Shown here in pieces: positions 1 to 64,000 of a stretch of DNA of 64,000 nucleotides (the stretch's first letter is position 1; every line of letters begins with the position of its first letter). Below the pieces are notes generated by a model. The model did no database searches and was not told the DNA's origin. It worked only from the letters and a program-made list of their open reading frames with translations. The DNA is from Halosolutus halophilus. GTDB taxonomy: Archaea; Halobacteriota; Halobacteria; Halobacteriales; Natrialbaceae. Where the stretch lies: contig NZ_CP094974.1 in the NCBI RefSeq assembly GCF_022869805.1, positions 1,116,001-1,180,000 of the forward strand, in the 5' to 3' direction. Position numbers and translations under genes: made by a program.

Positions 1-1
1 C

Positions 2-517
2 GCGGGCGCGGACATCACGTACCTCGAGTTCTGGCTCGACGGCGAGTACGGCGCTGCGGAGGGGCTGACCTACCACGCGTACCACGAGATGGTCCCCTTC
101 GAGGAGGGTGCGATCGGCTCCGAGACCGTCACCATGCTGTTGAGCGCGGGACTGTCGCTCGGCCTGGCGCTGGCCGGCGCGTTCACGGCGCACACGCTGT
201 ACAACGTCCCCGAGCCCACGCGCCACACGGCGAAACTCGGCGGCGCGTACGACGTCCTGCGGAGCAACTACTACCAGGACGAGTACCAGGTCTGGCTCGC
301 GGAGGGCCTGACGCTGCCGCTCGCACGCGCGGCCGATCGGTTCGACCAGACCGCGATCGACGGCGCCGTCAACGGCGTCTCGACCGTCAGTCTGTTCGGC
401 AGTGACCGAATGAAGCGACTGCAGACGGGGATCGTGACGAACTACGCGGCACTGCTGGTGACCGGATTCATCCTGTTACTGCTGGTGCTCGGATATCTCG
501 GCGGGTGGTTCCTATGA
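2..517 (+). CDS. nuoL: NADH-quinone oxidoreductase subunit L, C-terminal part
   Basis: The reading frame is open from the first bases of the window, so the 5' part of the gene lies outside it. It encodes the last ~171 residues of a proton-pumping antiporter-like subunit of complex I: an amphipathic stretch around DEYQVWLAEGLTLPLARA, typical of the NuoL tail and lateral helix region, then a hydrophobic C-terminal helix ending GYLGGWFL. The stop codon overlaps the start of nuoM (ATGA), so the two are translationally coupled in a nuo operon. The assignment rests on gene order L-M-N and sequence character. The 5' truncation is due to the window edge, not to decay. Confidence 0.9.
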   Translation, partial: AGADITYLEFWLDGEYGAAEGLTYHAYHEMVPFEEGAIGSETVTMLLSAGLSLGLALAGAFTAHTLYNVPEPTRHTAKLGGAYDVLRSNYYQDEYQVWLAEGLTLPLARAADRFDQTAIDGAVNGVSTVSLFGSDRMKRLQTGIVTNYAALLVTGFILLLLVLGYLGGWFL

Positions 518-2043
518 TGATCGAGACACTCATCGCTGTCACGCTGGTCGGCGCGCTCGTCACGTTCGTCGCGCCGAATCGTATCGCCGGCAAACTGGCC
601 TTCGCCATCAGCCTCGTTCCCGCGGGGCTCAGCCTCTGGCTGTTCGCCGCCTTCGACGGCAGCGGAAACGCCCTGCTCGACGGCGATCTCGCCTTCGAGT
701 CGCGGGCCGAGTGGCTCCAGTTCGGCGACTACGCGATCTCGTGGTTCGTCGGTCTCGACGGCATCTCCTTGCCGCTGGTCGTGATGACGACGATCCTGAC
801 GACGCTCGCGATCGTGAGTTCGTGGACGCCGATCGACGAGCGAGAGTCCCAGTTCTACGGACTCCTGCTGTTCATCGAGGCCAACCTGATCGGCGTCTTC
901 GCCGCGCTGGACTTCTTCCTCTGGTTCGTCTTCTGGGAGGCCGTGCTGATCCCGATGTACCTGCTGATCGGCGTCTGGGGCGGCCCGCGCCGGAAGTACG
1001 CGGCGATCAAGTTCTTCGTCTACACGAACGTGGCGTCGCTGCTGATGTTCGGGTCGTTCATCGCACTGGTGTTCGGCCTCGGTGACTCCGTCACGAGCTT
1101 CGCTCTTCCCGAAATCGCGACTGCGATGCTCGACGGCGGACCCGAGGGCTTCCTGGGCGTCGGCGGCACGTCGCTCGCCTCGATCGTTTTCGTCGCGATG
1201 TTCGTCGGGTTCGCGGTGAAGGTACCCGTCGTCCCGTTCCACACGTGGCTGCCGGACGCCCACGTCGAGGCCCCGACGCCGGCGTCCGTGTTGCTCGCGG
1301 GCGTCCTGCTGAAGATGGGGACCTACGCCCTGCTCCGGTTCAACTTCACCATGTTCCCCGACCAGGTCGAGGCCTACGCCGTCCCGATCGCCGCGATCGC
1401 GGTGATCAGCGTCATCTACGGCGCGATGCTGGCGCTGGCCCAGACCGACCTCAAACGGATCGTCGCCTACTCGTCGGTCTCGTCGATGGGCTACGTCATC
1501 CTCGGGCTGATCGCCTACACCCAGTTCGGGGTCGGCGGCGCGACGTTCCAGATGGTCTCACACGGCCTCATCTCGGGGCTGATGTTCATGGCCGTCGGCG
1601 TCGTCTACAACGCCACCCACACCCGGATGGTCACCGACATGTCCGGGCTGGCCGATCGGATGCCCGTCGCCGTCGGCATCCTCGTCGCCGGCGCGTTCGG
1701 CTACATGGGACTGCCGCTGATGAGCGGCTTCGCCGCCGAGTTCTACATCTTCTTCGGCGCGTTCGGCTCCGACCTGCTCGCGTACTCGCAAGTGTTTACG
1801 GTGCTGGCGATGTTCGGCATCGTCATCGTCGCCGGCTACCTGCTCTTTGCGCTTCAGCGAACGGTCTTCGGTCCGTATCACCTGGAAACCGACTACGAGG
1901 TGAACCACGCCCCGCTGCACGACGTCGCCCCGATGTTCGTGTTGCTCGGACTGATTATCCTGCTGGGCGTGGCTCCCGACCTGATCCTCGAGATGATCAC
2001 GGACGCAGTCGATCCGATTATCGCGAACGGAGGTGAACTGTGA
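514..2043 (+). CDS. nuoM: NADH-quinone oxidoreductase subunit M
   Basis: This is a 509-residue multi-pass membrane protein of the complex I antiporter-like family (NuoL/M/N, MrpA/D). It carries the signature WLPDAHVEAPTPASVLLAG near residue 245 and the SSVSSMGYVILG segment that follows, with 13-14 hydrophobic helices. It forms part of the proton-pumping membrane arm; in haloarchaea this complex may take electrons from a carrier other than NADH because the NADH module is often absent (family knowledge). ATG 514 overlaps the nuoL stop; ATG 517 is an equally possible start. Its own stop overlaps the ATG of nuoN. Confidence 0.95.
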   Translation: MMIETLIAVTLVGALVTFVAPNRIAGKLAFAISLVPAGLSLWLFAAFDGSGNALLDGDLAFESRAEWLQFGDYAISWFVGLDGISLPLVVMTTILTTLAIVSSWTPIDERESQFYGLLLFIEANLIGVFAALDFFLWFVFWEAVLIPMYLLIGVWGGPRRKYAAIKFFVYTNVASLLMFGSFIALVFGLGDSVTSFALPEIATAMLDGGPEGFLGVGGTSLASIVFVAMFVGFAVKVPVVPFHTWLPDAHVEAPTPASVLLAGVLLKMGTYALLRFNFTMFPDQVEAYAVPIAAIAVISVIYGAMLALAQTDLKRIVAYSSVSSMGYVILGLIAYTQFGVGGATFQMVSHGLISGLMFMAVGVVYNATHTRMVTDMSGLADRMPVAVGILVAGAFGYMGLPLMSGFAAEFYIFFGAFGSDLLAYSQVFTVLAMFGIVIVAGYLLFALQRTVFGPYHLETDYEVNHAPLHDVAPMFVLLGLIILLGVAPDLILEMITDAVDPIIANGGEL

Positions 2044-3569
2044 TGGCGGTCCTCGAACTCCCCGAGTGGGCCGCGCTCGCACCGGCACTCATCCTGTTCG
2101 GGACCGCGATGGCGCTGTTCATCATCGACAGCATCTCGCCCCGATCGACGAACCGGGAACTGCTCGCTGGTACCGCAACCGTCGGCTCGCTGGCGTCGCT
2201 TGCCGTGGCCGTCTGGTTCATCGCGGCGGGCGTGGGAGCGCCCGGCTTCGAGGGCCGTGGCGTCATCGAACTGTTCGACGGCCAGCTGGTCGTCGATCAG
2301 ATGGCGCTGTACTTCACGATGATCGTCGCCATCGTGACGGCGCTGGTCTCGGTCGCGAGCTACGACTACCTGCAGGATCACACCTACCAGGCCGAGTACT
2401 ACTCGCTGATCATGCTCGCGGCGACCGGGATGGCGACGATGGCGACTGCAAACAGCCTCGTGACGATCTTCATCGCGCTCGAACTGTCGAGTCTGCCGTC
2501 GTACGCCCTCGTCGCGATTCTGAAGGACAACCGCGGGAGCGTCGAAGCCGGTCTGAAGTACTTCCTGATCGGCGCGCTCTCGTCGGCGATCTTCGTCTAC
2601 GGGATCTCGCTGGTCTACGGCGCGACCGGGAGCCTGCAACTCGACGCGATCGCGGCGGTGTTGCAAGCGGGTGACGCCGACGCCTTCGGCGGCCTGCTCG
2701 GGCTCGGCATCCTGATGCTCATCGGCGGCTTCGCGTTCAAGACCGCGAGCGTCCCCTTCCACTTCTGGGCACCCGAGGCCTACGAGGGTGCGCCCGCCCC
2801 GATCTCCGCCTTCCTCTCCTCGGCCTCGAAGGCCGCCGGCTTCGTGATCGCGTTCCGCGTGTTCACGACGGCGTTCCCGCTCGAGGCGACGACCGAGGTG
2901 ATCGGGATCGAGTGGACCTGGGCCTTCGTCATCCTCGCGATCGCTACGATGACGGTCGGGAACTTCGCGGCGGCGACCCAGGACAAGGTCAAGCGGATGC
3001 TCGCGTACTCCTCGATCGGCCACGCCGGCTACGTGCTGATCGGACTGGCCGGGCTCACGACCGACGGCGGCGAGGTCGTGATGGGCGCGGCGATGATGCA
3101 CCTGCTCGTCTACGGCTTCATGAACACGGGTGCGTTCCTGTTCGTCGCGCTGGCCGAACACTGGGGCGTCGGTCGCACCTTCGAGGACTACAACGGCCTG
3201 GCGAACCGGGCACCGGTCGCCTGCTTCGCCCTCGGTATCTTCATGTTCAGCCTCGCCGGCATCCCGCCGCTGGGGGGCTTCTGGAGCAAGTACTTCCTGT
3301 TCACGGGGGCGCTCCAGGTCGGCAGCACCGCCATGCTCGTTGTCGCCGCCGCGCTGGTGGTCAATAGCGCGCTCTCGCTGTACTACTACTCGCGGTTGGT
3401 GAAGGCCGTCTGGATCGAGGAACCGATCGTCGAGCGCGACGCGCTCGCCCAGCCGACGGCCCTCTACGCGGCGATCGTCGTCGCCGCGGTGATGACCGTC
3501 GTCTTGCTCCCGGCGTTCGGACCGGTCGCCGACACGGCGTCCGAGGCGGCGGCCACCGTCCTGAGCTGA
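2043..3569 (+). CDS. nuoN: NADH-quinone oxidoreductase subunit N
   Basis: This 508-residue polytopic membrane protein is the third antiporter-like subunit of complex I. It has the conserved FHFWAPEAYEGAPAPISAFL segment and a following SSIGHAGYVLIG helix. ATG 2043 is preferred over the upstream in-frame GTG 2040 because it overlaps the nuoM stop and has a good Shine-Dalgarno match (ggaggtga) about 7 bases upstream. It is the last gene of the nuo operon: the next gene starts 49 bases on and has its own TATA-like element. Confidence 0.95.
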   Translation: MAVLELPEWAALAPALILFGTAMALFIIDSISPRSTNRELLAGTATVGSLASLAVAVWFIAAGVGAPGFEGRGVIELFDGQLVVDQMALYFTMIVAIVTALVSVASYDYLQDHTYQAEYYSLIMLAATGMATMATANSLVTIFIALELSSLPSYALVAILKDNRGSVEAGLKYFLIGALSSAIFVYGISLVYGATGSLQLDAIAAVLQAGDADAFGGLLGLGILMLIGGFAFKTASVPFHFWAPEAYEGAPAPISAFLSSASKAAGFVIAFRVFTTAFPLEATTEVIGIEWTWAFVILAIATMTVGNFAAATQDKVKRMLAYSSIGHAGYVLIGLAGLTTDGGEVVMGAAMMHLLVYGFMNTGAFLFVALAEHWGVGRTFEDYNGLANRAPVACFALGIFMFSLAGIPPLGGFWSKYFLFTGALQVGSTAMLVVAAALVVNSALSLYYYSRLVKAVWIEEPIVERDALAQPTALYAAIVVAAVMTVVLLPAFGPVADTASEAAATVLS

Positions 3570-3618
3570 AACCGTCGACCCGGTAGCTTTTACCCGTCGC
3601 GGTCGCAAGCCGCGATAT

Positions 3619-5106
3619 ATGGTTTTCCGGCTGGTGCTCGGGTGTGGGACCGTCGGTCGCCGAGTCGTCGAGCGACTCCCCGACGACGGGGATCGCCTCC
3701 TCGTGATCACCGAGGATCAGAGTACGGTCGAGAGCTTGCGCGACGAGAGCGTCCCGGCGCGCCGCGGCGATCCCACCGATCGATCGGTCGTCGCTTCGCT
3801 CGACCCGCCGGACGTGATCTTCGTGGCCGCCGATCGGACCGACGTCAACCGAACCGCACTCGAGCACGCCCGGGCGCAGTTTCCGGCGTCCTCGATCGTC
3901 GCGTACGTGGGCGGGAACCCGACCGAAGCGGACCGCGCGGCGTGTCGCGACCTCGCGGACCACGTCGTCGACGCCGAAGGGGCGATGGTCGACCGGATTC
4001 TCGAGGAAACCACGAGTACCTCCGCGGGGGCCGCCATCGAACTCAGACGGCAACTGCAGACGATCGACGGTCGGCTGGCGGTGGTCATGCACGACAACCC
4101 GGACCCGGACGCGATCGCGAGCGCGGTCGCGCTGGTCGACATCGCGACGTCGGTCGGCGTCGAGGCCGACGCGTGTTACTACGGGGAGATCTCCCACCAG
4201 GAGAACCGTGCGATGGTCAACCTGCTCGGCCTCAACCTGCGCAATCTCGACCCGGACCACCCGCTGGAGGAGTACGCGGCGTTCGCCCTGATCGACCACT
4301 CCAGACCCGGGATCAACGATCAGTTACCGGACGACAGCCACGTGGACATCGTCATCGACCACCACCCGCCCCGCGGACCGGTCCCCGCCGAATTCGTCGA
4401 TCTGCGCGAGTACGTCGGCGCGACGAGTACCGTCTTGACCGAGTACCTGGACCGCTTCGGCGTCACGTTCGACGAGTCGACGGCGACGGCACTGCTGTAC
4501 GGTATTCGAGTCGACACGAACGACTTCACTCGTGAGGTGTCCGCCGCGGACTTCAACGCGGCATCGATGCTCTGGCCTCACGTCGACACGACGGTCCTGC
4601 GCCAGATCGAACAGCCGACCGTCGAGGGCGAGACCCTGGAGACGATCGCCAGGGCGATCAAGAACCGGGAGCAGAGGGATTCGATCGCGGTCGCGAGCGT
4701 GGGCCGGATCGGGAACCGCGACGCCCTGCCGCAGGCGGCCGACCAGGTGCTCGCGATGGAGGGCGTCGACACGACGCTCGTCTTCGGCTTCATGGACGAG
4801 ATGGCGTACCTGTCGGCCCGGTCGCGGGCCGCCGACGTCGACCTCGGGGAGACCCTCCGGGACGCGTTCGACCAGATCGGGAGCGCGGGCGGTCACGCCG
4901 ACATGGCCGGCGCACAGCTGGAAATCGGGATCCTCGCCAGCGCCGACGGCGAACAGGAGGTCGACTCGATCGTCAGCGTCGTCGAGGAGGTGATCACCAA
5001 CCGGTTCTTCGAGGCGATCCGGACCCGCCCCGGAATCCCGGTCGGAACCTACACCCGGACGAGCGAGTGGCTGTTCACGATGGACGACGACCAGGAACCG
5101 TCCTGA
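3619..5106 (+). CDS. TrkA-N / DHH-DHHA1 phosphoesterase fusion
   Basis: The protein has 495 residues and two modules. Residues 1-120 form a Rossmann fold like TrkA-N/RCK (GCGTVGRRVVERL at the start). Residues ~150-480 form a DHH phosphoesterase: metal motif MHDNPDPDAIASAVALVD (~157-174), the DHH triad itself at 247-249 (VIDHHPP), and a DHHA1 end with SAGGHADMAGAQ. DHH proteins of this subgroup hydrolyse short oligonucleotides or cyclic dinucleotides (NrnA, GdpP); which substrate applies here is not visible. A cttttacc element sits ~27 bases before ATG 3619, which fits a leaderless transcript. The fusion of a ligand-sensing Rossmann domain with a nuclease suggests regulated activity (inference). 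Confidence 0.88.
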   Translation: MVFRLVLGCGTVGRRVVERLPDDGDRLLVITEDQSTVESLRDESVPARRGDPTDRSVVASLDPPDVIFVAADRTDVNRTALEHARAQFPASSIVAYVGGNPTEADRAACRDLADHVVDAEGAMVDRILEETTSTSAGAAIELRRQLQTIDGRLAVVMHDNPDPDAIASAVALVDIATSVGVEADACYYGEISHQENRAMVNLLGLNLRNLDPDHPLEEYAAFALIDHSRPGINDQLPDDSHVDIVIDHHPPRGPVPAEFVDLREYVGATSTVLTEYLDRFGVTFDESTATALLYGIRVDTNDFTREVSAADFNAASMLWPHVDTTVLRQIEQPTVEGETLETIARAIKNREQRDSIAVASVGRIGNRDALPQAADQVLAMEGVDTTLVFGFMDEMAYLSARSRAADVDLGETLRDAFDQIGSAGGHADMAGAQLEIGILASADGEQEVDSIVSVVEEVITNRFFEAIRTRPGIPVGTYTRTSEWLFTMDDDQEPS

Positions 5107-5157
5107 TCTCGCCGAGCACGCTCCCGCTCTACGAACGAAACCGTCTCGACGCAGCGA

Positions 5158-5391
5158 TCAAAGCTTCCGGGAAATCCGCTCGATGGCGAGAACCAGTCTG
5201 TAGAAGAGGTAGAGGAAAAAGAGGGTGATTCCGAGTGAAGCGGCGCCTGCGATCGTTTGTAGCAACGCGATAAGCGGGATCCCCAACAGGAGTGTGAATA
5301 TCAGACTTCCGACTACGATAGCCACAAGTGCGATACCGAGCACGATGACGTACGCTACGGGGCTGCTCTCAGTCAGGTAGGCACTGGACAT
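5158..5391 (-). CDS. small two-helix membrane protein
   Basis: This 77-residue protein has two long hydrophobic helices (about residues 13-38 and 42-68) and a short basic tail ending ERISRKL. I do not recognise a family. An AT-rich element (aaatttatcagtatac on the coding strand) lies about 25 bases before the ATG, consistent with its own promoter. The ORF is supported by the promoter position and membrane-protein composition. It stands alone between two plus-strand genes. Confidence 0.6.
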   Translation of the reverse strand: MSSAYLTESSPVAYVIVLGIALVAIVVGSLIFTLLLGIPLIALLQTIAGAASLGITLFFLYLFYRLVLAIERISRKL

Positions 5392-5568
5392 ACATCCGCT
5401 TTTGAGTATACTGATAAATTTGTTTGGGTGTGGTCGACTGGACAGTCGTCTGGATGCGGTCGATCGGACGTCTCTCGTCTACTCGACGCTACCGGACCGA
5501 TCGTCTACGGTGGAGTTAACGGCGGCGACAGGACAGTACTTTTGCTCGCGGACGCCCAACCGCCGTGT

Positions 5569-6375
5569 ATGGAGGTTGCGTCGGACAGGAGCAAACCCCA
5601 GGTCGAGGAGTACATGACTCGCGAGGTGGCGACGGTCTCGCCCGACGCGACCGTCGGCGCGGTCGCGTCGCGGATCGCCGGGAGCGACGAGCATAGCGGC
5701 TTTCCGGTCTGTGAGCGGCGTCGCGTCGAGGGGTTCGTCAGCGCCCGGGACCTGCTGCTGGCCGACGACGACGACCCGATCTTCAAGGTGATGACGACCG
5801 ATCTGCTCGTCGCTCACCCCGACATGAAGGTGACCGACGCGGCCCGCGTCATCCTCCGCTCGGGGATCCAGAAACTCCCGGTCGTCGACGACGCGGGGAA
5901 CCTCGTCGGCATCATCTCGAACGCGGACGTGATCCGGAGCCAGATCGAGCGGGCGACCCCCGAGAAGGTCGGGAAACTGATGCGAACGCTCGAGAAGATC
6001 CACGACGTGACGCTTCGCCAGGAACGCCGAACCGTTCCGCTCCACGAACTCACGCCTACGCAGGGTCGGGTCTACGCGGACGAACTCGAGGGCAGACGGT
6101 ACGAGTTAGAGCACGGCCTCGCCGAACCCCTCGTCGTGATCGACAACGACGGGACCCTCCTGCTCGCCGACGGTCACCACCGCGTGCTCGCCGCGGATCG
6201 ACTGGAGATCGACGAGATGGACGCCTACGTCATCGTCGTCGACCACGAGGTCGACCTCGGGATGGCCAAGACGGCCGAGAAGGAGGACCTCGAACGAATC
6301 GACGACATCGAGGTCGTTGACTACGCCCGCCACCCGCTGGTCCAGACGACGAAACGGCTCCAGTCCGGCGAGTAG
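5569..6375 (+). CDS. CBS-pair protein with ParB/Srx-like C-terminal domain
   Basis: The protein has 268 residues. Two CBS motifs occupy ~15-66 and ~73-125 (MTREVATVSPDATVG; LPVVDDAGNLVGIISNADV), normally an adenosine-nucleotide sensing Bateman module. A ParB N-terminal-like domain follows at ~155-225 with the hallmark LLADGHHRVLAADRL, the DGHHR motif used by ParB for CTP and by sulfiredoxin-like kinases for ATP. ATG 5569 is chosen over the longer frame because a TATA-like tacttttgc lies ~28 bases upstream. It could be a nucleotide-regulated small-molecule or protein kinase-like enzyme rather than a partition protein; no parA is present nearby. Confidence 0.85.
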   Translation: MEVASDRSKPQVEEYMTREVATVSPDATVGAVASRIAGSDEHSGFPVCERRRVEGFVSARDLLLADDDDPIFKVMTTDLLVAHPDMKVTDAARVILRSGIQKLPVVDDAGNLVGIISNADVIRSQIERATPEKVGKLMRTLEKIHDVTLRQERRTVPLHELTPTQGRVYADELEGRRYELEHGLAEPLVVIDNDGTLLLADGHHRVLAADRLEIDEMDAYVIVVDHEVDLGMAKTAEKEDLERIDDIEVVDYARHPLVQTTKRLQSGE

Positions 6376-6482
6376 AAACGCAGTCTCCCGCCTTCGTATA
6401 GCCGGATCGGGTCTGTTCCGGCGACTGTCTCCCGTCGTGATCACTGGTGAGGATTATGCGTTTCCGGCGAGTACCCTCGCCG

Positions 6483-7226
6483 ATGACTGACGCTGGAGCG
6501 ACTGCCGATCGCGTCCTGATCGCCGGTGCGACCGGTGACACTGGTACCGAACTGCTGTCCGTCCTTCACCCTACCGACCTCACCGTCCGCGCGACGACCC
6601 GATCGTACGCGAACGTCGACACCCTCGAGCGCCTCGGCGCGGACGAGGTCGTCGTGGCGGACTTCTTCGACGCCGCGGACGCCGTCACCGCCGCCGAGGA
6701 CTGTGACGTCGTCTACTGTACGCTCGGAACGCCGCCGAGTTACCGTCACACGATCGGGGGAAAACTCGTCGATCGAACCGGCGTCAGCAATCTCCTGACC
6801 GCGTCGGTGAGCGGGGACGTCTCACATTTCGTCCACATGAGCGCGATCGGCGTCGGCAACTCGAAGGCGGGGCTACCGCTGCCCGCTCGATTGCTCATCC
6901 GGGGATCGCTACGGGCGAAACAGGACGCCGAAACCACGATCCGCCGCTCGGGTCTCGACTACACGATCGTTCGCCCCGGAAAATTGACGAACGCACCGCC
7001 GAGCGGCGACCTGCTGATCGGCGAGGGCGGCGACTCGGTGACGGGATCGATATCACGAACCGACATCGCACGGATCCTGGCCGCCGCGCCGTTCACCTCG
7101 GACGCACGGAATCGAACGTTCGAGATCGTCAGCCGGGACGGCCTCGAGGGGACGCCGACGAACCTCGTCGACGTCGACTGGGCGTTCGATCGCGTGCAGG
7201 CCGATCGCGATCGGATGCGCCTCTGA
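6483..7226 (+). CDS. atypical SDR NAD(P)-binding protein
   Basis: This 247-residue protein has an N-terminal Rossmann motif VLIAGATGDTGTELL and the NmrA/HSCARG-like layout of atypical short-chain dehydrogenases (FVHMSAIGVGNSKAG, then YTIVRPGKLTNAP). Such proteins act as NAD(P)-linked reductases or as redox sensors; the substrate cannot be read from sequence. ATG 6483 is preferred to upstream GTG 6447 and ATG 6456 because a gattatgc TATA-like box lies ~27 bases before it. It is a single gene. Confidence 0.85.
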   Translation: MTDAGATADRVLIAGATGDTGTELLSVLHPTDLTVRATTRSYANVDTLERLGADEVVVADFFDAADAVTAAEDCDVVYCTLGTPPSYRHTIGGKLVDRTGVSNLLTASVSGDVSHFVHMSAIGVGNSKAGLPLPARLLIRGSLRAKQDAETTIRRSGLDYTIVRPGKLTNAPPSGDLLIGEGGDSVTGSISRTDIARILAAAPFTSDARNRTFEIVSRDGLEGTPTNLVDVDWAFDRVQADRDRMRL

Positions 7227-7302
7227 GGACACCGTCCGGTGTCGTGTGGCTTGCCAGCAGGTCCCGGAATCCTTAATGCTCGGCTCGGCAAAAATTGCGG
7301 AC

Positions 7303-9003
7303 ATGTACGACGAGGAGGACCTCGAGTCGATTCGACAGGCCACCGAAGAGTGGGAAGAAGAGACGCTCGATCCGGTGCTCGAACGCCACGGGGAGCGCCA
7401 GGATCGGTTCGCGACCGTTTCGAACCTCGAGGTAGACCGCCTCTACACGCCCGACGACGTCGCCGACCTCGACTACCTCGAGGATCTCGGCTTTCCGGGG
7501 GAGGAGCCCTACACCCGGGGACCGTACCCGACGATGTACCGCGGGCGGACGTGGACGATGCGCCAGTTCGCCGGCTTCGGGACCGCAGAGGAGACCAACG
7601 AGCGATTCCACTACCTGATCGACGAGGGACAGACCGGGCTCTCCGTCGCCTTCGACATGCCGACGCTGATGGGACTGGACTCCGACGACCCGATGAGCCA
7701 GGGCGAGGTCGGCAAGGAGGGCGTCGCGGTCGATACGCTTCGAGACATGGAGATCCTCTTCGACGGGATCGATCTCGAGGAGATCTCGACGAGTTTCACG
7801 ATCAACCCGTCCGCGCCGGTGATCTACGCGATGTACGTCGCGCTGGCGGACCGGCAGGACGTCCCGCGCGAAAAGGTGCGGGGGACCCTCCAGAACGACA
7901 TGTTCAAGGAGTTCATCGCCCAGAAGGAGTGGGTGATCCCGCCGGAGCCCTCGCTCGACCTCGTCACGGACGTCGTCGAGTTCAGCACCGAGGAGACGCC
8001 GAAGTTCCACCCCATCTCCGTCTCGGGCTATCACATCCGCGAGGCGGGGTCGACGGCCGTCCAGGAACTCGCGTTCACGCTCGCCGACGGCTTCGGCTAC
8101 GTGGAGGACGCGATCGATCGCGGCCTCGACGTCGACGAGTTCGCGCCGCGACTCTCCTTCTTCTTCAACTGCCACAACTCCTTCTTCGAGGAAATCGCCA
8201 AGTACCGGGCGGCCCGGCGGATCTACGCCCAGGTGATGGACGACTGGTACGACGCCGAGAAGGACGAGTCGAAACGCCTCAAGTTCCACACGCAGACGGC
8301 GGGCCAGTCGCTGACCGCCCAGCAGCCGCTGAACAACGTCGTCCGGGTGACGATCCAGGCGCTGGCCGGCGTCCTCGGCGGGACCCAGTCGCTGCACACC
8401 AACAGCTTCGACGAGGCCCTCGCACTGCCCTCCGAGAAGGCGGTCCGGGTCGCGCTGCGAACCCAGCAGATCATCGCCGACGAGTCCGGAGTCGCGGACA
8501 TCGTCGACCCCATGGGCGGGAGTTTCGCCGTCGAAGCGCTCACCGACGAGACCGAGCAGCGGGCGATGCGTTACATCGAGGAGATTCGCGACATGGGCGA
8601 CGGCTCCGTCCGTGACGGCATCCTGCAGGGGATCCAGGACGGCTACTTCCTCCGGGAGATCCAGGAGGCCTCCTACGAGTACCAGGAACGCGTCGAACGC
8701 GAGGAGGAGGTCGTCGTCGGGGTCAACAAGTACACCCTCGAGGAAGACACCAGCCCCGAGATCCTCCAGATCGACGAGACCACGGAGGAACGCCAACTCG
8801 CCCGTCTCGAGGACGTCAAGGCCGATCGAGACGACGACGCGGTCGAGGCGGCCCTCGACGAGCTCCGAGACGTGATCGAGCGCGGGGAGAACACGATGCC
8901 CGCGATCGTCGACGCCGTGAAGGCGTACGCGACGATGGGCGAGATCATGCAGGTGTTCGAAGAAGAACACGGGGCCTACAGCGAGGAGATCGGGCTGGCC
9001 TGA
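7303..9003 (+). CDS. mutA: methylmalonyl-CoA mutase large (catalytic) subunit
   Basis: This 566-residue protein is the TIM-barrel catalytic chain of the adenosylcobalamin-dependent acyl-CoA mutase family, interconverting methylmalonyl-CoA and succinyl-CoA. Visible family features are YTRGPYPTMYRGRTWTMRQF near residue 70, the substrate-binding segment after it, LKFHTQTAGQSLTAQQPLN and LHTNSFDEALALPSEKAVR. No B12-binding DxHxxG domain is present, as expected for archaea where that domain is a separate small subunit, not found next door. ATG 7303 follows a ccttaatg element by ~30 bases. In haloarchaea the enzyme serves propionyl-CoA breakdown or the methylaspartate cycle. Confidence 0.93.
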   Translation: MYDEEDLESIRQATEEWEEETLDPVLERHGERQDRFATVSNLEVDRLYTPDDVADLDYLEDLGFPGEEPYTRGPYPTMYRGRTWTMRQFAGFGTAEETNERFHYLIDEGQTGLSVAFDMPTLMGLDSDDPMSQGEVGKEGVAVDTLRDMEILFDGIDLEEISTSFTINPSAPVIYAMYVALADRQDVPREKVRGTLQNDMFKEFIAQKEWVIPPEPSLDLVTDVVEFSTEETPKFHPISVSGYHIREAGSTAVQELAFTLADGFGYVEDAIDRGLDVDEFAPRLSFFFNCHNSFFEEIAKYRAARRIYAQVMDDWYDAEKDESKRLKFHTQTAGQSLTAQQPLNNVVRVTIQALAGVLGGTQSLHTNSFDEALALPSEKAVRVALRTQQIIADESGVADIVDPMGGSFAVEALTDETEQRAMRYIEEIRDMGDGSVRDGILQGIQDGYFLREIQEASYEYQERVEREEEVVVGVNKYTLEEDTSPEILQIDETTEERQLARLEDVKADRDDDAVEAALDELRDVIERGENTMPAIVDAVKAYATMGEIMQVFEEEHGAYSEEIGLA

Positions 9004-9053
9004 ACGGCCGCGCTGTCGCTCACGAACGCGCGATCGATCCTCCGGGCCCGCGA

Positions 9054-9368
9054 TCACACCGCGTTCTCGTCGAATCGCGAAACGGTATGCAGGACCAGCA
9101 GTACCGTCACCAGGAACGTTCCCACCGTGACGGCCCCGTAGAGCGCCATCGTCACCGGCGAGATCACGACCGAGACGCCGGCCACGGCGAGGGTCTCGAC
9201 GCCGGACCGGGCGGGAAGCGCGTAGCCGAGCACCGCCCCAAACGCGGCGGTCACGGTGACGAGCGCGAGGCCGAGTCCGACGACCACGCGGCGGCCCGTC
9301 GGTGTCTGCCGCTCGGCTCCGCCCGCGGTCCGGGACCGATCGGAATCGGGGACGCGATCGGCAGTCAT
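9054..9368 (-). CDS. small membrane protein, cox-cluster type
   Basis: This 104-residue protein has a polar N-terminus, a helix at ~33-54 (VVVGLGLALVTVTAAFGAVL) and a second at ~68-95, ending VSRFDENAV. It resembles from memory the DUF7520 proteins found beside cytochrome oxidase genes in haloarchaea; this is a family recollection, not a search. ATG 9368 is chosen because longer in-frame starts run through the opposite-strand promoter region. It lies with two similar small membrane genes (9541-9828, 9868-10251) on the same strand, but no oxidase subunit is in this window. Confidence 0.68.
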   Translation of the reverse strand: MTADRVPDSDRSRTAGGAERQTPTGRRVVVGLGLALVTVTAAFGAVLGYALPARSGVETLAVAGVSVVISPVTMALYGAVTVGTFLVTVLLVLHTVSRFDENAV

Positions 9369-9422
9369 CGCTGACAGGTCAGCGCCCGTGGCATAGACTT
9401 TTTGTCGGTTTTCGGTGACACA

Positions 9423-9515
9423 GTGGACGTGAAAGAGAAGGAACTGTTCGGACTGGTCCTGGTCGGGATCGCGCTCCTGATGGCCATCTCGGGGTACGTC
9501 CTCATCGTTACCTGA
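9423..9515 (+). CDS. 30-residue single-helix membrane peptide
   Basis: A GTG-initiated frame encodes 30 residues: a charged start (DVKEKELFG) followed by one uninterrupted hydrophobic helix (LVLVGIALLMAISGYVLIV) and a stop. A TATA-like actttttg is ~25 bases upstream of GTG 9423, the usual spacing for a haloarchaeal leaderless gene. It sits divergently between the small membrane genes at 9054-9368 and 9541-9828. The sharp helix boundaries and the promoter support a real gene; no family is recognised and it could be chance. Confidence 0.5.
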   Translation: MDVKEKELFGLVLVGIALLMAISGYVLIVT

Positions 9516-9540
9516 GTTCGGGACCGGTGAGGGCGCTCCG

Positions 9541-9828
9541 TCACTCCGAATCGGTCGGCTCGGAAGCGTCGCCACCGTCGATCATCTCCGGCGACTCGTG
9601 TCGCGTCCGCGGATCCGTCTCGATCACGCGGGCCGCCAGGTAGGTCGCGACCGCGAGCGCGGTGGCGATCGACAGGAGGATCGCGAACTGGAGTCCCGAC
9701 TGGAGCGGGTCGATCCCCCACGGGTTGAAGACCGCGAACGTGGCGACGAAGAACAGGATGATCGCCAGCGGGATGGCATTGACTACGAGGTCGAGCGCGA
9801 TTTCGGCGTCGAAGGCTCGTCGACTCAT
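9541..9828 (-). CDS. small membrane protein, cox-cluster type (DUF6684-like)
   Basis: The protein has 95 residues: MSRRAFDAEIALDLVVNAIP start, helix ~17-38 with FNPWG after it, second helix ~46-67, and an acidic soluble tail. The FD..LDLVVNAIPLAIILFFV pattern matches my recollection of DUF6684, a partner of cytochrome oxidase clusters in haloarchaea. It probably belongs to one transcription unit with the gene at 9868-10251, 39 bases upstream. Function is unknown. Confidence 0.75.
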   Translation of the reverse strand: MSRRAFDAEIALDLVVNAIPLAIILFFVATFAVFNPWGIDPLQSGLQFAILLSIATALAVATYLAARVIETDPRTRHESPEMIDGGDASEPTDSE

Positions 9829-9867
9829 GGATGGTGGTAGCGCTGGTGGAGTGGGTTCGATACCGGT

Positions 9868-10251
9868 TCATCTGTCCCGATAGCGGCCGATCCCGGCCCC
9901 CAGTACGGCGAGGCCGCCGGCCACGGCGATTGCGACGCCGCGACTCGTGAGTCCGACGAGGGCCTCGCTGCCGCCGATCGTCACTAGTCCGGTCCCGACG
10001 GCGTACAGGAGCGCGCCGCCAGCGACGAAGACGGCCCCGAGGCCGGCGACGATCGGCCACGGACTCGTCACGTGGTTCGACTCGGCGACGAAGCCGGCGA
10101 CGCTGGCCACGAACAGCAGGAGGCCGCCGACCGCGAGGGGGAAGAAGCCGACGAGGACGCCGATCTCGGACAGGACGAGTCCGACGGCGAGCAGGAACGG
10201 CCACGGACTCGCGGCCGTCCGACCGTCGGACCGGGTGGTGTGATCGGCCAT
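9868..10251 (-). CDS. membrane protein, cox-cluster type (DUF7541-like)
   Basis: The 127-residue protein has four hydrophobic segments in two similar halves, each starting near an SPWP motif (ASPWPFLLAVGLVLSEIGVL; VTSPWPIVAGLGAVFVAG). It ends with a basic GRYRDR. It resembles DUF7541 proteins next to cytochrome c oxidase genes (recollection). ATG 10251 is used; the frame stays open further upstream but that part is arginine-rich nonsense typical of antisense reading. Likely first gene of a small operon with 9541-9828. Confidence 0.75.
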   Translation of the reverse strand: MADHTTRSDGRTAASPWPFLLAVGLVLSEIGVLVGFFPLAVGGLLLFVASVAGFVAESNHVTSPWPIVAGLGAVFVAGGALLYAVGTGLVTIGGSEALVGLTSRGVAIAVAGGLAVLGAGIGRYRDR

Positions 10252-10376
10252 ACGCCGCCTACGACGGCCTGGCAATTGTAACTGGTCCCAAGGGTCGGGA
10301 GCGACGACAGTTCCGATCCCGTGAACGATCCGCCGATCGGGCGGGAGGCGAAGACGAATGGAGTGTGCCGAACGAT

Positions 10377-10420
10377 CGGACGGGATGCGCCGGACGAGCG
10401 GACGGGATACGCCGAACGAT
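10377..10420. repeat. 22-bp tandem repeat, two copies plus a decayed third
   Basis: Units at 10377-10398 and 10399-10420 differ at only a few bases (CGGACGGGATGCGCCGGACGAG-type). A third, more degenerate unit at 10355-10376 matches in 16 of 22 positions. The repeat lies in the 239-base gap between the genes at 9868-10251 and 10491-11555, downstream of the prenyl synthase and upstream of the small membrane gene. No function is evident. Confidence 0.6.
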
Positions 10421-10490
10421 CGGGTGCCGGCCACGTAATCGGACGAGAGCTACGTACTTGGACGGTAGCGACGAGATCGGGCGACGGCCG

Positions 10491-11555
10491 TTAGACGTCG
10501 CGATCGATGACGAACTCGGTGAACTCGTGGAGTTCGTCGACGATCTCGGGATCGAAGTCGAGGCCGTCGATTTCGGCGCGCGCCTCGGCGGCCAGTCCGA
10601 GCGCACGCTCACGGGCGTACGCGAGGCTGCCGGCGTCCTCGATGATCGAGAGCGCTTCGAGGACCTCCTCGTCGGTGTTGGTGTCGGCCTGAAGAATTTC
10701 CTGGAGGCGATCGGCCCGGTCGGAATCGCTCTCCTGGATCGCGTGGATGACGAGCAGGGTCTTTTTCCCCTCTCGAATGTCGTTGCCGAACTCCTTGCCG
10801 AACTCGCCGGCCCGGCCCAGCGAGTTCTCGACGTCGAGGATGTCGTCGCCGATCTGGAACGCGACTGCGGTCAACTCCGCGTATCGCGCGACGGCCTCCT
10901 CGACCGCGGCCGGTTGATCCGTGATGATCGCGGCCAGTCGGGCCACGATGCGGCCCAGACAGCCGGTTTTGCAGGCAGACATCTCGAGGTACTCCTCGGA
11001 GGTGATACGGACCTCGTAGTCGTTGTGCCAGCAGATGTCCAATCCCTGGCCGAGATGCGTCCTGTTGAGTTCGTCCATCAGCATCTCGTAGGCGGCCAGC
11101 CGTCGATCGGCGGGCAGGTCGGCCGGATTCCGGGTCAGGATCTTCAGCGGCAGGAAGTACATCGCGTTCCCGGCGTTGAGCGCGACGTCGTGGCCGAAGA
11201 TGTGGTGGAGTGCCGGTTCCCCGCGGCGCATCGCGGCCTCGTCCTCGACGTCGTCGACGATGATCGTTCCGTTGTGGAGGATCTCGGGGATACACGCGTA
11301 CGGCAGGTAGTCGGCCGGATCCTCGCCGAACGCGTCGATGAAGACGAGAAAGAGCACCGCGCGCCACCGTTTCCCGCCCCGATCGAGCAGTTCCCAGAGC
11401 GGATCCGACAGGGCCCGCTGGATCCCGTCGGGATCGTACTCGTAGGTCGGTTCGCCGAAAAACGACTCGAGATAGTCGGTGTCGATTTCACGTGGAACGA
11501 GGTCGGCGATCGCCTCGTCGATGGCTGGCCGCCACTCAGCAAGCGTCTTCCGCAT
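10491..11555 (-). CDS. polyprenyl (geranylgeranyl/farnesyl-type) diphosphate synthase
   Basis: The protein has 354 residues and the trans-prenyltransferase fold. The first Asp-rich motif is DDVED (~101-105) in HNGTIIVDDVEDEAAMRRG; the second is DDILD (~237-241) in FQIGDDILDVEN; the GGKRWR substrate site is at 60-65. It condenses isopentenyl diphosphate with allylic diphosphates for archaeal lipids or quinone side chains. It is a second-type synthase with an unusual GTIIVDD context, so chain length cannot be stated. ATG 11555 is chosen over the longer frame from 11582 because the N-terminus RKTLAEWRPAI fits the family. Transcribed divergently from the gene at 11668. Confidence 0.9.
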   Translation of the reverse strand: MRKTLAEWRPAIDEAIADLVPREIDTDYLESFFGEPTYEYDPDGIQRALSDPLWELLDRGGKRWRAVLFLVFIDAFGEDPADYLPYACIPEILHNGTIIVDDVEDEAAMRRGEPALHHIFGHDVALNAGNAMYFLPLKILTRNPADLPADRRLAAYEMLMDELNRTHLGQGLDICWHNDYEVRITSEEYLEMSACKTGCLGRIVARLAAIITDQPAAVEEAVARYAELTAVAFQIGDDILDVENSLGRAGEFGKEFGNDIREGKKTLLVIHAIQESDSDRADRLQEILQADTNTDEEVLEALSIIEDAGSLAYARERALGLAAEARAEIDGLDFDPEIVDELHEFTEFVIDRDV

Positions 11556-11667
11556 ACACCTCCAGAGAGGGAGCGCCCTCAAAAAGATTCAGTTATTCGG
11601 GTACAACACTGGTTGGATTTATCACGGTTTCGGAACCCTTAATCTGCCGGCCTGGGGACGCGGGACC

Positions 11668-11922
11668 ATGGCGGACGAAGCCGAACTCCGCGAGCAACTC
11701 GTCGAAGCGTTCGAAGGTGCGGACTATCCCGTCACCAGTCAGATGGACCTCGTGCCGGCGCTGCCGAACGGCCCGGCGACCTCCTTCGAGTCCGGCGACG
11801 TTAGCTTCACCGCGATGGAACTGGGCACCAGGGCCTCCGGCCAGCAGGAGTTCCCGTACGAAGACGTCGACTCGCTCGTCGACGACGTCGTCGAGGGGCT
11901 GAAATCCGAGGGCGAACTGTAG
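11668..11922 (+). CDS. MTH865 family protein
   Basis: This 84-residue protein matches the small archaeal MTH865 (EF-hand-like fold) family: LREQLVEAFEGADYPVTSQMDLVPALPNGP.TSFESGD, then FPYEDVDSLVDDVV. The structure of the founder is known but its role is not. ATG 11668 is the only start that gives a normal family length. An AT-rich ggatttatcacgg element ~45 bases upstream may be the promoter. Confidence 0.85.
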   Translation: MADEAELREQLVEAFEGADYPVTSQMDLVPALPNGPATSFESGDVSFTAMELGTRASGQQEFPYEDVDSLVDDVVEGLKSEGEL

Positions 11923-12115
11923 GATCGCGAGCCGTTCGCCGGCCCGACAGGGGCCTGCACCGATCCGGACGCCGCGATGCCGTTTTGATGGCGAGGGCCG
12001 TCTCCCAGTGGCGACGCTGCCGTCGAAGCCCCCGACCCCGGACGAGTTTCGGCCCGATCGTCGTCGATCGACTCGATTCCGAACAGTTACCCGCTCGTGG
12101 GTACTCGCCACTCGC

Positions 12116-13426
12116 ATGACGACCTGGATCGGTGACGTCTTCACCAGTGACGTCGGCTGGACGCACCTCGAGCGACTGGTCGATATCGGCGATCGAATGG
12201 CCGGTAGCGACGGCGAACGCGAGGCCGCGGAACTGACCCGCGACGCGCTCGCGGACGCTGGCGCTCGAAACGCCCGTCTCGACAGCTTCGACATTCAGGG
12301 GTGGACGCGCGGCGACAGTTCGATCGCGGCCAGCGACGAGGACCTCGACTGCATCTCGCTCCCTCGCAGTCCCGCCGAGCGCGTCGAGGCACCGCTCGTC
12401 GACCTCGGCTACGGCCTGCCTGAGGACTTCGAGTCGGCAGCCGTCGAGGGTACCGTCGTGATGGTCCGCAGTGACATCCCGGACTACTACGATCGATACG
12501 TCCACCGCCGGGAGAAGTACTACCACGCGGTCGACAACGGCGCGGCCGCGTTCGTCTACCGCAACCACGTCGAGGGCTGTCTGCCGCCGACCGGCAGCGT
12601 CGGGACGGCGGACGATCCGATCGGCGCGATTCCGGCCGTCGGCGTCTCGTCGGAGGTCGGGGCGCGGCTGGCACGTCGCCACGAGGGCGACGACGTGACC
12701 GTCTCCGTCGAGGCCGACGTCCACCCCGCAGAGAGCCAGAACGTCCACGCCGAGCTCGGACCGGACACCGAGGAGCGCGTGCTGGTCACGAGCCACGTCG
12801 ACGCCCACGACATCGCGGAAGGCGCGCTCGACAACGGCGCTGGGACGGCCGCGATCGTCGAGATCGCGACCGCGCTCGCGAACCGCGAGGCCGACCTCGA
12901 CACTCGCGTCGAGTTCGTCGCCTACGGGGCCGAAGAGGTCGGCCTGGTTGGATCGACGCACCACGCCGAGGAAGCCGACCACGAGACGATCACGGCGATC
13001 GTCAACAACGACGGCGTCGTTCGGGGTCGAACGCTCGAGGTTACCACCCACGGGTTCGACGGACTCGAGACCGCCGTGGAAACGATCGCGGATCGCTACG
13101 ACCACCCGATCGAGACGGTGCCCCGACTCGGCCCCCACAGCGACCACTGGCCGTTCGTCCAGTGGGGCGTCCCGGGGTATCACGTCATGTCGACCTCGGA
13201 CGAGGTCGGTCGCGGCTGGGGACACACCTTCGCCGATACGCTCGACAAACTCGAGAGACGCGACCTTCGCGAGCAGGCGATCCTCCTGACCGACCTCGTC
13301 GTCGAACTCGCGGGGTCCGACGTGACGATCGACCACAGAGACCCCGAGTCGATCGCCGCGGACCTCGAGGCCCAGGATCTCGCGGAAGGGATGCGGATCA
13401 CCGGCGACTGGCCGTACGACGAGTGA
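12116..13426 (+). CDS. M28 family metallopeptidase
   Basis: The 436-residue protein has a PA-type insert (~80-195) and an M28 peptidase domain. Zinc ligands and catalytic acids are visible: H in TSHVDAHD, D in GALDNGAGTAAIVE, the E pair in FVAYGAEEVGLVGS, D in VNNDGV and a final H in GPHSDHWPF. No signal peptide is visible, so it is probably cytoplasmic. M28 enzymes are aminopeptidases or carboxypeptidases. ATG 12116 is preferred; the upstream frame to 12008 is arginine/proline-rich and unlikely. Single gene. Confidence 0.9.
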   Translation: MTTWIGDVFTSDVGWTHLERLVDIGDRMAGSDGEREAAELTRDALADAGARNARLDSFDIQGWTRGDSSIAASDEDLDCISLPRSPAERVEAPLVDLGYGLPEDFESAAVEGTVVMVRSDIPDYYDRYVHRREKYYHAVDNGAAAFVYRNHVEGCLPPTGSVGTADDPIGAIPAVGVSSEVGARLARRHEGDDVTVSVEADVHPAESQNVHAELGPDTEERVLVTSHVDAHDIAEGALDNGAGTAAIVEIATALANREADLDTRVEFVAYGAEEVGLVGSTHHAEEADHETITAIVNNDGVVRGRTLEVTTHGFDGLETAVETIADRYDHPIETVPRLGPHSDHWPFVQWGVPGYHVMSTSDEVGRGWGHTFADTLDKLERRDLREQAILLTDLVVELAGSDVTIDHRDPESIAADLEAQDLAEGMRITGDWPYDE

Positions 13427-13525
13427 GCCGGTCCCGTTCGCGTCCGCTGGGAGTCCGACTTCACGTCTACGTCTCGACGGAGGGACAACCGCACGCTTTT
13501 GAGCAGGCCGTGTGAACTGACGCAC

Positions 13526-14326
13526 ATGGATTCCGCGGCGTGGCTCGCGGACGACGAGCCAGTCGTCGGCGTCGTCGACCCCGACCCGGAGGCGATCGAC
13601 CCGGAGACCGACCGTGACGCGGCCACGGCGATCGACGAGACCCTCGCCGATCGACCCGTCTCGATCGTGACGGGGACCGTCGAAGAGGTCCTCGCTGCAG
13701 CGCCGTCGGTGCTGGTCACGGTCGGCGAGACCGGACTGACGACCGTCGCTCGAACGGGAACCGACGTCCCCGTCCTCCCGATCGGCTCCGTTCCGGGACT
13801 CGAAACGGTGGCCGCCGCCGATATCGACGCCGGCGTGGCGTCGGCCCTCGACGGCGACGCGATCGAACGGGGGCGGCCGCTGCTCGGCGTCGGCCGCGAG
13901 TCGGGATCGACGTCGGGCGACCGCGAGCGGGCGCTGTTCGACGTGACGCTCGTCACCGGCGAACCGGCTCGCATCTCGGAGTATAGCGTCGAGAGCCGTG
14001 GCGACGCGGTCGCGCAGTTTCGTGCCGACGGGGTCGTCGTCGCGACGCCGGCGGGGAGTTACGGCTACGCCAGCGCGGTCGACGCGCCGCGCCTCTCGCC
14101 GGCCGTCGACGCCGTCGCGGTCGCCCCGATCGCCCCCTTCGTCACCTCGACGCGCCGGTGGGTACTCCCCGAGGACGCCCTCGCGCTCGCGGTCGAACGC
14201 GACGAGGGCGACGTCCGTCTGCTCGCCGACGACCGCGCCGTCGGAACGGTGTCACCGGGTGAACGCGTCACCGTCGTCGTCGACGGGACGCTCTCGACGC
14301 TCGTCGTTCCCGAGGCGAGGCTGTAG
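13526..14326 (+). CDS. NAD kinase-like protein lacking the GGDG motif
   Basis: The protein has 266 residues. Its C-terminal half carries the NAD-kinase substrate loop VVATPAGSYGYASAVDAPRL and the following beta-barrel (VAPIAPFVTSTRRWVLPED). Where NAD kinases have the nucleotide-binding GGDGT, this protein has VLVTVGETGLTTVART, so the catalytic Gly-Gly-Asp-Gly is missing. It is either an inactive or repurposed paralogue; a genuine NAD kinase should be elsewhere in the genome. A cgcttttg TATA-like element lies ~30 bases before ATG 13526. Confidence 0.78.
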   Translation: MDSAAWLADDEPVVGVVDPDPEAIDPETDRDAATAIDETLADRPVSIVTGTVEEVLAAAPSVLVTVGETGLTTVARTGTDVPVLPIGSVPGLETVAAADIDAGVASALDGDAIERGRPLLGVGRESGSTSGDRERALFDVTLVTGEPARISEYSVESRGDAVAQFRADGVVVATPAGSYGYASAVDAPRLSPAVDAVAVAPIAPFVTSTRRWVLPEDALALAVERDEGDVRLLADDRAVGTVSPGERVTVVVDGTLSTLVVPEARL

Positions 14327-14482
14327 CCGCCGCCGACGCTGGGGACGACACGCCGATCGGATACTACCGGCCGGGACGAACGAAAAACAGCGTGATCGGG
14401 GCTGTGTCACGGCGGGTCGGCGGACACCATCGTCGTCGGCTCTCCCGTCGTCGACCGTCTACGCCCTCTCGTCGACGGTCGT

Positions 14483-14737
14483 CTAGCTGTTGTACGGTTC
14501 CTCGTCCCGATGGTCGTCCGGGTTCGCGTTTTCCAGCGCGTCGTCCTCCCGATCGGCGGACTTGTGTTCGATGTCCTGTCGGCGCTGCTCTTCGTCCTGC
14601 CGCTCGCGAGCCTCCTTTTCCTCCTCGGTGAGTTCCTCCGCCTCGTCGTCGGCGTCGGTGTCCTCGTGTGCGAGTTCGACGTCCCGTCCGTGCTCGTCTT
14701 TGCCGGTCTCGCGGCGGTCCTCACTGTCGTTGGCCAT
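14483..14737 (-). CDS. short highly charged protein
   Basis: This 84-residue protein is almost entirely Asp, Glu, Arg and Lys (DDEAEELTEEEKEARERQDEEQRRQDIEHK) and is predicted to be one long helix or disordered. It ends EEPYNS. It is not assigned to a family. The ATG at 14737 has no strong promoter but the codon choice and composition are those of a haloarchaeal protein. It lies convergent to the NAD-kinase-like gene. Confidence 0.6.
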   Translation of the reverse strand: MANDSEDRRETGKDEHGRDVELAHEDTDADDEAEELTEEEKEARERQDEEQRRQDIEHKSADREDDALENANPDDHRDEEPYNS

Positions 14738-14836
14738 AGTGATCCCGGTCGAGGGTATCGCCGGTCCCCGAAAAGGCGTTGGGCTTGCGACGGTCGGCAG
14801 TGCCCGACGGACCGATCGCAATCGCTGCCGTCTCGC

Positions 14837-15520
14837 TTACCAGGGCTCGCCGGACGCGAGGTCGATCTCACTGTCAGCCTTCTCGGAGGGACAGATATCC
14901 GCGAGCACGCACTCCCCACAGTCCGGGTTCCGGGCCGTACAGGTCGCGCGGCCGTGGTCGATACAGAGGTGGGTGAACTGTTGCCAGTAGCGCTCGGGAA
15001 CGATCTCCATCAACTCCTGCTCGATCGCTTCCGGACGCTCCTCCTCGGTGAGTCCGAGTCGGCGCGAGAGGCGCTGGACGTGCGTGTCGACGACGATCCC
15101 CTCGACGACGTCGTGACCGTGCTGGAGGACGACGTTCGCAGTCTTGCGGCCGACGCCCGAGAGGTCGGTCAGTTCGTCCATCGTGTCCGGGACCTCGCCG
15201 TCGTGTTCCTCGACGATCGTCTGGCAGGCGCTCCGGATGTACGTTGCCTTGTTGTTGTAATAGGTGATCGAGTTCAGGTCCTCCGCGAGTTCCTCCTGGG
15301 GCGCGTTCGCGTAGTCTTCGGGGCCGTCGTACTTCTCGAAGAGTTTCTCGGTCTCCGCGTTGACCCGCTCGTCCGTACACTGGGCCGAGAGGATAACGGC
15401 GATCAGCAACTCCAGTCGGTTCGCGTACCGCAGCGAGATGGTCGAGTCGGGGTAGGCCTCCTCGAGTCGATCGACGATCTCCGCGGCCTGCTCGCTGCGC
15501 GTCTCCAGTGGGGTTCCCAT
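14837..15520 (-). CDS. nth: endonuclease III (DNA glycosylase/AP lyase)
   Basis: This 227-residue base-excision enzyme removes oxidised pyrimidines and nicks abasic DNA. The helix-hairpin-helix LSGVGRKTANVVL carries the catalytic Lys126; Asp145 lies in VVDTHVQR. The [4Fe-4S] cluster ligands are Cys194, 201, 204 and 210 (C-x6-C-x2-C-x5-C). Length and all key residues are normal. It is a single gene; the next coding region upstream is divergent. Confidence 0.96.
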   Translation of the reverse strand: MGTPLETRSEQAAEIVDRLEEAYPDSTISLRYANRLELLIAVILSAQCTDERVNAETEKLFEKYDGPEDYANAPQEELAEDLNSITYYNNKATYIRSACQTIVEEHDGEVPDTMDELTDLSGVGRKTANVVLQHGHDVVEGIVVDTHVQRLSRRLGLTEEERPEAIEQELMEIVPERYWQQFTHLCIDHGRATCTARNPDCGECVLADICPSEKADSEIDLASGEPW

Positions 15521-15807
15521 GCGCGACGGATGGACTGTCGGCTGTAACTAGTTGTTGGATTCGTCGAGACCGACGGGGCGTTCGGATTTCCACTGCATGA
15601 ACCGCCGTTACTCCGTGCACAGGAGATCCGACGTCACTCCGCCTCGTGTGAACCGCCGCCGTCTGGCGGATTCGCCCGGCTCAACTGTGTCACTCCGTGG
15701 GACACTATTATTACGGTGACTGTCGTACGCGTCGAAACGACTCACTTCGTGAGTCGCGTGTCGATCGCCAGGGGGTACGAGGGGATCGACGGTGGAGTGA
15801 GGGAACC

Positions 15808-16731
15808 ATGATGGGAGAGGATAACACACTCACGCCCGACTCCGAATCGCCAGCACACCGACGCGGCAGCGTCGTCGACGCACTGCTATCCGAACTGAAG
15901 GACGATCAGGGGGGCGCCAGGCGGGCAGCGCTCAAACGCGCGCTCGAAATCGACGCCGGCGTCGACGACGCCGAGACCGCTGCGACCCGTAGCGAAGCGA
16001 CGACGGTCGCGACCCCGACCAGCACGAGCGACGAGGTTCGCATCGAACGACTGCAGTCGACCGTGGAATCGCTCGCCGCCTACACCGACGCACTGGAGGC
16101 GTTTCTCGACGAGAACGGGACGGCCGAGACCGTCCTCGCGGAGGTCCAGGACGGACTCGATCGGGCTCACGACGAAATCGATACCCTCTCGGCGGAACTC
16201 GAACACCTCGAACAAACCGGCGGTGATCGGGCGGACCGCATCGAGACGCTCGATGCTGAGGTCGACCGGATCGACGACGCCGTCGACGCCCTCGAGTCGG
16301 AACTCGACACGGTCGCCGACGATATGGCGGCACGCACCGACGCGCTCGAGGACCGGATCGAATCGTTCGAGGACCGACTCGACGACGCCGAGTCGACCAT
16401 CGAATCGCGAACGGGGACGCTCGAATCGGCGATCGTGGACCTCGAATCGACGTTCGACGATCGGCTCACCGAACTCAGGACCGCGCTCGAGGGCGACGTC
16501 CGGAACGTCGAGGCCGACCTGGCCGACACCGACGAGGAGCTCCGATCGGAGCTCAGCCGCATCGAGTCCCGCGTCGATACCCGGTTCGGCGAGTTCAAAA
16601 CTGACGTGGACGACGACCTCGCGTCCCTCGAGGGCGAGTTCGACGACCTCGAGGCGGAACTGGCGGCGCTCGCGGCCGATCTCGACGACGTCAAGGAGTG
16701 GCGTCAGTCCCTCGAGACGGCGCTCCAGTAA
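15808..16731 (+). CDS. long coiled-coil protein
   Basis: The 307-residue acidic protein has a ~75-residue polar N-terminus (HRRGSVVDALLSELKDD), then nearly continuous heptads from ~75 to 305 (repeats of the type IETLDAEVDRIDDAVDALES). It resembles SMC-arm or tropomyosin-like proteins and has no globular domain at the C-terminus, where it ends EWRQSLETALQ. ATG 15808 is used (ATG 15811 is also possible); an upstream actattattacgg element at ~15704 may be the promoter, giving a ~75-base leader. A scaffolding role is only inference. Confidence 0.78.
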   Translation: MMGEDNTLTPDSESPAHRRGSVVDALLSELKDDQGGARRAALKRALEIDAGVDDAETAATRSEATTVATPTSTSDEVRIERLQSTVESLAAYTDALEAFLDENGTAETVLAEVQDGLDRAHDEIDTLSAELEHLEQTGGDRADRIETLDAEVDRIDDAVDALESELDTVADDMAARTDALEDRIESFEDRLDDAESTIESRTGTLESAIVDLESTFDDRLTELRTALEGDVRNVEADLADTDEELRSELSRIESRVDTRFGEFKTDVDDDLASLEGEFDDLEAELAALAADLDDVKEWRQSLETALQ

Positions 16732-17110
16732 CTTCCCCTCGACCGCAGTCGCGGGTTTCTCGGCCACGGACCGATTCGGCCCACGATGCGGGAGGAGTTC
16801 CGAACTCGTTCGTCCGCTGTACACTGTCACAGACAGCGCTGGGAGCGAGCCCCACACGGTTCGATTCCGGGCGAAGCCACCACCGCTACGGTTCCGCGTT
16901 CCGGACGGCAGGCTCTTGCGTTCTCGACGGGAACTCGATTTCGTTCCTCTGTCCCGGATGCGCGAATCGCTCGCGGAGTTCGTCCTTCGGCGACGGTCGT
17001 CGGCGTTTTCCCCGTCTGCCGTGTAACGCCGTCGCCTCGCGATCGCGGATCGCCCCACGTGAGCGCGGCATGCCGTGACCTTTAAGCGGGCGTCTTGCGC
17101 GTATGCGGGT
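16732..17110. other. gene-free stretch
   Basis: These 379 bases hold no convincing gene; all frames are arginine/serine-rich. The only visible signal is an acctttaagcg TATA element near 17078-17088, about 27 bases before the ATG of the decarboxylase gene at 17111, which marks a leaderless promoter. Confidence 0.6.
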
Positions 17111-18094
17111 ATGAAAGCAACGGCCATGGCCCACCCGATCCAGGGGCTGGTCAAGTATCACGGGATGCGCGACGAGATCGAACGACTTCCCTACCACGAC
17201 AGTATCAGCGTCTGTACGGCCCCGAGCCACACGCGAACGACCGTCGAGTTCTCGATGGACTACGACGAGGACACGTTCGTCGTCGACGGCGAGGAACTCG
17301 ACGGGCGCGCGTACGAGCGCGTCGAAGCCGTCGTCGAGAAAGCCCGGGATATGTCGGACGCAGCCCACACCGTGTACCCCGTCCGACTGGAGAGCGAGAA
17401 CAGTTTCCCCTCGAACGTCGGACTCGGCTCGTCATCGTCCGGCTTCGCCGCCGCCGCGATGGCACTCGCCGAGGCGGCCGAACTCGACGCCTCGAAACAG
17501 GAAATTTCGACGATCGCCCGCGTCGGCTCCGCCTCCGCGGCGCGTGCCGTCACCGGCGCGTTCTCGCAGCTTCACAGCGGTCTCAACGACGAGGACTGTC
17601 TCTCCCGGCGCATTCCGTCCGACCTCCACGAGGACCTGAAGATCGTCGTCGGCCTCGTTCCCTACCACAAGGAGACCGAGGACGCCCACGAGGAGGCCGC
17701 CGACAGTCACATGTTTCAGGCGCGGATGGCCCACGTTCACGGCCAGCTCGCCGAGATGCGCGACGCCCTCCGAAAGAACGATTTCGATCGGGCGTTCGAA
17801 CTCGCCGAACAGGACTCGCTCTCGCTCGCCGCGACCACGATGACCGGCCCGTCGGGCTGGGTCTACTGGCAGCCCGCGACGCTGACGATCTTCAACCGCG
17901 TCCGAGAACTCCGCGAGGAGGAGGACATTCCCGTCTACTTCTCGACCGACACGGGTGCCAGCGTCTACGTCAACACGACCGAGGAGCACGCCGACGAGGT
18001 CGAGGAAGCGATTTCCGACTGCGGCGTCTCGACGACCGTCTGGGAGGTCGGCGGTCCCGCACGGCTGCTCGACGAGGACGACCACCTGTTCTAA
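17111..18094 (+). CDS. mvaD: phosphomevalonate decarboxylase
   Basis: This 327-residue GHMP-superfamily protein belongs to the mevalonate (di)phosphate decarboxylases. The phosphate-binding loop is PSNVGLGSSSSGFAAAAMA (~100-118); a downstream segment SGLNDEDCLSRRIPSDL is family-specific. In Haloferax volcanii the orthologous group decarboxylates phosphomevalonate to isopentenyl phosphate, which then needs isopentenyl phosphate kinase; I assume the same here. ATG 17111 is preferred to a longer start because a TATA element is correctly placed for it. Confidence 0.9.
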   Translation: MKATAMAHPIQGLVKYHGMRDEIERLPYHDSISVCTAPSHTRTTVEFSMDYDEDTFVVDGEELDGRAYERVEAVVEKARDMSDAAHTVYPVRLESENSFPSNVGLGSSSSGFAAAAMALAEAAELDASKQEISTIARVGSASAARAVTGAFSQLHSGLNDEDCLSRRIPSDLHEDLKIVVGLVPYHKETEDAHEEAADSHMFQARMAHVHGQLAEMRDALRKNDFDRAFELAEQDSLSLAATTMTGPSGWVYWQPATLTIFNRVRELREEEDIPVYFSTDTGASVYVNTTEEHADEVEEAISDCGVSTTVWEVGGPARLLDEDDHLF

Positions 18095-18438
18095 AACCAA
18101 ACTTTTGCTCTGCGGGTGCGCCACGGTGCACCCTCGGCAAAACTTTGATGAAAAGCACTCCTCTCCGTTCCGAGCGCGACGCACTCTTCACATCGGTCGT
18201 CGGCCCGCTCGCTCACTGCGTTCGCTCCCGGCATACAAACGGAACACCTCCTTCCCTTCCCCGTTGAGCGGAATCTTCGGTTCCGAGATGTTTGGAAGAG
18301 CATGCTCTTCCGTTGGTTCGCACGAGCAGCCGCGTATTGCGGTTGCTCCCGTTCCCGGCCATCGGTTTCCGTTGTGATTCGAAATTCGCGATCACCGCTT
18401 CGCGTACTCCTTTCACCCTCGCACCCGTACCGATCGGT
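18095..18438. other. intergenic region with palindrome
   Basis: No gene is seen in these 344 bases. They contain a stretch of the low-complexity gctcgctcactgcgttcgctc type common between haloarchaeal genes, and a perfect 18-bp palindrome at 18294-18311. The downstream gene has only a weak TATA-like element (ctccttt) near 18408-18414. Confidence 0.5.
18294..18311. promoter_or_regulatory. perfect 18-bp palindrome
   Basis: GGAAGAGCATGCTCTTCC is its own reverse complement over 18 bases. It lies 128 bases before the ATG of the NADH dehydrogenase-like gene at 18439. A homodimeric regulator could bind it, but distance from the start is large and no regulator is adjacent, so function is inference. 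Confidence 0.4.
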
Positions 18439-19584
18439 ATGCACGTCGTCGTGCTCGGCGCGGGCTACGCCGGCCTGACGCTGACGCGCTTGCTCGAGCG
18501 AACCCTCCCGGAGGGCGTCGACATCACGCTCGTCGACGAATCCCCCGACCACCTCGTCCAGCACGAACTCCACCGCGTGATTCGCCGCCCGGAACTGGCC
18601 GGCGAGATCACGGTGTCGCTGCCCGCGGCGCTCGATCGGGCGACCGTCCGCGTCGCTCGCGTGGAGGGAATCGATCGGGACGAACGGGTCGTCACGCTGT
18701 CGGACGGCGACCTCGAATACGATCTGGCGGCGATCTGTCTCGGCGCGCAGACCGCTTTCTACGGACTCGAAGGGGTCTTCGAGTACGGGACGCCGCTCAA
18801 GCGGCTGTCACACGCGTCTCGGATTCGACGGCGAGCGCTGGCGGTGTGTCGGCGCGACGACGCCCGGATCGTCGTCGGCGGGGCCGGCCTGTCCGGAGTA
18901 CAGGTCGCGGGCGAACTCGCGGCGCTCGCACGCGAGGAAGGCAGTACCGCGTCGGTGACGATCCTCGAACAGCTCGATCGGGTCGCGCCGGGGTTCCCGG
19001 CGCACTTCCAGCGGGCGGTCGAACGAACGCTCGAGGACGCCGGCGTCGAGGTTCGAACCGGGGCGACCGTCGTCGAAGCCGACGCGGAGCGGATTACCCT
19101 CGAATCGGGCGAGCGCGTCCCCTACGACCAGTTCGTCTGGACCGGCGGGATCCGGGGCTCCGACGCACTCGCGGGCGATCGACCGACCGTGGACGGCGAC
19201 CTGCGACTCGACGAGCACACGTTCGCGCTCGGAGACGCCGCACGGGTGGTCGACGCCGACGGCGACGCCGTGCCGGCGAGCGCGCAGTCGGCCGTTCGCG
19301 AGGCCCGGACCGCGGCCGAGAATATTTCCCGTCTCGTCGACGCCAGATCGACCGGGAGCGACCCGCTCGTCCCGCACCTCGAGACGTTTTCCTTCGACTC
19401 GCCAGGGTGGCTGGTCAGCGTCGGCGACGACGCGGTCGCGCAGGTCGGCCCGGCGGTCTTCACCGGCCGCCCGGCGAAGGCGCTGAAGACGACCGTCGGC
19501 GTCGGCTACCTCTCGTCGATCGGCGGTATAAGAAACGCGGCCGAACTGGTCTATCGGGACGCAATTTCACCGGGCCGGGTCTAG
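18439..19584 (+). CDS. type II NADH dehydrogenase-like FAD/NAD(P) oxidoreductase
   Basis: The 381-residue protein has two dinucleotide-binding folds: FAD motif VVLGAGYAGLTLTRLLE at the very N-terminus and NAD motif RIVVGGAGLSGVQVAGEL at ~145-165, then the FAD-contacting LGDAARVVD at ~262. This is the NDH-2/Ndi1 pattern of single-subunit NADH:quinone oxidoreductases, peripheral membrane proteins that do not pump protons. The C-terminus (ALKTTVGVGYLSSIGG) fits the family. ATG 18439 puts the GxGxxG at the start as expected. Substrate is inferred from the family. Confidence 0.88.
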   Translation: MHVVVLGAGYAGLTLTRLLERTLPEGVDITLVDESPDHLVQHELHRVIRRPELAGEITVSLPAALDRATVRVARVEGIDRDERVVTLSDGDLEYDLAAICLGAQTAFYGLEGVFEYGTPLKRLSHASRIRRRALAVCRRDDARIVVGGAGLSGVQVAGELAALAREEGSTASVTILEQLDRVAPGFPAHFQRAVERTLEDAGVEVRTGATVVEADAERITLESGERVPYDQFVWTGGIRGSDALAGDRPTVDGDLRLDEHTFALGDAARVVDADGDAVPASAQSAVREARTAAENISRLVDARSTGSDPLVPHLETFSFDSPGWLVSVGDDAVAQVGPAVFTGRPAKALKTTVGVGYLSSIGGIRNAAELVYRDAISPGRV

Positions 19585-19651
19585 CAGGGATCGGCCTCGG
19601 GCAGCGGGCCGATCGGTGGATTATTGCGAATTTGATCGGCAATTGGGACGC

Positions 19652-20104
19652 ATGGAGATCGTCGAAGACACGCTTCCGGTGGGCCTCGACGCGTTCCTCG
19701 AACGGCCGCTGTTCTGTACGCTCGCGACGACGGCCGAGAACGGCGCGCCTCGGATCTCGCCGCTGTGGTACCTCTGGGAGGACGAGTCCGTCTGGATCAT
19801 CGCCGACACCGTCGCGAAGACCTATCCCGATCGGGTCCACCGAGATTCGCGAGCGGCGATCGCGATCGTCGACTTCGACGCCGCCGGCGGCCGCGTCCAC
19901 CACGTCGGGATGCGCGGCACCGCGGTCCTCGAACCGTTCGACGTCGATCGGGCGGAGCGGCTCCTGGAGCGCTACCTCGGACTCGATCGGGACGCGTGGG
20001 ATCCGCGATTCCGGGGGCTGGATCCCGACCGATGGGCGTTCGTCCGGTTCGATCCGGACACGGTGGTCGCCCGCGATCAGTCGTTCGCGTCGAGTCTCGG
20101 CTGA
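19652..20104 (+). CDS. pyridoxamine 5'-phosphate oxidase-like flavin protein
   Basis: This 150-residue protein has the FMN-binding split-barrel pattern: FLERPLFCTLATTAENGAPRISPLWYLWED near the N-terminus, then a conserved IIADTVAKTY segment and VHHVGMRGTAVLEP. Relatives use FMN or F420 to reduce or oxidise small molecules. ATG 19652 is chosen because a gattattgcg TATA-like box lies ~28 bases upstream. The stop is 5 bases from the convergent fen gene. Confidence 0.82.
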   Translation: MEIVEDTLPVGLDAFLERPLFCTLATTAENGAPRISPLWYLWEDESVWIIADTVAKTYPDRVHRDSRAAIAIVDFDAAGGRVHHVGMRGTAVLEPFDVDRAERLLERYLGLDRDAWDPRFRGLDPDRWAFVRFDPDTVVARDQSFASSLG

Positions 20105-20109
20105 GCCTC

Positions 20110-21087
20110 TCAGGTCCACCGATCGAGTCCCGTCTGGGTGACGCTCTCCTCGATCCGCTCGAAGCCGCGTTCGACTTCGTCCTCGTGAACGCCCCACTCG
20201 TCGGTGACGTACTCCCGTGCCGCCGCGAGATCGGGATCGAGAGAGGTATCGAACTCGTAGTCGTCGGTCACGTTGGGGTTCCGGAACAGCTGGCGGACCC
20301 GATCGCCGTTCTCTACGGTGTCGCCGCGCGCCTCGAGGACGCTCCAGAGGTCGCCGTGTTCGCTGATCTCGGTGAGAGCCGTCTTGGGACCGATCCCTCT
20401 GACGCCCTCGTTGAAGTCCGTCCCGATGAGGATCGCCGCGTCGATCAACTGCTCGAGGGTGAGATCGTGGCGATCGAGCGTCGCCTGGAGGTCCATCAGT
20501 TCGGGATCGCCCTTGCTCGTCAACTGACGCAGCGTCCGCGGTGCGCCGAACAGCAGGGCGTCGTAGTCCTCCGAGCCGACGTAGTCGGCGTCGCCCCGCC
20601 GGGCCATGTGCGCGGCCTGCGCTTCGCCCTCGGCCGGCGCCTTGACGATCGGGACGTCGAGCAGGCGGAAGAGCTCCCGGCTGGTCTCCTGGATCGTCGG
20701 CGTCAGGCGTTGGGTTCGTGATTCGAGCTGTGCGATCGCGACCTCGTCGCCCCTCTCGCGGGCGGTCTCAAGTTGCTCCTCGTAGCTCCGTCGCTGTTCG
20801 CGACGGGACTCGATCTCGTCGTCCTTGAGTTCCGAGGGGCCGCCGTCGAAGACCATCACCGGGACGACGTCGTTCTCGAAGAACTTGGGGAGTCCCTGGA
20901 CGATTCCCACGAGGTTCGCCACTTCGGTCCCGTCGGCGGTCGTGTACACCTCGCCGTTCGTCCACTTGACCGTCGTCGTCAGGTACCGGTAGAGCCAGTT
21001 GTGCGCGTCGACGGCCACGACGCCCTCGATCTCGGAGAACGGAATCTCCTCGATGACCGCGATATCCCGGAGTGCAGCGTTGCCCAT
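20110..21087 (-). CDS. fen: flap endonuclease 1
   Basis: This 325-residue structure-specific nuclease removes 5' flaps in Okazaki-fragment maturation and repair. The N-terminal nuclease block ([14 protein letters not shown]), the internal block ([32 protein letters not shown]) and the H2TH region ([20 protein letters not shown]) are all present with their acidic metal ligands. The last residues TQTGLDRWT form a PCNA-interacting (PIP) box. Length is normal. Confidence 0.96.
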
Positions 21088-21137
21088 TACCAGCCGATTG
21101 ACGGGGCTGGGATTTGAATCGTTGGCTTCCGGATGGA

Positions 21138-21701
21138 TCAGTACGCTCGATCGGGCGGGCCGCGATCACGTCGCGACTCGAGAAACGTCTCCTCCTCCGC
21201 GGAGAGGTCGCGATCGCGGAACTCGTCGAGGCCGGTCTGGTACCGCTCGCGGCCCGGCGGGTCCCGGTCCGGTTCGTACTCGAGGACCAGTTCGGCGATC
21301 CCCGTCGTCTCGCCCGTGTACTCGAATCCCGTCCGATACAGTGCCTCGTAGGCGAACGGATTGTTGACGGCGATCCGGAGCCGATCGTAGCCCCGCTCGA
21401 TGGCTCGATCGCGAACGCGGCCGAGCAGTTGCGGGCCGATCCCCTCACCCCGGCGATCGCGCGCGACCGTGACGTACCGCAGCCACAGCGTCCCCGAGTC
21501 GGTACGGTCCTCGTTGAACGCGACGGCGGCGACGATCGGTTCGTCGGCCGCCGCGTCGTCCCGGGCGACGGCCTTGCCCGTGTTCGTCATCACGAACTTC
21601 CCGGCGTAGCTGAATCGTTCGTGATCGAGTCGCAGTTTCGGCCCGTCCGGCGGCCACCCCAGTATGTCGTACTCCACATCCGGCGTTCGGGTGCCAGCCA
21701 C
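21138..21701 (-). CDS. GNAT family N-acetyltransferase
   Basis: The 187-residue protein has the acetyl-CoA pyrophosphate loop [14 protein letters not shown] (~83-96) after a strand [11 protein letters not shown], and a C-terminal [19 protein letters not shown] segment typical of the fold. The substrate is not readable. The start is GTG 21701. It is followed by fen on the same strand after 50 bases and may be co-transcribed. Confidence 0.85.
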
Positions 21702-21791
21702 TACAATTCACGTGTCGCCCTCGTCGCGTTATCGGTCGTTCGTCAGGATGCCACGGGTGTTCGTTCGTGTTCGGCGTCGGGAGCCGCGTGA

Positions 21792-21900
21792 ACTGGTCGT
21801 CCGGGGGTACTCAGTGCCGTCGTGGCCGGCATCGTGCTCCTCGGGCACCTCGTGTTCGGGGCCGTGCTGGGCCGCGCCGACGCGAACGGTCGATCCGAGG
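21792..21900 (+). pseudogene. possible membrane-protein remnant
   Basis: After an in-frame stop at 21789-21791, this frame reads TGRPGVLSAVVAGIVLLGHL and continues VFGAVLGRADANG, which looks like the last helix of a haloarchaeal membrane protein whose upstream part is missing. The 327-base gap between the acetyltransferase and the regulator at 22029 holds nothing else. This is a weak call and may be chance. Confidence 0.25.
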
Positions 21901-22028
21901 CGGCCGCGAGTTTCCGTTCGAGGACCGAACCCCGTTCGGTCGATCCTTCCGGGTCGCCGTATTCGTCGCGATCGTCGTTTCGGTGGCAGATGCAGGGACA
22001 GCAGTGATCCGTCACTTCCGTATGAGTA

Positions 22029-22400
22029 ATGATGATGGGTAACAAAGAGCACTCCGGAGGGTCGGACCCTGACTGGGAGGTGATCGACCACGGGTTCGCC
22101 GTTCTCCGGGACCAGGCACGCCGGTACGCGCTCTATTTCCTCCTGGAACAGGAGACCGCCTCGGTCGAGGAACTCGCCGACGTGGTCACAGCCTGGATGG
22201 AGGCGACCTCCTACGGGATGGCAACCAGCCAACAGCGCGATCGGATTCACCAGACGCTCGTTCACCAGCACCTGCCGATCCTGGCCGATTCCGAAATCGT
22301 CGACTACGACGCCGGGACGAACACGGTCTCGCTGACGCCCTGTCCGGACGCGATCCGCGAGTTCGTCCGTCTGGCCTGTCTCGCCGAGACCGGATCGTAA
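22029..22400 (+). CDS. DUF7344-type winged-helix regulator
   Basis: This protein has 123 residues or slightly fewer, as three successive ATGs (22029, 22032, 22035) compete for the start. It carries the haloarchaeal HTH pattern FAVLRDQARRYALYFLLE, SVEELADVVTAWME, HQTLVHQHLPILADSEIVDYD, i.e. a one-domain wHTH regulator of the DUF7344 group. It is followed 18 bases later by the DICT sensor gene, so both probably act in one signalling unit. Confidence 0.82.
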   Translation: MMMGNKEHSGGSDPDWEVIDHGFAVLRDQARRYALYFLLEQETASVEELADVVTAWMEATSYGMATSQQRDRIHQTLVHQHLPILADSEIVDYDAGTNTVSLTPCPDAIREFVRLACLAETGS

Positions 22401-22418
22401 CCCCCACGACCTCGACTC

Positions 22419-23132
22419 ATGACCCTGTCCGACGTGTTCGACCGTCTCGATCACCCTCGCCGGACGATCACCGTGTACGCGAGCGCACCGCAACCGGACG
22501 TCACGGCACAGTTCGAAACGCGGGGTACCACGGTCGGCTACTGTTCGCTCCCCGACGAGACGGACCAGGGATTTCTCGTCGTCAGGGATGTGGACGGCTT
22601 CGCCGGATCGATCGGGCTCGTCGAAGTCCGCGAATTCCTCGAACCGCCCGTCTACCGACCCTGGGACGCCGCGTTAGTCGACGCACCGTACCGGACGTTA
22701 CTCGAGGTACTCGACGAGACGCTGTGGCAATCGCTCGATCGACGACAGCTACTGGCGACGAGCCGAGAAATCGAGGACCGAGCGTGGCGGGTCGGTCGAG
22801 GGACGCTCAAGGTCGGGTTCCAGCGACTCTCCGCGCTGCAGGCGCAACTCCCGGTTTACGAGCGACTGGTCGACGACACGGCTCTCGAAATCCACGTCTA
22901 CGGGAGTGGCGACTGGGACCCGCCGTCACGTCCCGGTCTGACGGTCCACACCGACCCTGGCGGTGAGGTCGGCCAGTTCTGGTTTCTCACGTTCGACGGC
23001 GGCCCGGACGACCAGCAGGCCTGCGGACTGCTCGCCGAAGAGCGCGATCCCGGTTCGTTCGCCGGGTTCTGGACCTACGACGCCGATCTCGTCGACGAGA
23101 TCGCGACGGCCGTCCGCGAGACTGACGACTGA
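22419..23132 (+). CDS. DICT sensory domain protein
   Basis: The 237-residue protein matches haloarchaeal DICT-domain proteins: an N-terminal ~110-residue sensor-like region with VFDRLDHPRRTITVYA and a C-terminal DICT block (LLATSREIEDRAWRVGRGTLKVGFQRL ... GQFWFLTFDGG). DICT domains accompany two-component and diguanylate cyclase proteins in bacteria and are thought to sense light or redox signals. No output domain is present; the upstream HTH protein may supply it (inference from an 18-base gap on the same strand). Confidence 0.8.
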   Translation: MTLSDVFDRLDHPRRTITVYASAPQPDVTAQFETRGTTVGYCSLPDETDQGFLVVRDVDGFAGSIGLVEVREFLEPPVYRPWDAALVDAPYRTLLEVLDETLWQSLDRRQLLATSREIEDRAWRVGRGTLKVGFQRLSALQAQLPVYERLVDDTALEIHVYGSGDWDPPSRPGLTVHTDPGGEVGQFWFLTFDGGPDDQQACGLLAEERDPGSFAGFWTYDADLVDEIATAVRETDD

Positions 23133-23202
23133 CGCCACCGAGGCGCTTCGAACCGCGACGACCGCGATGGGTTTTTCTCGGCCCGGATGGTAGCCTCGAT
23201 CG

Positions 23203-23565
23203 ATGAGCTACGGAGAGTTACTCGAGACCGAACGCGAACAGACCCCTGCCGAGGTCGCGGACTGGCTTCGTGCGTTCGCCGACGACCTCGACGGAACCGG
23301 GGATCTGACCGTCGCGGGTGACGACGAGTCAGTCACGATCGACCGGCCCGACGAGACCCTCGAGTTCGAACTCGAGGTCGAACGGGAACCGGGGGACGAC
23401 GCCGACGAGATCGAACTGGAGATCGAACTCGAGTGGGACGTGCCGCCTGCGGAGACGGCGGACGAGTCGGAGACTGAAGAGTCGGACGAGCCGGGATCTG
23501 AAGGAACGGAGGGATCGGAGACCGGAGAAACGGAGGGATCGGAAACCGACGAATCGGACGAGTAG
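23203..23565 (+). CDS. amphi-Trp domain protein
   Basis: The 120-residue protein carries the short amphi-Trp domain in its first ~78 residues (QTPAEVADWLRAFADDL ... LEFELEVERE ... LEIELEWDVP). A ~40-residue tail of Glu, Ser, Thr and Asp repeats (SETEESDEPGSEGTEGSET) follows and is probably disordered. Function of the domain is unknown; it is frequent in halophiles. ATG 23203 is the only sensible start. Confidence 0.85.
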   Translation: MSYGELLETEREQTPAEVADWLRAFADDLDGTGDLTVAGDDESVTIDRPDETLEFELEVEREPGDDADEIELEIELEWDVPPAETADESETEESDEPGSEGTEGSETGETEGSETDESDE

Positions 23566-23824
23566 CGCGCTGGTCCCCGAACACAGAATCAGTTGCGCCA
23601 GCGGCCCGTCCACGACACTTCTCTTTCGTCGCCGGACAGTGCGCTCCGGCCCGATCGACCTCGAACTCGTCGGTCGTGTCGTCGACACACGACCCTCAGG
23701 AGTCGCCGATCGGCCCAGGCGCACGCTTCTCGTGCCGGTGTTCGGGAACGGCGGTGGGTGACCGATCGCCATCGGACAGATCGACCCGTTGCGTAACGGT
23801 ATCCGGAAGTAATCACCGCAGCAA
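23566..23824. other. intergenic region left of the integrated element
   Basis: No gene is supported here; the frames are arginine/serine-rich reading of GC-rich DNA. The stretch ends at the left attachment repeat (23825). Together with the 101 bases right of that repeat, the gene-free interval before the lysyl-oxidase-like gene is about 375 bases. Confidence 0.5.
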
Positions 23825-23840
23825 TGCGCGGACCGGGATT
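23825..23840. other. attachment site, left copy
   Basis: TGCGCGGACCGGGATT here copies the last 16 bases of the tRNA-Gly gene at 38158-38228 in the same orientation; the next three bases (cga versus tga) also match at two of three positions. The flanking sequences differ. This is the displaced tRNA end left by integration. Confidence 0.8.
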
Positions 23841-23906
23841 CGACCACCTGAGACGGTCCCGCTCACTTCGTTCGTAAGCGTGCGTTTTCCGTAATTCAAA
23901 CCCCTC

Positions 23907-23920
23907 GGCTCTGTTGAAAT
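23907..23920 (+). repeat. insertion-sequence end-like motif (copy A)
   Basis: GGCTCTGTTGAAAT matches the terminal inverted repeat type seen at four other places in this island (27533, 28497, 30195, 32164). No transposase is attached. It lies just inside the left attachment site. Confidence 0.45.
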
Positions 23921-23941
23921 CCTAAGAGAGTAACGAATCTC

Positions 23942-24823
23942 TCAGCAAGCAGACGGTTTCACGTAGTGGCTTTGGGAAGTGTGGACCGTAACTGTATCAT
24001 TGTTGATGTGAAGATCGACTCGAACGGTGTTATCGTCGTCGCATTTCTCGTCAATTGTTCCTTCGGCGTTCGTCGTCGCTTGAAGCGTGTACTCTCCGTC
24101 AGGGAGATCGTCGATGACAATATATTGGCCGGGCAGAGACGCGTCATACTCGTCAGCCCACCCGGCACTAATCCCTTGATACTCACAATCGAACTGGGCA
24201 CTACTATTGGCGGTTGAACGGGTTTGGTACAGATCCCGAAGACAAAAGGTCTGTTTCCGCACCACTCCCGTCCTGTCGCCCGATTCATTAAACAGGACAT
24301 AGTTATTGAATCCTTTCAAATGCGCGTGACCATGGGAGTCCGAATACTCGAACAGATCCGGGTGGTCCTCAGGACGGCCCAATTCGGCATCTCTGTCTCC
24401 TTCATTGTAGATAATCATATCAAATCGAAGTAGTCTATGTTCACCCGGGGTCACGAAACCGTCTTCAACGTCAGAGCTGGACTCATCAAACACTTCTGTT
24501 GAAATATTGAAATTCCTGACTCCTGGAACGAAGTTGACCTCCGGCCTGTCCTCGACTTGGTCGTCCGAGGGTTCAGGGTCGGGCTCAGCTGTCGAGGGTG
24601 ACAATGCCGCCGAGCTCTCTTCGTCCGCCGGGGTGGCCTCCTCGTCCGTGGCGCCTTCGCTTCCGGAGGGCGTGGAAGTGTCCGTGCTACTGTCGTTCGC
24701 CGTGAACGGGTTGTCAGCCGCAACGCCCCCGAGCGTGGTCATGCCGATCCCCGCCGCCACGATGAGGAGAACCCCCACCAGTGCCGCCGCACGCCTCCTA
24801 CCTTTCATCCATTTTATTTCCAT
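23942..24823 (-). CDS. lysyl oxidase-like secreted copper enzyme
   Basis: The protein has 293 residues. A basic start and one hydrophobic segment (~12-34) form a signal peptide or anchor; residues ~38-95 are an acidic Ser/Thr-rich linker; the rest is a lysyl oxidase catalytic domain. Copper ligands align as His164, 166, 168 (YSDSHGHAHLKGFNNYVLF). The Lys and Tyr that form the lysine tyrosylquinone cofactor are both kept: Lys190 in VVRKQTFCLRD and Tyr226 in GWADEYDASLPGQYIVIDDL. It should oxidise primary amines outside the cell. ATG 24808 (MKGRRR) is an alternative start giving a cleaner signal. A haloarchaeal lysyl oxidase has been described (recollection). Confidence 0.87.
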   Translation of the reverse strand: MEIKWMKGRRRAAALVGVLLIVAAGIGMTTLGGVAADNPFTANDSSTDTSTPSGSEGATDEEATPADEESSAALSPSTAEPDPEPSDDQVEDRPEVNFVPGVRNFNISTEVFDESSSDVEDGFVTPGEHRLLRFDMIIYNEGDRDAELGRPEDHPDLFEYSDSHGHAHLKGFNNYVLFNESGDRTGVVRKQTFCLRDLYQTRSTANSSAQFDCEYQGISAGWADEYDASLPGQYIVIDDLPDGEYTLQATTNAEGTIDEKCDDDNTVRVDLHINNDTVTVHTSQSHYVKPSAC

Positions 24824-25096
24824 ACTTTCTCATCAGACTGTGGCTGGATCTAAGCGAGAAGAACTATAGTAAATATCAGGCTACTTGAGGGGTAAATATA
24901 ATAGGCTCGTTCTAAATCATCGTTAACTGGTGAACGCCTCCTTCTCGCTTTCGTTTAGTGTGTGCCATATAATGTAGGCACCATGATCATTTCCGGTGGG
25001 AAACGATGGCAGTGGTCGCACTAACTGGAGTTGCCGTCGTTCTCGAAGCAACGCTCGTCCGCCTCTCAGAGCACTCCGAACGAAACAGGTAGCCAG
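24824..25096. other. AT-rich intergenic region
   Basis: These 273 bases between two minus-strand genes are AT-rich in the first part (gtaaatatcaggctacttg...aaatataataggc), with likely promoter elements for the lysyl-oxidase-like gene at ~24840-24860. No gene is seen. Confidence 0.4.
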
Positions 25097-27352
25097 TTAC
25101 TTAGGAACTGGAATGAACTCCGGTTCAACCTGCCGTAGTCTGCCAGTGTTCTCGAGAAACGAATAGAGGTCGTTATACAGATCTGAATCTTTGTCTGTGT
25201 TTTCCTGGGAATACCGTAACGTGTACCAGTCCCCGACGAGCGCACAGTACTGTTCGGCACGGGTCATCGCTACGTTCAACCGCCGGGGGCCGTCGATCGG
25301 GCGATCGAGGAAGCCGACATCGCCCTCGCCATTGCTCCGGACCAGTGAGATCACGATCGCGGCCTTCTCGCTACCCTGGAAGGAGTCGATCGTGTCGACG
25401 GTGACATCGGTCCCACGATCGAGGTGGGTAGTCAGTTTTGCCCGGATCGCATCGACCTGTGCCGTGTACGGTGTAATGACTCCAATTTCGGACGGCTCGA
25501 GTTCAGTATCGGTAAGGAGTTCGTCGACGACGTGAGTGACAAGTCGTGCCTCTGCGTCGTTGCACTTCGAGTGATCGTTCGTCGCCTCACCGCCGCCGAC
25601 GTCGTAGCCGACGATTGCCGGTCGGTCCTCGAGCGCCGCTACGGTACGCCCCTGTCGCAGTGCTCGATCGTAGAACCGTCGGTTGGAGAACCAGGCGATG
25701 TCGCGATGCATCCGGTACTGCGTCCGGAGTTGAACGCCGACTCCCTCGTAGACGCCGCCATCGGCGTAGAGGTGTTCGAACAGCGACATCCCAGCCGCGG
25801 ACTCCGGAGGATCTTCGGTCGCGCTGAACGGCGGCAACTGTTTGTGATCTCCCGCGAGAACCACCTTGTTCGCCCGCGAGAGCGGTATACAGGACGCCGT
25901 ACACGTCGCCTGCGTCGCCTCGTCGAGGACGAGCACGTCGAACTCGCGATCGAGGGTGGCCGCGCTACTGTTCGTCGCGGCGACGACGTCGGCCCGGCCG
26001 TCGGAGCTTGCGTACTGCCGGCTGACGACGACGTTCGACGAGTTACTTGCGTTCACCCGCCGGAGTACGAACTCGTCGGCGCCGTGCTGTGCGTAAGCGT
26101 GGAGCGATCGTTCGTCGGCCTCCTCGGCCGTGCTCGATCCGACGACGAGGTTGTCGACCGCCTGGTTCGAATCGGCACAGACGAGAACGTCGTCGCCGGC
26201 CTCCACGGACCGTCTGACGACTTCGACGAGCGTTCGCGTCTTCCCCGTTCCCGGCGGGCCGTGGATGCAGAACAATTGATCCGCAAGGAGGGCACAGGAG
26301 ACCGCGAGTTCCTGCTCCTGGTTCAGTTCGACGTCCTGTTGACTACTCTTCACGCCGGCGGTATCCCCGAAGGTGACCGCCCTCTCTCCCGTCAGGAGAG
26401 CGCAGTGATCGTCACGGTCGCGAACTCGCTCAACCGCGGTAAGCTCGCGTTCGTACGGAACAGGATTCAATAGCAGGGTCAACGCGAATCCCCGGCGCTT
26501 CTTCCGCAAGTAGCCACCGACTGTCGACCGATCCTCGATCGCGTGCCAGTCGATCGCCAGGCTGACGGTCCGTCCGTCGATCGAATCTACCGTCGCCGGG
26601 ATCGGGAACGCGTCCGGCGAGTGGTCCTCGCTCGGCGGGTGAACGAGCACTTCGTTCCCTTCGAAGATGCCGAACTCACTCTGGACGAATCTGTACTGGT
26701 CCTGACGCTGATCGGAGTGTTCGTCGTCGATTCGAAACCGATACACGCCGTCTTCCGGACGTCCGAGCGACGAGAGCGACGGAATCGCGCCGAACCCCTT
26801 TGCACGGAACGCTTCGGGCGTCGACGTAATAGCCGTCTCTCTGTTCTCGTCACGTTGGGCGTCCATCTCCGCCCGAATGAACGACTCGAGTTCGTCGAAC
26901 AAGGCGTCGGCTTCGTCATCGGAAAGCGGGTTGCGAGCCGGCTCACGTTCTGCGATCGGAGAGTCGAAGTACGACGGAGGATCGTCGGGCGCGTAGTCGG
27001 AGTGCCAGAATCGAACACGCCCGGCCAACGAGGACCTGACGAACGCATCACGGTCGATCGACTCGTATTCCTCGCCGTCGTCGTAGATGAAGATTTCACC
27101 GTGTAGCGCGTGATCCGTGAAGGCGACGTACTCGTCCGATAGCTCCGCGCTGTCGGGTTCGTGAAGCGGAATCACTACCCAGTCGTCCTTCTCGGGATGT
27201 GCGAGTCGCTCGTGGTAACTTGCGTACTCGACGATTCCGTCGACCGGAACGGGTTCGTCCCGCGTCGGCTCGAGGTCGTCGTCTGTCGGGGAATAGAGTG
27301 CCGCAGTCGAGAAGTCGAAGTCGCCGATCGCACTCTCGAAGAGGAGAGACAT
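25097..27352 (-). CDS. superfamily 1 helicase, Upf1/Dna2 type
   Basis: The 751-residue protein has an uncharacterised ~340-residue N-terminal region followed by an SF1B helicase: Walker A GPPGTGKT (365-372), Walker B VLVLDEAT (473-480), motif III LAGDHKQLPPF, motif IV GVITPYTAQVDAI, motif V TIDSFQGSEKAAIVISLVRS and motif VI RRLNVAMTRAEQYC. Relatives unwind DNA or RNA 5' to 3' (Dna2, Upf1, IGHMBP2). No nuclease motif is evident in the N-terminal part. All motifs are intact, so it should be active. It is a single gene with its own upstream region inside the island. Confidence 0.9.
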   Translation of the reverse strand: MSLLFESAIGDFDFSTAALYSPTDDDLEPTRDEPVPVDGIVEYASYHERLAHPEKDDWVVIPLHEPDSAELSDEYVAFTDHALHGEIFIYDDGEEYESIDRDAFVRSSLAGRVRFWHSDYAPDDPPSYFDSPIAEREPARNPLSDDEADALFDELESFIRAEMDAQRDENRETAITSTPEAFRAKGFGAIPSLSSLGRPEDGVYRFRIDDEHSDQRQDQYRFVQSEFGIFEGNEVLVHPPSEDHSPDAFPIPATVDSIDGRTVSLAIDWHAIEDRSTVGGYLRKKRRGFALTLLLNPVPYERELTAVERVRDRDDHCALLTGERAVTFGDTAGVKSSQQDVELNQEQELAVSCALLADQLFCIHGPPGTGKTRTLVEVVRRSVEAGDDVLVCADSNQAVDNLVVGSSTAEEADERSLHAYAQHGADEFVLRRVNASNSSNVVVSRQYASSDGRADVVAATNSSAATLDREFDVLVLDEATQATCTASCIPLSRANKVVLAGDHKQLPPFSATEDPPESAAGMSLFEHLYADGGVYEGVGVQLRTQYRMHRDIAWFSNRRFYDRALRQGRTVAALEDRPAIVGYDVGGGEATNDHSKCNDAEARLVTHVVDELLTDTELEPSEIGVITPYTAQVDAIRAKLTTHLDRGTDVTVDTIDSFQGSEKAAIVISLVRSNGEGDVGFLDRPIDGPRRLNVAMTRAEQYCALVGDWYTLRYSQENTDKDSDLYNDLYSFLENTGRLRQVEPEFIPVPK

Positions 27353-27532
27353 GTCGATCGGATCGAAGTACTCGTTCCTAAGTCTTTTCGTTCGTTAGAT
27401 TTCCGCTGCGTATCAAAATCAACTGCTGTCACGGTGCGGGTTGGTAATGAGCTGGTAGAAGGGCTGGATAGAGGGGAGTATTCGCGGAGTTTACCGGGTC
27501 GTTCGTCGACGGGTTTGCCTTTCCGCGGTGCC

Positions 27533-27546
27533 GACTCTGTTGAAAC
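27533..27546 (+). repeat. insertion-sequence end-like motif (copy B)
   Basis: GACTCTGTTGAAAC points rightwards and, with the oppositely oriented copy at 28486-28497, brackets ~965 bases containing the helix-hairpin-helix gene. 11 of the first 12 bases agree between the two ends. No target duplication is evident. Confidence 0.4.
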
Positions 27547-27559
27547 TTCATTCTTCAGA

Positions 27560-27580
27560 TGTGTTTCTGAGTGAAACACA
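27560..27580. repeat. 21-bp inverted repeat
   Basis: The arms TGTGTTTC and GAAACACA are perfect complements around a 5-base spacer TGAGT. GTTTC...GAAAC dyads resemble elements bound by archaeal Orc/Cdc6 proteins or by dimeric regulators; no further copies were noticed nearby, so an origin is not claimed. Confidence 0.4.
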
Positions 27581-27746
27581 CGCTCTCTACAGATGCATAT
27601 TGAGCGTCGAGTATTCTATTAGATAGAGAACATTCTCGGAGAGGTGTGTGAATACAAGGTCAGTCACTGGTGCCGATCGAGACGGTAAAGAGATACGAAC
27701 TGTCCGAATCGAGGTAATTAACATCGATACACTAGTACTGTGCAGT

Positions 27747-28280
27747 ATGGCTGCCGGCGTACGGACGAGACCCGATCCAAAAGCCGAAATGGAAGCATTG
27801 GGCTACGATATCGTCTATAAACCGCACAAGCAGATGGCAGAATACAACGCGTTCTATCGCGTCGAGTACGACGGTGACGTGATTGCGCCACCGGCCGCTC
27901 GTCGAATGGGTGTTCCACTGAACGAAGTCTGGCTCACCGAATTCTTGCGTCCGTACGAGAAATACGTCCTGTATCACGAACTCAACGAAATAAAGTATCG
28001 GGCCGAAGGATACGGCGTTGAGGAAGCACACGAACTGGCGCTTGAAGCGGACAAGTTCTGGGCCGATGATCCAAAATGGGACGAACTCTGGCGAGAAATC
28101 AACCTCGTCCCTCCCGCTCGAGTTTGTGCACTTCCGGGTTTCGGAGAGGCACTCTTCGAACGGATCCAGCACAACCGACCCTACTGCGATATGAGCGACC
28201 TCTTAGAAGTCCACGGCATCGGACGAACCCGGTACGAGCGACTCCATGAGGAGTTTTGGTGCTTCGATTGTGACTTATAA
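27747..28280 (+). CDS. helix-hairpin-helix protein with HELNEI motif
   Basis: The 177-residue protein ends in a helix-hairpin-helix DNA-binding motif (SDLLEVHGIGRTRYERLHEEFW, ~153-174). The middle contains YHELNEIKYRAEGYGVEEAHELA (~87-109), a His-Glu-x-x-Glu helix followed by Glu-Ala-His, reminiscent of a small metal site but not a standard HExxH. The N-terminus is KPHKQMAEYNAFYRVEYDG. The start ATG 27747 is set by a TATA-like box ~27 bases upstream. I do not know the family's role; a small DNA-associated protein is likely. It sits between inverted IS-like ends. Confidence 0.75.
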   Translation: MAAGVRTRPDPKAEMEALGYDIVYKPHKQMAEYNAFYRVEYDGDVIAPPAARRMGVPLNEVWLTEFLRPYEKYVLYHELNEIKYRAEGYGVEEAHELALEADKFWADDPKWDELWREINLVPPARVCALPGFGEALFERIQHNRPYCDMSDLLEVHGIGRTRYERLHEEFWCFDCDL

Positions 28281-28623
28281 AAAAGAGAACCGGCTGACCG
28301 GATCAGTTCGTGGCTTAAATAGGAAACGAATTCAGGAAAGTCGTTGCTCATCGCTGTCTCGTGAGAGCTATCCTCTGTATTCGACGCGTCGTTTTTGACA
28401 GTTTCTGTATAGGTCGTTGATGGAAGTGCTACATCGATCGCCTGTACTCACCACAAAGGATTCTGAACCTATCGCTATCTGAGGGTTCAACAGAGCCTTG
28501 TCGATCACACTCGAAAGAGACAATCCAAATATAAATGTAAATTAATTATTTATCGCAGAATTTAATTTTCAGCATCCGTAAATAATACATCTCTTGTTGT
28601 TGGTTCTTGGGATTTGAGTTCTG
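28281..28623. other. intergenic region, AT-rich at right
   Basis: No gene is supported. The right third (28530-28620) is the most AT-rich part of the window (aatataaatgtaaattaattatttatc). It holds IS-end motif C (28486-28497), which continues inward with a GATAGGTT segment also present behind copy E. Confidence 0.5.
28486..28497 (-). repeat. insertion-sequence end-like motif (copy C)
   Basis: TTCAACAGAGCC (GGCTCTGTTGAA on the minus strand) points leftwards. The inward sequence shares GATAGGTT and following bases with copy E at 32153-32164, showing common origin of these two ends. Confidence 0.5.
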
Positions 28624-28911
28624 TTGATCGGTGGCAGTATCGCAGATTCCGAAACGAAAGTGCAGCAGTATACGGCCTTCGAAGTGACTCATGAGGACGG
28701 TGAACTCGTTCTGACAGACGTAGACACCGGCGAGGAACGCCGAGCTGCGCGAGCTTCGGTCACGAACGTCGATGAGAACATCGTTTGTTTGCCGACGGGT
28801 ACCAGAGAATGTAGCCTCGCTTTCCGAGAGTACGACGGCGAGATCAGTCGGTATCTCTTTTTGTCTGTCGTGTGGCACATAACACGATGCCCTCCCGGAG
28901 AGCTCTCCTAA
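28624..28911 (+). CDS. uncertain small protein or gene fragment
   Basis: This frame has no ATG; it opens at TTG 28624 and could start at GTG 28660. The translation (QQYTAFEVTHEDGELVLTDV, then DENIVCLPTGTRECSLAFRE) looks protein-like, with beta-strand-like alternation. It overlaps the start of the lipoprotein gene by 25 bases in another frame. It may be the tail of a gene whose 5' part was lost; no family recognised. Confidence 0.35.
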   Translation: MIGGSIADSETKVQQYTAFEVTHEDGELVLTDVDTGEERRAARASVTNVDENIVCLPTGTRECSLAFREYDGEISRYLFLSVVWHITRCPPGELS

Positions 28912-30065
28912 CAGCCCTCGGTACTGCCACCTCCGCTGGAATGGCCGGCTGTGTCGGTCAGGTTCGCCACGCACTTGAGGACGACCCCCCTGTCGAAGGT
29001 CCATGTGACGAGCCGGCTGGAACATGGCCGACCGCTGGTGGCAATCCCGGACGCACCGGTCGGGCTGACACCGCTCCCCCCGCTCCCGACGCCGACGTTG
29101 TGGACCTGCTCGCCGGCGTCCGCGACAATGGTCGTCAGCGACTCGCCTCGTCTCTCCCTGCGGTCGCAGATGGAACAGCGTATCTCCCCGTGAGCGGTGG
29201 ACTCGTCGCGGTCGCCCTCGACGCTCCGGCGGACGGGCCGATTTGGAGTCACGACCTCGAAGACGACGTCAACGCGGTGCCAGCGCTTGCCTGTGGAGTC
29301 GTCCTCGCTCTGGGGCTGAATCGATTGGCTGCCCTCGACCCCGAATCAGGCGAGAAGTACTGGCGAGCCGACGTCGGGAGTCACAGCAAGACCGCTGTCG
29401 CGTCTATCGACGACACTACCTACGTCGCTGGAGTCAACCCCGTCGCCGTCGACACCCGCACCGGAACGATTCAGTGGAGCGCTGAGGGCGGCGACACGCT
29501 AGCCCTCGACGACGGGGGCGTCTACACGACCCGAAACGCCAACGGGACCGGCGGTATCTTCGCTCACGACCTGAACGGCGAGGAGCGCTGGCACCTTTCA
29601 CTCGGGAAGATTGTCGGGTCCGCCTCGGTCCTCGACGGGACGGTCTGGGTCGCCGACAATCACGGGACTGTCTACGCTATCGACGCCCTAACCGGGGAGA
29701 CGTACTGGTCGCGCTCGCCTACCGGTGTTGGTAAAATCCACTCTGGACTCGCTGTGACTGGAGACGACGTGATCGTTCCCGCCGGGGTCGGTACGACGAG
29801 CGTGGCCCTTGACGCGACCACGGGCGAGACACGCTGGGCCGTCGACACCGGTATCGTCACTGGCCGTCCAGTAGTCGGCGACGACTGGGTCGCGTTCGGT
29901 CGGACAAACTCTGGGGTCACCCTCTACGACCGATCAACGGGCGAGCAGCGAACCACCTGGTCGCGCAGCGAGTACGACCTCGGCACTATCGATAGTCTTG
30001 TAGCAGTTGAGGAGGGATTCGTGATTCGCGAGGGGACCACTTCGGGACTCTCGCTGCTTCGCTGA
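28887..30065 (+). CDS. PQQ-like beta-propeller lipoprotein
   Basis: The 392-residue protein starts with a Tat-type lipoprotein signal (SRRALLTALGTATSAGMAGC; lipid-modified Cys22). The rest is made of PQQ/WD-like blade repeats with the recurrent pattern VYAIDALTGETYWSRSPTG and SVALDATTGETRWAVDTG, at least six copies. It should be anchored outside the membrane and fold as a propeller; these proteins are used as binding scaffolds (BamB-like), and quinone ligands are not evident. ATG 28887 is preferred to an in-frame start 15 bases upstream because the twin-arginine follows directly. Confidence 0.85.
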   Translation: MPSRRALLTALGTATSAGMAGCVGQVRHALEDDPPVEGPCDEPAGTWPTAGGNPGRTGRADTAPPAPDADVVDLLAGVRDNGRQRLASSLPAVADGTAYLPVSGGLVAVALDAPADGPIWSHDLEDDVNAVPALACGVVLALGLNRLAALDPESGEKYWRADVGSHSKTAVASIDDTTYVAGVNPVAVDTRTGTIQWSAEGGDTLALDDGGVYTTRNANGTGGIFAHDLNGEERWHLSLGKIVGSASVLDGTVWVADNHGTVYAIDALTGETYWSRSPTGVGKIHSGLAVTGDDVIVPAGVGTTSVALDATTGETRWAVDTGIVTGRPVVGDDWVAFGRTNSGVTLYDRSTGEQRTTWSRSEYDLGTIDSLVAVEEGFVIREGTTSGLSLLR

Positions 30066-30250
30066 CCGATACGCGCTATGTATTCAGCACGAGCGAGCAT
30101 CATCGGCACCTGACGGAAATTCCGGCGTTCAGTTTGCACATGTAGCGAGCAGTTCTCGCATCCGAATTGGGTCTGAAATAGTGTGTCTCAACAGAGTTAC
30201 TACCAGTCTCATCGAAAGATGATTCGGAATTACGAATAGTCTTTTTGTGA
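30066..30250. other. intergenic region with IS-end motif D
   Basis: No gene is seen. A degenerate IS-end copy TCAACAGAGT lies at 30186-30195 (ACTCTGTTGA on the minus strand). A tctttttgtga TATA-like element at 30238-30248 sits where the promoter of the following orc1/cdc6 remnant should be. Confidence 0.4.
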
Positions 30251-30388
30251 TATCTGATCGTCGGACAGAGTACGATCGCGGATTCGCGAGTGTTTGACGA
30301 CGAGTTCATTTCACCCAATCTGCTGCATCGAGAGGACGAGGTCGAGCAGATTCGCTCGACGGTCGACGCGACCAGCGATCGTGTATAA
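30251..30388 (+). pseudogene. orc1/cdc6 origin-recognition gene, N-terminal remnant
   Basis: The frame reads TIADSRVFDDEFISPNLLHR and goes on EDEVEQIRST before a stop at 30386. This is the characteristic start of haloarchaeal Orc1/Cdc6 proteins (MI.D.RVFDDEF.P..L.HR..EV). The expected start codon is ACG at 30272 instead of ATG, ~27 bases after a TATA-like element. Only ~38 codons remain of a normally ~400-codon gene, so it is dead. It suggests the element once replicated on its own. Confidence 0.6.
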
Positions 30389-30433
30389 CCCGAACCTGTC
30401 ACTGACGGTCGCCAGTGTAGTTGACTCTCCGAC

Positions 30434-30925
30434 CTACGCTGGACTGGCGGTCGTCGTCTCGGATGCGCCCTCGGAATCTTCCTGCATCGCAGTGACAGTT
30501 TCTGGAAGTTCTGACGACATCGTGATCACAACTTCGTACGTATTTGTGCCAAGTGAATCTGGACACCCCGACCGCACTTTCTCGACAGCAACGAGAACCT
30601 CGAGTTCATTCGTCTGCTTCTCATAGTGTAGCGAGTCTACTCGCGCTTCGTGACAGGGATTGCCAGCCCACATCGTTCCTGTGATCCGGAGTTGATTCTT
30701 CGCTGAGTCGAATTCAATGGTTGGGCCTGCAAGTGGATCTGCGCCTTCCTCGAGTATTGAAAAATCAATGGATTCGACTTGCTCGGGCATATCTATCTGA
30801 TTAGAGGTGTTGGCTGCATTCGGATTCGAATCTGTAGTCCGGTTCCCACCACTCGTGCGAGAGAGACAGCCTGCCGTCCCTCCCGCTCCCGCAACGACCA
30901 GGAACAGGAGAGTTCGACGTTTCAT
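30434..30925 (-). CDS. small lipoprotein
   Basis: The 163-residue protein has a lipoprotein signal (MKRRTLLFLVVAGAGGTAGC; Cys20) with KRR rather than a classic RR-F-L-K Tat motif, then an Asn/Ser/Thr linker and a domain with a beta-rich look (NQLRITGTMWAGNPCHEARVDSL; KVRSGCPDS) containing two Cys that may pair. No family is recognised. The start ATG 30925 is set by the signal sequence. Expected to be attached to the outer face of the membrane. Confidence 0.72.
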   Translation of the reverse strand: MKRRTLLFLVVAGAGGTAGCLSRTSGGNRTTDSNPNAANTSNQIDMPEQVESIDFSILEEGADPLAGPTIEFDSAKNQLRITGTMWAGNPCHEARVDSLHYEKQTNELEVLVAVEKVRSGCPDSLGTNTYEVVITMSSELPETVTAMQEDSEGASETTTASPA

Positions 30926-30966
30926 ACGTGAGCATGTGTGGCAGCGAACAAAAAGATTGGCTACGC

Positions 30967-31137
30967 TCAAAAGTCGATTTCGACGGCCAACTGCCACACA
31001 CGGTCGGCGAGATTGGGTTCGACGTCCTCAGTTTCGAAGCTGAACTCTGCGAGTGCGATCGCGATCAGGAGGTCATCCTGTCGATCAGAGGACGCCCCGA
31101 CCTTGGCCGCGGCTTCCAGTAAAAAGTCTCGGTAGAA
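30967..31137 (-). pseudogene. gene tail of unknown family
   Basis: On the minus strand a 56-codon frame without a start codon reads DFLLEAAAKVGASSDRQDDL and then LIAIALAEFSFETED before a natural-looking end. The amphipathic helical pattern and codon usage are those of a real protein C-terminus. A stop lies immediately upstream (31138-31140). I cannot name the family; it is probably the leftover 3' end of a deleted gene. Confidence 0.4.
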
Positions 31138-31325
31138 TCAGGGCGAGAGTGGTGGGATGGGGGGATGTCTGCCCGGACAATCAAGATCTACACCCTCTCG
31201 CCAATTCAGTGAATACACCCCGACCAATTAATTCTAATGGAGTACCAACAGTTCTATTGACATTTACGGAAGAAACGGATCCGACCCAGCCAGCGCTGAG
31301 CGTGCTCGTCGATATCCAGTCGACT

Positions 31326-31698
31326 ATGTACGAGCAGGAACGGAACCACCGCGTCGTCAGATACGAACTCGGCACGCGTCTCCTGGAACTCCGTGGGGGG
31401 AGACGTCGAGACGATGGTCGATCGGCTCGCCCGCAGGTTCGTCGATGGCGACCTGATCGCGATCCGCGATCGCGGTCGCGAGGCGCTGGTGTACGATCAG
31501 GATCTAAACAAGTTGCTTGATGAACGGCTGGATGTCTATTGGACCGATCGGGACGGGTCAGTATCGCGTCACGAGACGGGCTACTGGCGTGGCGATCTCG
31601 AGGGCCGGTTCGAAGAGCACCGCAACGAACCATCGTTCCAGGAGATGCTCGCGAAACCTATTGATCTGGCTCCCTTGAAATCCTATTCTTTAGACTGA
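31326..31698 (+). pseudogene. hypothetical gene split by a G-run frameshift
   Basis: One frame from ATG 31326 reads MYEQERNHRVVRYELGTRLL and ELRGG; the sequence then continues in the next frame as DVETMVDRLARRFVDGDLIA to a stop at 31698. The switch falls at a run of six G (31395-31400); with five G the two halves form one ~123-residue protein without a stop. The C-terminal half (DERLDVYWTDRDGSVSRHET) looks conserved but the family is unknown. Either real decay or a sequencing error in a homopolymer. Confidence 0.5.
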
Positions 31699-31816
31699 AT
31701 TCGATGTGAAACAGCCGATAACTACAGATGCGAATCTATCGAATACGCAAACGACCGCTCTCGGAACAGAAACCAATCATCAAAATACTTATGTTGAAAT
31801 CAGCGGATGACAACGT

Positions 31817-32074
31817 ATGTCTACTGACTCAGACTCCGCGCCGATCGGCGTTCAAGAGATACTCCGAGAAGGAGGCCGAATCATCGCAATCCTCCTATTC
31901 TGGGGTATCCTCGGTGCGTTTGCACGCTACGGTGTCGCGAACATTGGACTAGCCCGCCCCGGAAATTTCTTCTTCGAGGTTGGCTATAACCTCGCTGTCC
32001 TGTTCGTCCTCACGGGACTCACCAGTATCCTCATCTACGCTATCGCTCGCGGCATCCAACTCTCGCGCCACTAA
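31817..32074 (+). CDS. small two-helix membrane protein
   Basis: The 85-residue protein has a short polar start (STDSDSAPIGVQEILREG), helix one at ~21-40 with RYG after it and helix two at ~55-79, ending RGIQLSRH. A tacttatgttg TATA-like element lies ~27 bases before ATG 31817, so the gene looks expressed from its own leaderless promoter. No family recognised. Confidence 0.7.
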   Translation: MSTDSDSAPIGVQEILREGGRIIAILLFWGILGAFARYGVANIGLARPGNFFFEVGYNLAVLFVLTGLTSILIYAIARGIQLSRH

Positions 32075-32437
32075 TCGTCGTTGTCAGTCTTGTTGATAGA
32101 CAGACGCCCTGCACTGAACAATGGAGGGTCAAACCTATCATATATTGATGAATTCAACAGAGCCTCTTTTCCGTGTTACCGAGAAGAAGTCGACCTTCTC
32201 GGGATGATTCCGATCACCGTTTTCGACTTTGTAGAACTTCTTGAACGTCCCCTTGAACCTGTGCTTTCACCGACTTCTTGTATGTATACGGGGTCGACTA
32301 CGAACGGGCGACTCCTCCGGATGGTATTCCCGCCTCGGAAAGCATCCCTCGTAGCAAAACAACAGGAACTCGGAGTCTGTTCTGGTTCGTTGGGAACCAC
32401 GACGAACAGTTAATCCGCTCCACATCGAACCCCCGCC
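32075..32437. other. intergenic region with IS-end motif E
   Basis: No gene is convincing in these 363 bases. IS-end motif E (32153-32164) is followed inward by ATAGGTTTGACCC, related to copy C. A cagttaatcc TATA-like box at ~32407-32416 precedes the UspA start by ~27 bases. Confidence 0.5.
32153..32164 (-). repeat. insertion-sequence end-like motif (copy E)
   Basis: TTCAACAGAGCC, oriented leftwards, is identical to copy C over 12 bases and similar further in. It has no transposase gene attached. Confidence 0.5.
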
Positions 32438-32856
32438 ATGGGACCCATTCTGTTGGCCACCGATGGGAGTGAATACGCGCGGCAGGCGGCCAAACGGGCC
32501 ATCGAACTCGCAGAAGAGCGGGAGGCGACGCTGCACGTCATCTGTGTCGTGGACCAGCGGCACTTCGACGACCCAGCGCTCAGTTCGGCAGAACTGGCGA
32601 CCATCTACGCAGAGGATCACGCTGCGGTTTGTGTTAGGGGGTGATGGACATGGCAGCGGAACGCAACGTTCGTGTCGAAGGGAATACCAGACACGGAATC
32701 CCGCATGAAGTCATTCTAGAGTACGCCGACGAGACAGATGCCGATCTCATCGTCGTCGGGGAACATGGCGCCCACGAGGCACATTTCTCGGGAGTCGGAC
32801 AGACCGTCCTCGAAGGGAGTGGCCGGGAAGTTCGCGTCATCGAGGCCGAGAGATGA
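32438..32856 (+). pseudogene. universal stress protein UspA, frameshifted
   Basis: The first frame (32438-32644) encodes MGPILLATDGSEYARQAAKR and the first half of a UspA fold; the second (from GTG 32641) encodes the rest, with the ATP-binding signature ADLIVVGEHGAHEAHFSG. They join in frame if one G is added to the GGGGG run at 32637-32641, giving a normal ~140-residue UspA. As given, neither half would fold alone. The same type of G-run lesion occurs in the ORF at 31326. The promoter and start are intact, so either decay is recent or the base count is wrong. Confidence 0.75.
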
Positions 32857-32919
32857 CGACACGAGAGGACAGACCAGAAACACGATGATCGTAACACCCA
32901 CAATCGAAGTCCAGGTTCG

Positions 32920-34593
32920 ATGCGGGCCCTCACCATGACCACTGACCAACAGCAAGAAGTACGGACACCTGTCGAGATCTTCCTCTCAGCCCAACAGACA
33001 GTACTCGCAGCGGTCACTGACGGGCTTCCCAAGGCGACTCTCGTTCCAGACCGTCTTGAGGACGCCGCGTCCGCCGATGTCGGCCAGACGCCGAGCGAGG
33101 TCGTCTACACGGAGAACAAACTCGAATTGCTCCACTACGAGTCGCTCACCGAGCACCAACATCGGGTGCCGATTCTCATCGTCTACGCGCTGATCAATCG
33201 GCCGTACATCCTCGACCTCCAGCCGGACCGATCGATCGTCCGCCGGCTGCTGGAAGCCGGCCACGACGTATACCTCATCGACTGGCACGAACCATCACGT
33301 CTCGATCAACATCTCGGGCTCCAGGACTACGTCAATCGGTACATCGACAACTGCGTCGACGAAGTCCGCGAGCGATCGGGACAGGACGTGATCAACCTCC
33401 TCGGCTACTGCATGGGTGGCACTCCCTCGACGATGTACGCCGCACTGTACCCGGAGAAGGTGAACGCGCTCGGGCTGATGGCGACCGGACTGTACTTCGA
33501 TGATACCGGTGGCGTCCTCGAACTGTGGGGTGACGAGGACTACTACGATCCGCGGGCGGTGACCGACACGTTCGGGAACGTACCAGGGGAGTTCCTCGCC
33601 GTCGGCTTCGGCCTGATGGATCCCGTGGCCAACAACGTCATAAAGTACGGACATCTCTACGACCGGCTCGAAAACGAGGATTTCGTCAGAAACTTCACTC
33701 GGATGGAGCAGTGGCTCTCCGATAGCGTCGACGTGGCCGGTGAGGTCTACGTCGAGTTCCTCGAGGACGTCTATCAGGACAATCTCCTGTACGAGAACGA
33801 ACTGACTATCGGCGGCGAGCACGTCGATATCACGAACGTCGATATGCCCCTCCTCCAGATCGTCGGCGAATACGACAATCTCGTTCCGTCGGAGGCAAGC
33901 AAACAGTTCAACGATGTCGCCGGTGCTGATGACGTCTCTACCCTCGAGTACCCGAGTGGACACGTCGGCCTCGCGATGTCCAATGGGGCACATCGGGACC
34001 TCTGGCCCGAAGTCGCAGAATGGTTCCTTGAGCACTCCGAGCAGCCAACATTTGCAGACGTTATCGGCGAAGGTGTCGAGCAAGCGCTCGATGTCGACGT
34101 CGAAACCGACGTCGCGGTCGGGGATGTCGACGAAATGGAAGTCGTCCTCGCAGACGATGAGGGCGAGATTGCGCGTGACGAGGTAAAGCGGGATGCGACA
34201 GCTATCGAGACGTTTTTCGAGGATGAACTGGGTGTCGAAGTCGGGTTGGATATCGGACCGACGGGAATCGCTGTCGAGGTCGAAACCGACGAAGGCGTCG
34301 AGACGACGGTCGTCGAAGACATCGGCGAGGCGATTCGCACTGAAGTCGAAGAGGCCGTCGAAGAGGTCGCTGTCGCTGCCTCGTACGACCTCGATGACGT
34401 CGAAGGGATCGGACCGACGTACGCCGAGCGGCTTCGATCTGGGGGACTCGAGTCAGTCTCTGAACTCGCCGTCGCCGATGAGGCACACGTCGCCGAAGTC
34501 GCCGAGGCCAACGAGGAACTGGCCGGAACTTGGATCGACCGGGCACGGGAGCTGGTCGGGATAGAGGAATCCGACGAGGGGGCCGATGAATGA
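32920..34593 (+). CDS. phaC: class III-type PHA synthase (PhaC) with C-terminal HhH extension
   Basis: The 557-residue protein polymerises hydroxyacyl-CoA into polyhydroxyalkanoate. The lipase-like box GYCMGGTPS carries the catalytic Cys164; the other catalytic residues align as Asp319 ([13 protein letters not shown]) and His348 ([11 protein letters not shown]). After the ~370-residue synthase domain there is a ~180-residue acidic extension ending in a helix-hairpin-helix-like domain ([20 protein letters not shown], ~492-511). No phaE, the usual partner, is adjacent. It follows the UspA pseudogene by 63 bases. ATG 32935 (MTTDQQQ) is an alternative start. Confidence 0.88.
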
Positions 34594-34901
34594 ATTCGCG
34601 TCAACTCGCAACCCCATTCAGGGACTCAAAGGGCCTTCCGCGACACTCGAACCGTGCTGTCCGCATCACTGACTCAGTACTTCGACGATCCTCCTTCGGC
34701 TCGGCGGAGCTGATGATCATCTATGCCGGGGTTCACGCCACGGGTAACGCCCGAGTGGTCGTGGAAACGGCACCGAAGGGACCGCCGAGGGAGCTCTCCC
34801 CTCCAAGAGAACCGAACCTTATCTTGGAGATTGGAGACCGAAACATCTGCCCTTTGATTTCGAATGCGTCCGCGGACATGAATCCGAGCCTCGAGTAAGC
34901 T
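34594..34901. other. gene-free stretch
   Basis: These 308 bases between phaC and the P-type ATPase gene hold an open frame (34590-34898) of low-complexity composition that I do not accept as a gene. A ccttatctt element at ~34817 could be part of a promoter, although it is far from the ATG at 34902. Confidence 0.4.
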
Positions 34902-37646
34902 ATGTCACTAGACGGGAACGAGGATCAGCCGCCCTGGGCGCGCTCGGTGAGCGACGTTCTGGAACGGCAGGGTGTATCGAAAGGCGAGGGCCTGGCCGAG
35001 GAGGACGTCGAGCGCAGACTCGAACAGTTCGGCCCCAACGAGTTACACGAGGCTGAACGGAGACGCTGGTACGAGATTCTGGCAGATCAGTTCAAGAGCG
35101 TCATCATTCTGTTGCTGGCAGTTGCGGGCGTCGGGGCGTTCCTGCTGGGAGATACTGTCGAGGCCGTCGCCATCTTCGCCGTCCTCCTCATCAACGGGGC
35201 TATCGGGTTCGTCACCGAGATGCGCGCCCTCAGTTCGATGGAGAGTCTTCAGGAGCTGACGGTGATCGAGACCCGAGTCCGTCGAGACGGCCAGGACCGA
35301 GAGATTCCGGCAGCAGAGGTGGTTCCGGGAGATATTGTCGTCCTCGAGGCCGGAGACGTCGTCCCGGCCGACCTTCGAGTGATCGACCCCTCTAGGCTCC
35401 GGGTCGACGAGTCGGCGCTCACTGGTGAATCGGTTCCTGTCGGGAAGACGAGTGAGCCTCTCGAGGGGGACGTGCCCCTCGCCGAGCGAGAGAACATGCT
35501 CTACAAGGGGACCTACCTGACCCGGGGTACCGCAGAAGCTGTCGTCGTGGACACAGGACCTGACACGGAACTGGGAGAGATATCGGCCTCGCTTCAGGAG
35601 GCGGCCGAGGAACAGACGCCCCTACAGGCGAAACTTGACGAACTCGGTCAGAAGCTCGTGCCGTTCCTGCTCGTCGTGGCGGCTATTGTTCTCGTGTCTG
35701 GATGGCTCAGGGGCCAGAATCTGTTCCTGATGGTCGAGACGGCGATCGCGCTGGCCATCGCGACCGTCCCGGAGGGACTCCCCATCGTCGCCACGCTGGT
35801 ACTCGCGAGAGGGATGCGGCGGATGGCTAATCGCAACGCACTCGTCACTACCCTCGCGTCCGTCGAGACGCTCGGCTCCACCACCGTCATCTGTACCGAC
35901 AAGACGGGCACGCTGACGGAGAACGAGATGACCGTGGCCGCGTACGAGCTGTCGAACGGCTCGGTCGAAGTCACCGGGACCGGGCTCGACACCGAGGGGG
36001 CGTTTCAGCACGGTGGCCAGAAACGAGACGAACCACAGGACCCCGTTTTGCGGGAGGCGCTCGAAGTGGGCGTCCTCTGTAACAACGCCTCCGTGACCGA
36101 AAGCGACGGCGAAGTCGAGGAGACCGGTGACCCGATGGAGGTTGCACTCCTGATTGCGGGCCTGAAGGCCGGTCTCGACCGGGACCACGTCCTCGAGGAG
36201 ATGCCGGAACGCCGGGAGGTCGCCTTCGACCCGTCCGCCAAGATGATGGCGACGTACCACGACCTGGACGGGCGGTACACGGTCGCCGTGAAAGGGGCAC
36301 CCGAGGCAGTCGTCGAATCGTCGACCAGGGTGGTGACGGGCGACGACACCGAGGAACTGTCGTCAAGCGAGAGGGACGCCTGGCTCGAGAAGAGCGATCG
36401 AATGGCCGAAGATGGGTTGCGGGTCCTCGCGCTCGGCCGGAAAGAGGTGGACGATACGGAGGACGCCCCGTACGAGAATCTATCGCTGATCGGATTGGTC
36501 GGCTTCATCGATCCGCCGCGCGAGGAGGTCAGGTCGACGATCCAGGGGTGTCAGGACGCCGGGATGCGGGTCGTGATGGCGACCGGCGATCACGCGGGGA
36601 CGGCCAGAAACATCGCTCAGAGCGTCGGCCTGGTAGACGCGGATGACGTCGAGGTCGTCGAGGGCCGCGAACTGGACGACCCCGAGAACCTCTCCCAGGA
36701 GGAACGGGATCGGTTCGTGAACGCGGAAGTCTTCGCGCGAGTCGCCCCGGAGAACAAACTCGACCTGATCGACCTGCACCAGTCGGTCGGTTCTATCGTC
36801 GCGATGACCGGCGACGGCGTCAACGACGCGCCGGCGCTGAAAAGCGCCGACATCGGCGTCGCCATGGGACAGCGCGGGACTCAGGTCGCCCAGGAGGCCT
36901 CGGACATGGTTCTTCGGGACGACAACTTCGAGAGCATCTATCACGCCGTCAGAGAAGGTCGTATCATCTTCAACAACATCCGGAAGTTCGTGCTGTATCT
37001 GATGTCCTGTAATCTCAGCGAACTCCTGGCGATCCTGATCGCCGCGTTACTGGCCTTCCCGTTGCCCTTGCTTCCCTTGCAGATTCTCTTTCTCAACGTC
37101 GTGACCGACATCTTCCCGGCGTTCGCGCTCGGTACCTGCGAGGGAAGCGAGGACATCATGGATCGCCCCCCGAGAGACCCCGACGAACCGATCATGACGC
37201 GCACCAACTGGACCGAACTGGGGTTCTACGGCGTGTTAATTTCAGTCGCGACGATCGGCGCGTTCGTGATCGCTGGCGGGATGTACGCCGGCGGCATGGA
37301 GACCGAGGAAGCCGTCACGGTCTCGTTTCTCACGTTGGCCTTTGCCCAACTCTGGCACGTATTCGACGTCCGGGAGATCACGTCCGGTACCCTCCGGAAC
37401 GAGATAACGACGAACTTGTACATCTGGGGTGCGCTGGGCCTGTCGACGCTAATTCTGGTCGGCGCGGTCTACCTGCCCGGGATCTCGCTGGCGTTGAGCA
37501 CGGCTCCTATCGGTCTCGACGGATGGCTGGTGGTGCTCGGGATGAGCCTGATCCCCCTCGTGGTTGGGCAGGGGGAACGCGAGTTCCGGCGGCGGTTCGG
37601 GACGCCCAACTTCGGAACGATGCTCGAGAACACACACCCCGACTGA
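34902..37646 (+). CDS. P-type cation-transporting ATPase (P2-like)
   Basis: The 914-residue protein has all P-ATPase landmarks: N-terminal cation-ATPase segment (EEDVERRLEQFGPNELHEAE), actuator LRVDESALTGESVPVGK, membrane motif ATVPEGLPIVATLVLARG in the fourth helix, phosphorylation site ICTDKTGTLTENEM, hinge MTGDGVNDAPALKSADIGVAMG and six C-terminal helices. PEGLP in helix M4 points to Ca2+/Na+/K+-type (SERCA/PMR1/Na,K) rather than to heavy metals. Full length and intact. It is part of the island; the neighbours UspA and PhaC suggest a stress or energy-storage context (inference). Confidence 0.93.
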   Translation: MSLDGNEDQPPWARSVSDVLERQGVSKGEGLAEEDVERRLEQFGPNELHEAERRRWYEILADQFKSVIILLLAVAGVGAFLLGDTVEAVAIFAVLLINGAIGFVTEMRALSSMESLQELTVIETRVRRDGQDREIPAAEVVPGDIVVLEAGDVVPADLRVIDPSRLRVDESALTGESVPVGKTSEPLEGDVPLAERENMLYKGTYLTRGTAEAVVVDTGPDTELGEISASLQEAAEEQTPLQAKLDELGQKLVPFLLVVAAIVLVSGWLRGQNLFLMVETAIALAIATVPEGLPIVATLVLARGMRRMANRNALVTTLASVETLGSTTVICTDKTGTLTENEMTVAAYELSNGSVEVTGTGLDTEGAFQHGGQKRDEPQDPVLREALEVGVLCNNASVTESDGEVEETGDPMEVALLIAGLKAGLDRDHVLEEMPERREVAFDPSAKMMATYHDLDGRYTVAVKGAPEAVVESSTRVVTGDDTEELSSSERDAWLEKSDRMAEDGLRVLALGRKEVDDTEDAPYENLSLIGLVGFIDPPREEVRSTIQGCQDAGMRVVMATGDHAGTARNIAQSVGLVDADDVEVVEGRELDDPENLSQEERDRFVNAEVFARVAPENKLDLIDLHQSVGSIVAMTGDGVNDAPALKSADIGVAMGQRGTQVAQEASDMVLRDDNFESIYHAVREGRIIFNNIRKFVLYLMSCNLSELLAILIAALLAFPLPLLPLQILFLNVVTDIFPAFALGTCEGSEDIMDRPPRDPDEPIMTRTNWTELGFYGVLISVATIGAFVIAGGMYAGGMETEEAVTVSFLTLAFAQLWHVFDVREITSGTLRNEITTNLYIWGALGLSTLILVGAVYLPGISLALSTAPIGLDGWLVVLGMSLIPLVVGQGEREFRRRFGTPNFGTMLENTHPD

Positions 37647-38157
37647 GTATTGTGACGGTTCGGACCGGCGCTGATGGACGCACGCGCCTGCGGTCTGCGT
37701 CCTGGCCTGGCGTCACCGCTAACATGTAGCCGTCTTCCTGCTCCCACACCCACCGGTAGAAGCGGTCGATCTTGTAGCTCCGCTGGTGCGCCGTCTCGTG
37801 CGCGTAGCCCTCGGCTTTCTCCGGATCGTTGCCAAGGTGGCAGATTCACTCGATGAGTTTGCGCCGATGCTCGCGGTAGTCCTCCAGTTGGCGCGGGTTC
37901 AGATAGTCCTCGCTGGCTTGTGGGACCACCACGACTCCCTCGATTTTCTCTCGCGTCTCCGTCATCGTGTCATCACCGTCGGACGCGCAGCCCGAAATCC
38001 GGGGCTGCGCTGCCTGCTAGCTCTAGTAAGCCTGATGCTTTTTGTAATCGCTATACAGCGGGACGATACCGTTCGACTACCCACGTTGTGAGCTTGGATT
38101 GGCATAGTCGGGTCATTGCTGGAAACCGGGAAAACCGTGGAGAGAAGGGCTGAGGAG
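37647..38157. other. right end of the element: integrase remnant region
   Basis: These 511 bases hold no intact gene. They contain the integrase fragment at 37708-37965, then ~190 bases without recognisable content up to the tRNA end. Confidence 0.6.
37708..37965 (-). pseudogene. tyrosine recombinase/integrase, N-terminal remnant
   Basis: From ATG 37965 the minus strand reads MTETREKIEGVVVVPQASED and YLNPRQLEDYREHRRKLIE, then an in-frame TGA at 37846-37848 where relatives have Trp, then continues NDPEKAEGYAHETAHQRSYK and FYRWVWEQEDGYMLAVTP. This is the SAM-like DNA-binding N-terminus of a family of haloarchaeal phage integrases. Homology ends at ~37708 and the catalytic domain is missing. 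It lies beside the tRNA-Gly attachment site as expected for an integrase gene. Confidence 0.78.
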
Positions 38158-38173
38158 TGCGCGGACCGGGATT
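38158..38173. other. attachment site, right copy within tRNA-Gly
   Basis: TGCGCGGACCGGGATT is the 3' end of the tRNA gene read on the plus strand, beginning exactly at the discriminator base. It repeats at 23825-23840. The rest of the tRNA lies outside the element on the right. Confidence 0.8.
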
Positions 38174-38228
38174 TGAACCCGGGCCATGAGCTTGGAAGGC
38201 TCAGGTCCTACCACTAGACCATCCGCGC
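38158..38228 (-). tRNA. tRNA-Gly (TCC)
   Basis: The minus strand folds into a 71-base cloverleaf: acceptor stem GCGCGGA/TCCGCGC, D-arm with AGTGGTAGG loop, anticodon stem TGAGC/GCTCA with loop CTTCCAA (anticodon TCC, at 38194-38196 on the plus strand), T-arm CCGGG-TTCAAAT-CCCGG and discriminator A. No CCA is encoded. Its 3' 16 bases are the attachment core of the integrated element. Confidence 0.96.
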
Positions 38229-38369
38229 GCATCCCCCGCTTTTCGCTCTACCATTAAGGCTCTTGCTTTTCGGATCGATCTCCGGCTGGCGATTTGCACG
38301 ATCGCGATGGCTCGTACCCGTAGCGGACGCTCGCCGGAGGGCCGATCGCGAGCGAAGTGACAGTCGGGA

Positions 38370-39020
38370 TCAGTGCGCTGGAGCCGACACGACCGCGTAA
38401 CAGTTCCCGCTCGAAAGCTCCCGCTCGATCACCTCGAGGTCGCTCTCCTCGAGATCGCGATCGAACTCGTCGGGGTCGTAGATGTGGTAGAACCGATCGA
38501 CCGTCTCGCCGCCGGGGAGAGTCCACTCGATCGTGGTGTCGAACCCCTCGGATTCGTCGAACCGATCGTGGGCGGTCGACCACGCGCTGACGAGCGCGCG
38601 GCCCGCCGGAGCGAGTACCCGGGCGAGTTCGTCGAGACTCCGCTGGCGGGCCGCTGCGGTCGGCAGGTGATGCAGCGTCGCGACGTAGACGGCGACGTCG
38701 ACGGTATCGTCGGTGATCGGGAGCGCGGCGGCGTCGCCCTGGCAGAGCGCGACGTCGAACCCGCGCTCGGCCGCCCGTTTGCGCCCCGTTTCCAGCAGCC
38801 CGCGGCTGACGTCGAGGCCGACGACGCGCTCGAGGCCGGCCCCGGCCAACAACTCCGCGTGCCGACAGTTCCCACAGCCGAGGTCCAGTCCGACGCCACC
38901 GCCGCCGGCGATCGAACCCTCGACGAAGTCCTCGACTTCGGGCCAGGCGTACTCTCGCGTGGACGCGAAGTGGCTCGCGATCCGATCGTAGGTGTCGCGG
39001 ACGGCTGCCCGGCGGTCCAT
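38370..39020 (-). CDS. class I SAM methyltransferase, Trm9/ALKBH8-like
   Basis: The 216-residue protein has motif I GLDLGCGNCRHAELLAGAG, motif II VVGLDVSRGLLETG and the AdoMet fold. The N-terminus YDRIASHFASTREYAWPEVEDF closely follows the Trm9 pattern (YD.IA.HF..TR...WP.V), and ATLHHLPTAAARQRSLDELARVL follows. Trm9 with Trm112 methylates the wobble uridine side chain of certain tRNAs. A Trm112 homologue is at 47373-47567. Assignment to tRNA is inference; it could be another Trm112-dependent enzyme. Confidence 0.78.
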   Translation of the reverse strand: MDRRAAVRDTYDRIASHFASTREYAWPEVEDFVEGSIAGGGGVGLDLGCGNCRHAELLAGAGLERVVGLDVSRGLLETGRKRAAERGFDVALCQGDAAALPITDDTVDVAVYVATLHHLPTAAARQRSLDELARVLAPAGRALVSAWSTAHDRFDESEGFDTTIEWTLPGGETVDRFYHIYDPDEFDRDLEESDLEVIERELSSGNCYAVVSAPAH

Positions 39021-39348
39021 CGGGCCCTACTCCGGCGGGACGGTGCAAAAAGCGTTCGTGATCGATCGACGACTATCGGTCGTCGAGTCTGACACGAACC
39101 GGGTTCGTTCACCTCGAAAGCACCTGGCGTTGACGGCGCTACGCGCCGTCCGCTCGGGAGACGTTTTCGCTCCCGCCGCGCTCGCCTCCGGCCGGGAAGA
39201 GCCCCACGCTCTCGCGCGCATCGGCTCACTTCGGTCGCGGATAACTCGCTGTACGCCTCGGTCTATTCGGCACGAACTGAACCAATCAAACGTCCAGTTC
39301 GTTGTGCGTTACGTTCATACGGTGGGAGTGCTAACCGACTGATACGGA
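39021..39348. other. intergenic low-complexity region
   Basis: 328 bases without a gene. The middle is the CGCTC/GCGAG-rich type found between many haloarchaeal genes (ggcgctacgcgcc is a short hairpin at ~39136-39148). A gcgttacgttcatac element precedes the ATG at 39349. Confidence 0.4.
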
Positions 39349-39819
39349 ATGAGGCGCGAGCACTTCACGTTAGACGTCAGCAATGTCGACTGGGTCGAAA
39401 CCGATGGCGAACCGGAAAAACCCTCGGTATCGATCGACTTCACTGGCCCGGCGACGGAACTTCGCGAGCGCCTTACTGGTCCCGATGGAGACGTTCTCGA
39501 CGCCGCCGAGACCGATACGGCTCTCCGCCTGCAGGAACCGCTCGGGAACGACACCGCGGGAGTAGTGAGCGTGACCAACCGGATCACCGGCGAGTACGTA
39601 CTCGAACTGAACGAGGCTGCCGAGGACGTGCTCAGGTTCATCCGAGCGGCTCGTGGCTACGGCGAAGACGCGACGGAGGACGAGGGTCGGTACGAGGTCG
39701 AAATCACGCTGGACGACGAACCGTTCGTCACCTTCGACAAGCGGATGTTTCTCGTCTACGACGACGACGGGAACCTCCTCCGTCAGCACAGTCTCATCCC
39801 GAGCGGCGTCGAACTGTAA
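39349..39819 (+). CDS. DUF5793 family protein
   Basis: The 156-residue protein matches a highly conserved haloarchaeal family: starts MRREHFTLDVSNVDWVE, has TLRERLTGPDGD-like and GVVSVTNRITGEYVLELN segments and ends LLRQHSLIPSGVEL. It is acidic, without signal or helices, probably cytoplasmic with a beta-rich fold. Function is unknown. Next gene follows 104 bases later with a separate promoter. Confidence 0.88.
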   Translation: MRREHFTLDVSNVDWVETDGEPEKPSVSIDFTGPATELRERLTGPDGDVLDAAETDTALRLQEPLGNDTAGVVSVTNRITGEYVLELNEAAEDVLRFIRAARGYGEDATEDEGRYEVEITLDDEPFVTFDKRMFLVYDDDGNLLRQHSLIPSGVEL

Positions 39820-39861
39820 GACGCCCCCTCTCCTTCCCGCCTGGCTGGAAGCGACCGGCAG

Positions 39862-39887
39862 CTATAAGTGTTTTAGGGACGCCTAAA
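39862..39887 (+). promoter_or_regulatory. TATA box and DtxR-type (iron) operator candidate
   Basis: ctataagtg (39862-39870) is a TATA-like box. It is followed immediately by a perfect inverted repeat TTTAGG-GACG-CCTAAA (39872-39887), the form of the DtxR/SirR/Idr operator found before iron genes in haloarchaea (family recollection). A repressor bound there would overlap the transcription start of the ABC ATPase gene. Confidence 0.55.
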
Positions 39888-39923
39888 TCGAATGTGCGCC
39901 GGCAGACGCCGGGGAGTCGAACG

Positions 39924-41099
39924 ATGGGGAACGAACAACTGCTCACGACGGCGGCCGACGAAACGTCCCGAGAAACCACGAAAGCGGTGTCCACGGCGGA
40001 CGACGTGGTTCTCGAACTGGACGACGTCGCCAAGCAGTACGGGAGCGAGGCCGTCATCTCGGAGCTCTCCCTGACCGTTCGGGACGGCGAGATTCTCACG
40101 TTGCTCGGCCCCTCCGGTTGCGGCAAGACCACGACGCTACGCCTCATCGCCGGCCTCGAGGAACCGAACGCCGGCCAGATCCGACTCGAGAACGATTCCG
40201 TCGCGGGGAACGGGCGGTTCGTGCCGCCCGAGGACCGGGGCGTCGGCGTCGTCTTTCAGGAGTTCGCCCTCTTTCCACACCTCACCGCCCGCGAGAACAT
40301 CGCGTTCGGACTGCAGGGGTGGGACGAGGCGGCCCGCGACGCACGGGTCGACGACCTCCTCGACCTCGTCGGCCTCTCGGACCACGACGAGGACTACCCC
40401 GACGAACTCTCAGGCGGCCAGCAACAGCGGATCGCCCTCGCTCGCTCGCTCGCCCCCGAACCGGAGATGCTCCTGCTCGACGAACCGTTCTCGAACTTAG
40501 ACGTCGACCTGCGCGTCGAGATGCGCGAGGAGGTCCGCCGGATCATCAAGGAGGCGGGCGTCACCGCCATCTCGGTCACCCACGACCAGGAGGAGGCGCT
40601 GTCGATCTCCGATCGGGTGGCCGTGATGAACGAGGGTCGGATCGAACAGGTCGACACCCCCGAACAGGTGTTCCAGCAGCCGGAGTCGCGGTTCGTCGCG
40701 GGCTTTCTCGGGCACGCGAGTTTCCTCTCGGGCGCGGTCCGGGGCGATCACGTCGACACCGCACTCGGCCGGGTCCTCCGCGACAACGTCAACGGCCTCG
40801 CCCAGGAGTACGACGGGAGCGACATCGACCTGCTCGTCCGGCCGGACGACGTGACGGCTTTCCCTGCCGACGAGGCGGACGAGGAGGCCGACGGCACCGT
40901 CGTCTACCGCCGGTATCTCGGCCCGACCGTCCTCTACCGGGTCGAACTCGACTCCGGCGAGACGATCGAGTGCATGCACAACCACTCCGACAGGATCGAT
41001 CTCGACGAACGGGTCCGGGTACGCGTCACCGCGGATCACGAACTCGCGTGGTTCCCCGCCGGCCAGCGCGAGCGACGGGTTCCGACGGCGGCCGACTGA
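39924..41099 (+). CDS. ABC transporter ATPase with TOBE domain (iron/polyamine type)
   Basis: The 391-residue protein has Walker A LLGPSGCGKTTTLR, Q-loop VVFQEFALFPHLTARENI, signature LSGGQQQRIALARSLA, Walker B MLLLDEPFSNLD and H-loop ISVTHDQEEAL, then a TOBE-like C-terminal domain (~270-385). The family contains Fe3+ (FbpC), spermidine (PotA) and sugar (MalK) importers. The iron-type operator upstream favours ferric iron. No permease or binding protein is adjacent, so its partners lie elsewhere. ATG 39924 gives the usual N-terminus; GTG 39894 would be closer to leaderless. Confidence 0.88.
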   Translation: MGNEQLLTTAADETSRETTKAVSTADDVVLELDDVAKQYGSEAVISELSLTVRDGEILTLLGPSGCGKTTTLRLIAGLEEPNAGQIRLENDSVAGNGRFVPPEDRGVGVVFQEFALFPHLTARENIAFGLQGWDEAARDARVDDLLDLVGLSDHDEDYPDELSGGQQQRIALARSLAPEPEMLLLDEPFSNLDVDLRVEMREEVRRIIKEAGVTAISVTHDQEEALSISDRVAVMNEGRIEQVDTPEQVFQQPESRFVAGFLGHASFLSGAVRGDHVDTALGRVLRDNVNGLAQEYDGSDIDLLVRPDDVTAFPADEADEEADGTVVYRRYLGPTVLYRVELDSGETIECMHNHSDRIDLDERVRVRVTADHELAWFPAGQRERRVPTAAD

Positions 41100-41639
41100 T
41101 CGCGACGCCGATCCGATCGGCGATCGAGTTCCGGATGGAAGACGGAAACCAACCGGATCGGCGAACGACTATACGCCCGACGATAGTATCGCCTGCAACC
41201 GTGACCCGCGTTCGGCCGCGGAACTCCCGGCTCAGATTTGCGATCGTACCGGCCTCGTTCTCTCCGCCTTCACGCTTTTCGTCCGCGGGTATCTCGCGGA
41301 GTTCGAACACGACGAAGGGATTTGGAGGTCGCCAGATGCACGCCTCTGGATCGTGGACGGAATGATCCTGTTCGGGCGGTTCCGGCCTTCGTCTCGGATC
41401 GCTATCGCCTCGTCTCTCCTGTGCTCGTCGCCGTCATGCTCTACGGGGTTACGCCCACCACGTTCTGGTCGTCGATGATCGAATCTGTACAGAACGCCGG
41501 CGCGGGCATAACGCCATTCTGGTTCGACTTCGTTCTCTGGTTCTGGCCGGGGCTGGTCGTGGGCGCACTCGTCGTCGGTGGTATCGAATACGGCGTCTGC
41601 CGAGGCGTCTTCCGTAACCGAATCGACCCCCCTTCGTAA
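41100..41639 (+). pseudogene. frameshifted membrane-protein remnant
   Basis: One frame around 41242-41370 reads TGLVLSAFTLFVRGYLAEFE and RLWIVDGMILFG; a different frame from ~41375 reads AVPAFVSDRYRLVSPVLVAV and ends in two hydrophobic helices (DFVLWFWPGLVVGALVVGG) at the stop 41639. Together they look like one small membrane protein with at least one frameshift near 41365. No start codon is certain. The remaining bases between 41100 and 41788 hold no other gene. Confidence 0.4.
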
Positions 41640-41788
41640 TCGAGACCCGGGGCGGCTCCATCTCTGAGCGTAGCGGTCAGTTCGTACGTGCAGTAACCGG
41701 TTTTCCCCCAGCGAAACGCCCGACGGTGAGATTTTCGGTGGTTCCGGAACAGTCAGGTTGATGTCCCGTTACCCACGAGTCCGTGTCG

Positions 41789-42430
41789 ATGGCTGACACG
41801 GATCGACGTCGGATCGCAACGCGGTGTGGGATCGCCGCACCGATCGTCGCCCTCGGGGCGCTCCTGCTCGCGACGATCGTGGCCTCGCCGGAGACGTTTA
41901 CGTGGCGCGGCCGGGCGCTCTCGGATATGGGTCGGTACGGGGCGGAGACGTTCTGGCTCTTCAACGGCGGGTTGGTCGTCGGTGGGGTGCTCGGCCTGCC
42001 GTTCGGCTGGCGGCTCTGGAGCGCCAGCCGCCACGTCTTCGAGCACGTCGGCGTCGCCCTGCTGGTGGTCGCGGTCGGCGGGATGATCGGCGTCGGCGTC
42101 TTCTTTCTCGACCACACGACGGTCTACCTCGAGACCGAACTGCACTTCGCGGCCGCGCTGACGTTCTTCGGCGTGGCCCCGTTCGCCCAGTGGGTCTACG
42201 GGACGGGGCAGGTCCTCGCGGACGTTCGCCGACTCGGCCTCGTCTCGATCTGGCTCGGGATCGCCCACCCGCTCGCGTGGCTGGGGTGGCTGCTGTATCG
42301 CGCCGGCGCGAGCGACCCGTGGGCGTGGTTCGCCGTCCCCGAGTTCGTCGCCGCGCTCGCGTTCGGTGGCTGGGTCCTCGTCGTCGCCGCCGATCGCGCC
42401 CGAACCGATACCGTCCCGCTGAGCGCGTGA
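41789..42430 (+). CDS. DUF998 family membrane protein
   Basis: The 213-residue protein has six hydrophobic helices and the DUF998 hallmark ALSDMGRYGAETFWLFNGG in its first third. The last residues are polar. DUF998 proteins are integral membrane proteins of unknown role, probably with six to seven helices. ATG 41789 is preferred to the upstream GTG 41783. Single gene, no partners. Confidence 0.85.
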   Translation: MADTDRRRIATRCGIAAPIVALGALLLATIVASPETFTWRGRALSDMGRYGAETFWLFNGGLVVGGVLGLPFGWRLWSASRHVFEHVGVALLVVAVGGMIGVGVFFLDHTTVYLETELHFAAALTFFGVAPFAQWVYGTGQVLADVRRLGLVSIWLGIAHPLAWLGWLLYRAGASDPWAWFAVPEFVAALAFGGWVLVVAADRARTDTVPLSA

Positions 42431-42491
42431 TACCGGCTTTGCGATCGATCGCCACACAACGCTTAAACCGAAACCGTTCCTATACGCGTCC

Positions 42492-42770
42492 ATGCATAAG
42501 GACGAACTCCTCGAGCTCCACGAAGAACTCGTCGTAATAATGGAGTACTTCTCCGAGCGCGAGGAGGTCGACGCGGAGCTGTTCGACCCGTACCGCCAGC
42601 TCGACGTCGATCCCTCGCACGTTCACAAGTCGAAGAGTGAACACAAACACGCCGTCTTCGTGCTCGGCAACGCGCTGGCGAAGGCGATGAGTGAAGACGA
42701 GTTCTCGAGTGCGGGCCGGATCGGCAAGCGGATGAAGGAACTCGCCGAGGACGCCGAATCGAAAATCTAG
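42492..42770 (+). CDS. UPF0058 family protein
   Basis: The 92-residue helical protein matches UPF0058: MHKDELLELHEELVVIMEYF, then DVDPSHVHKSKSEHKHAVFVLG and AEDAESKI at the end. The family is widespread in archaea; its function is unknown. A cttaaacc TATA-like element lies ~27 bases before the ATG. Confidence 0.9.
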   Translation: MHKDELLELHEELVVIMEYFSEREEVDAELFDPYRQLDVDPSHVHKSKSEHKHAVFVLGNALAKAMSEDEFSSAGRIGKRMKELAEDAESKI

Positions 42771-42840
42771 ACGAACGGATTGGTCGGCGAAGCGGAAATA
42801 CAGGCGAAACGTATTTGGTTCGGTTCCCGCTTGTTGGATT

Positions 42841-45309
42841 ATGGACTCGCGCACGAAAGAGCGCGTCGAACGGTGGGACTCACGTCCGTTCAGTGGCGGT
42901 TACGACGGTCTCTCTGATCTCGCTGCGGCGGACTTCTCGGGTGCCGTGACCGTGACCGGCACGTGGCTGTTCATGCTCAACGGGCGCATTGTCGGCGTCC
43001 TCCACGGCGATATCGAGGACTTCGAGAACGCGTCGGGAACCCGCTACGACGCACCGCATCCGTCGCTTCCCCTGCTCTGTTCGATGGAGGAACGCGGCGG
43101 TGAGACGAGAGCGAAGTACTACACGAACGAGACTCCGATCCGGGAGGTCGACGGCACCTTACAGAACGGGTCGTTTACCGGGTACATCGTACTGAGTGAA
43201 AACGTGCTCAGCGGCGACTACTACGCCGTCTACTACGGCGGTCGCCGAATGGCCGCCGCCTACATCGGCAACGCCGAACGGCTGATCACCGGCGACGAGG
43301 CCTTCGAGCGTGCCGCCGACGAGGTCGGCATCTACGAAGTGATCGACGTCGACGTGGAGGTCATAGACGTTCCGGGGACCGGCGGCACTGACTCGAACGA
43401 CGCCACGACCGACCCCGGCGGGACTACGTCGGCCACCGCCGCCCGTACCGGCGGCGATTCCGACGTCGAGGCCGACGAATCGACCGACGATTCAGCACCG
43501 ATCGGCGACGCGACGTCGGCGATCGAGTCGATCGACGTCGGCGGGAGTGACGACTCGACGGCGGACGCGACGGGAGACGCCGATTCCGACGACTCGCCGC
43601 TGATGTCGGATATCGACCTCACGGACAATCCAGCCGGAATCATGACGACCGAGGAGACGGACCCGGAACCGACGTCGACCGGGATCACCGACGCGGGGTC
43701 GGCGTCGACGTCGACCGCCGACGCCGACGAACCGGCTGCTCAGCACGACGAGACGGGATCCGGGATGCCGATCGACGAAGCCGAAGCCGAAGCCGAAGTC
43801 GGGGACGCGGACGACGGACGGGATCAGCGCGAGGGCGGTTCCGATCAGGAGACCGTCGACGAAGCAGCGTCGCCCGAGGAGATCAGGACGACGCCGTCCG
43901 ACACCGACGACTCGTCGGCCAGTCCCGATCTGGCCGAGGTCGAAGCCGCGGCCGAGGAACTCGATCGAAACGGCATCTCCTGGGTCGAGGACGAGTCGGA
44001 CGAGTCGCTCGCCGACGACGGCATCGACGCGGATCCGGCGGGAGCCCTGGCGGAGACGGCGAGCGACGACGATCTCGAGGAGCGGTTCCAGGAGGAAGAA
44101 CAGTGGCGCGAGGCCCGGAGTATTCCGTCGATCGATCCGGACAACAGCGAAACGTCCGCCCCGTCCCCGACCGAAGCGCAATCGGCCGGCGACCGCAGCG
44201 ATCCGCGATCGGGAGACGCCGGTGGCTCCGGTCCCGACCGCGGGACCGCCGGCGACGAAACCCAGGAGTCGACGGTCGCGACACCGGATCGATCCGAGCA
44301 GCAGTCGGCCGGGACGCAGCGTGGAGCGGGATCCACGGACCGATCACAGGACGCCGATCGGATCGAGGAGTTGACCGGGCGCCTCGAACAGTCCGAGGAG
44401 CAACGCGACGCGCTCCGGGAGAAAGCCAAGGAACTCCAGACCGATCGCGACCAGCTACGGTCGAAGAATCAGGAACTGGTCTCGACGATCGAGCGACTGC
44501 GGTCGCGGATCGACGAACTCGAAACCCAACTCGATCGGGCGCGGAACGCGGCCGGATCGGCCGGGGCCGGCGTCGATGCGAGGACCGAACTGCAGCCCCA
44601 GCGGGCACTCTCGGAGACGAACCTCTTCGTCAGGTACGCGTCCAAGAGCCAGCCCACGCTCGACACGGCCCACGGCGGCGGGGCCGATCGCGACGAGGTG
44701 GCCGGGAACCTGCGGCTCGAACACCACACCGGATTCGACGCGATGGACGTCGCCGTCGACGGCCGGCCCTACGAGGAGTTTCTCACGTCGACGATGGAGT
44801 ACCGGTTCGTCGACTGGCTCACGGAGATGCTGCTCTACGAGATCCGAGACACCGGCCACGCCGACGGACTGGGCGACCTGTACGACGCCATTCCCCGGAT
44901 CGATCGGGCCGAACTCCACGCGTCGATCTCGCTCGAAGACGACGAGATGGAGGACGTCCCCGACCAGGTCGAGTTCGACGTGGTCGCGTACGACAAGATG
45001 GGGAACCCGCTGGTGCTGGCGAACCTCAACGATTCCCGGAGTCCGGCGTCCGAGGAAATGCTCGCGGAGATGGAGGAAGCCGCGTCGGCAGTGAAGGCGA
45101 ACTATCCGGATCTCGCGGCGGCGATCGTCGTCACGTCGAGTTACTTCGAACCCGGCGCGCTCGAGGTCGCAGAGCAGGCGACGAGTAGCGGCTTCCTCAC
45201 CCGCGGCTCGAAACTGAGTTACATCAACTTGTCACGGAAAGAGGGCTACCACCTCTGTCTCGTGGAGTCCCGATCCGAAGGGTTCCACATGAACGTCCCA
45301 GAGTTGTAA
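42841..45309 (+). CDS. DUF7527-type protein with acidic linker and coiled coil
   Basis: The 822-residue protein has three parts. Residues 1-178 form a conserved globular domain (WDSRPFSGGYDGLSDLAAAD; YYTNETPI; GYIVLSENVLSGDYYAVYYG). Residues ~180-500 are an acidic low-complexity linker rich in Asp, Glu, Ser and Thr. Residues ~505-575 are a coiled coil (IEELTGRLEQSEEQRDALRE). Residues ~590-822 form a second conserved domain (ENLFVRYASKSQ-like start, VTSSYFEPGALEVAEQAT, ending LVESRSEGFHMNVPEL). No signal or membrane helix. It is conserved in haloarchaea; role unknown. Convergent with the wHTH gene. Confidence 0.82.
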   Translation: MDSRTKERVERWDSRPFSGGYDGLSDLAAADFSGAVTVTGTWLFMLNGRIVGVLHGDIEDFENASGTRYDAPHPSLPLLCSMEERGGETRAKYYTNETPIREVDGTLQNGSFTGYIVLSENVLSGDYYAVYYGGRRMAAAYIGNAERLITGDEAFERAADEVGIYEVIDVDVEVIDVPGTGGTDSNDATTDPGGTTSATAARTGGDSDVEADESTDDSAPIGDATSAIESIDVGGSDDSTADATGDADSDDSPLMSDIDLTDNPAGIMTTEETDPEPTSTGITDAGSASTSTADADEPAAQHDETGSGMPIDEAEAEAEVGDADDGRDQREGGSDQETVDEAASPEEIRTTPSDTDDSSASPDLAEVEAAAEELDRNGISWVEDESDESLADDGIDADPAGALAETASDDDLEERFQEEEQWREARSIPSIDPDNSETSAPSPTEAQSAGDRSDPRSGDAGGSGPDRGTAGDETQESTVATPDRSEQQSAGTQRGAGSTDRSQDADRIEELTGRLEQSEEQRDALREKAKELQTDRDQLRSKNQELVSTIERLRSRIDELETQLDRARNAAGSAGAGVDARTELQPQRALSETNLFVRYASKSQPTLDTAHGGGADRDEVAGNLRLEHHTGFDAMDVAVDGRPYEEFLTSTMEYRFVDWLTEMLLYEIRDTGHADGLGDLYDAIPRIDRAELHASISLEDDEMEDVPDQVEFDVVAYDKMGNPLVLANLNDSRSPASEEMLAEMEEAASAVKANYPDLAAAIVVTSSYFEPGALEVAEQATSSGFLTRGSKLSYINLSRKEGYHLCLVESRSEGFHMNVPEL

Positions 45310-45325
45310 GGGCAGTAGCGATCCG

Positions 45326-45631
45326 TTAGCCTTCGATCTCCGCGACGTCTTCGATCTTCATTCCTTCGAGTTTATCGACGATGTCGTCGAGTTTGCCGTC
45401 GAGTTCGTCGACGAACTCCGCGGTGCGTTCGGTCTTGATGGCACCCTGGCTGGAGGGCTCGATGAGGTTCTCCTCCTCGAGAACGCGAAGCGAGTAGCGA
45501 ACCTTGTGGTGCGGGTACCCCGTCTCGTTCGACATCTTGACAATCCCGATAGGCTCGTTTTCGATGACCATCTTCAGGACCTGCAGATGACGTTCCAACA
45601 TATCGACTTCCTTCTCAAGTCGGTCTATCAT
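45326..45631 (-). CDS. conserved haloarchaeal winged-helix protein
   Basis: The 101-residue protein has a short coiled-coil start (MIDRLEKEVDMLERHLQVLK) and a winged-helix domain (ENEPIGIVKMSNETGYPHHK, then VRYSLRVLEEENLIEPS). It resembles MarR/ArsR-size regulators and is probably a homodimeric DNA-binding protein. The longer frame to 45679 is excluded because a TATA-like cttttaaagg element (coding strand) sits between 45631 and 45679, ~30 bases before ATG 45631. Divergent from purA. Confidence 0.85.
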   Translation of the reverse strand: MIDRLEKEVDMLERHLQVLKMVIENEPIGIVKMSNETGYPHHKVRYSLRVLEEENLIEPSSQGAIKTERTAEFVDELDGKLDDIVDKLEGMKIEDVAEIEG

Positions 45632-45914
45632 GGCATTTGTTAACTTGTCTTTGGGCCCTTTAAAAGTTACTCTCGACAACTGAAAGGACCACTCTCAACT
45701 CGATGGTCGTTCCTGTCAGTAGTTAACGTTTCCGTTCCCGGTAACGGCCATTCGGGCGGCACGTATAGTCGTGGCGGTCCGGGCAACTGCCGGGGCGGCG
45801 GACCAGGAAACCGCCGAAGTGCCGACAGGATATCCACGTCTGTGTACATCTCCGATCGGTCCACCCGGCAATACCGTAATCTGTTTATCGACCCGGCAAG
45901 AATCCGCCGCTGTT

Positions 45915-47294
45915 ATGACCGTCACAATCGTCGGGTCGCAACTCGGCGACGAAGGCAAGGGCGGAGTCGTCGACCTGTACGGCGACGCCGCCGACGTCGT
46001 CGCCCGCTATCAGGGTGGCGACAACGCTGGCCATACCGTCGTTCACGACGGCGAGAAGTACAAGTTATCGCTCGTACCGTCGGGCGCTGTCCGGGGGAAG
46101 GTCGGCGTGCTCGGAAACGGCTGTGTCGTCAATCCGCGAACGCTGTTCGACGAGATAACCACGCTCCAGGAACAGGGGCTCGATCCGGACGTCAGGGTCG
46201 CGGAGCGTGCCCACGTCATCCTGCCGTTCCACCGCGTCCTCGACGGTATCGAAGAGGACGTCAAAAGCGATTCGGACCAGGAGGTCGGGACGACGGGCCG
46301 CGGTATCGGCCCGACCTACGAGGACAAGGTCGGTCGCCGCGGCGTCCGGATCGGGGATCTGCTCGACCCCGAAGTCCTGCGGGACCGCCTCGAATACGTC
46401 GTCCCCCAGAAACGTGCGCTCGTCGAGGACGTCTACGGCGTCGACGTCGAGGAACTCGAGGACCCGGACGCGTTCGACGTCGACGCACTCTTCGCGGAGT
46501 TCCGCGACTTCGGCCGTCGACTCGACGAGGAGAACATGACCGTCAACGCCAGCGCGTTCCTCACCGACGCGATGGCCGACGGACAGACCGTCATGCTGGA
46601 GGGCGCACAGGGAACCATCATCGACATCGACCACGGCAATTACCCGTACGTCACGTCGTCGAACCCGACCGCGGGTGGTGCCGCGACCGGAACCGGACTC
46701 AGTCCCGGCGTCATCGGCGACGGGGAGATCATCGGTATCGTCAAGGCCTACCTCACGCGGGTCGGGAGCGGTCCGCTCCCGACCGAACTCGGCGGCGTCG
46801 TCGGTGACACGCCGGGGTACGACGAGGAGACTGACGGGCGGAACGAGGAACTCGCGACGTACATCCGCGAGGAAGGCGGCGAGTACGGCACCGTCACGGG
46901 CCGTCCCCGCCGCGTCGGCTGGCTCGACATGCCGATGCTCCGTCACTCCGCCCGCGCGAACGGCTTCACCGGCCTCGCGATCAACCACGTCGACGTCCTG
47001 GCCGGACTCGACGAGGTCAAGGTCGGACACAGTTACGAGTTCGACGGACGGGAGATCGAGACGATGCCGGCGACCACCGAACAGTGGAGCCGCTGTGAGG
47101 CGACCTTCCGGACCTTCGACGGCTGGCCCGACGTCGACTGGGAAGCGGTCGCCGAGGACGGCTACGAGGCCATTCCCGAGAACGCCCGGACGTACCTCGA
47201 GTACATCGCCGACGAACTGGACACCCCGATCTACGCGATCGGCGTCGGCCCCGGACGCGACGAGACGGTCGTCGTCGAGAGCCCTCACGAGTAG
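45915..47294 (+). CDS. purA: adenylosuccinate synthase
   Basis: The 459-residue enzyme makes adenylosuccinate from IMP, aspartate and GTP, the first step of AMP synthesis. Visible features are the GTP loop GSQLGDEGKGGVVD at the N-terminus (GDEGKGK in bacteria, GDEGKGG here), GDNAGHTVV, TTGRGIGPTYEDK with the IMP-binding segment, and the switch EGAQGTIIDIDHGNYPYVTS. ATG 45915 is preceded by tctgtttatcg (~45878-45888), ~30 bases upstream, fitting a leaderless promoter. Confidence 0.96.
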   Translation: MTVTIVGSQLGDEGKGGVVDLYGDAADVVARYQGGDNAGHTVVHDGEKYKLSLVPSGAVRGKVGVLGNGCVVNPRTLFDEITTLQEQGLDPDVRVAERAHVILPFHRVLDGIEEDVKSDSDQEVGTTGRGIGPTYEDKVGRRGVRIGDLLDPEVLRDRLEYVVPQKRALVEDVYGVDVEELEDPDAFDVDALFAEFRDFGRRLDEENMTVNASAFLTDAMADGQTVMLEGAQGTIIDIDHGNYPYVTSSNPTAGGAATGTGLSPGVIGDGEIIGIVKAYLTRVGSGPLPTELGGVVGDTPGYDEETDGRNEELATYIREEGGEYGTVTGRPRRVGWLDMPMLRHSARANGFTGLAINHVDVLAGLDEVKVGHSYEFDGREIETMPATTEQWSRCEATFRTFDGWPDVDWEAVAEDGYEAIPENARTYLEYIADELDTPIYAIGVGPGRDETVVVESPHE

Positions 47295-47372
47295 CGACGC
47301 GCGGCCCCTGGCGTCGACGATCGGTCCGAACGATCCCGAAACCTTTTGCTGACGGCGGAAATCCTGTGTACC

Positions 47373-47567
47373 ATGAACGAGTCGCTGCTGGAAATCCTCT
47401 GTTGTCCGCTGGACAAACACGACCTGGAACTCGAAAACGCCGAATACGACGACGGGGAGGTCGTCGCGGGCGAACTCGTCTGTACCGAGTGCGGCGAGCG
47501 CTACCCGATCGACGACGGCATCCCGAACCTGCTGCCGCCGGATATGCGCGAAGAGACACCGGCCTGA
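47373..47567 (+). CDS. Trm112 family methyltransferase activator
   Basis: The 64-residue protein matches Trm112: MNESLLEILCCPLDKHDLEL, zinc-type cysteines in CTECGERYP (37-45) and IDDGIPNLLP at the end. The second Cys of the usual N-terminal CPxC is replaced (CCPLD), as I recall for haloarchaeal members. Trm112 stabilises and activates several methyltransferases by beta-zipper contact. The Trm9-like enzyme at 38370 is a natural partner candidate. Confidence 0.88.
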   Translation: MNESLLEILCCPLDKHDLELENAEYDDGEVVAGELVCTECGERYPIDDGIPNLLPPDMREETPA

Positions 47568-47573
47568 TCGACC

Positions 47574-48164
47574 GTGTCTCCCCTCGAGGTCACCGTCCAC
47601 GTCAACCGCGGGTCTACCGACGTCCTCGAGACGGACGTGGGATCCGTCGAAACCTGCGAGTCGATCGCGCTCGTGTTACGTGGCCACGAGACGCCTGCCC
47701 ACGTCCACTGCCGACTGGACGAGCGCCTCGATCGCGTTGCGTCGATCCAGCAGCCGAACTACTACGTCGAACCTGACGACGTCACGCCCGTCCCGATCAG
47801 TGTCGACTCCGACACCATCGACCGGCCGGTCGAGGGAACGCTCGAAATCGTCGGCGGCTACGGGGCCGAATCGGTCTCGATCGACGTCACCGTCACGCCC
47901 GACCCGCCACAGGTCGACGTCGACGACTCGCTTTCCGAACCGACCCGGTCGGAACCCGAGCCGACGCCGATCGAGCGTGCGGTGAACGCCGTTTCGCCGC
48001 TCCTCGACATCGAGATGGGAACGATCGCGGTCGTCGCGCTCGGACTCGTCGCGATCGGGATCGCGACCGCGACGGCGGCGACGATCGGCGGGCCAGTCGC
48101 GGTCGGCGGCCTCGCGATCGTCGTCATCGGCGTCGCCGTCGGTCTCGGCCTGCTGATGCGCTAG
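47574..48164 (+). CDS. DUF7524-like protein with C-terminal anchor
   Basis: The 196-residue protein starts at GTG 47574, 6 bases after trm112, so both are co-transcribed. Residues 1-115 form a beta-rich domain (LEVTVHVNRGSTDVLETDVG ... LEIVGGYGAESVSIDVTV) reminiscent of an Ig-like fold. A Pro/Glu linker and two hydrophobic helices (~145-168, 170-195) close the protein. Role unknown; DUF7524 is from memory. Confidence 0.72.
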   Translation: MSPLEVTVHVNRGSTDVLETDVGSVETCESIALVLRGHETPAHVHCRLDERLDRVASIQQPNYYVEPDDVTPVPISVDSDTIDRPVEGTLEIVGGYGAESVSIDVTVTPDPPQVDVDDSLSEPTRSEPEPTPIERAVNAVSPLLDIEMGTIAVVALGLVAIGIATATAATIGGPVAVGGLAIVVIGVAVGLGLLMR

Positions 48165-48335
48165 CCGATCGACTCTCCTCTTCGACCGCGAGCCGGCACC
48201 CGGCGCCGGCACCGACGCTACCGGGATGCGCCACAGGAACGAGCGACGGTTCACGGCCCCGTCTCCGTGGAGACCTGGATCGTGGCCGTGGGATCGGCGG
48301 ACGGCTGCAAAACGGTCGGCCGCTCGCCCGGTCGA

Positions 48336-49508
48336 TCACTCGTCGACCTCGCGAGCGTCGAGGCTGCCGTCGTCGGCGAATCGCTTCGCCCGAAGGTAGC
48401 GAGCGCGATACCGGTTTGCCCCGTCGTAGACGTCCGCCTCGCGGATTTCGTCGGTGCGCCCCTCCGCGACGGCGTCGATCAGTTCCGTAAGCTGGTTCAG
48501 TTCGCTCGTGGTCAACTCGAGTTCGTAGGTTCGTTCGTCTTCGGACTCGAGAACGGTCCACTTCCGGGCCGCGGCGACGACCAGCGAGCAGGGTTCGCGA
48601 CAGGGGAAGGGCCCGTCGCCGCCGTCGACGTCGAGGTCGTCACCCGCCTCGTACTGCCACTCCCGGCGACGGAGACACTGCGAATCGACGCAGCAGGCCT
48701 CCGCCATCCAGTCGACGGCCTCCCGGGGGAGTTCGTCGATGACGTCGTAGATGCCGGTCTGGCGCTCGGCGGTCTCGAGCCAGTGGTCGACGTCCAGGTC
48801 CCCCCGCAGTTCGCGGTGCCAGTTGGCGATCGTGGCCGGGTAGAAGAACTCGATCGTCTCCACCAGTTCGTCGCCGGAGAGGCCGGTAAACGCCCACCCC
48901 GACACCAGCGTCGGTGCGGTCTTCAGCGGCCGGTACCGATCGTCCTCGTCGAAGGTCGCGATTTCGCGTGCGTCCCGGGGATCGTCGTAGACCTCGAGGT
49001 CGGCGAGATCGGTGTCGGCGTCGTCGACGTGCCAGAGGTCGTAGACGCGTTCGCCCGCCCGTTCGTCGACGTCGTGGCTGTCGACGAGTCGGGTCGTGAC
49101 GCACAGCTGACCCCACTCGCGATCGAACCCGTCCCGAAGGATCTCGTACCGCTGCGGAACGGCCAGCGTCTCGTAGTCGTCGGGCGCGGGGGAGGACTGG
49201 TCGTCCGCCCGCAGTCGGTCGATTTCGTCCGCGAGCGGTGCCCGCTCACACCACCGGAGGAACGTCCGGCGGGCCGTTCCGTCGCCGCCGATCGAGTCCT
49301 GCCAGTAGCGCCAGTTCGTGACGTACTCGCGGACCGTCACGAGGGCGTCACGGAGTTCAACCTCGTCGAGTCCGCTCCAGTCGCTCTCGGGCGTCTCGAG
49401 GGCGTATCCCTCCTCGCCGCGTGCGAGCCGGAGACCGTCGAACTCGATCGCGCCGTCGGTCTCGACGGCCGCTTGCAGGTCGTCGACGTCGGCTGTCGGC
49501 ACCGTCAC
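48336..49508 (-). CDS. DR2241-family iron-sulfur protein
   Basis: The 390-residue protein carries a Cys-rich cluster near the middle: ACCVDSQCLRRREW ... PFPCREPCSLVVAAARKW, consistent with the 4Fe-4S-binding domain of the DR2241 family. It starts at GTG 49508, 2 bases after the stop of cbiX, hence one operon with the chelatase. Proteins of this family are always linked to CbiX in haloarchaea (recollection) and are thought to help in siroheme/cobalamin metal insertion. Confidence 0.84.
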   Translation of the reverse strand: MTVPTADVDDLQAAVETDGAIEFDGLRLARGEEGYALETPESDWSGLDEVELRDALVTVREYVTNWRYWQDSIGGDGTARRTFLRWCERAPLADEIDRLRADDQSSPAPDDYETLAVPQRYEILRDGFDREWGQLCVTTRLVDSHDVDERAGERVYDLWHVDDADTDLADLEVYDDPRDAREIATFDEDDRYRPLKTAPTLVSGWAFTGLSGDELVETIEFFYPATIANWHRELRGDLDVDHWLETAERQTGIYDVIDELPREAVDWMAEACCVDSQCLRRREWQYEAGDDLDVDGGDGPFPCREPCSLVVAAARKWTVLESEDERTYELELTTSELNQLTELIDAVAEGRTDEIREADVYDGANRYRARYLRAKRFADDGSLDAREVDE

Positions 49509-49510
49509 GA

Positions 49511-50419
49511 TCAGTCCCCCGTCCCTGCGCCGGCGTCCGCGTCTCGCCCGCCGTCGGGGACGGCGACGTTCGCGGCGGCCCGGATCGCGTCGCGGGCGTC
49601 GCCGACGTCGGCACCGGCGTCCGCGGCCCGCTCCAGGATGACGTCGGCCATCAGGCCCTCCGTGCCGACGGCACCGGCGTACCAGATCCGGTGGCCGTCG
49701 ACCTCGGCGGGAACGTCCCAGCCGAGCCGGTAGTCCTCCGTCAGCCCCATGTCCTCGGGGATATCCTCCTGGGTGTGGTAGCCGTCCGCGACGAACAGCG
49801 GCACCACGACGACGTCGTCGCTCTCGAAGTAATCAGTGACGTCGTCGACTTCCGGTTCCTCGTCCATGAACAGGGCCTTCACCTCGTCGAACCGATCGCG
49901 CTCGCGGATCCGCACGGTGTGGTATTCGATCGCCTTCGCGGAGTTCTCGTTTCGGTCGGTGCCGTGACCGACGACGGCGAGTCCGAACCCGTCTCCGACG
50001 TCGGGATCGCCCGTCACGCTCTCCGCCCGTTGGACGATGACGTCCGTCATCGCGTCGTGGGTCCCGGTCGGCCCGCAGTAGTGGATCGTCTTATCGACGT
50101 CCGTCGCCTCGAGGGTCACCTGCGAGGCGTCGGTACCGTCGGACTCCCACAGGTCCGGATCCCACTCCTCGAGCCTGAGTTCGCGGGGAATGACCTGCTC
50201 CGTGAAGTAGCCCTCGCTGATGAACAGTGGAACGACGAACACCTCGTCGGATTCGAGCGTCCGGATCACCTCGCGGAAGTGGGGTTCTTCCTTCCAGAAC
50301 GCCTCGCGTACCTCGTCGAACGCGCCCGTCTCGCGGACGGCGTCCGCGTGGGCGTACGTCGGGTCCGAAGCGTCCGGATTCAGGTGCGAACCGTGGGCCG
50401 CGATGACCAGCGCTTGCAT
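49511..50419 (-). CDS. cbiX: sirohydrochlorin cobalto-/ferrochelatase CbiX, duplicated domain
   Basis: The 302-residue protein contains two CbiX domains, each with the active-site His motif (ALVIAAHGSHLNP at the start; LAVVGHGTDRNENS at ~148) and matching FVVPLFISEGYFTEQVIP / VVVPLFVADGYHTQEDIP segments. It inserts cobalt or iron into sirohydrochlorin for cobalamin or siroheme. The acidic tail after ~280 is haloarchaeal. It leads an operon with the DR2241 gene. The methylmalonyl-CoA mutase at 7303 is a B12 user. Confidence 0.93.
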   Translation of the reverse strand: MQALVIAAHGSHLNPDASDPTYAHADAVRETGAFDEVREAFWKEEPHFREVIRTLESDEVFVVPLFISEGYFTEQVIPRELRLEEWDPDLWESDGTDASQVTLEATDVDKTIHYCGPTGTHDAMTDVIVQRAESVTGDPDVGDGFGLAVVGHGTDRNENSAKAIEYHTVRIRERDRFDEVKALFMDEEPEVDDVTDYFESDDVVVVPLFVADGYHTQEDIPEDMGLTEDYRLGWDVPAEVDGHRIWYAGAVGTEGLMADVILERAADAGADVGDARDAIRAAANVAVPDGGRDADAGAGTGD

Positions 50420-50475
50420 ACCGGGTCGTTAGGATGGCGATGGTTTATCGACTTCGCTGTCGGCCCGCGTCGCCG

Positions 50476-50845
50476 CTAGAGGTCGATCCCGCCGTCGACG
50501 TCGATGATCTCGCCAGTGACGCACGGGGGGTCCCGACTCGCGAGGAACCGGACGAGGCCGGCGATCTCTTCCGGTTCGCGAACCGTTCGAGGAGGATGAC
50601 CGATCGGATCCGGTCCTGGATCTCCTCGGGGATCGCTTCGACCATCGAGGTCCGGGTGAAGCCGGGCGCGACGCAGTTGGCGACGTCGATCCGTTCGGCG
50701 ACCTCGTGGCCGGCCGCTTCCGACGACCGGTAGTTGACGACGCTTGCCCACGCCGCCCCAGTTCGATCGCGATGGTGCGGTCGATACCCCGCGAACCGCC
50801 GGTCACGAGACACGACCGGCCGGACGCTGTCGATCGGTCATCGTC
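50476..50845 (-). pseudogene. fabG-like SDR, internally deleted and frameshifted
   Basis: On the minus strand the pieces of one SDR are in three frames: SGRSCLVTGGSRGIDRTIAI (N-terminal GxxxGxG), then ASVVNYRSSEAAGHEVAERI fused directly to DVANCVAPGFTRTSMVEAIP with the central ~100 residues including the YxxxK site missing, then REPEEIAGLVRFLASRD and VDGGIDL at the stop 50476. It is a dead 3-oxoacyl-ACP reductase-like gene. Confidence 0.75.
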
Positions 50846-50957
50846 GCTCCCCGTTCCACGGCACTGATCGATCGCGATCGATGGCCTCGTCCGCCCGCCG
50901 GAGTCGCGTCCCGCGATCACGTCCGTACATACCACGCGGCCGGTCGTGACGGATCGG

Positions 50958-51302
50958 TCACACCGTGAACTGGGTCCGCGCCTCGCAGGTCGCATCCTGG
51001 GCCCGGAGTTCGGCGACGGCGGTGTACGAACCGGACCGGGGATCGCTCCACTCGCCGTCGTAGGTCGCCGTCTCGTCGGGCGCGAGCCGTTCCGAACTGA
51101 TGACCTGTGTGAACATGCGACCGTCGGTAAACCGCCAGACCTCCTGCCCGTCGGTCTGGACCACGAATTCGGCCTTGCAGGCGTCGGAAAACTGCAACTC
51201 GACCGGTTCGGTGCCCGTGTTGGTGACGGAAAACGCGAACGCGACCGTCTCGTCTCCCCCACTCTCCGATACCCGCGCGTCGAGTTCGCCCTCGAGTGCC
51301 AT
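50958..51302 (-). CDS. BsuPI-related proteinase-inhibitor-like protein
   Basis: The 114-residue protein is an all-beta Ig-like domain of the BsuPI (intracellular proteinase inhibitor) family: FAFSVTNTGTEPVELQFSDA, FVVQTDGQEVWRFTDGRMFT and GSYTAVAELRAQDATCEA. There is no signal peptide. A ggattataaacg TATA element (coding strand, ~51319-51331) sits ~25 bases before ATG 51302, giving a leaderless gene. Longer frames are excluded by this promoter. Actual inhibition is unproven. Confidence 0.82.
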   Translation of the reverse strand: MALEGELDARVSESGGDETVAFAFSVTNTGTEPVELQFSDACKAEFVVQTDGQEVWRFTDGRMFTQVISSERLAPDETATYDGEWSDPRSGSYTAVAELRAQDATCEARTQFTV

Positions 51303-51466
51303 GATCGGCCTTCGTCGCCCCCGTTTATAATCCTTTACTCGCCGCGTGGAAAATATCGCTCTCCGTAGCGATCGGCGAACACCGTCGTACGTCGCGATCA
51401 CACCCGACGAACCCCGCGAACGGGGACAACAAACAGTATAAGAATCGGGGACACCTACCTGCGGTC

Positions 51467-52219
51467 GTGCAACTGGTCGGCTACGAACCGAGCGCCAGGG
51501 GGACTGCGGTGTTCGTGAGCGACGGTGAGAGCGTTCGGCCCCGCTCGCTCGATCCCGAGACGACTCTCTCGTACGCGCTGGGATCGCGCCACTGTGCCGG
51601 CGTCGTCGACGGCGACGAGCACGTACCCTGCGATCGTCCCGCTGCACCCTACTGCGAGTATCACACCAGTTCGTGGGTGTGTGCCCGCTGTACGGGGACC
51701 TGCCTGAAAGAGGAGATGGACTGTTACGAGGAGCACGCCGTCTACATCGCCGCGTTCGCACCCGACACGTTCAAGGTTGGCGTGACAAAACGTCGACGGC
51801 TCGAGACCCGCCTGCGCGAGCAGGGTGCCGATCGTGCGGCTCACGTCCACACCGTTTCGAACGGCCGCGTCGCCCGAGAGATCGAAGCCGAGATCGCCAC
51901 CCGACTCGTCGATCGGGTCAGAACCGACGCGAAAGTCGCCTCCCTCGCGAGCGAGGTCGACGAGGACGCCTGGCGCGACGTTCTCGCGGAGTTCGACGTC
52001 ATCGATCGCTACGCGTTCGATTACGGGATCGACTGCGATTCCCGCCCGGTCCGGGAGACGATGGCGGCGGGGACGGTCGTCGGCGTGAAAGGCCGCCTCC
52101 TCGTGCTCGAACGGACCGGCACGACCTACGCCGTGGACATGCGTGATCTCGTGGGCTACGAACTCGAGGAAGGGTCCACGGACCGGCGACTCCAGTCGTC
52201 GCTCGGTTCGTTCGGCTAA
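51467..52219 (+). CDS. DUF2797 family protein
   Basis: The 250-residue protein matches DUF2797: a Cys/His cluster in the first third (HCAGVV ... CDRPAAPYCEYHTSSWVCARC), then the GIY-YIG-like segment YIAAFAPDTFKVGVTKRRRLETRLREQGADRA. A GIY-YIG-related nuclease fold has been suggested by the pattern but catalysis is uncertain. The start is GTG 51467 with an aacagtataagaa TATA-like element ~28 bases upstream. Confidence 0.84.
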   Translation: MQLVGYEPSARGTAVFVSDGESVRPRSLDPETTLSYALGSRHCAGVVDGDEHVPCDRPAAPYCEYHTSSWVCARCTGTCLKEEMDCYEEHAVYIAAFAPDTFKVGVTKRRRLETRLREQGADRAAHVHTVSNGRVAREIEAEIATRLVDRVRTDAKVASLASEVDEDAWRDVLAEFDVIDRYAFDYGIDCDSRPVRETMAAGTVVGVKGRLLVLERTGTTYAVDMRDLVGYELEEGSTDRRLQSSLGSFG

Positions 52220-52295
52220 CCAATCGGGCCGTCCCGTCGCGGAGACGATCCGAGACATGGCAACCCTTTTCCCCGGCCGTCAAGAATCCGGAGGT

Positions 52296-52676
52296 ATGAC
52301 GGACGACAGCGAAGCCAACGGCGAATCGGACGACGGAGAGGAAGAGGGAGCGGGCGAGGAGAAATCCTTCCGCGAGCGCGTCGAGGAGATCCGCGAAAAG
52401 CGGGCCGAGGAAGGTGAAGGCGAGGGCGAGCCACCGGAGAGCCCGTTCGGTGGCGGTGGCGGCCCCGGAATGGGCGGCGGGGGCAACCCGTTCGCGCAGA
52501 TGATGGGCGGCATGATGGGCGGCGGCCCCGGCGGTATGGGCGGCGGTCCAGGCGGTCGCGGTCAGGAAGAGGCCGGGAACGAGGAACTCGTCCGCGAAGT
52601 CCGCCAACTCCGCGACGAGATGCGCGACCAGACCCGCGCCCTCAAGCGCATCGCGGACGCGCTCGAGGATCAGTAA
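52296..52676 (+). CDS. Gly/Met-rich protein with coiled-coil ends
   Basis: The 126-residue protein has an acidic N-terminus (~1-50, ending REKRAEEGEGEGE), a glycine/methionine-rich centre (~52-88; GGGGPGMGGGGNPFAQMM, GGMMGGGPGGMGGG) and a C-terminal coiled coil (EELVREVRQLRDEMRDQTRA). The layout is reminiscent of the flexible tails of chaperones. ATG 52296 has a GGAGGT ribosome-binding site immediately before it. Role unknown. Confidence 0.7.
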   Translation: MTDDSEANGESDDGEEEGAGEEKSFRERVEEIREKRAEEGEGEGEPPESPFGGGGGPGMGGGGNPFAQMMGGMMGGGPGGMGGGPGGRGQEEAGNEELVREVRQLRDEMRDQTRALKRIADALEDQ

Positions 52677-52759
52677 GGCCGATCGGGGTTTCCGTTCTCG
52701 GCGATTCCCACCGACGCGTCAGGCTCTCGAACCGATCGCGCGATCGAGTGCCGGCGGTG

Positions 52760-53602
52760 TCAACTCCGGCGAAGTGCCGTGACCCAGTTCTCGAGATCCA
52801 CGCGCTCCGACAGTGACCAGCGTCCCACGAGGAGGGACGCGAAGTCGACGCTGAGGTAGGCCAGTCCGATCCCCGCGACGACATCGATCGCCCAGTGGAT
52901 GCCGAGGTACATCGTCGAGACGGCGATACAGACCGCGAGGGCGACCGCGACGACACACCACTTCGGATAGACGGCTCTCGTCCGGTACGCGAGGAAGGCG
53001 ACCGTCGCCGAAAGGGACGTGTGAAGCGACGGGAAGACGTTGGTGTTGCGGTTGACCTGTCGCGTGAGGTGCTGGTACTCGGGGTAGGTGTCGTACAGCA
53101 ACGCCTGGACGAGTTCGGGCATCATGTTCCGCGGCCCGTACGCGACGACGAACGTGTACAACAGGAGACCGATCGCGTAGTTGAGCGTGTAGGCCGTCAG
53201 CAGTTCCCGGAGCGGTCTGGTGTTCGAGAGCGCGAAGTACGCGACCAGCGGAAAGACCAGCAGGAAGACGTACCCGTAGATGTAGATGAACGAGAAAAAG
53301 GTCGTCGCTGACGGCGTCGCGAACGTCTGTAGCCAGGGAATGAACTCGCCCTCGAGGTCGTAGATGATCCACGTGAGGTTCCACTCGATTATCCACGAGA
53401 GGTCGGGGACGACCTCTCTGGCGACGCTGTTGAACAGCAAGACGATCGCGAGCACGACCGTGATCGGTACGGCCGCGCGAACCCGGGCTCGCCACTCCAC
53501 GCGGGTATCCCGGAGTCGATACCGGCCGACGAAGACCCCGATCCCGACGAGGACCATCGCCGTCACGACCACGACGAGCTGTATGAGGACTCGCACGAGC
53601 AT
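52760..53602 (-). CDS. PAP2-type membrane phosphatase/transferase (copy 1)
   Basis: The 280-residue protein has ~6-7 helices and the PAP2_3/Aur1-like motifs: YGPRNMMPELV, PSLHTSLSAT (His194) and YLGIHWAIDVVAG (His236, Asp240), the lipid-phosphatase catalytic set. Members remove phosphate from, or transfer head groups between, isoprenoid or glycerol lipids on the outer leaflet. Its ATG overlaps the stop of the upstream solute-binding gene by one base, so both are made together. A second copy with the same partner follows on the chromosome (55443-56315). Confidence 0.87.
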   Translation of the reverse strand: MLVRVLIQLVVVVTAMVLVGIGVFVGRYRLRDTRVEWRARVRAAVPITVVLAIVLLFNSVAREVVPDLSWIIEWNLTWIIYDLEGEFIPWLQTFATPSATTFFSFIYIYGYVFLLVFPLVAYFALSNTRPLRELLTAYTLNYAIGLLLYTFVVAYGPRNMMPELVQALLYDTYPEYQHLTRQVNRNTNVFPSLHTSLSATVAFLAYRTRAVYPKWCVVAVALAVCIAVSTMYLGIHWAIDVVAGIGLAYLSVDFASLLVGRWSLSERVDLENWVTALRRS

Positions 53603-55356
53603 CAGTGTCTCACCCGGAGCGTGCCGTCCTCGGCGTACCGGAAGCCGGCGTCCTCGAACGCCGATCGGGCCGCCGCGACGTCGACCTCCCCGTCGGACCC
53701 GAGAAACGGCGTCTCCGGGTCCTCGCCGTCCCACGCGAGGGAGTCGGGCGTCCACGCCGCCGTCACCGGCGTCGCGATCGGCGTCGCGTAGCCGTCGAAC
53801 ACGTCGTCGACGAGCCACGCCTTGTCGATCAACGACGCGACGACGCGCCGGAACCGCGGGTTGGAAAACGGCGCCCTGCGCGCGTTGAACCCGAGGTGGT
53901 AGAAGGTCCACGACGGCGACTCGAGCAATCGCGTGTCGGGCGACTCCTCGACGTCGTCGAGGACGTACGTATCGATCGGTTCGCTCGTGATATCCGCCGC
54001 GTCGGTCTGGACGAGTTCGATCGCCGACGTGCTGCGGGGATCGATCTGAATCCGCATCGTCTCGACGGTCGGGGCGGGAAGATCGACGCCGTCTCGGCGC
54101 GTGAAGTGGTCGTCGAATCGCTCCAGGATCACGTAGTCGCGCTCGGCCCGGGTCGAAAACTGGAACGGCCCGCTCCCGATCGGCGGCCAGTTGTCCGTGA
54201 CGACGGCCTCGGTCGTCCCCTGTGCGACACTGACACCGGGAACGTTCGCGGCCGCCGATCGGGGCCGCCAGACGTGTTCGGGCAGGATCGGCACGGTCAG
54301 TGCGCGTTCCGCGACGGGCCGGTTAGTCGCGACGGAAAACTCCAGCCGGGACGGATCAACGACGTCGACCTCGTCGACGGCGCTGACGAGGCCGCGATAC
54401 CGCGGCGACGGGGCTGGCGTCTCGCTCTCGCCGAGGGTGGTGTCCGCGAGGAACCGGTAGGTGAAGGCCACGTCGTCGGCGGTCAGCGACTCGCCGTCGT
54501 GGAACGGACAGTCGTCCCGGAGCGTTACCGCGAGCGCTCCGTCGTCCCACTCCCAGGAGTCGGCCAGCCACGGCACGAGGTCCCCGTCGCGATCGGCCAC
54601 GAGCGAATCGTACAGCAGGTCGACGAACACGCCCCGTCCTCGGTACTCGGCCATGAGCGGGTTCGCGTTCTCCGAGGGGCGGGCGTCGGTGTGGGCGGCC
54701 CGGAGTCGATCGACGCCCTGGCCCGGGTCGAGCCCGAGATAGCCGCGTCCCGTCGCGGGGTGACCCTCGTCCCAGCCGTCGAACCGATCGGTCCGGACGA
54801 GGCGGTGTTCCTCGGGTGCACAGATGGGGACGAACGGCTGTTCGCGAGCGATCGCCTCGAGCAGGTCCGTCACCGCGTCCGCCCGCTCGTCCGTATCGAC
54901 CGTCCGCTGGGTCTCGAGCAGGTCGTCGACGACCAGGTTCGTGTAGCCGAAGGGGTTCTGCCAGCCGGACTCGTCGGTGTACACCGAGTGCAACGCCTCG
55001 TAGAGGAAGTCGGGATCGGTTCCGCCGGGGTGGTTGCCGACGTAGACGTCGAAGTCGTTGTTGATCAGGATCGCCCGAAGGAACTCCTCGTTCGATCGCA
55101 TCTCGATCGAGACGTCGATGCCGACGGCCTCGAACACGGTGGCGAGATCCCGTGCGAGACGGATGCTCTCCCGGTCCCCGTCGGCGGGGAGGGTCGTGAT
55201 CGTGAGCGACAACTGTTCGATTTCCTCTCGGTTGACGATGCTGCGGACCTGACGGACGCATCCGCTTGTCCCGACCGTCAGTCCACCCGTCGTTGCCAGT
55301 ACTGCTCGTCGGCTGAACTGTCCACCGTCGTTCCGGGCGAGCCGTCCCTCGGTCAT
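53602..55356 (-). CDS. Tat lipoprotein of the family-5 solute-binding fold (copy 1)
   Basis: The 584-residue protein begins with a Tat lipoprotein signal (FSRRAVLATTGGLTVGTSGC, Cys33), followed by an SBP_bac_5 (DppA/OppA-type) fold: WLADSWEWDDGALAVTLRDD, CPFHDGESLTADDVAFTYRF, LPEHVWR and LLESPSWTFYHLGFNARRAP. The N-terminal ~200 residues are arranged unusually: LSLTITTLPADGDRESIRLA comes first and looks like the C-terminal lobe of the family, so the domain order may be circularly changed. No ABC permease or ATPase is adjacent; instead a PAP2 gene is coupled to it. Confidence 0.86.
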   Translation of the reverse strand: MTEGRLARNDGGQFSRRAVLATTGGLTVGTSGCVRQVRSIVNREEIEQLSLTITTLPADGDRESIRLARDLATVFEAVGIDVSIEMRSNEEFLRAILINNDFDVYVGNHPGGTDPDFLYEALHSVYTDESGWQNPFGYTNLVVDDLLETQRTVDTDERADAVTDLLEAIAREQPFVPICAPEEHRLVRTDRFDGWDEGHPATGRGYLGLDPGQGVDRLRAAHTDARPSENANPLMAEYRGRGVFVDLLYDSLVADRDGDLVPWLADSWEWDDGALAVTLRDDCPFHDGESLTADDVAFTYRFLADTTLGESETPAPSPRYRGLVSAVDEVDVVDPSRLEFSVATNRPVAERALTVPILPEHVWRPRSAAANVPGVSVAQGTTEAVVTDNWPPIGSGPFQFSTRAERDYVILERFDDHFTRRDGVDLPAPTVETMRIQIDPRSTSAIELVQTDAADITSEPIDTYVLDDVEESPDTRLLESPSWTFYHLGFNARRAPFSNPRFRRVVASLIDKAWLVDDVFDGYATPIATPVTAAWTPDSLAWDGEDPETPFLGSDGEVDVAAARSAFEDAGFRYAEDGTLRVRH

Positions 55357-55386
55357 TTCGGTCGTAGTTGCACTTCGATGGTGGCA

Positions 55387-55403
55387 ATATAACAGTATTG
55401 TGT
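55387..55403 (-). promoter_or_regulatory. promoter of module 1
   Basis: ATATAACAGTATTGTGT (plus-strand reading) contains a TATA box (GTTATAT on the coding strand) 31 bases before ATG 55356. It matches 15 of 17 bases of the element before module 2 (58148-58164) at the identical distance, so the promoter was duplicated with the genes. Confidence 0.65.
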
Positions 55404-55442
55404 TGGCTCCCGGTGCGGATCGATCGACCGAACGACGATCCG

Positions 55443-56315
55443 TTACCGTTTCTCGAGCAGCCTACCGACCCGGGTTTCCACCGCCTCCCGGAAGTCGTCG
55501 TACGCGGCCTGGAGGTCCGCCAGCACCCCCTGGTCGACGATTCGATCGGCCACGACGACGCTGGTCACCGCGAGGACGAGGCCGCCGGCCACGTCGATCG
55601 CCCAGTGGATGCCGAGGTACATCGTCGAGATGACGACGCTGGCCGCGAGTACGGTCGCGACGGGAAACCACTTCGTGTACTCTTCACGGGTCCGATAGGC
55701 GAACATGGCGACCGTCGCCGAAAGCGACGTGTGCAGCGACGGGAAGACGTTGACGTTCCGGTTGACCTCCTGGGTGAGAAACTTGTACTGGGGGTTGTTG
55801 TCGTACAGCATCGTCTCGGCCACCAGATCGGGCATGTAATTGCGGGGCCCGTACGCGAAGATGAGGATGTAGAGGGTAACCCCGATCGCGTAGTTGAACG
55901 AGTAGGCCGTCAACAGCCGTCGGAACGGCCGCGTATCCGACAGCGCGAAGTACGCGAAGATGGGAAAGACCAGCAGGAACGTGTAGCCGTAGATGTACAC
56001 GAACGAGAAGTACGTCGTCAGTTCCGGGAAGGCGATCTCCTGGAAGACGAGGACGAACTGGCCCTCGATTTCGTAAAACGTCGCGGACAGGCGGAACCCG
56101 ATCTCCTTGGAGATCGTCGGCCCGACCTGTCGCATGACTCGATTCAACCCCAGCACGACGAGCAATACCGCGATAAACGGGGCGCTCGTCCGGATCCTGG
56201 TCCGCCACTCGCGTCTGGTCGTCGTGAGCCGTTTCCGGCCGATGAAGACGCCGATCGATACCATCAGCATGACCGCGACGGTAGCGATAACCTGCGTCAA
56301 TACTTCGGCTAGCAT
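55443..56315 (-). CDS. PAP2-type membrane phosphatase/transferase (copy 2)
   Basis: The 290-residue paralogue of the protein at 52760-53602 has the same helices and motifs: YGPRNYMPDLV, PSLHTSLSAT (His195), YLGIHWAIDVAGG (His237, Asp241). It has a slightly longer C-terminus (DLQAAYDDFREAVETRVGRL). Its ATG overlaps the stop of the upstream solute-binding gene (ATGA). Catalytic residues are intact in both copies. Confidence 0.87.
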   Translation of the reverse strand: MLAEVLTQVIATVAVMLMVSIGVFIGRKRLTTTRREWRTRIRTSAPFIAVLLVVLGLNRVMRQVGPTISKEIGFRLSATFYEIEGQFVLVFQEIAFPELTTYFSFVYIYGYTFLLVFPIFAYFALSDTRPFRRLLTAYSFNYAIGVTLYILIFAYGPRNYMPDLVAETMLYDNNPQYKFLTQEVNRNVNVFPSLHTSLSATVAMFAYRTREEYTKWFPVATVLAASVVISTMYLGIHWAIDVAGGLVLAVTSVVVADRIVDQGVLADLQAAYDDFREAVETRVGRLLEKR

Positions 56316-58117
56316 CAGTTTTGATTCAATAACCGGCCCGCGTCGTCGAGCCGGTAGCCGGTCACTTCGACGAACCTCGTTCTCGCCTCCTCGACGTTCA
56401 GTTCGCCGTCGGAGCCGATGAACGGGACCACGGGATCTACCCCGTCCTCGTCGTTCCACGCGAGGTCGTGGTCGTCCGGGATCCACTCGCCGGTCACCGG
56501 CGTGGCGACGGGCGAGGCGTACTCGTCGAACACGTCCTCGACCAGGTACTGTTTGTCGATCATGCGCGCGACCGCGCGGCGGAAGTCGGGTTTGCTAAAC
56601 GGCGTCCTTCGCCTGTTGAACCCGATGTGGTAGAACATCCGCGAGGACGACTCGACTTTCGTCATCCCCGGTACGTCGGGGATGTTCGCGATCGCACTCG
56701 CCCCGAGCATCGAGGCTGTGACGTCGGCGTTCCCACTCATGACACGTTCGACGGAGGACTTGCTGCCGGGATCGATACTGAACCGGATCTCCTCGACGGT
56801 CGGCTCGGGGAGGTCGACGTCCTCCCGGAGCGTGAAGTGGTCGTCGAACCGTTCGAGCGTGAGGTACTCGCGCTCGGTGCTGTCCACGTACCGGTACGGC
56901 CCGCTGCCGGTCGGGGGGATGTTGTCCATCGTGACGAGTCCCCACGTGCCTTGCGGAGCCGAGAAGTCGTCGTTACTGGAACGGTCGACGACCTGGGCGC
57001 GCCACCGGTGTTTCGGCAATATCGGGACGGTAAGCGCTCGCTCTCCGACCTCGGTTCCAGTCGTCATGGAGATCGTGAGCTGATACTGGCCGTCGGGATC
57101 GATCCAGTCGATCGCCGAGACGGGGCCCTGATAGCGGGGTGCCGGAGACGGCACGTCGGCCCGGCCGAGCGAGGTGTCGGCGAGGAACTGGTACGTGAAC
57201 GCGACGTCCTGGGCGGTGACCTGTTTTCTGTCGTTGGGTTCGCTATCGTGAAAGAGACAGTCCTCACGAAGCGTGACCGTCGCCGTTGCGGATCCGTCCT
57301 CGTCTTCGATCCACTCGACGTCCTTGGCCAGCCACGGGATCAGTTCGCCGTCCCGTTCGGTCAACAGTGAGTCGTACAGCAGGTCGATCGTCGTCCCGCG
57401 CTCGCGGAGAGTCGACGAGAGCGGGTTGAGATTCCGGGATATACGGGAGTCGGTGACCAGCGCGTGGAGTTGCGCCTCCTCGGCCTGTGGATCGAGTCCC
57501 AGATAGCCCGAGCGCTTCGCGAGGTGACCGTCTTCCCAGCCCTCGAACCGATCGGTTCTGGCGACCCGGACCTCGTCCGGGATGCAGATCGGGACGAACG
57601 GCTGTCGGCGGGCGATCGCCTCGAGCAGGTCCGTCACCACTTCTTTCCGCTCTTCACCGTCGGCCCGCCGCTGTTCTTCGAGGAGGTCGTCGACGCGGTA
57701 GTCCGTGTACCCGAACGGGTTCTGCCAGCCGGCCTCGCTCGCGTACGAGGAGTGGAGGGCCTCGTAGAGGAAGTCGGGGTCGTAATCGGCGGGGTGGCGG
57801 CCGACGTAGCAATCGAAGTCGTGCTCGATCAGCACTGCTTCCAGAAACTCCGCTCGCGACCGCATCTCGACGGAGACGTCCATCCCGACCGCCTCGAGGT
57901 TGTCCGCGAGGTGGGTCGCGATCTGGACGTTCTCCCTGTCGCCGTCCGCGGGGACCGTCAGGATGGAGAGCGAGAATTGTTCGCCTCCAGCGTCGTTGAC
58001 GACGCTTCGAACGCGGTCGATGCAGCCGCTGGTCGAGAGGGCGAGTCCGGCTGCGCCGGCGGCTAGGACCGATCGTCGGCTGACGCCGTCAACGGAGTTG
58101 GTCGAATCTCGATTCAT
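56315..58117 (-). CDS. Tat lipoprotein of the family-5 solute-binding fold (copy 2)
   Basis: The 600-residue paralogue of the protein at 53602-55356 has a Tat lipobox VSRRSVLAAGAAGLALSTSGC-type signal (Cys32), the same leading LSILTVPADGDRENVQIA block, and the internal segments DPDFLYEALHSSYASEAGWQ and NPFGYTDYRVDDLLEEQR. Compared with copy 1, long stretches are identical (roughly two thirds by eye). ATG 58117 is preferred to a longer start at 58156 because the promoter element lies between them. It is the first gene of the second module. Confidence 0.86.
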   Translation of the reverse strand: MNRDSTNSVDGVSRRSVLAAGAAGLALSTSGCIDRVRSVVNDAGGEQFSLSILTVPADGDRENVQIATHLADNLEAVGMDVSVEMRSRAEFLEAVLIEHDFDCYVGRHPADYDPDFLYEALHSSYASEAGWQNPFGYTDYRVDDLLEEQRRADGEERKEVVTDLLEAIARRQPFVPICIPDEVRVARTDRFEGWEDGHLAKRSGYLGLDPQAEEAQLHALVTDSRISRNLNPLSSTLRERGTTIDLLYDSLLTERDGELIPWLAKDVEWIEDEDGSATATVTLREDCLFHDSEPNDRKQVTAQDVAFTYQFLADTSLGRADVPSPAPRYQGPVSAIDWIDPDGQYQLTISMTTGTEVGERALTVPILPKHRWRAQVVDRSSNDDFSAPQGTWGLVTMDNIPPTGSGPYRYVDSTEREYLTLERFDDHFTLREDVDLPEPTVEEIRFSIDPGSKSSVERVMSGNADVTASMLGASAIANIPDVPGMTKVESSSRMFYHIGFNRRRTPFSKPDFRRAVARMIDKQYLVEDVFDEYASPVATPVTGEWIPDDHDLAWNDEDGVDPVVPFIGSDGELNVEEARTRFVEVTGYRLDDAGRLLNQN

Positions 58118-58147
58118 TCCAGTGTATATCCCTGATTCGCATTTGAT

Positions 58148-58164
58148 ATATAACAATTTTGTGT
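58148..58164 (-). promoter_or_regulatory. promoter of module 2
   Basis: ATATAACAATTTTGTGT (plus-strand reading) holds a TATA box 31 bases before ATG 58117, the same distance and near-identical sequence as before module 1. Confidence 0.65.
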
Positions 58165-58485
58165 CCTCTGGACGGATATGGGGAAGGGGAATCCGTCAGG
58201 AGAGCTACCTATGCGTGTTGTTGACGTGATTTTGAGTTAGTTCCTCGCGTGGACTGACTCGCCGATAATATTTAAGTAGCTGCCGCCCAACTTTCCCGAG
58301 ATCGATTTCGGCGGCTATTACACGGGCCCGCTCTCCGAGTCGCCGTCGACGAGACGGATCCGCGGCGAGTCGATCAGGGAGAGACTGAAAGCGTTACTGC
58401 ACCGGCGTCCGACGTCGGCGTTCCGCTCTGAGCGGGGCGCCGACGGAGCGCAACACCAATAGGGTGACCAGCGAAAGGATTCCCC
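58165..58485. other. intergenic region with an unassigned TATA box
   Basis: These 321 bases hold no gene with a start codon. A strong TATA-like gataatatttaagta lies at 58264-58278 on the plus strand; a transcript from it would begin near 58298 with no ATG before 58486, so it may give a long leader for rnp4 or a short RNA. The frame after it (GGYYTGPLSESPSTRRIRGE) lacks a start. Confidence 0.4.
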
Positions 58486-58764
58486 ATGGGGATCGCCGCC
58501 GAGCGAATCGATCGATTGCACGACCTCGCTCGAGCGGCGGCTGCCGAGGGCGATCACGATCGGGCGCGATACTACGTGCGCCTGGCCCGGCGGGTCGCGG
58601 AGCGAAACCGGCTCACGCTACCCAGACAGTTCCGGCGGTTCACCTGCGACGAGTGCGACGCGTACCTCCGGCCGGGGCAGAACGCCCGCGTCAGGCTCCA
58701 GGACGGCCACGTCGTCGTCACCTGTGACTGTGGCGCACAGGCGCGATATCCGTACGAGGACTGA
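58486..58764 (+). CDS. rnp4: RNase P protein component 4
   Basis: The 92-residue protein is the archaeal Rpp21/Rpr2 homologue: helical N-terminus (RIDRLHDLARAAAAEGDHDR, RYYVRLARRVAERNRL) and a zinc ribbon CDECDAYLRPGQ ... CDCGAQARYPY. It is part of the RNase P holoenzyme that trims tRNA 5' ends. The last residues reach the usual GxxxRYPY end. It begins a likely cluster with the YhbY gene and mscS. Confidence 0.92.
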   Translation: MGIAAERIDRLHDLARAAAAEGDHDRARYYVRLARRVAERNRLTLPRQFRRFTCDECDAYLRPGQNARVRLQDGHVVVTCDCGAQARYPYED

Positions 58765-58868
58765 CCGGGCGCCGCTTCGAGAGCGATCGGAGTGGCTGCC
58801 CGACGTCCGGCGGACGGCGGCGTTCCGTTTCGCGAAGATTGAAACGGTTCGCACCGTTATGCGGCGCT

Positions 58869-59117
58869 ATGGACGAAGCAGAGCGCAGGCGGCAGGCACA
58901 CGACCTCGACGTTACCGTCTGGGTCGGCAAGAGCGGTATCGCGTCCGTCGTGGACGAACTCGACGACCAGCTATCCGATCGAGACCTCGTAAAGGTCAAA
59001 TTCCTGCGGGCCGCCCGGGCGGGAAGTTCGACCGACGAGAAGGCGGCCGACCTCGCGGACAGGGTCGGGGCGGAACTCGTCGACACCCGGGGCCACACCG
59101 CAGTGATGTACCGATGA
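58869..59117 (+). CDS. YhbY family RNA-binding protein
   Basis: The 82-residue CRM-domain protein matches YhbY: HDLDVTVWVGKSGIASVVDE (GKxG loop), LVKVKFLRAARAGSSTDEKA and ELVDTRGHTAVMYR. YhbY proteins bind ribosomal RNA and assist large-subunit assembly. ATG 58869 is used. The stop overlaps the start of the channel gene (ATGA). Confidence 0.9.
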   Translation: MDEAERRRQAHDLDVTVWVGKSGIASVVDELDDQLSDRDLVKVKFLRAARAGSSTDEKAADLADRVGAELVDTRGHTAVMYR

Positions 59118-60028
59118 GCGCCGGCCTCCTGCAGGCGGACCCCCAGCTCGGCCCGATCGGCCGCGCGCTCGTCGACGCGGGACTCACCGCGGCCCAGGCG
59201 GCGAGCGCGGAGGGTGCGATCAGGTTCGTCGTCGCGTTCGTCGCCATCTGGACGATCGGCCGACTGGTCGTGATCCCACTCACCCGGCGAGCGATGGAGA
59301 GGCGCGACCTCGACAGACACGCCCAGAACCCGCTGTTGATGATCACCCGGTTCGTCGTCGTCTTCGTCGCGATTGCCGTCGCGTTCGGCTTCGCCGACTA
59401 CGGCAACTTCCTGGTGTCGATGGCCGGTATCGCCGCGGCCGGGGCGCTCGCGGTCGGTCTCGCGATGCAGAACGTGATCTCGAACTTCGTCGCGGGCGTG
59501 TTCATCTACACCGACAGGCCGTTCAAGATCGGCGACTGGATCGAGTGGGACGACGGGACCTACGCGGGCGTCGTCGAGGACATCAGCCTCCGGGTCACGC
59601 GCGTCCGGACGTTCGACAACGAACTGCTGACGGTTCCGAACTCCGAACTCACCGGGGGCGTCATCAAGAACCCGGTCGACGCGGAGAAACTCCGCCTGAA
59701 GTTCGTCTTCGGGATCGGCTACGGCGACGACATCCAGCAGGCGACGGACATCATCGTCGACGAGGCCGAGCGCCACCCCGAGATCATGGGCGATCCCGCG
59801 CCGTCGGTCCGCCTGACGGAACTCGGCGACTCCGACGTCGGACTCCAGTCGCGGTTCTGGATTTCGGACCCCTCGCGCGCCGACTTCGTCCGGATCAAAG
59901 GCGAGTACGTCACCGCGGTCAAACGACGGTTCGACGAGGACGGGATCGACATTCCCTACCCCGTCCAGACGCTCGAGGGTGGTCTCGAACTCGGCGGCCG
60001 GCAGAACATCGCCGAACCAGCCGAGTAA
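59114..60028 (+). CDS. MscS family mechanosensitive channel
   Basis: The 304-residue protein has three N-terminal helices; the third, pore-lining helix (MAGIAAAGALAVGLAMQNVI, then SNFVAGVFIYTDRPFKIGDW) is the MscS signature with the Gly/Ala packing. The cytoplasmic beta domain (ISLRVTRVRTFDNELLTVPN) and C-terminal alpha-beta domain follow. It opens under membrane tension and releases solutes on osmotic downshift, a real need for a halophile. It is translationally coupled to the YhbY gene. Confidence 0.93.
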   Translation: MSAGLLQADPQLGPIGRALVDAGLTAAQAASAEGAIRFVVAFVAIWTIGRLVVIPLTRRAMERRDLDRHAQNPLLMITRFVVVFVAIAVAFGFADYGNFLVSMAGIAAAGALAVGLAMQNVISNFVAGVFIYTDRPFKIGDWIEWDDGTYAGVVEDISLRVTRVRTFDNELLTVPNSELTGGVIKNPVDAEKLRLKFVFGIGYGDDIQQATDIIVDEAERHPEIMGDPAPSVRLTELGDSDVGLQSRFWISDPSRADFVRIKGEYVTAVKRRFDEDGIDIPYPVQTLEGGLELGGRQNIAEPAE

Positions 60029-60049
60029 CTCCGGTCCGTACTCCTCGTT

Positions 60050-61009
60050 CTAGCTGGTATCGTCCGTCTCCGCCCCCGTCGTCGAGACGAGGTAGACGCC
60101 GGCGGCCATCACCGCTCCACCGAGGACGAACCGGGAGCCGAGCGATTCGCCGAGCAGCGTCGCCCCGAAGAGCGCGCCGACGATCGGCTGAACGAAGAAA
60201 AACGCCGAGATGACGCTGGCGTCGACGTACTCCATCCCCTTGTACCAGAGGTACCACGCCGCTGCAGTCCCGAACAGACCGAGGTACAGCACTGCGACGA
60301 GCAACGTCGGCGTCGGCTCGATCGCTCGCAGCGAGGCGTCGGTCGTCGCGACCTCGATCGGGACGAACGCCGCGAGCATCGGAACCGACGCAGCCGTCGA
60401 GTACGCCGCCGTCTCGAGCGCCGAATAGCGATCGATCAGCGGTTTTCCCCAGACGGTGTACCCGGCCCACGTCGCGCTCGCGATCAGGAGCATGCCGATG
60501 CCCGTCGTCGCGGTTCCGGCCAGTTCCGCGGGATCGTACTGCCCGGTGAGGACGACGATCGTCCCGGCGGTCGCGACGCCGATGCCCACGACGAGCCGTC
60601 GGGAGAGCCGTTCCCCGAGAAGCGTCACGCCGAGGAGCACGGTGAAGATCGGCGTGAGGACGGTGATGAGCGATCCCTGGCTCGCCGTGGTGAGGGCAGT
60701 GCCGACGAACTGAGTCGAAAGCGACGCGGCGACCATGGCGCCGAGACCGGCGAATCCGAGCAGATCGCGCCGGGAGAACTGCCGGCGCGGAGACGTCAGG
60801 CGGACGACGACGAGCAGCGCCATCGCGCCGACGACAACCCGCAGGAACGCGAGCGTCAGCGGCGGCACGGCGTCGAACCCCCACTTGCTCACCACGTAGA
60901 GACCGCCCCAGAGGGCGGCCGCAGCGAGCGGTGCCAGCGCAAACAGGTAGGTCGAGGCGATCGCAAGCAACGGGCGCGCCGCAGACTTCGGCTTCGAGTG
61001 CTCGGTCAC
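60050..61009 (-). CDS. EamA/DMT family transporter
   Basis: The 319-residue protein has ten hydrophobic helices in two EamA repeats (ALWGGLYVVSKWGFDAVPPL; FGTAAAWYLWYKGMEYVDAS). It is a drug/metabolite transporter of unknown substrate, as in many genomes. The start is GTG 61009; no ATG gives a complete first helix. Stop lies 21 bases from the convergent channel gene. Confidence 0.88.
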   Translation of the reverse strand: MTEHSKPKSAARPLLAIASTYLFALAPLAAAALWGGLYVVSKWGFDAVPPLTLAFLRVVVGAMALLVVVRLTSPRRQFSRRDLLGFAGLGAMVAASLSTQFVGTALTTASQGSLITVLTPIFTVLLGVTLLGERLSRRLVVGIGVATAGTIVVLTGQYDPAELAGTATTGIGMLLIASATWAGYTVWGKPLIDRYSALETAAYSTAASVPMLAAFVPIEVATTDASLRAIEPTPTLLVAVLYLGLFGTAAAWYLWYKGMEYVDASVISAFFFVQPIVGALFGATLLGESLGSRFVLGGAVMAAGVYLVSTTGAETDDTS

Positions 61010-61079
61010 GTAGACGAGTACGCACCACCCGCGAATCGGTGCTCCCGTTAGAATGTTAACCCCGGTGGACCCACACCGC

Positions 61080-61808
61080 TCAGTCGACGCGGGTCCGATC
61101 GCGTCGCTCGCTCGTCTCGAGCGCGGTCACCGTCGGTGCCAGGAGTTTTCGCTCGGCGCGCCGGAGGGTTTTCGAGACGGCGGCGTCAGAGATGTCGAAT
61201 TCCGCGGCGAGGTCGCCGAGCGTCGTTGCCCGCGGCACGTCGTAGTAGCCCGCGTCGACGGCTCGGCGAATCGTCTCGCGTTCGGTCGCCGTCAGTCGGC
61301 GCGATCCCTCGAGCACCGTCGTCCCGACGCTGTCGGCCCGGACGTTCGCGAGGACGGTCGCCGGATCGACGCGCTGTCGACTCCGGACCTCGTACTCGTC
61401 CTCGTGGGATTCGAGGGCCGCGAGCGTCCGATCGGCGTCGGCGTCGGCGTCGAATCCGATCTCCCAGCGTTCGCTTCCGCCGACGTTCTCGAAGGGGCCG
61501 GTGAGGTAGCCGTCGTGTTCGACGACGGTCCCCATCACGTTCGTCGTTCCTAACGTGACCCGTGCTCGCGCCGTGTGTCCCTGTTTCGCGAGGAGGTCGA
61601 ACGACGTGGTCTCCTCGTGGGCCCGGATCACGTTCAGCCCGCGTTCGACGGCGGTCCGATCGCTCCCCTCGGCGAGCACGCGGAGTTCGAGCCGCGATCG
61701 ATCGTGGTGGTAGTGCCAGTGAGGCGTCACGAACGCCACGTCGTGGGCTGCACTCGCCGCGCTCAGCGGACAGTCACACTGCCGGACGGTAAGCGCGAGA
61801 TTGATCAT
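61080..61808 (-). CDS. HTH-10 (Bat-type) transcriptional regulator
   Basis: The 242-residue protein ends in the HTH_10 domain characteristic of haloarchaeal Bat regulators: LTATERETIRRAVDAGYYDV, PRATTLGDLAAEFDISDAAVSKTLRRAERK. The N-terminal ~160 residues are a sensor-like domain with an HxHYHH cluster (THWHYHHDRSRLELRVLAEG-like) that might bind metal or haem. The target is unknown. Single gene, divergent from nothing nearby. Confidence 0.86.
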   Translation of the reverse strand: MINLALTVRQCDCPLSAASAAHDVAFVTPHWHYHHDRSRLELRVLAEGSDRTAVERGLNVIRAHEETTSFDLLAKQGHTARARVTLGTTNVMGTVVEHDGYLTGPFENVGGSERWEIGFDADADADRTLAALESHEDEYEVRSRQRVDPATVLANVRADSVGTTVLEGSRRLTATERETIRRAVDAGYYDVPRATTLGDLAAEFDISDAAVSKTLRRAERKLLAPTVTALETSERRDRTRVD

Positions 61809-61964
61809 ACGAACCCCTCGTGACGAACGATCAATCCTGTTGCGGTCGTCGATCGATCGGAATCGCTGGCGAACTTGTTAGAGTATCGGCATCGCGCAGT
61901 GGCTTTTACCGAGCGACGCGACGGCGTGCAGCAGCGATGCTGCCGTCGTCGCTGAGCGCAGCGT
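61809..61964. other. region with terminator-like hairpin
   Basis: No gene here. GCAGCA-GCGA-TGCTGC at 61928-61943, with a further GACGG/CGTC pairing outside, forms a stable hairpin just 3' of the SRP RNA (minus strand) and may end or process its transcript. Confidence 0.4.
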
Positions 61965-62288
61965 AAAAGGTCGGTATGAATGTGTGGAAGCCGCGATTGC
62001 CCGACGTTCCGGTCGGGGGAATCCCGGTTGCCTTCTCCACCCCGCGACCCGTCGAGCGACAGGTGTCCGGCGGTCCACTGCTCGCTTCCGCGCCTGATGG
62101 GCTGTCGCCGGTTAACCACGATGGGGCGTCCCTGCGGACGGCCACCGTGGACCGCTGTCCCCGACGGACGAGGCTTCCACGTTGGCTCCCGGGGCCCCGG
62201 CCGGTCTGACCGGACGCCCGCGGTGTTCGGTCCCCGCTAAAGGCCATACTGCGGGTTACGAGCAGGGCCTAACTGCCCGACCTATCCA
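61965..62288 (-). ncRNA. signal recognition particle (7S) RNA
   Basis: The minus strand reads as an archaeal SRP RNA. The helix 8 hallmark TCAGGCGCGGAAGCGAGCAG, with the GGAA tetraloop, is at ~62081-62100. The ends pair as AGGTCGG (62283-62277) with CCGACCT (61974-61968), i.e. helix 1. A further perfect 9-bp pairing GTGGAAGCC / GGCTTCCAC closes the long helix. A TATA-like cttaag (62310-62315) lies ~27 bases before the inferred 5' end, and TTTT follows the 3' end. About 320 bases; exact ends are uncertain by a few bases. It works with SRP54/SRP19 in membrane protein targeting. Confidence 0.88.
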
Positions 62289-62309
62289 GAAGTACATAGC
62301 GGGTTACTA

Positions 62310-62315
62310 CTTAAG
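62310..62315 (-). promoter_or_regulatory. TATA box of the SRP RNA
   Basis: CCCTTAAGTAG on the minus strand is the only AT-rich element between the AAA ATPase gene end and the RNA, at the normal ~27-base distance to the RNA's inferred first base. Confidence 0.55.
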
Positions 62316-62438
62316 GGCCTTTCGCCTCTCGATCGCCCGACTGCGCGGGCAATCGCGACTGCGGCCCGAGCGATCGCGACTGCGGCCCGATCGTAGGGTG
62401 GAGTCGAGGCCGGACGCTACCGATCCGGCGGCGGATCG

Positions 62439-64000
<1,562 letters not shown>

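Follow-up and report, generated by a model that had tools for sequence, protein, structure and literature searches.

Two head-to-tail units on the minus strand of the 64 kb Halosolutus halophilus window, the whole stretch of DNA that was analysed, each encode a solute-binding lipoprotein (SBP) and a membrane enzyme of the PAP2_3 family. On the evidence of profile alignments and a structure model, both SBPs are circularly permuted family-5 binding proteins, a feature that had been overlooked in the original prediction. The SBP–PAP2 pair is real and old, and its two members are very probably functional partners. The best explanation as a whole, held with moderate confidence, is that the pair works as an outward-facing two-protein machine of lipid or carrier-lipid chemistry. 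What is new is the combination and the topology, each component being of a known family, and no paper on an SBP–PAP2 system was found in a literature search.

Layout of the two units

The features of units A and B are collected in Table 1. In both units the stop codon of the SBP gene and the start codon of the PAP2 gene have one base in common (TGATG), and the coordinates bear out the earlier description of tandemly duplicated lipoprotein and PAP2 genes with one-base overlaps. The two units are 55% identical in the SBP, 56% in the PAP2 and 68% in DNA over 2.5 kb. A Tat arginine pair and a lipobox cysteine are present in both SBPs (C32 in SBP-A, C33 in SBP-B), and the catalytic residues, described earlier as complete in both PAP2 copies, were indeed intact in the motifs GPRN, NVFPSLHTS and STMYLGIHWAID. 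Both SBP-A and SBP-B are preceded by a TTATAT box with its end 30 nt from the ATG, a spacing that would suit a leaderless haloarchaeal transcript, and the 14-mer CRCAAWAYTGTTAT, which includes the first four bases of the box, occurs exactly at both units, as expected from the claim that the two have the same promoter. The 5.06-Mb genome holds three exact matches to CRCAAWAYTGTTAT, the third of which (L267:1501-1514) lies, with a similar spacing to the start codon, ahead of a gene for 2-oxoacid dehydrogenase E1 alpha; a regulon defined by the 14-mer was rejected, given this third site and the lack of any clear regulon. A third SBP–PAP2 pair lies at 1.67 Mb in the same genome.

Table 1. Features of the two SBP–PAP2 units, in positions of the window
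Feature	Position	Strand	Basis
Promoter element CACAAAATTGTTAT, 5' of SBP-A	58150..58163	-	Conserved in relatives, with similar spacing
SBP-A: Tat lipoprotein, circularly permuted family-5 solute-binding protein, 600 aa	56315..58117	-	Pfam; Tat RR14-15, lipobox C32
SBP-A residues 45-205: canonical C-terminal segment at N terminus	57503..57985	-	Profile alignments
SBP-A residues 206-600: canonical N-terminal and middle part	56318..57502	-	Pfam, profile alignment
PAP2-A: PAP2_3 membrane enzyme, 290 aa	55443..56315	-	Pfam; ORF
PAP2-A motif C1 arginine (GPRN, R158)	55842..55844	-	Alignment
PAP2-A motif C2 NVFPSLHTS	55725..55751	-	Alignment
PAP2-A motif C3 STMYLGIHWAID	55593..55628	-	Alignment
Promoter element CACAATACTGTTAT, 5' of SBP-B	55389..55402	-	Conserved in relatives
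SBP-B: Tat lipoprotein, circularly permuted family-5 solute-binding protein, 584 aa	53602..55356	-	Pfam, model; lipobox C33
SBP-B residues 45-205: canonical C-terminal segment at N terminus	54742..55224	-	PDB matches, profile alignments
SBP-B residues 206-584: canonical N-terminal and middle part	53605..54741	-	PDB matches; model 209-584 vs AppA 18-357
PAP2-B: PAP2_3 membrane enzyme, 280 aa	52760..53602	-	Pfam, model
PAP2-B motif C1 arginine (GPRN, R158)	53129..53131	-	Alignment
PAP2-B motif C2 NVFPSLHTS	53015..53041	-	Alignment
PAP2-B motif C3 STMYLGIHWAID	52883..52918	-	Alignment

Permuted binding proteins and their transporter relatives

The two SBPs matched the SBP_bac_5 family (PF00496) with scores of 129 and 163 bits, the Pfam cut-off being 32.4, and the segment order in both was found to be non-canonical, with the C-terminal segment ahead of the N-terminal part and directly after the lipobox. 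When the H. halophilus genome was searched with Pfam, the stretch matching SBP_bac_5 profile positions 287-360 came, within one frame, ahead of that matching positions 1-273. Among PDB sequences, SBP-B residues 239-532 resembled residues 66-330 of a canonical protein, and residues 62-180 resembled residues 373-491 of the same protein; in addition, a profile of the N-terminal segment (45-205) was aligned by hhalign to DppA 389-513 (segment 62-188) with an E value of 1e-6. The swapped order of the matches implies that the lipid anchor is attached at a site normally internal to the C-terminal part, and that the old termini are linked. The AlphaFold model of SBP-B (pLDDT 89, pTM 0.86) presented a full two-lobed fold, in which residues 209-584 matched AppA 18-357 (Z 22.8) and the match stopped with about 150 canonical residues still to come; Foldseek and VIA follow the sequence order in their alignments, so the permutation cannot appear within one alignment. 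The same residues of the model matched NikZ, AppA and DppA with Z values of 20-23, which places the protein in the cluster C fold. The permuted order was present in all 113 SBPs of the 75 named loci drawn from the best 80 of 309 PAP2 relatives.

The SBPs share with the cluster C proteins DppA, OppA, AppA and NikZ (PF00496) a sequence profile, an export signal, a lipid anchor and the fold (Z about 20-23), but differ from them in being permuted, in having a PAP2 operon partner and no permease or ATPase, and in the loss of the peptide Asp. The latter column, which we take to be that of the Asp holding the peptide N terminus in DppA and OppA, was acidic (Asp/Glu) in 0 of 24 PAP2-linked SBPs vs 15 of 29 transporter-linked permuted SBPs, making peptide import unlikely as the job of the PAP2-linked proteins. 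Among binding proteins tethered to the membrane, natural circular permutation has a parallel in the Treponema pallidum lipoprotein TpMglB-2 (Tp0684), a permuted sugar-binding protein of type I/cluster B (PMC4990184), although that protein belongs to cluster B, is bacterial and binds glucose, and is inferred to work with an ABC transporter (PMC4990184). Compared with type Ic, the TpMglB-2 kind, the SBPs have the permutation and lack the type I/cluster B fold, matching cluster C family 5 instead. No circular permutation of cluster C binding proteins was found in the literature searched, and their natural permutation, including that in dpp operons, offers a clean case for studying topology evolution in anchored proteins.

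The original prediction that no permease or ATPase lies nearby stood for the permease, as no BPD_transp_1 gene was found in the 64 kb window and the nearest is about 107 kb away; one unrelated orphan ABC ATPase with a TOBE_2 domain occurs at 39894-41099, 11.7 kb from the pair, with no tie to the pair seen. With permease genes present neither in the window nor in the PAP2 operons, the SBPs lack the operon permease that marks the receptor of an ABC importer. Divergent full-length matches to the permuted profile were found in complete dppBCDF operons of haloarchaea (L086-L105), and one of the four dpp-type operons of H. halophilus carries a permuted SBP (L001:5671-7335); the canonical family-5 profile was built without this SBP, itself permuted. 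The permuted topology thus seems compatible with ABC import. These transporter relatives, together with the four dpp-type operons, would suit a reading in which the SBP is an orphan importer receptor that feeds a dpp-type permease coded elsewhere, the PAP2 dephosphorylating the nutrient before uptake. Such a role appears improbable because the PAP2 loci are without permease genes, bar one separate operon, because the PAP2-linked SBPs form their own clade and have lost the peptide-binding Asp, and because the PAP2 fold resembles that of lipid transferases.

In the receptor tree, the PAP2-linked SBPs were recovered as one clade with a support of 100 among haloarchaeal permuted transporter receptors, deeper support being weak in these rotated, concatenated blocks. 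The simplest account is that the SBP goes back to an importer receptor whose importer was lost and which gained a PAP2 partner. The permuted receptors did not form one clade, and a single origin of the permutation was rejected by the AU test (p 0.009; 0.021 for the haloarchaeal receptors alone), with weak deep nodes and a simple model. This hints, tentatively, at repeated permutation in archaeal family-5 receptors. Two non-haloarchaeal loci of the same phylum (L256 and L257) encode permuted family-5 SBPs that branch apart from the haloarchaeal ones; an independent permutation is possible there.

Pairing across haloarchaea

A scan of the genome collection with the PAP2 alignment gave 309 relatives, of which the best 80 corresponded to 75 distinct loci, all haloarchaeal. 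In these 75 loci, all 99 PAP2 genes lie directly 3' of a permuted SBP gene on the same strand; the one-base overlap occurs in 54 of the 99, and most of the others are no more than 11 nt apart. Genes for dppB/C were near only one of the 75 loci, as a separate divergent operon. Among 145 genomes of the order, with cut-offs of E < 1e-90 for the SBP and E < 1e-60 for the PAP2, both proteins were present in 82, neither in 63 and one without the other in none (0 and 0), although genomes were treated as independent despite shared ancestry, so that Fisher values overstate the significance, and co-occurrence of linked genes is partly joint inheritance. Both states, pair present and pair absent, were found within at least nine genera and were concordant every time. 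In six genomes (G074, G075, G082, G095, G103 and G110) the two proteins are encoded at separate loci and are nevertheless both present, and the three strong PAP2_3 genes of H. halophilus are exactly the partners of its three PAP2-linked SBPs. The adjacency in 99 of 99 cases, the single locus in 75 with permeases and the co-occurrence counts support the original prediction of a binding protein tied to a membrane phosphatase or transferase and not to ABC import; the two findings that would have spoken against it, a pair lying inside a complete opp/dpp operon in most genomes or a PAP2 gene not conserved next to the binding protein, were not encountered.

The pairing is not strictly one-to-one, as some PAP2 paralogues stand alone and two loci (L070 and L071) have an SBP without an adjacent PAP2. 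Natrinema-type loci (L140-L157) read SBP-PAP2-SBP, the second SBP of the tandem having been kept and its PAP2 lost. The 39 upstream (A) copies all grouped as a single clade both in the tree of 116 SBPs (support 0.99) and in that of 102 PAP2s (support 0.98), and no B copy fell inside either clade. By these phylogenies, the unit as a whole was duplicated a single time, in an ancestor of the family, the partners staying in register.

Clustering of neighbouring genes revealed a membrane protein family of about 360-490 aa, termed C9, in which an exported domain with the invariant motifs LWP.TS, DG.Y.G.R.H.R.Y and WDWF.LRH is followed in the alignment by several hydrophobic stretches. Relaxing the threshold to E 10 brought C9 no meaningful Pfam match, and a resemblance to LssY_C is accordingly not claimed. 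The gene lies directly 5' of SBP–PAP2 in about a dozen loci from several families and adjoins SBP-less PAP2 genes in three loci. C9 was detected in 76 of the 82 genomes with the pair vs 3 of the 63 without it (145 genomes, counted as independent though related). In H. halophilus it is encoded at 4.897 Mb, far from the pair, so linkage is not the cause of the co-occurrence there. C9 is probably the third partner of SBP and PAP2. Five genomes (G154, G078, G066, G103 and G054) have SBP and PAP2 with C9 undetected.

Invariant residues of the SBPs fall mostly in structural motifs, chiefly those common to all family-5 proteins, and none could be named as a ligand site. Both this pattern and the tight co-inheritance would suit a scaffold or chaperone, whose fold has ceased to bind small molecules and serves only to hold or fold the membrane complex of PAP2 and C9. 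That the full two-lobed fold is predicted with high confidence and has been retained over large divergence, and that PAP2 paralogues occur without an adjacent SBP, makes this role a doubtful one.

The PAP2 enzyme and a possible mechanism

The two PAP2s scored 66 and 72 bits against PAP2_3 (PF14378; Pfam cut-off 27), and the catalytic residues R158, H194, H236 and D240 (PAP2-B numbering) were invariant among 48 sequences. The closest PDB folds to the PAP2-B model (pLDDT 91) were inositol phosphorylceramide synthase (9vj4, Z 18.7) and Aur1 (9ivc, Z 17.7), followed by LpxE (Z 16.1), the Bacillus PAP2 phosphatase 5jki (13.5) and PgpB (12.5), whereas sequence-profile matches to PDB entries, over short stretches, placed PgpB (E 5e-6) ahead of AUR1 (E about 0.01 over 65 residues). 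The predicted fold is closest to the AUR1 type, and a phosphatase or transferase activity is putative. Lys and Arg are concentrated in loops 1, 3 and 5 and the C terminus, a positive-inside pattern by which catalytic loops 4 and 6 lie on the outer side, together with the lipoprotein; from this charge distribution, we infer that the active site faces outward. An AUR1-like fold with an outward active site would be consistent with lipid or head-group chemistry; the rest of the original prediction, a remodelling of lipids in which the SBP presents the substrate, is putative.

The haloarchaeal PAP2s have the same core motifs as AUR1/inositol phosphorylceramide synthase (9vj4, 9ivc) and PAP2_3 proteins, which are their closest solved folds, but are about 15% identical to them, have an obligate binding-protein partner and a putative activity. 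Some database records annotate them as inositol phosphorylceramide synthase; synthesis of inositol phosphorylceramide is not known from haloarchaea. The lipid phosphatases PgpB, LpxE and YodM share the PAP2 fold and match in sequence with E values of 5e-6 to 2e-3, but have no binding-protein partner, and their C1 motif is KX6RP where the haloarchaeal PAP2s have GPRN. Alkaline-lake genera that carry the pair (Natronococcus and Natrialba) are poor in glycolipids, and a glycolipid substrate is for this reason not favoured.

In the proposed mechanism, each unit would yield a machine of two proteins at the outer face of the cytoplasmic membrane. Its first gene provides a Tat-exported, lipid-anchored, permuted family-5 SBP descended, as sequence, model and tree suggest, from an ABC-importer receptor; the second would provide an AUR1/PAP2_3-type enzyme, by the predicted fold, with its active site outward, by the charges. 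As obligate and presumably physical partners, probably together with C9, they would act on a polar, probably phosphorylated or head-group molecule that the SBP captures outside the cell and passes to, or receives from, the PAP2 active site, which would hydrolyse or transfer a phospho-group borne by a membrane lipid or by a polyprenyl carrier. The hand-over itself is the likeliest mechanism, though proposed with some reserve. An obligate pair with an outward active site might also be read as an enzyme with a ligand-sensing subunit, in which the SBP switches the activity of PAP2 (or C9) on binding an extracellular solute and delivers nothing, just as binding proteins act as ligand-sensing partners in the case of chemoreceptors; the two SBPs per PAP2 in Natrinema-type loci would suit two sensors with one effector. 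No sensory or signalling domain was found, however, and the outside loops of PAP2 are short for regulatory contact, which leaves sensing unlikely. Taking the machine with hand-over together with C9 and the permutation, a joint reading may be offered tentatively: a permuted cluster C receptor would join with a PAP2 transferase and C9 in an envelope machine, a new kind of binding-protein system in which the SBP delivers or withdraws a head group for an outward lipid or polyprenyl-phosphate transferase, without import, the permutation re-orienting the anchored receptor and having arisen more than once.

Binding proteins are usually taken as importer receptors, and database records name these genes ABC transporter substrate-binding protein and phosphatase PAP2 family protein. 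The co-inheritance of the SBP with a membrane lipid enzyme instead of an importer points to an undescribed surface use of a binding protein, and, should the partner be an enzyme of lipids or carrier lipids, annotation as ABC transport or nutrient uptake misassigns the function in scores of haloarchaea. The pair may also serve as a handle on archaeal outer-leaflet lipid chemistry, where enzymes are still missing; inositol lipid synthesis, for instance, includes an unidentified phosphatase according to a 2022 review (PMC9385802).

Other genes were found beside the pair. A divergent cassette of an arylsulfotransferase and a PMT_2-like GT-C lies next to SBP(-PAP2) in several genera, also on plasmids (L259, L260, L261, L070, L071, L075 and L078). 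The GT-C, a neighbour in Haloferax, Haloarcula and Halobaculum, was dropped as a part of the system, being present genome-wide in 18 of the 82 genomes with the pair vs 20 of the 63 without it; the arylsulfotransferase, which looked like a part of the system in the same three genera, was left out of it. At one locus (L067, G001:C1), SBP–PAP2 has a GT4 glycosyltransferase gene of the same strand on either side, and the one downstream begins about 14 nt past the PAP2 gene.
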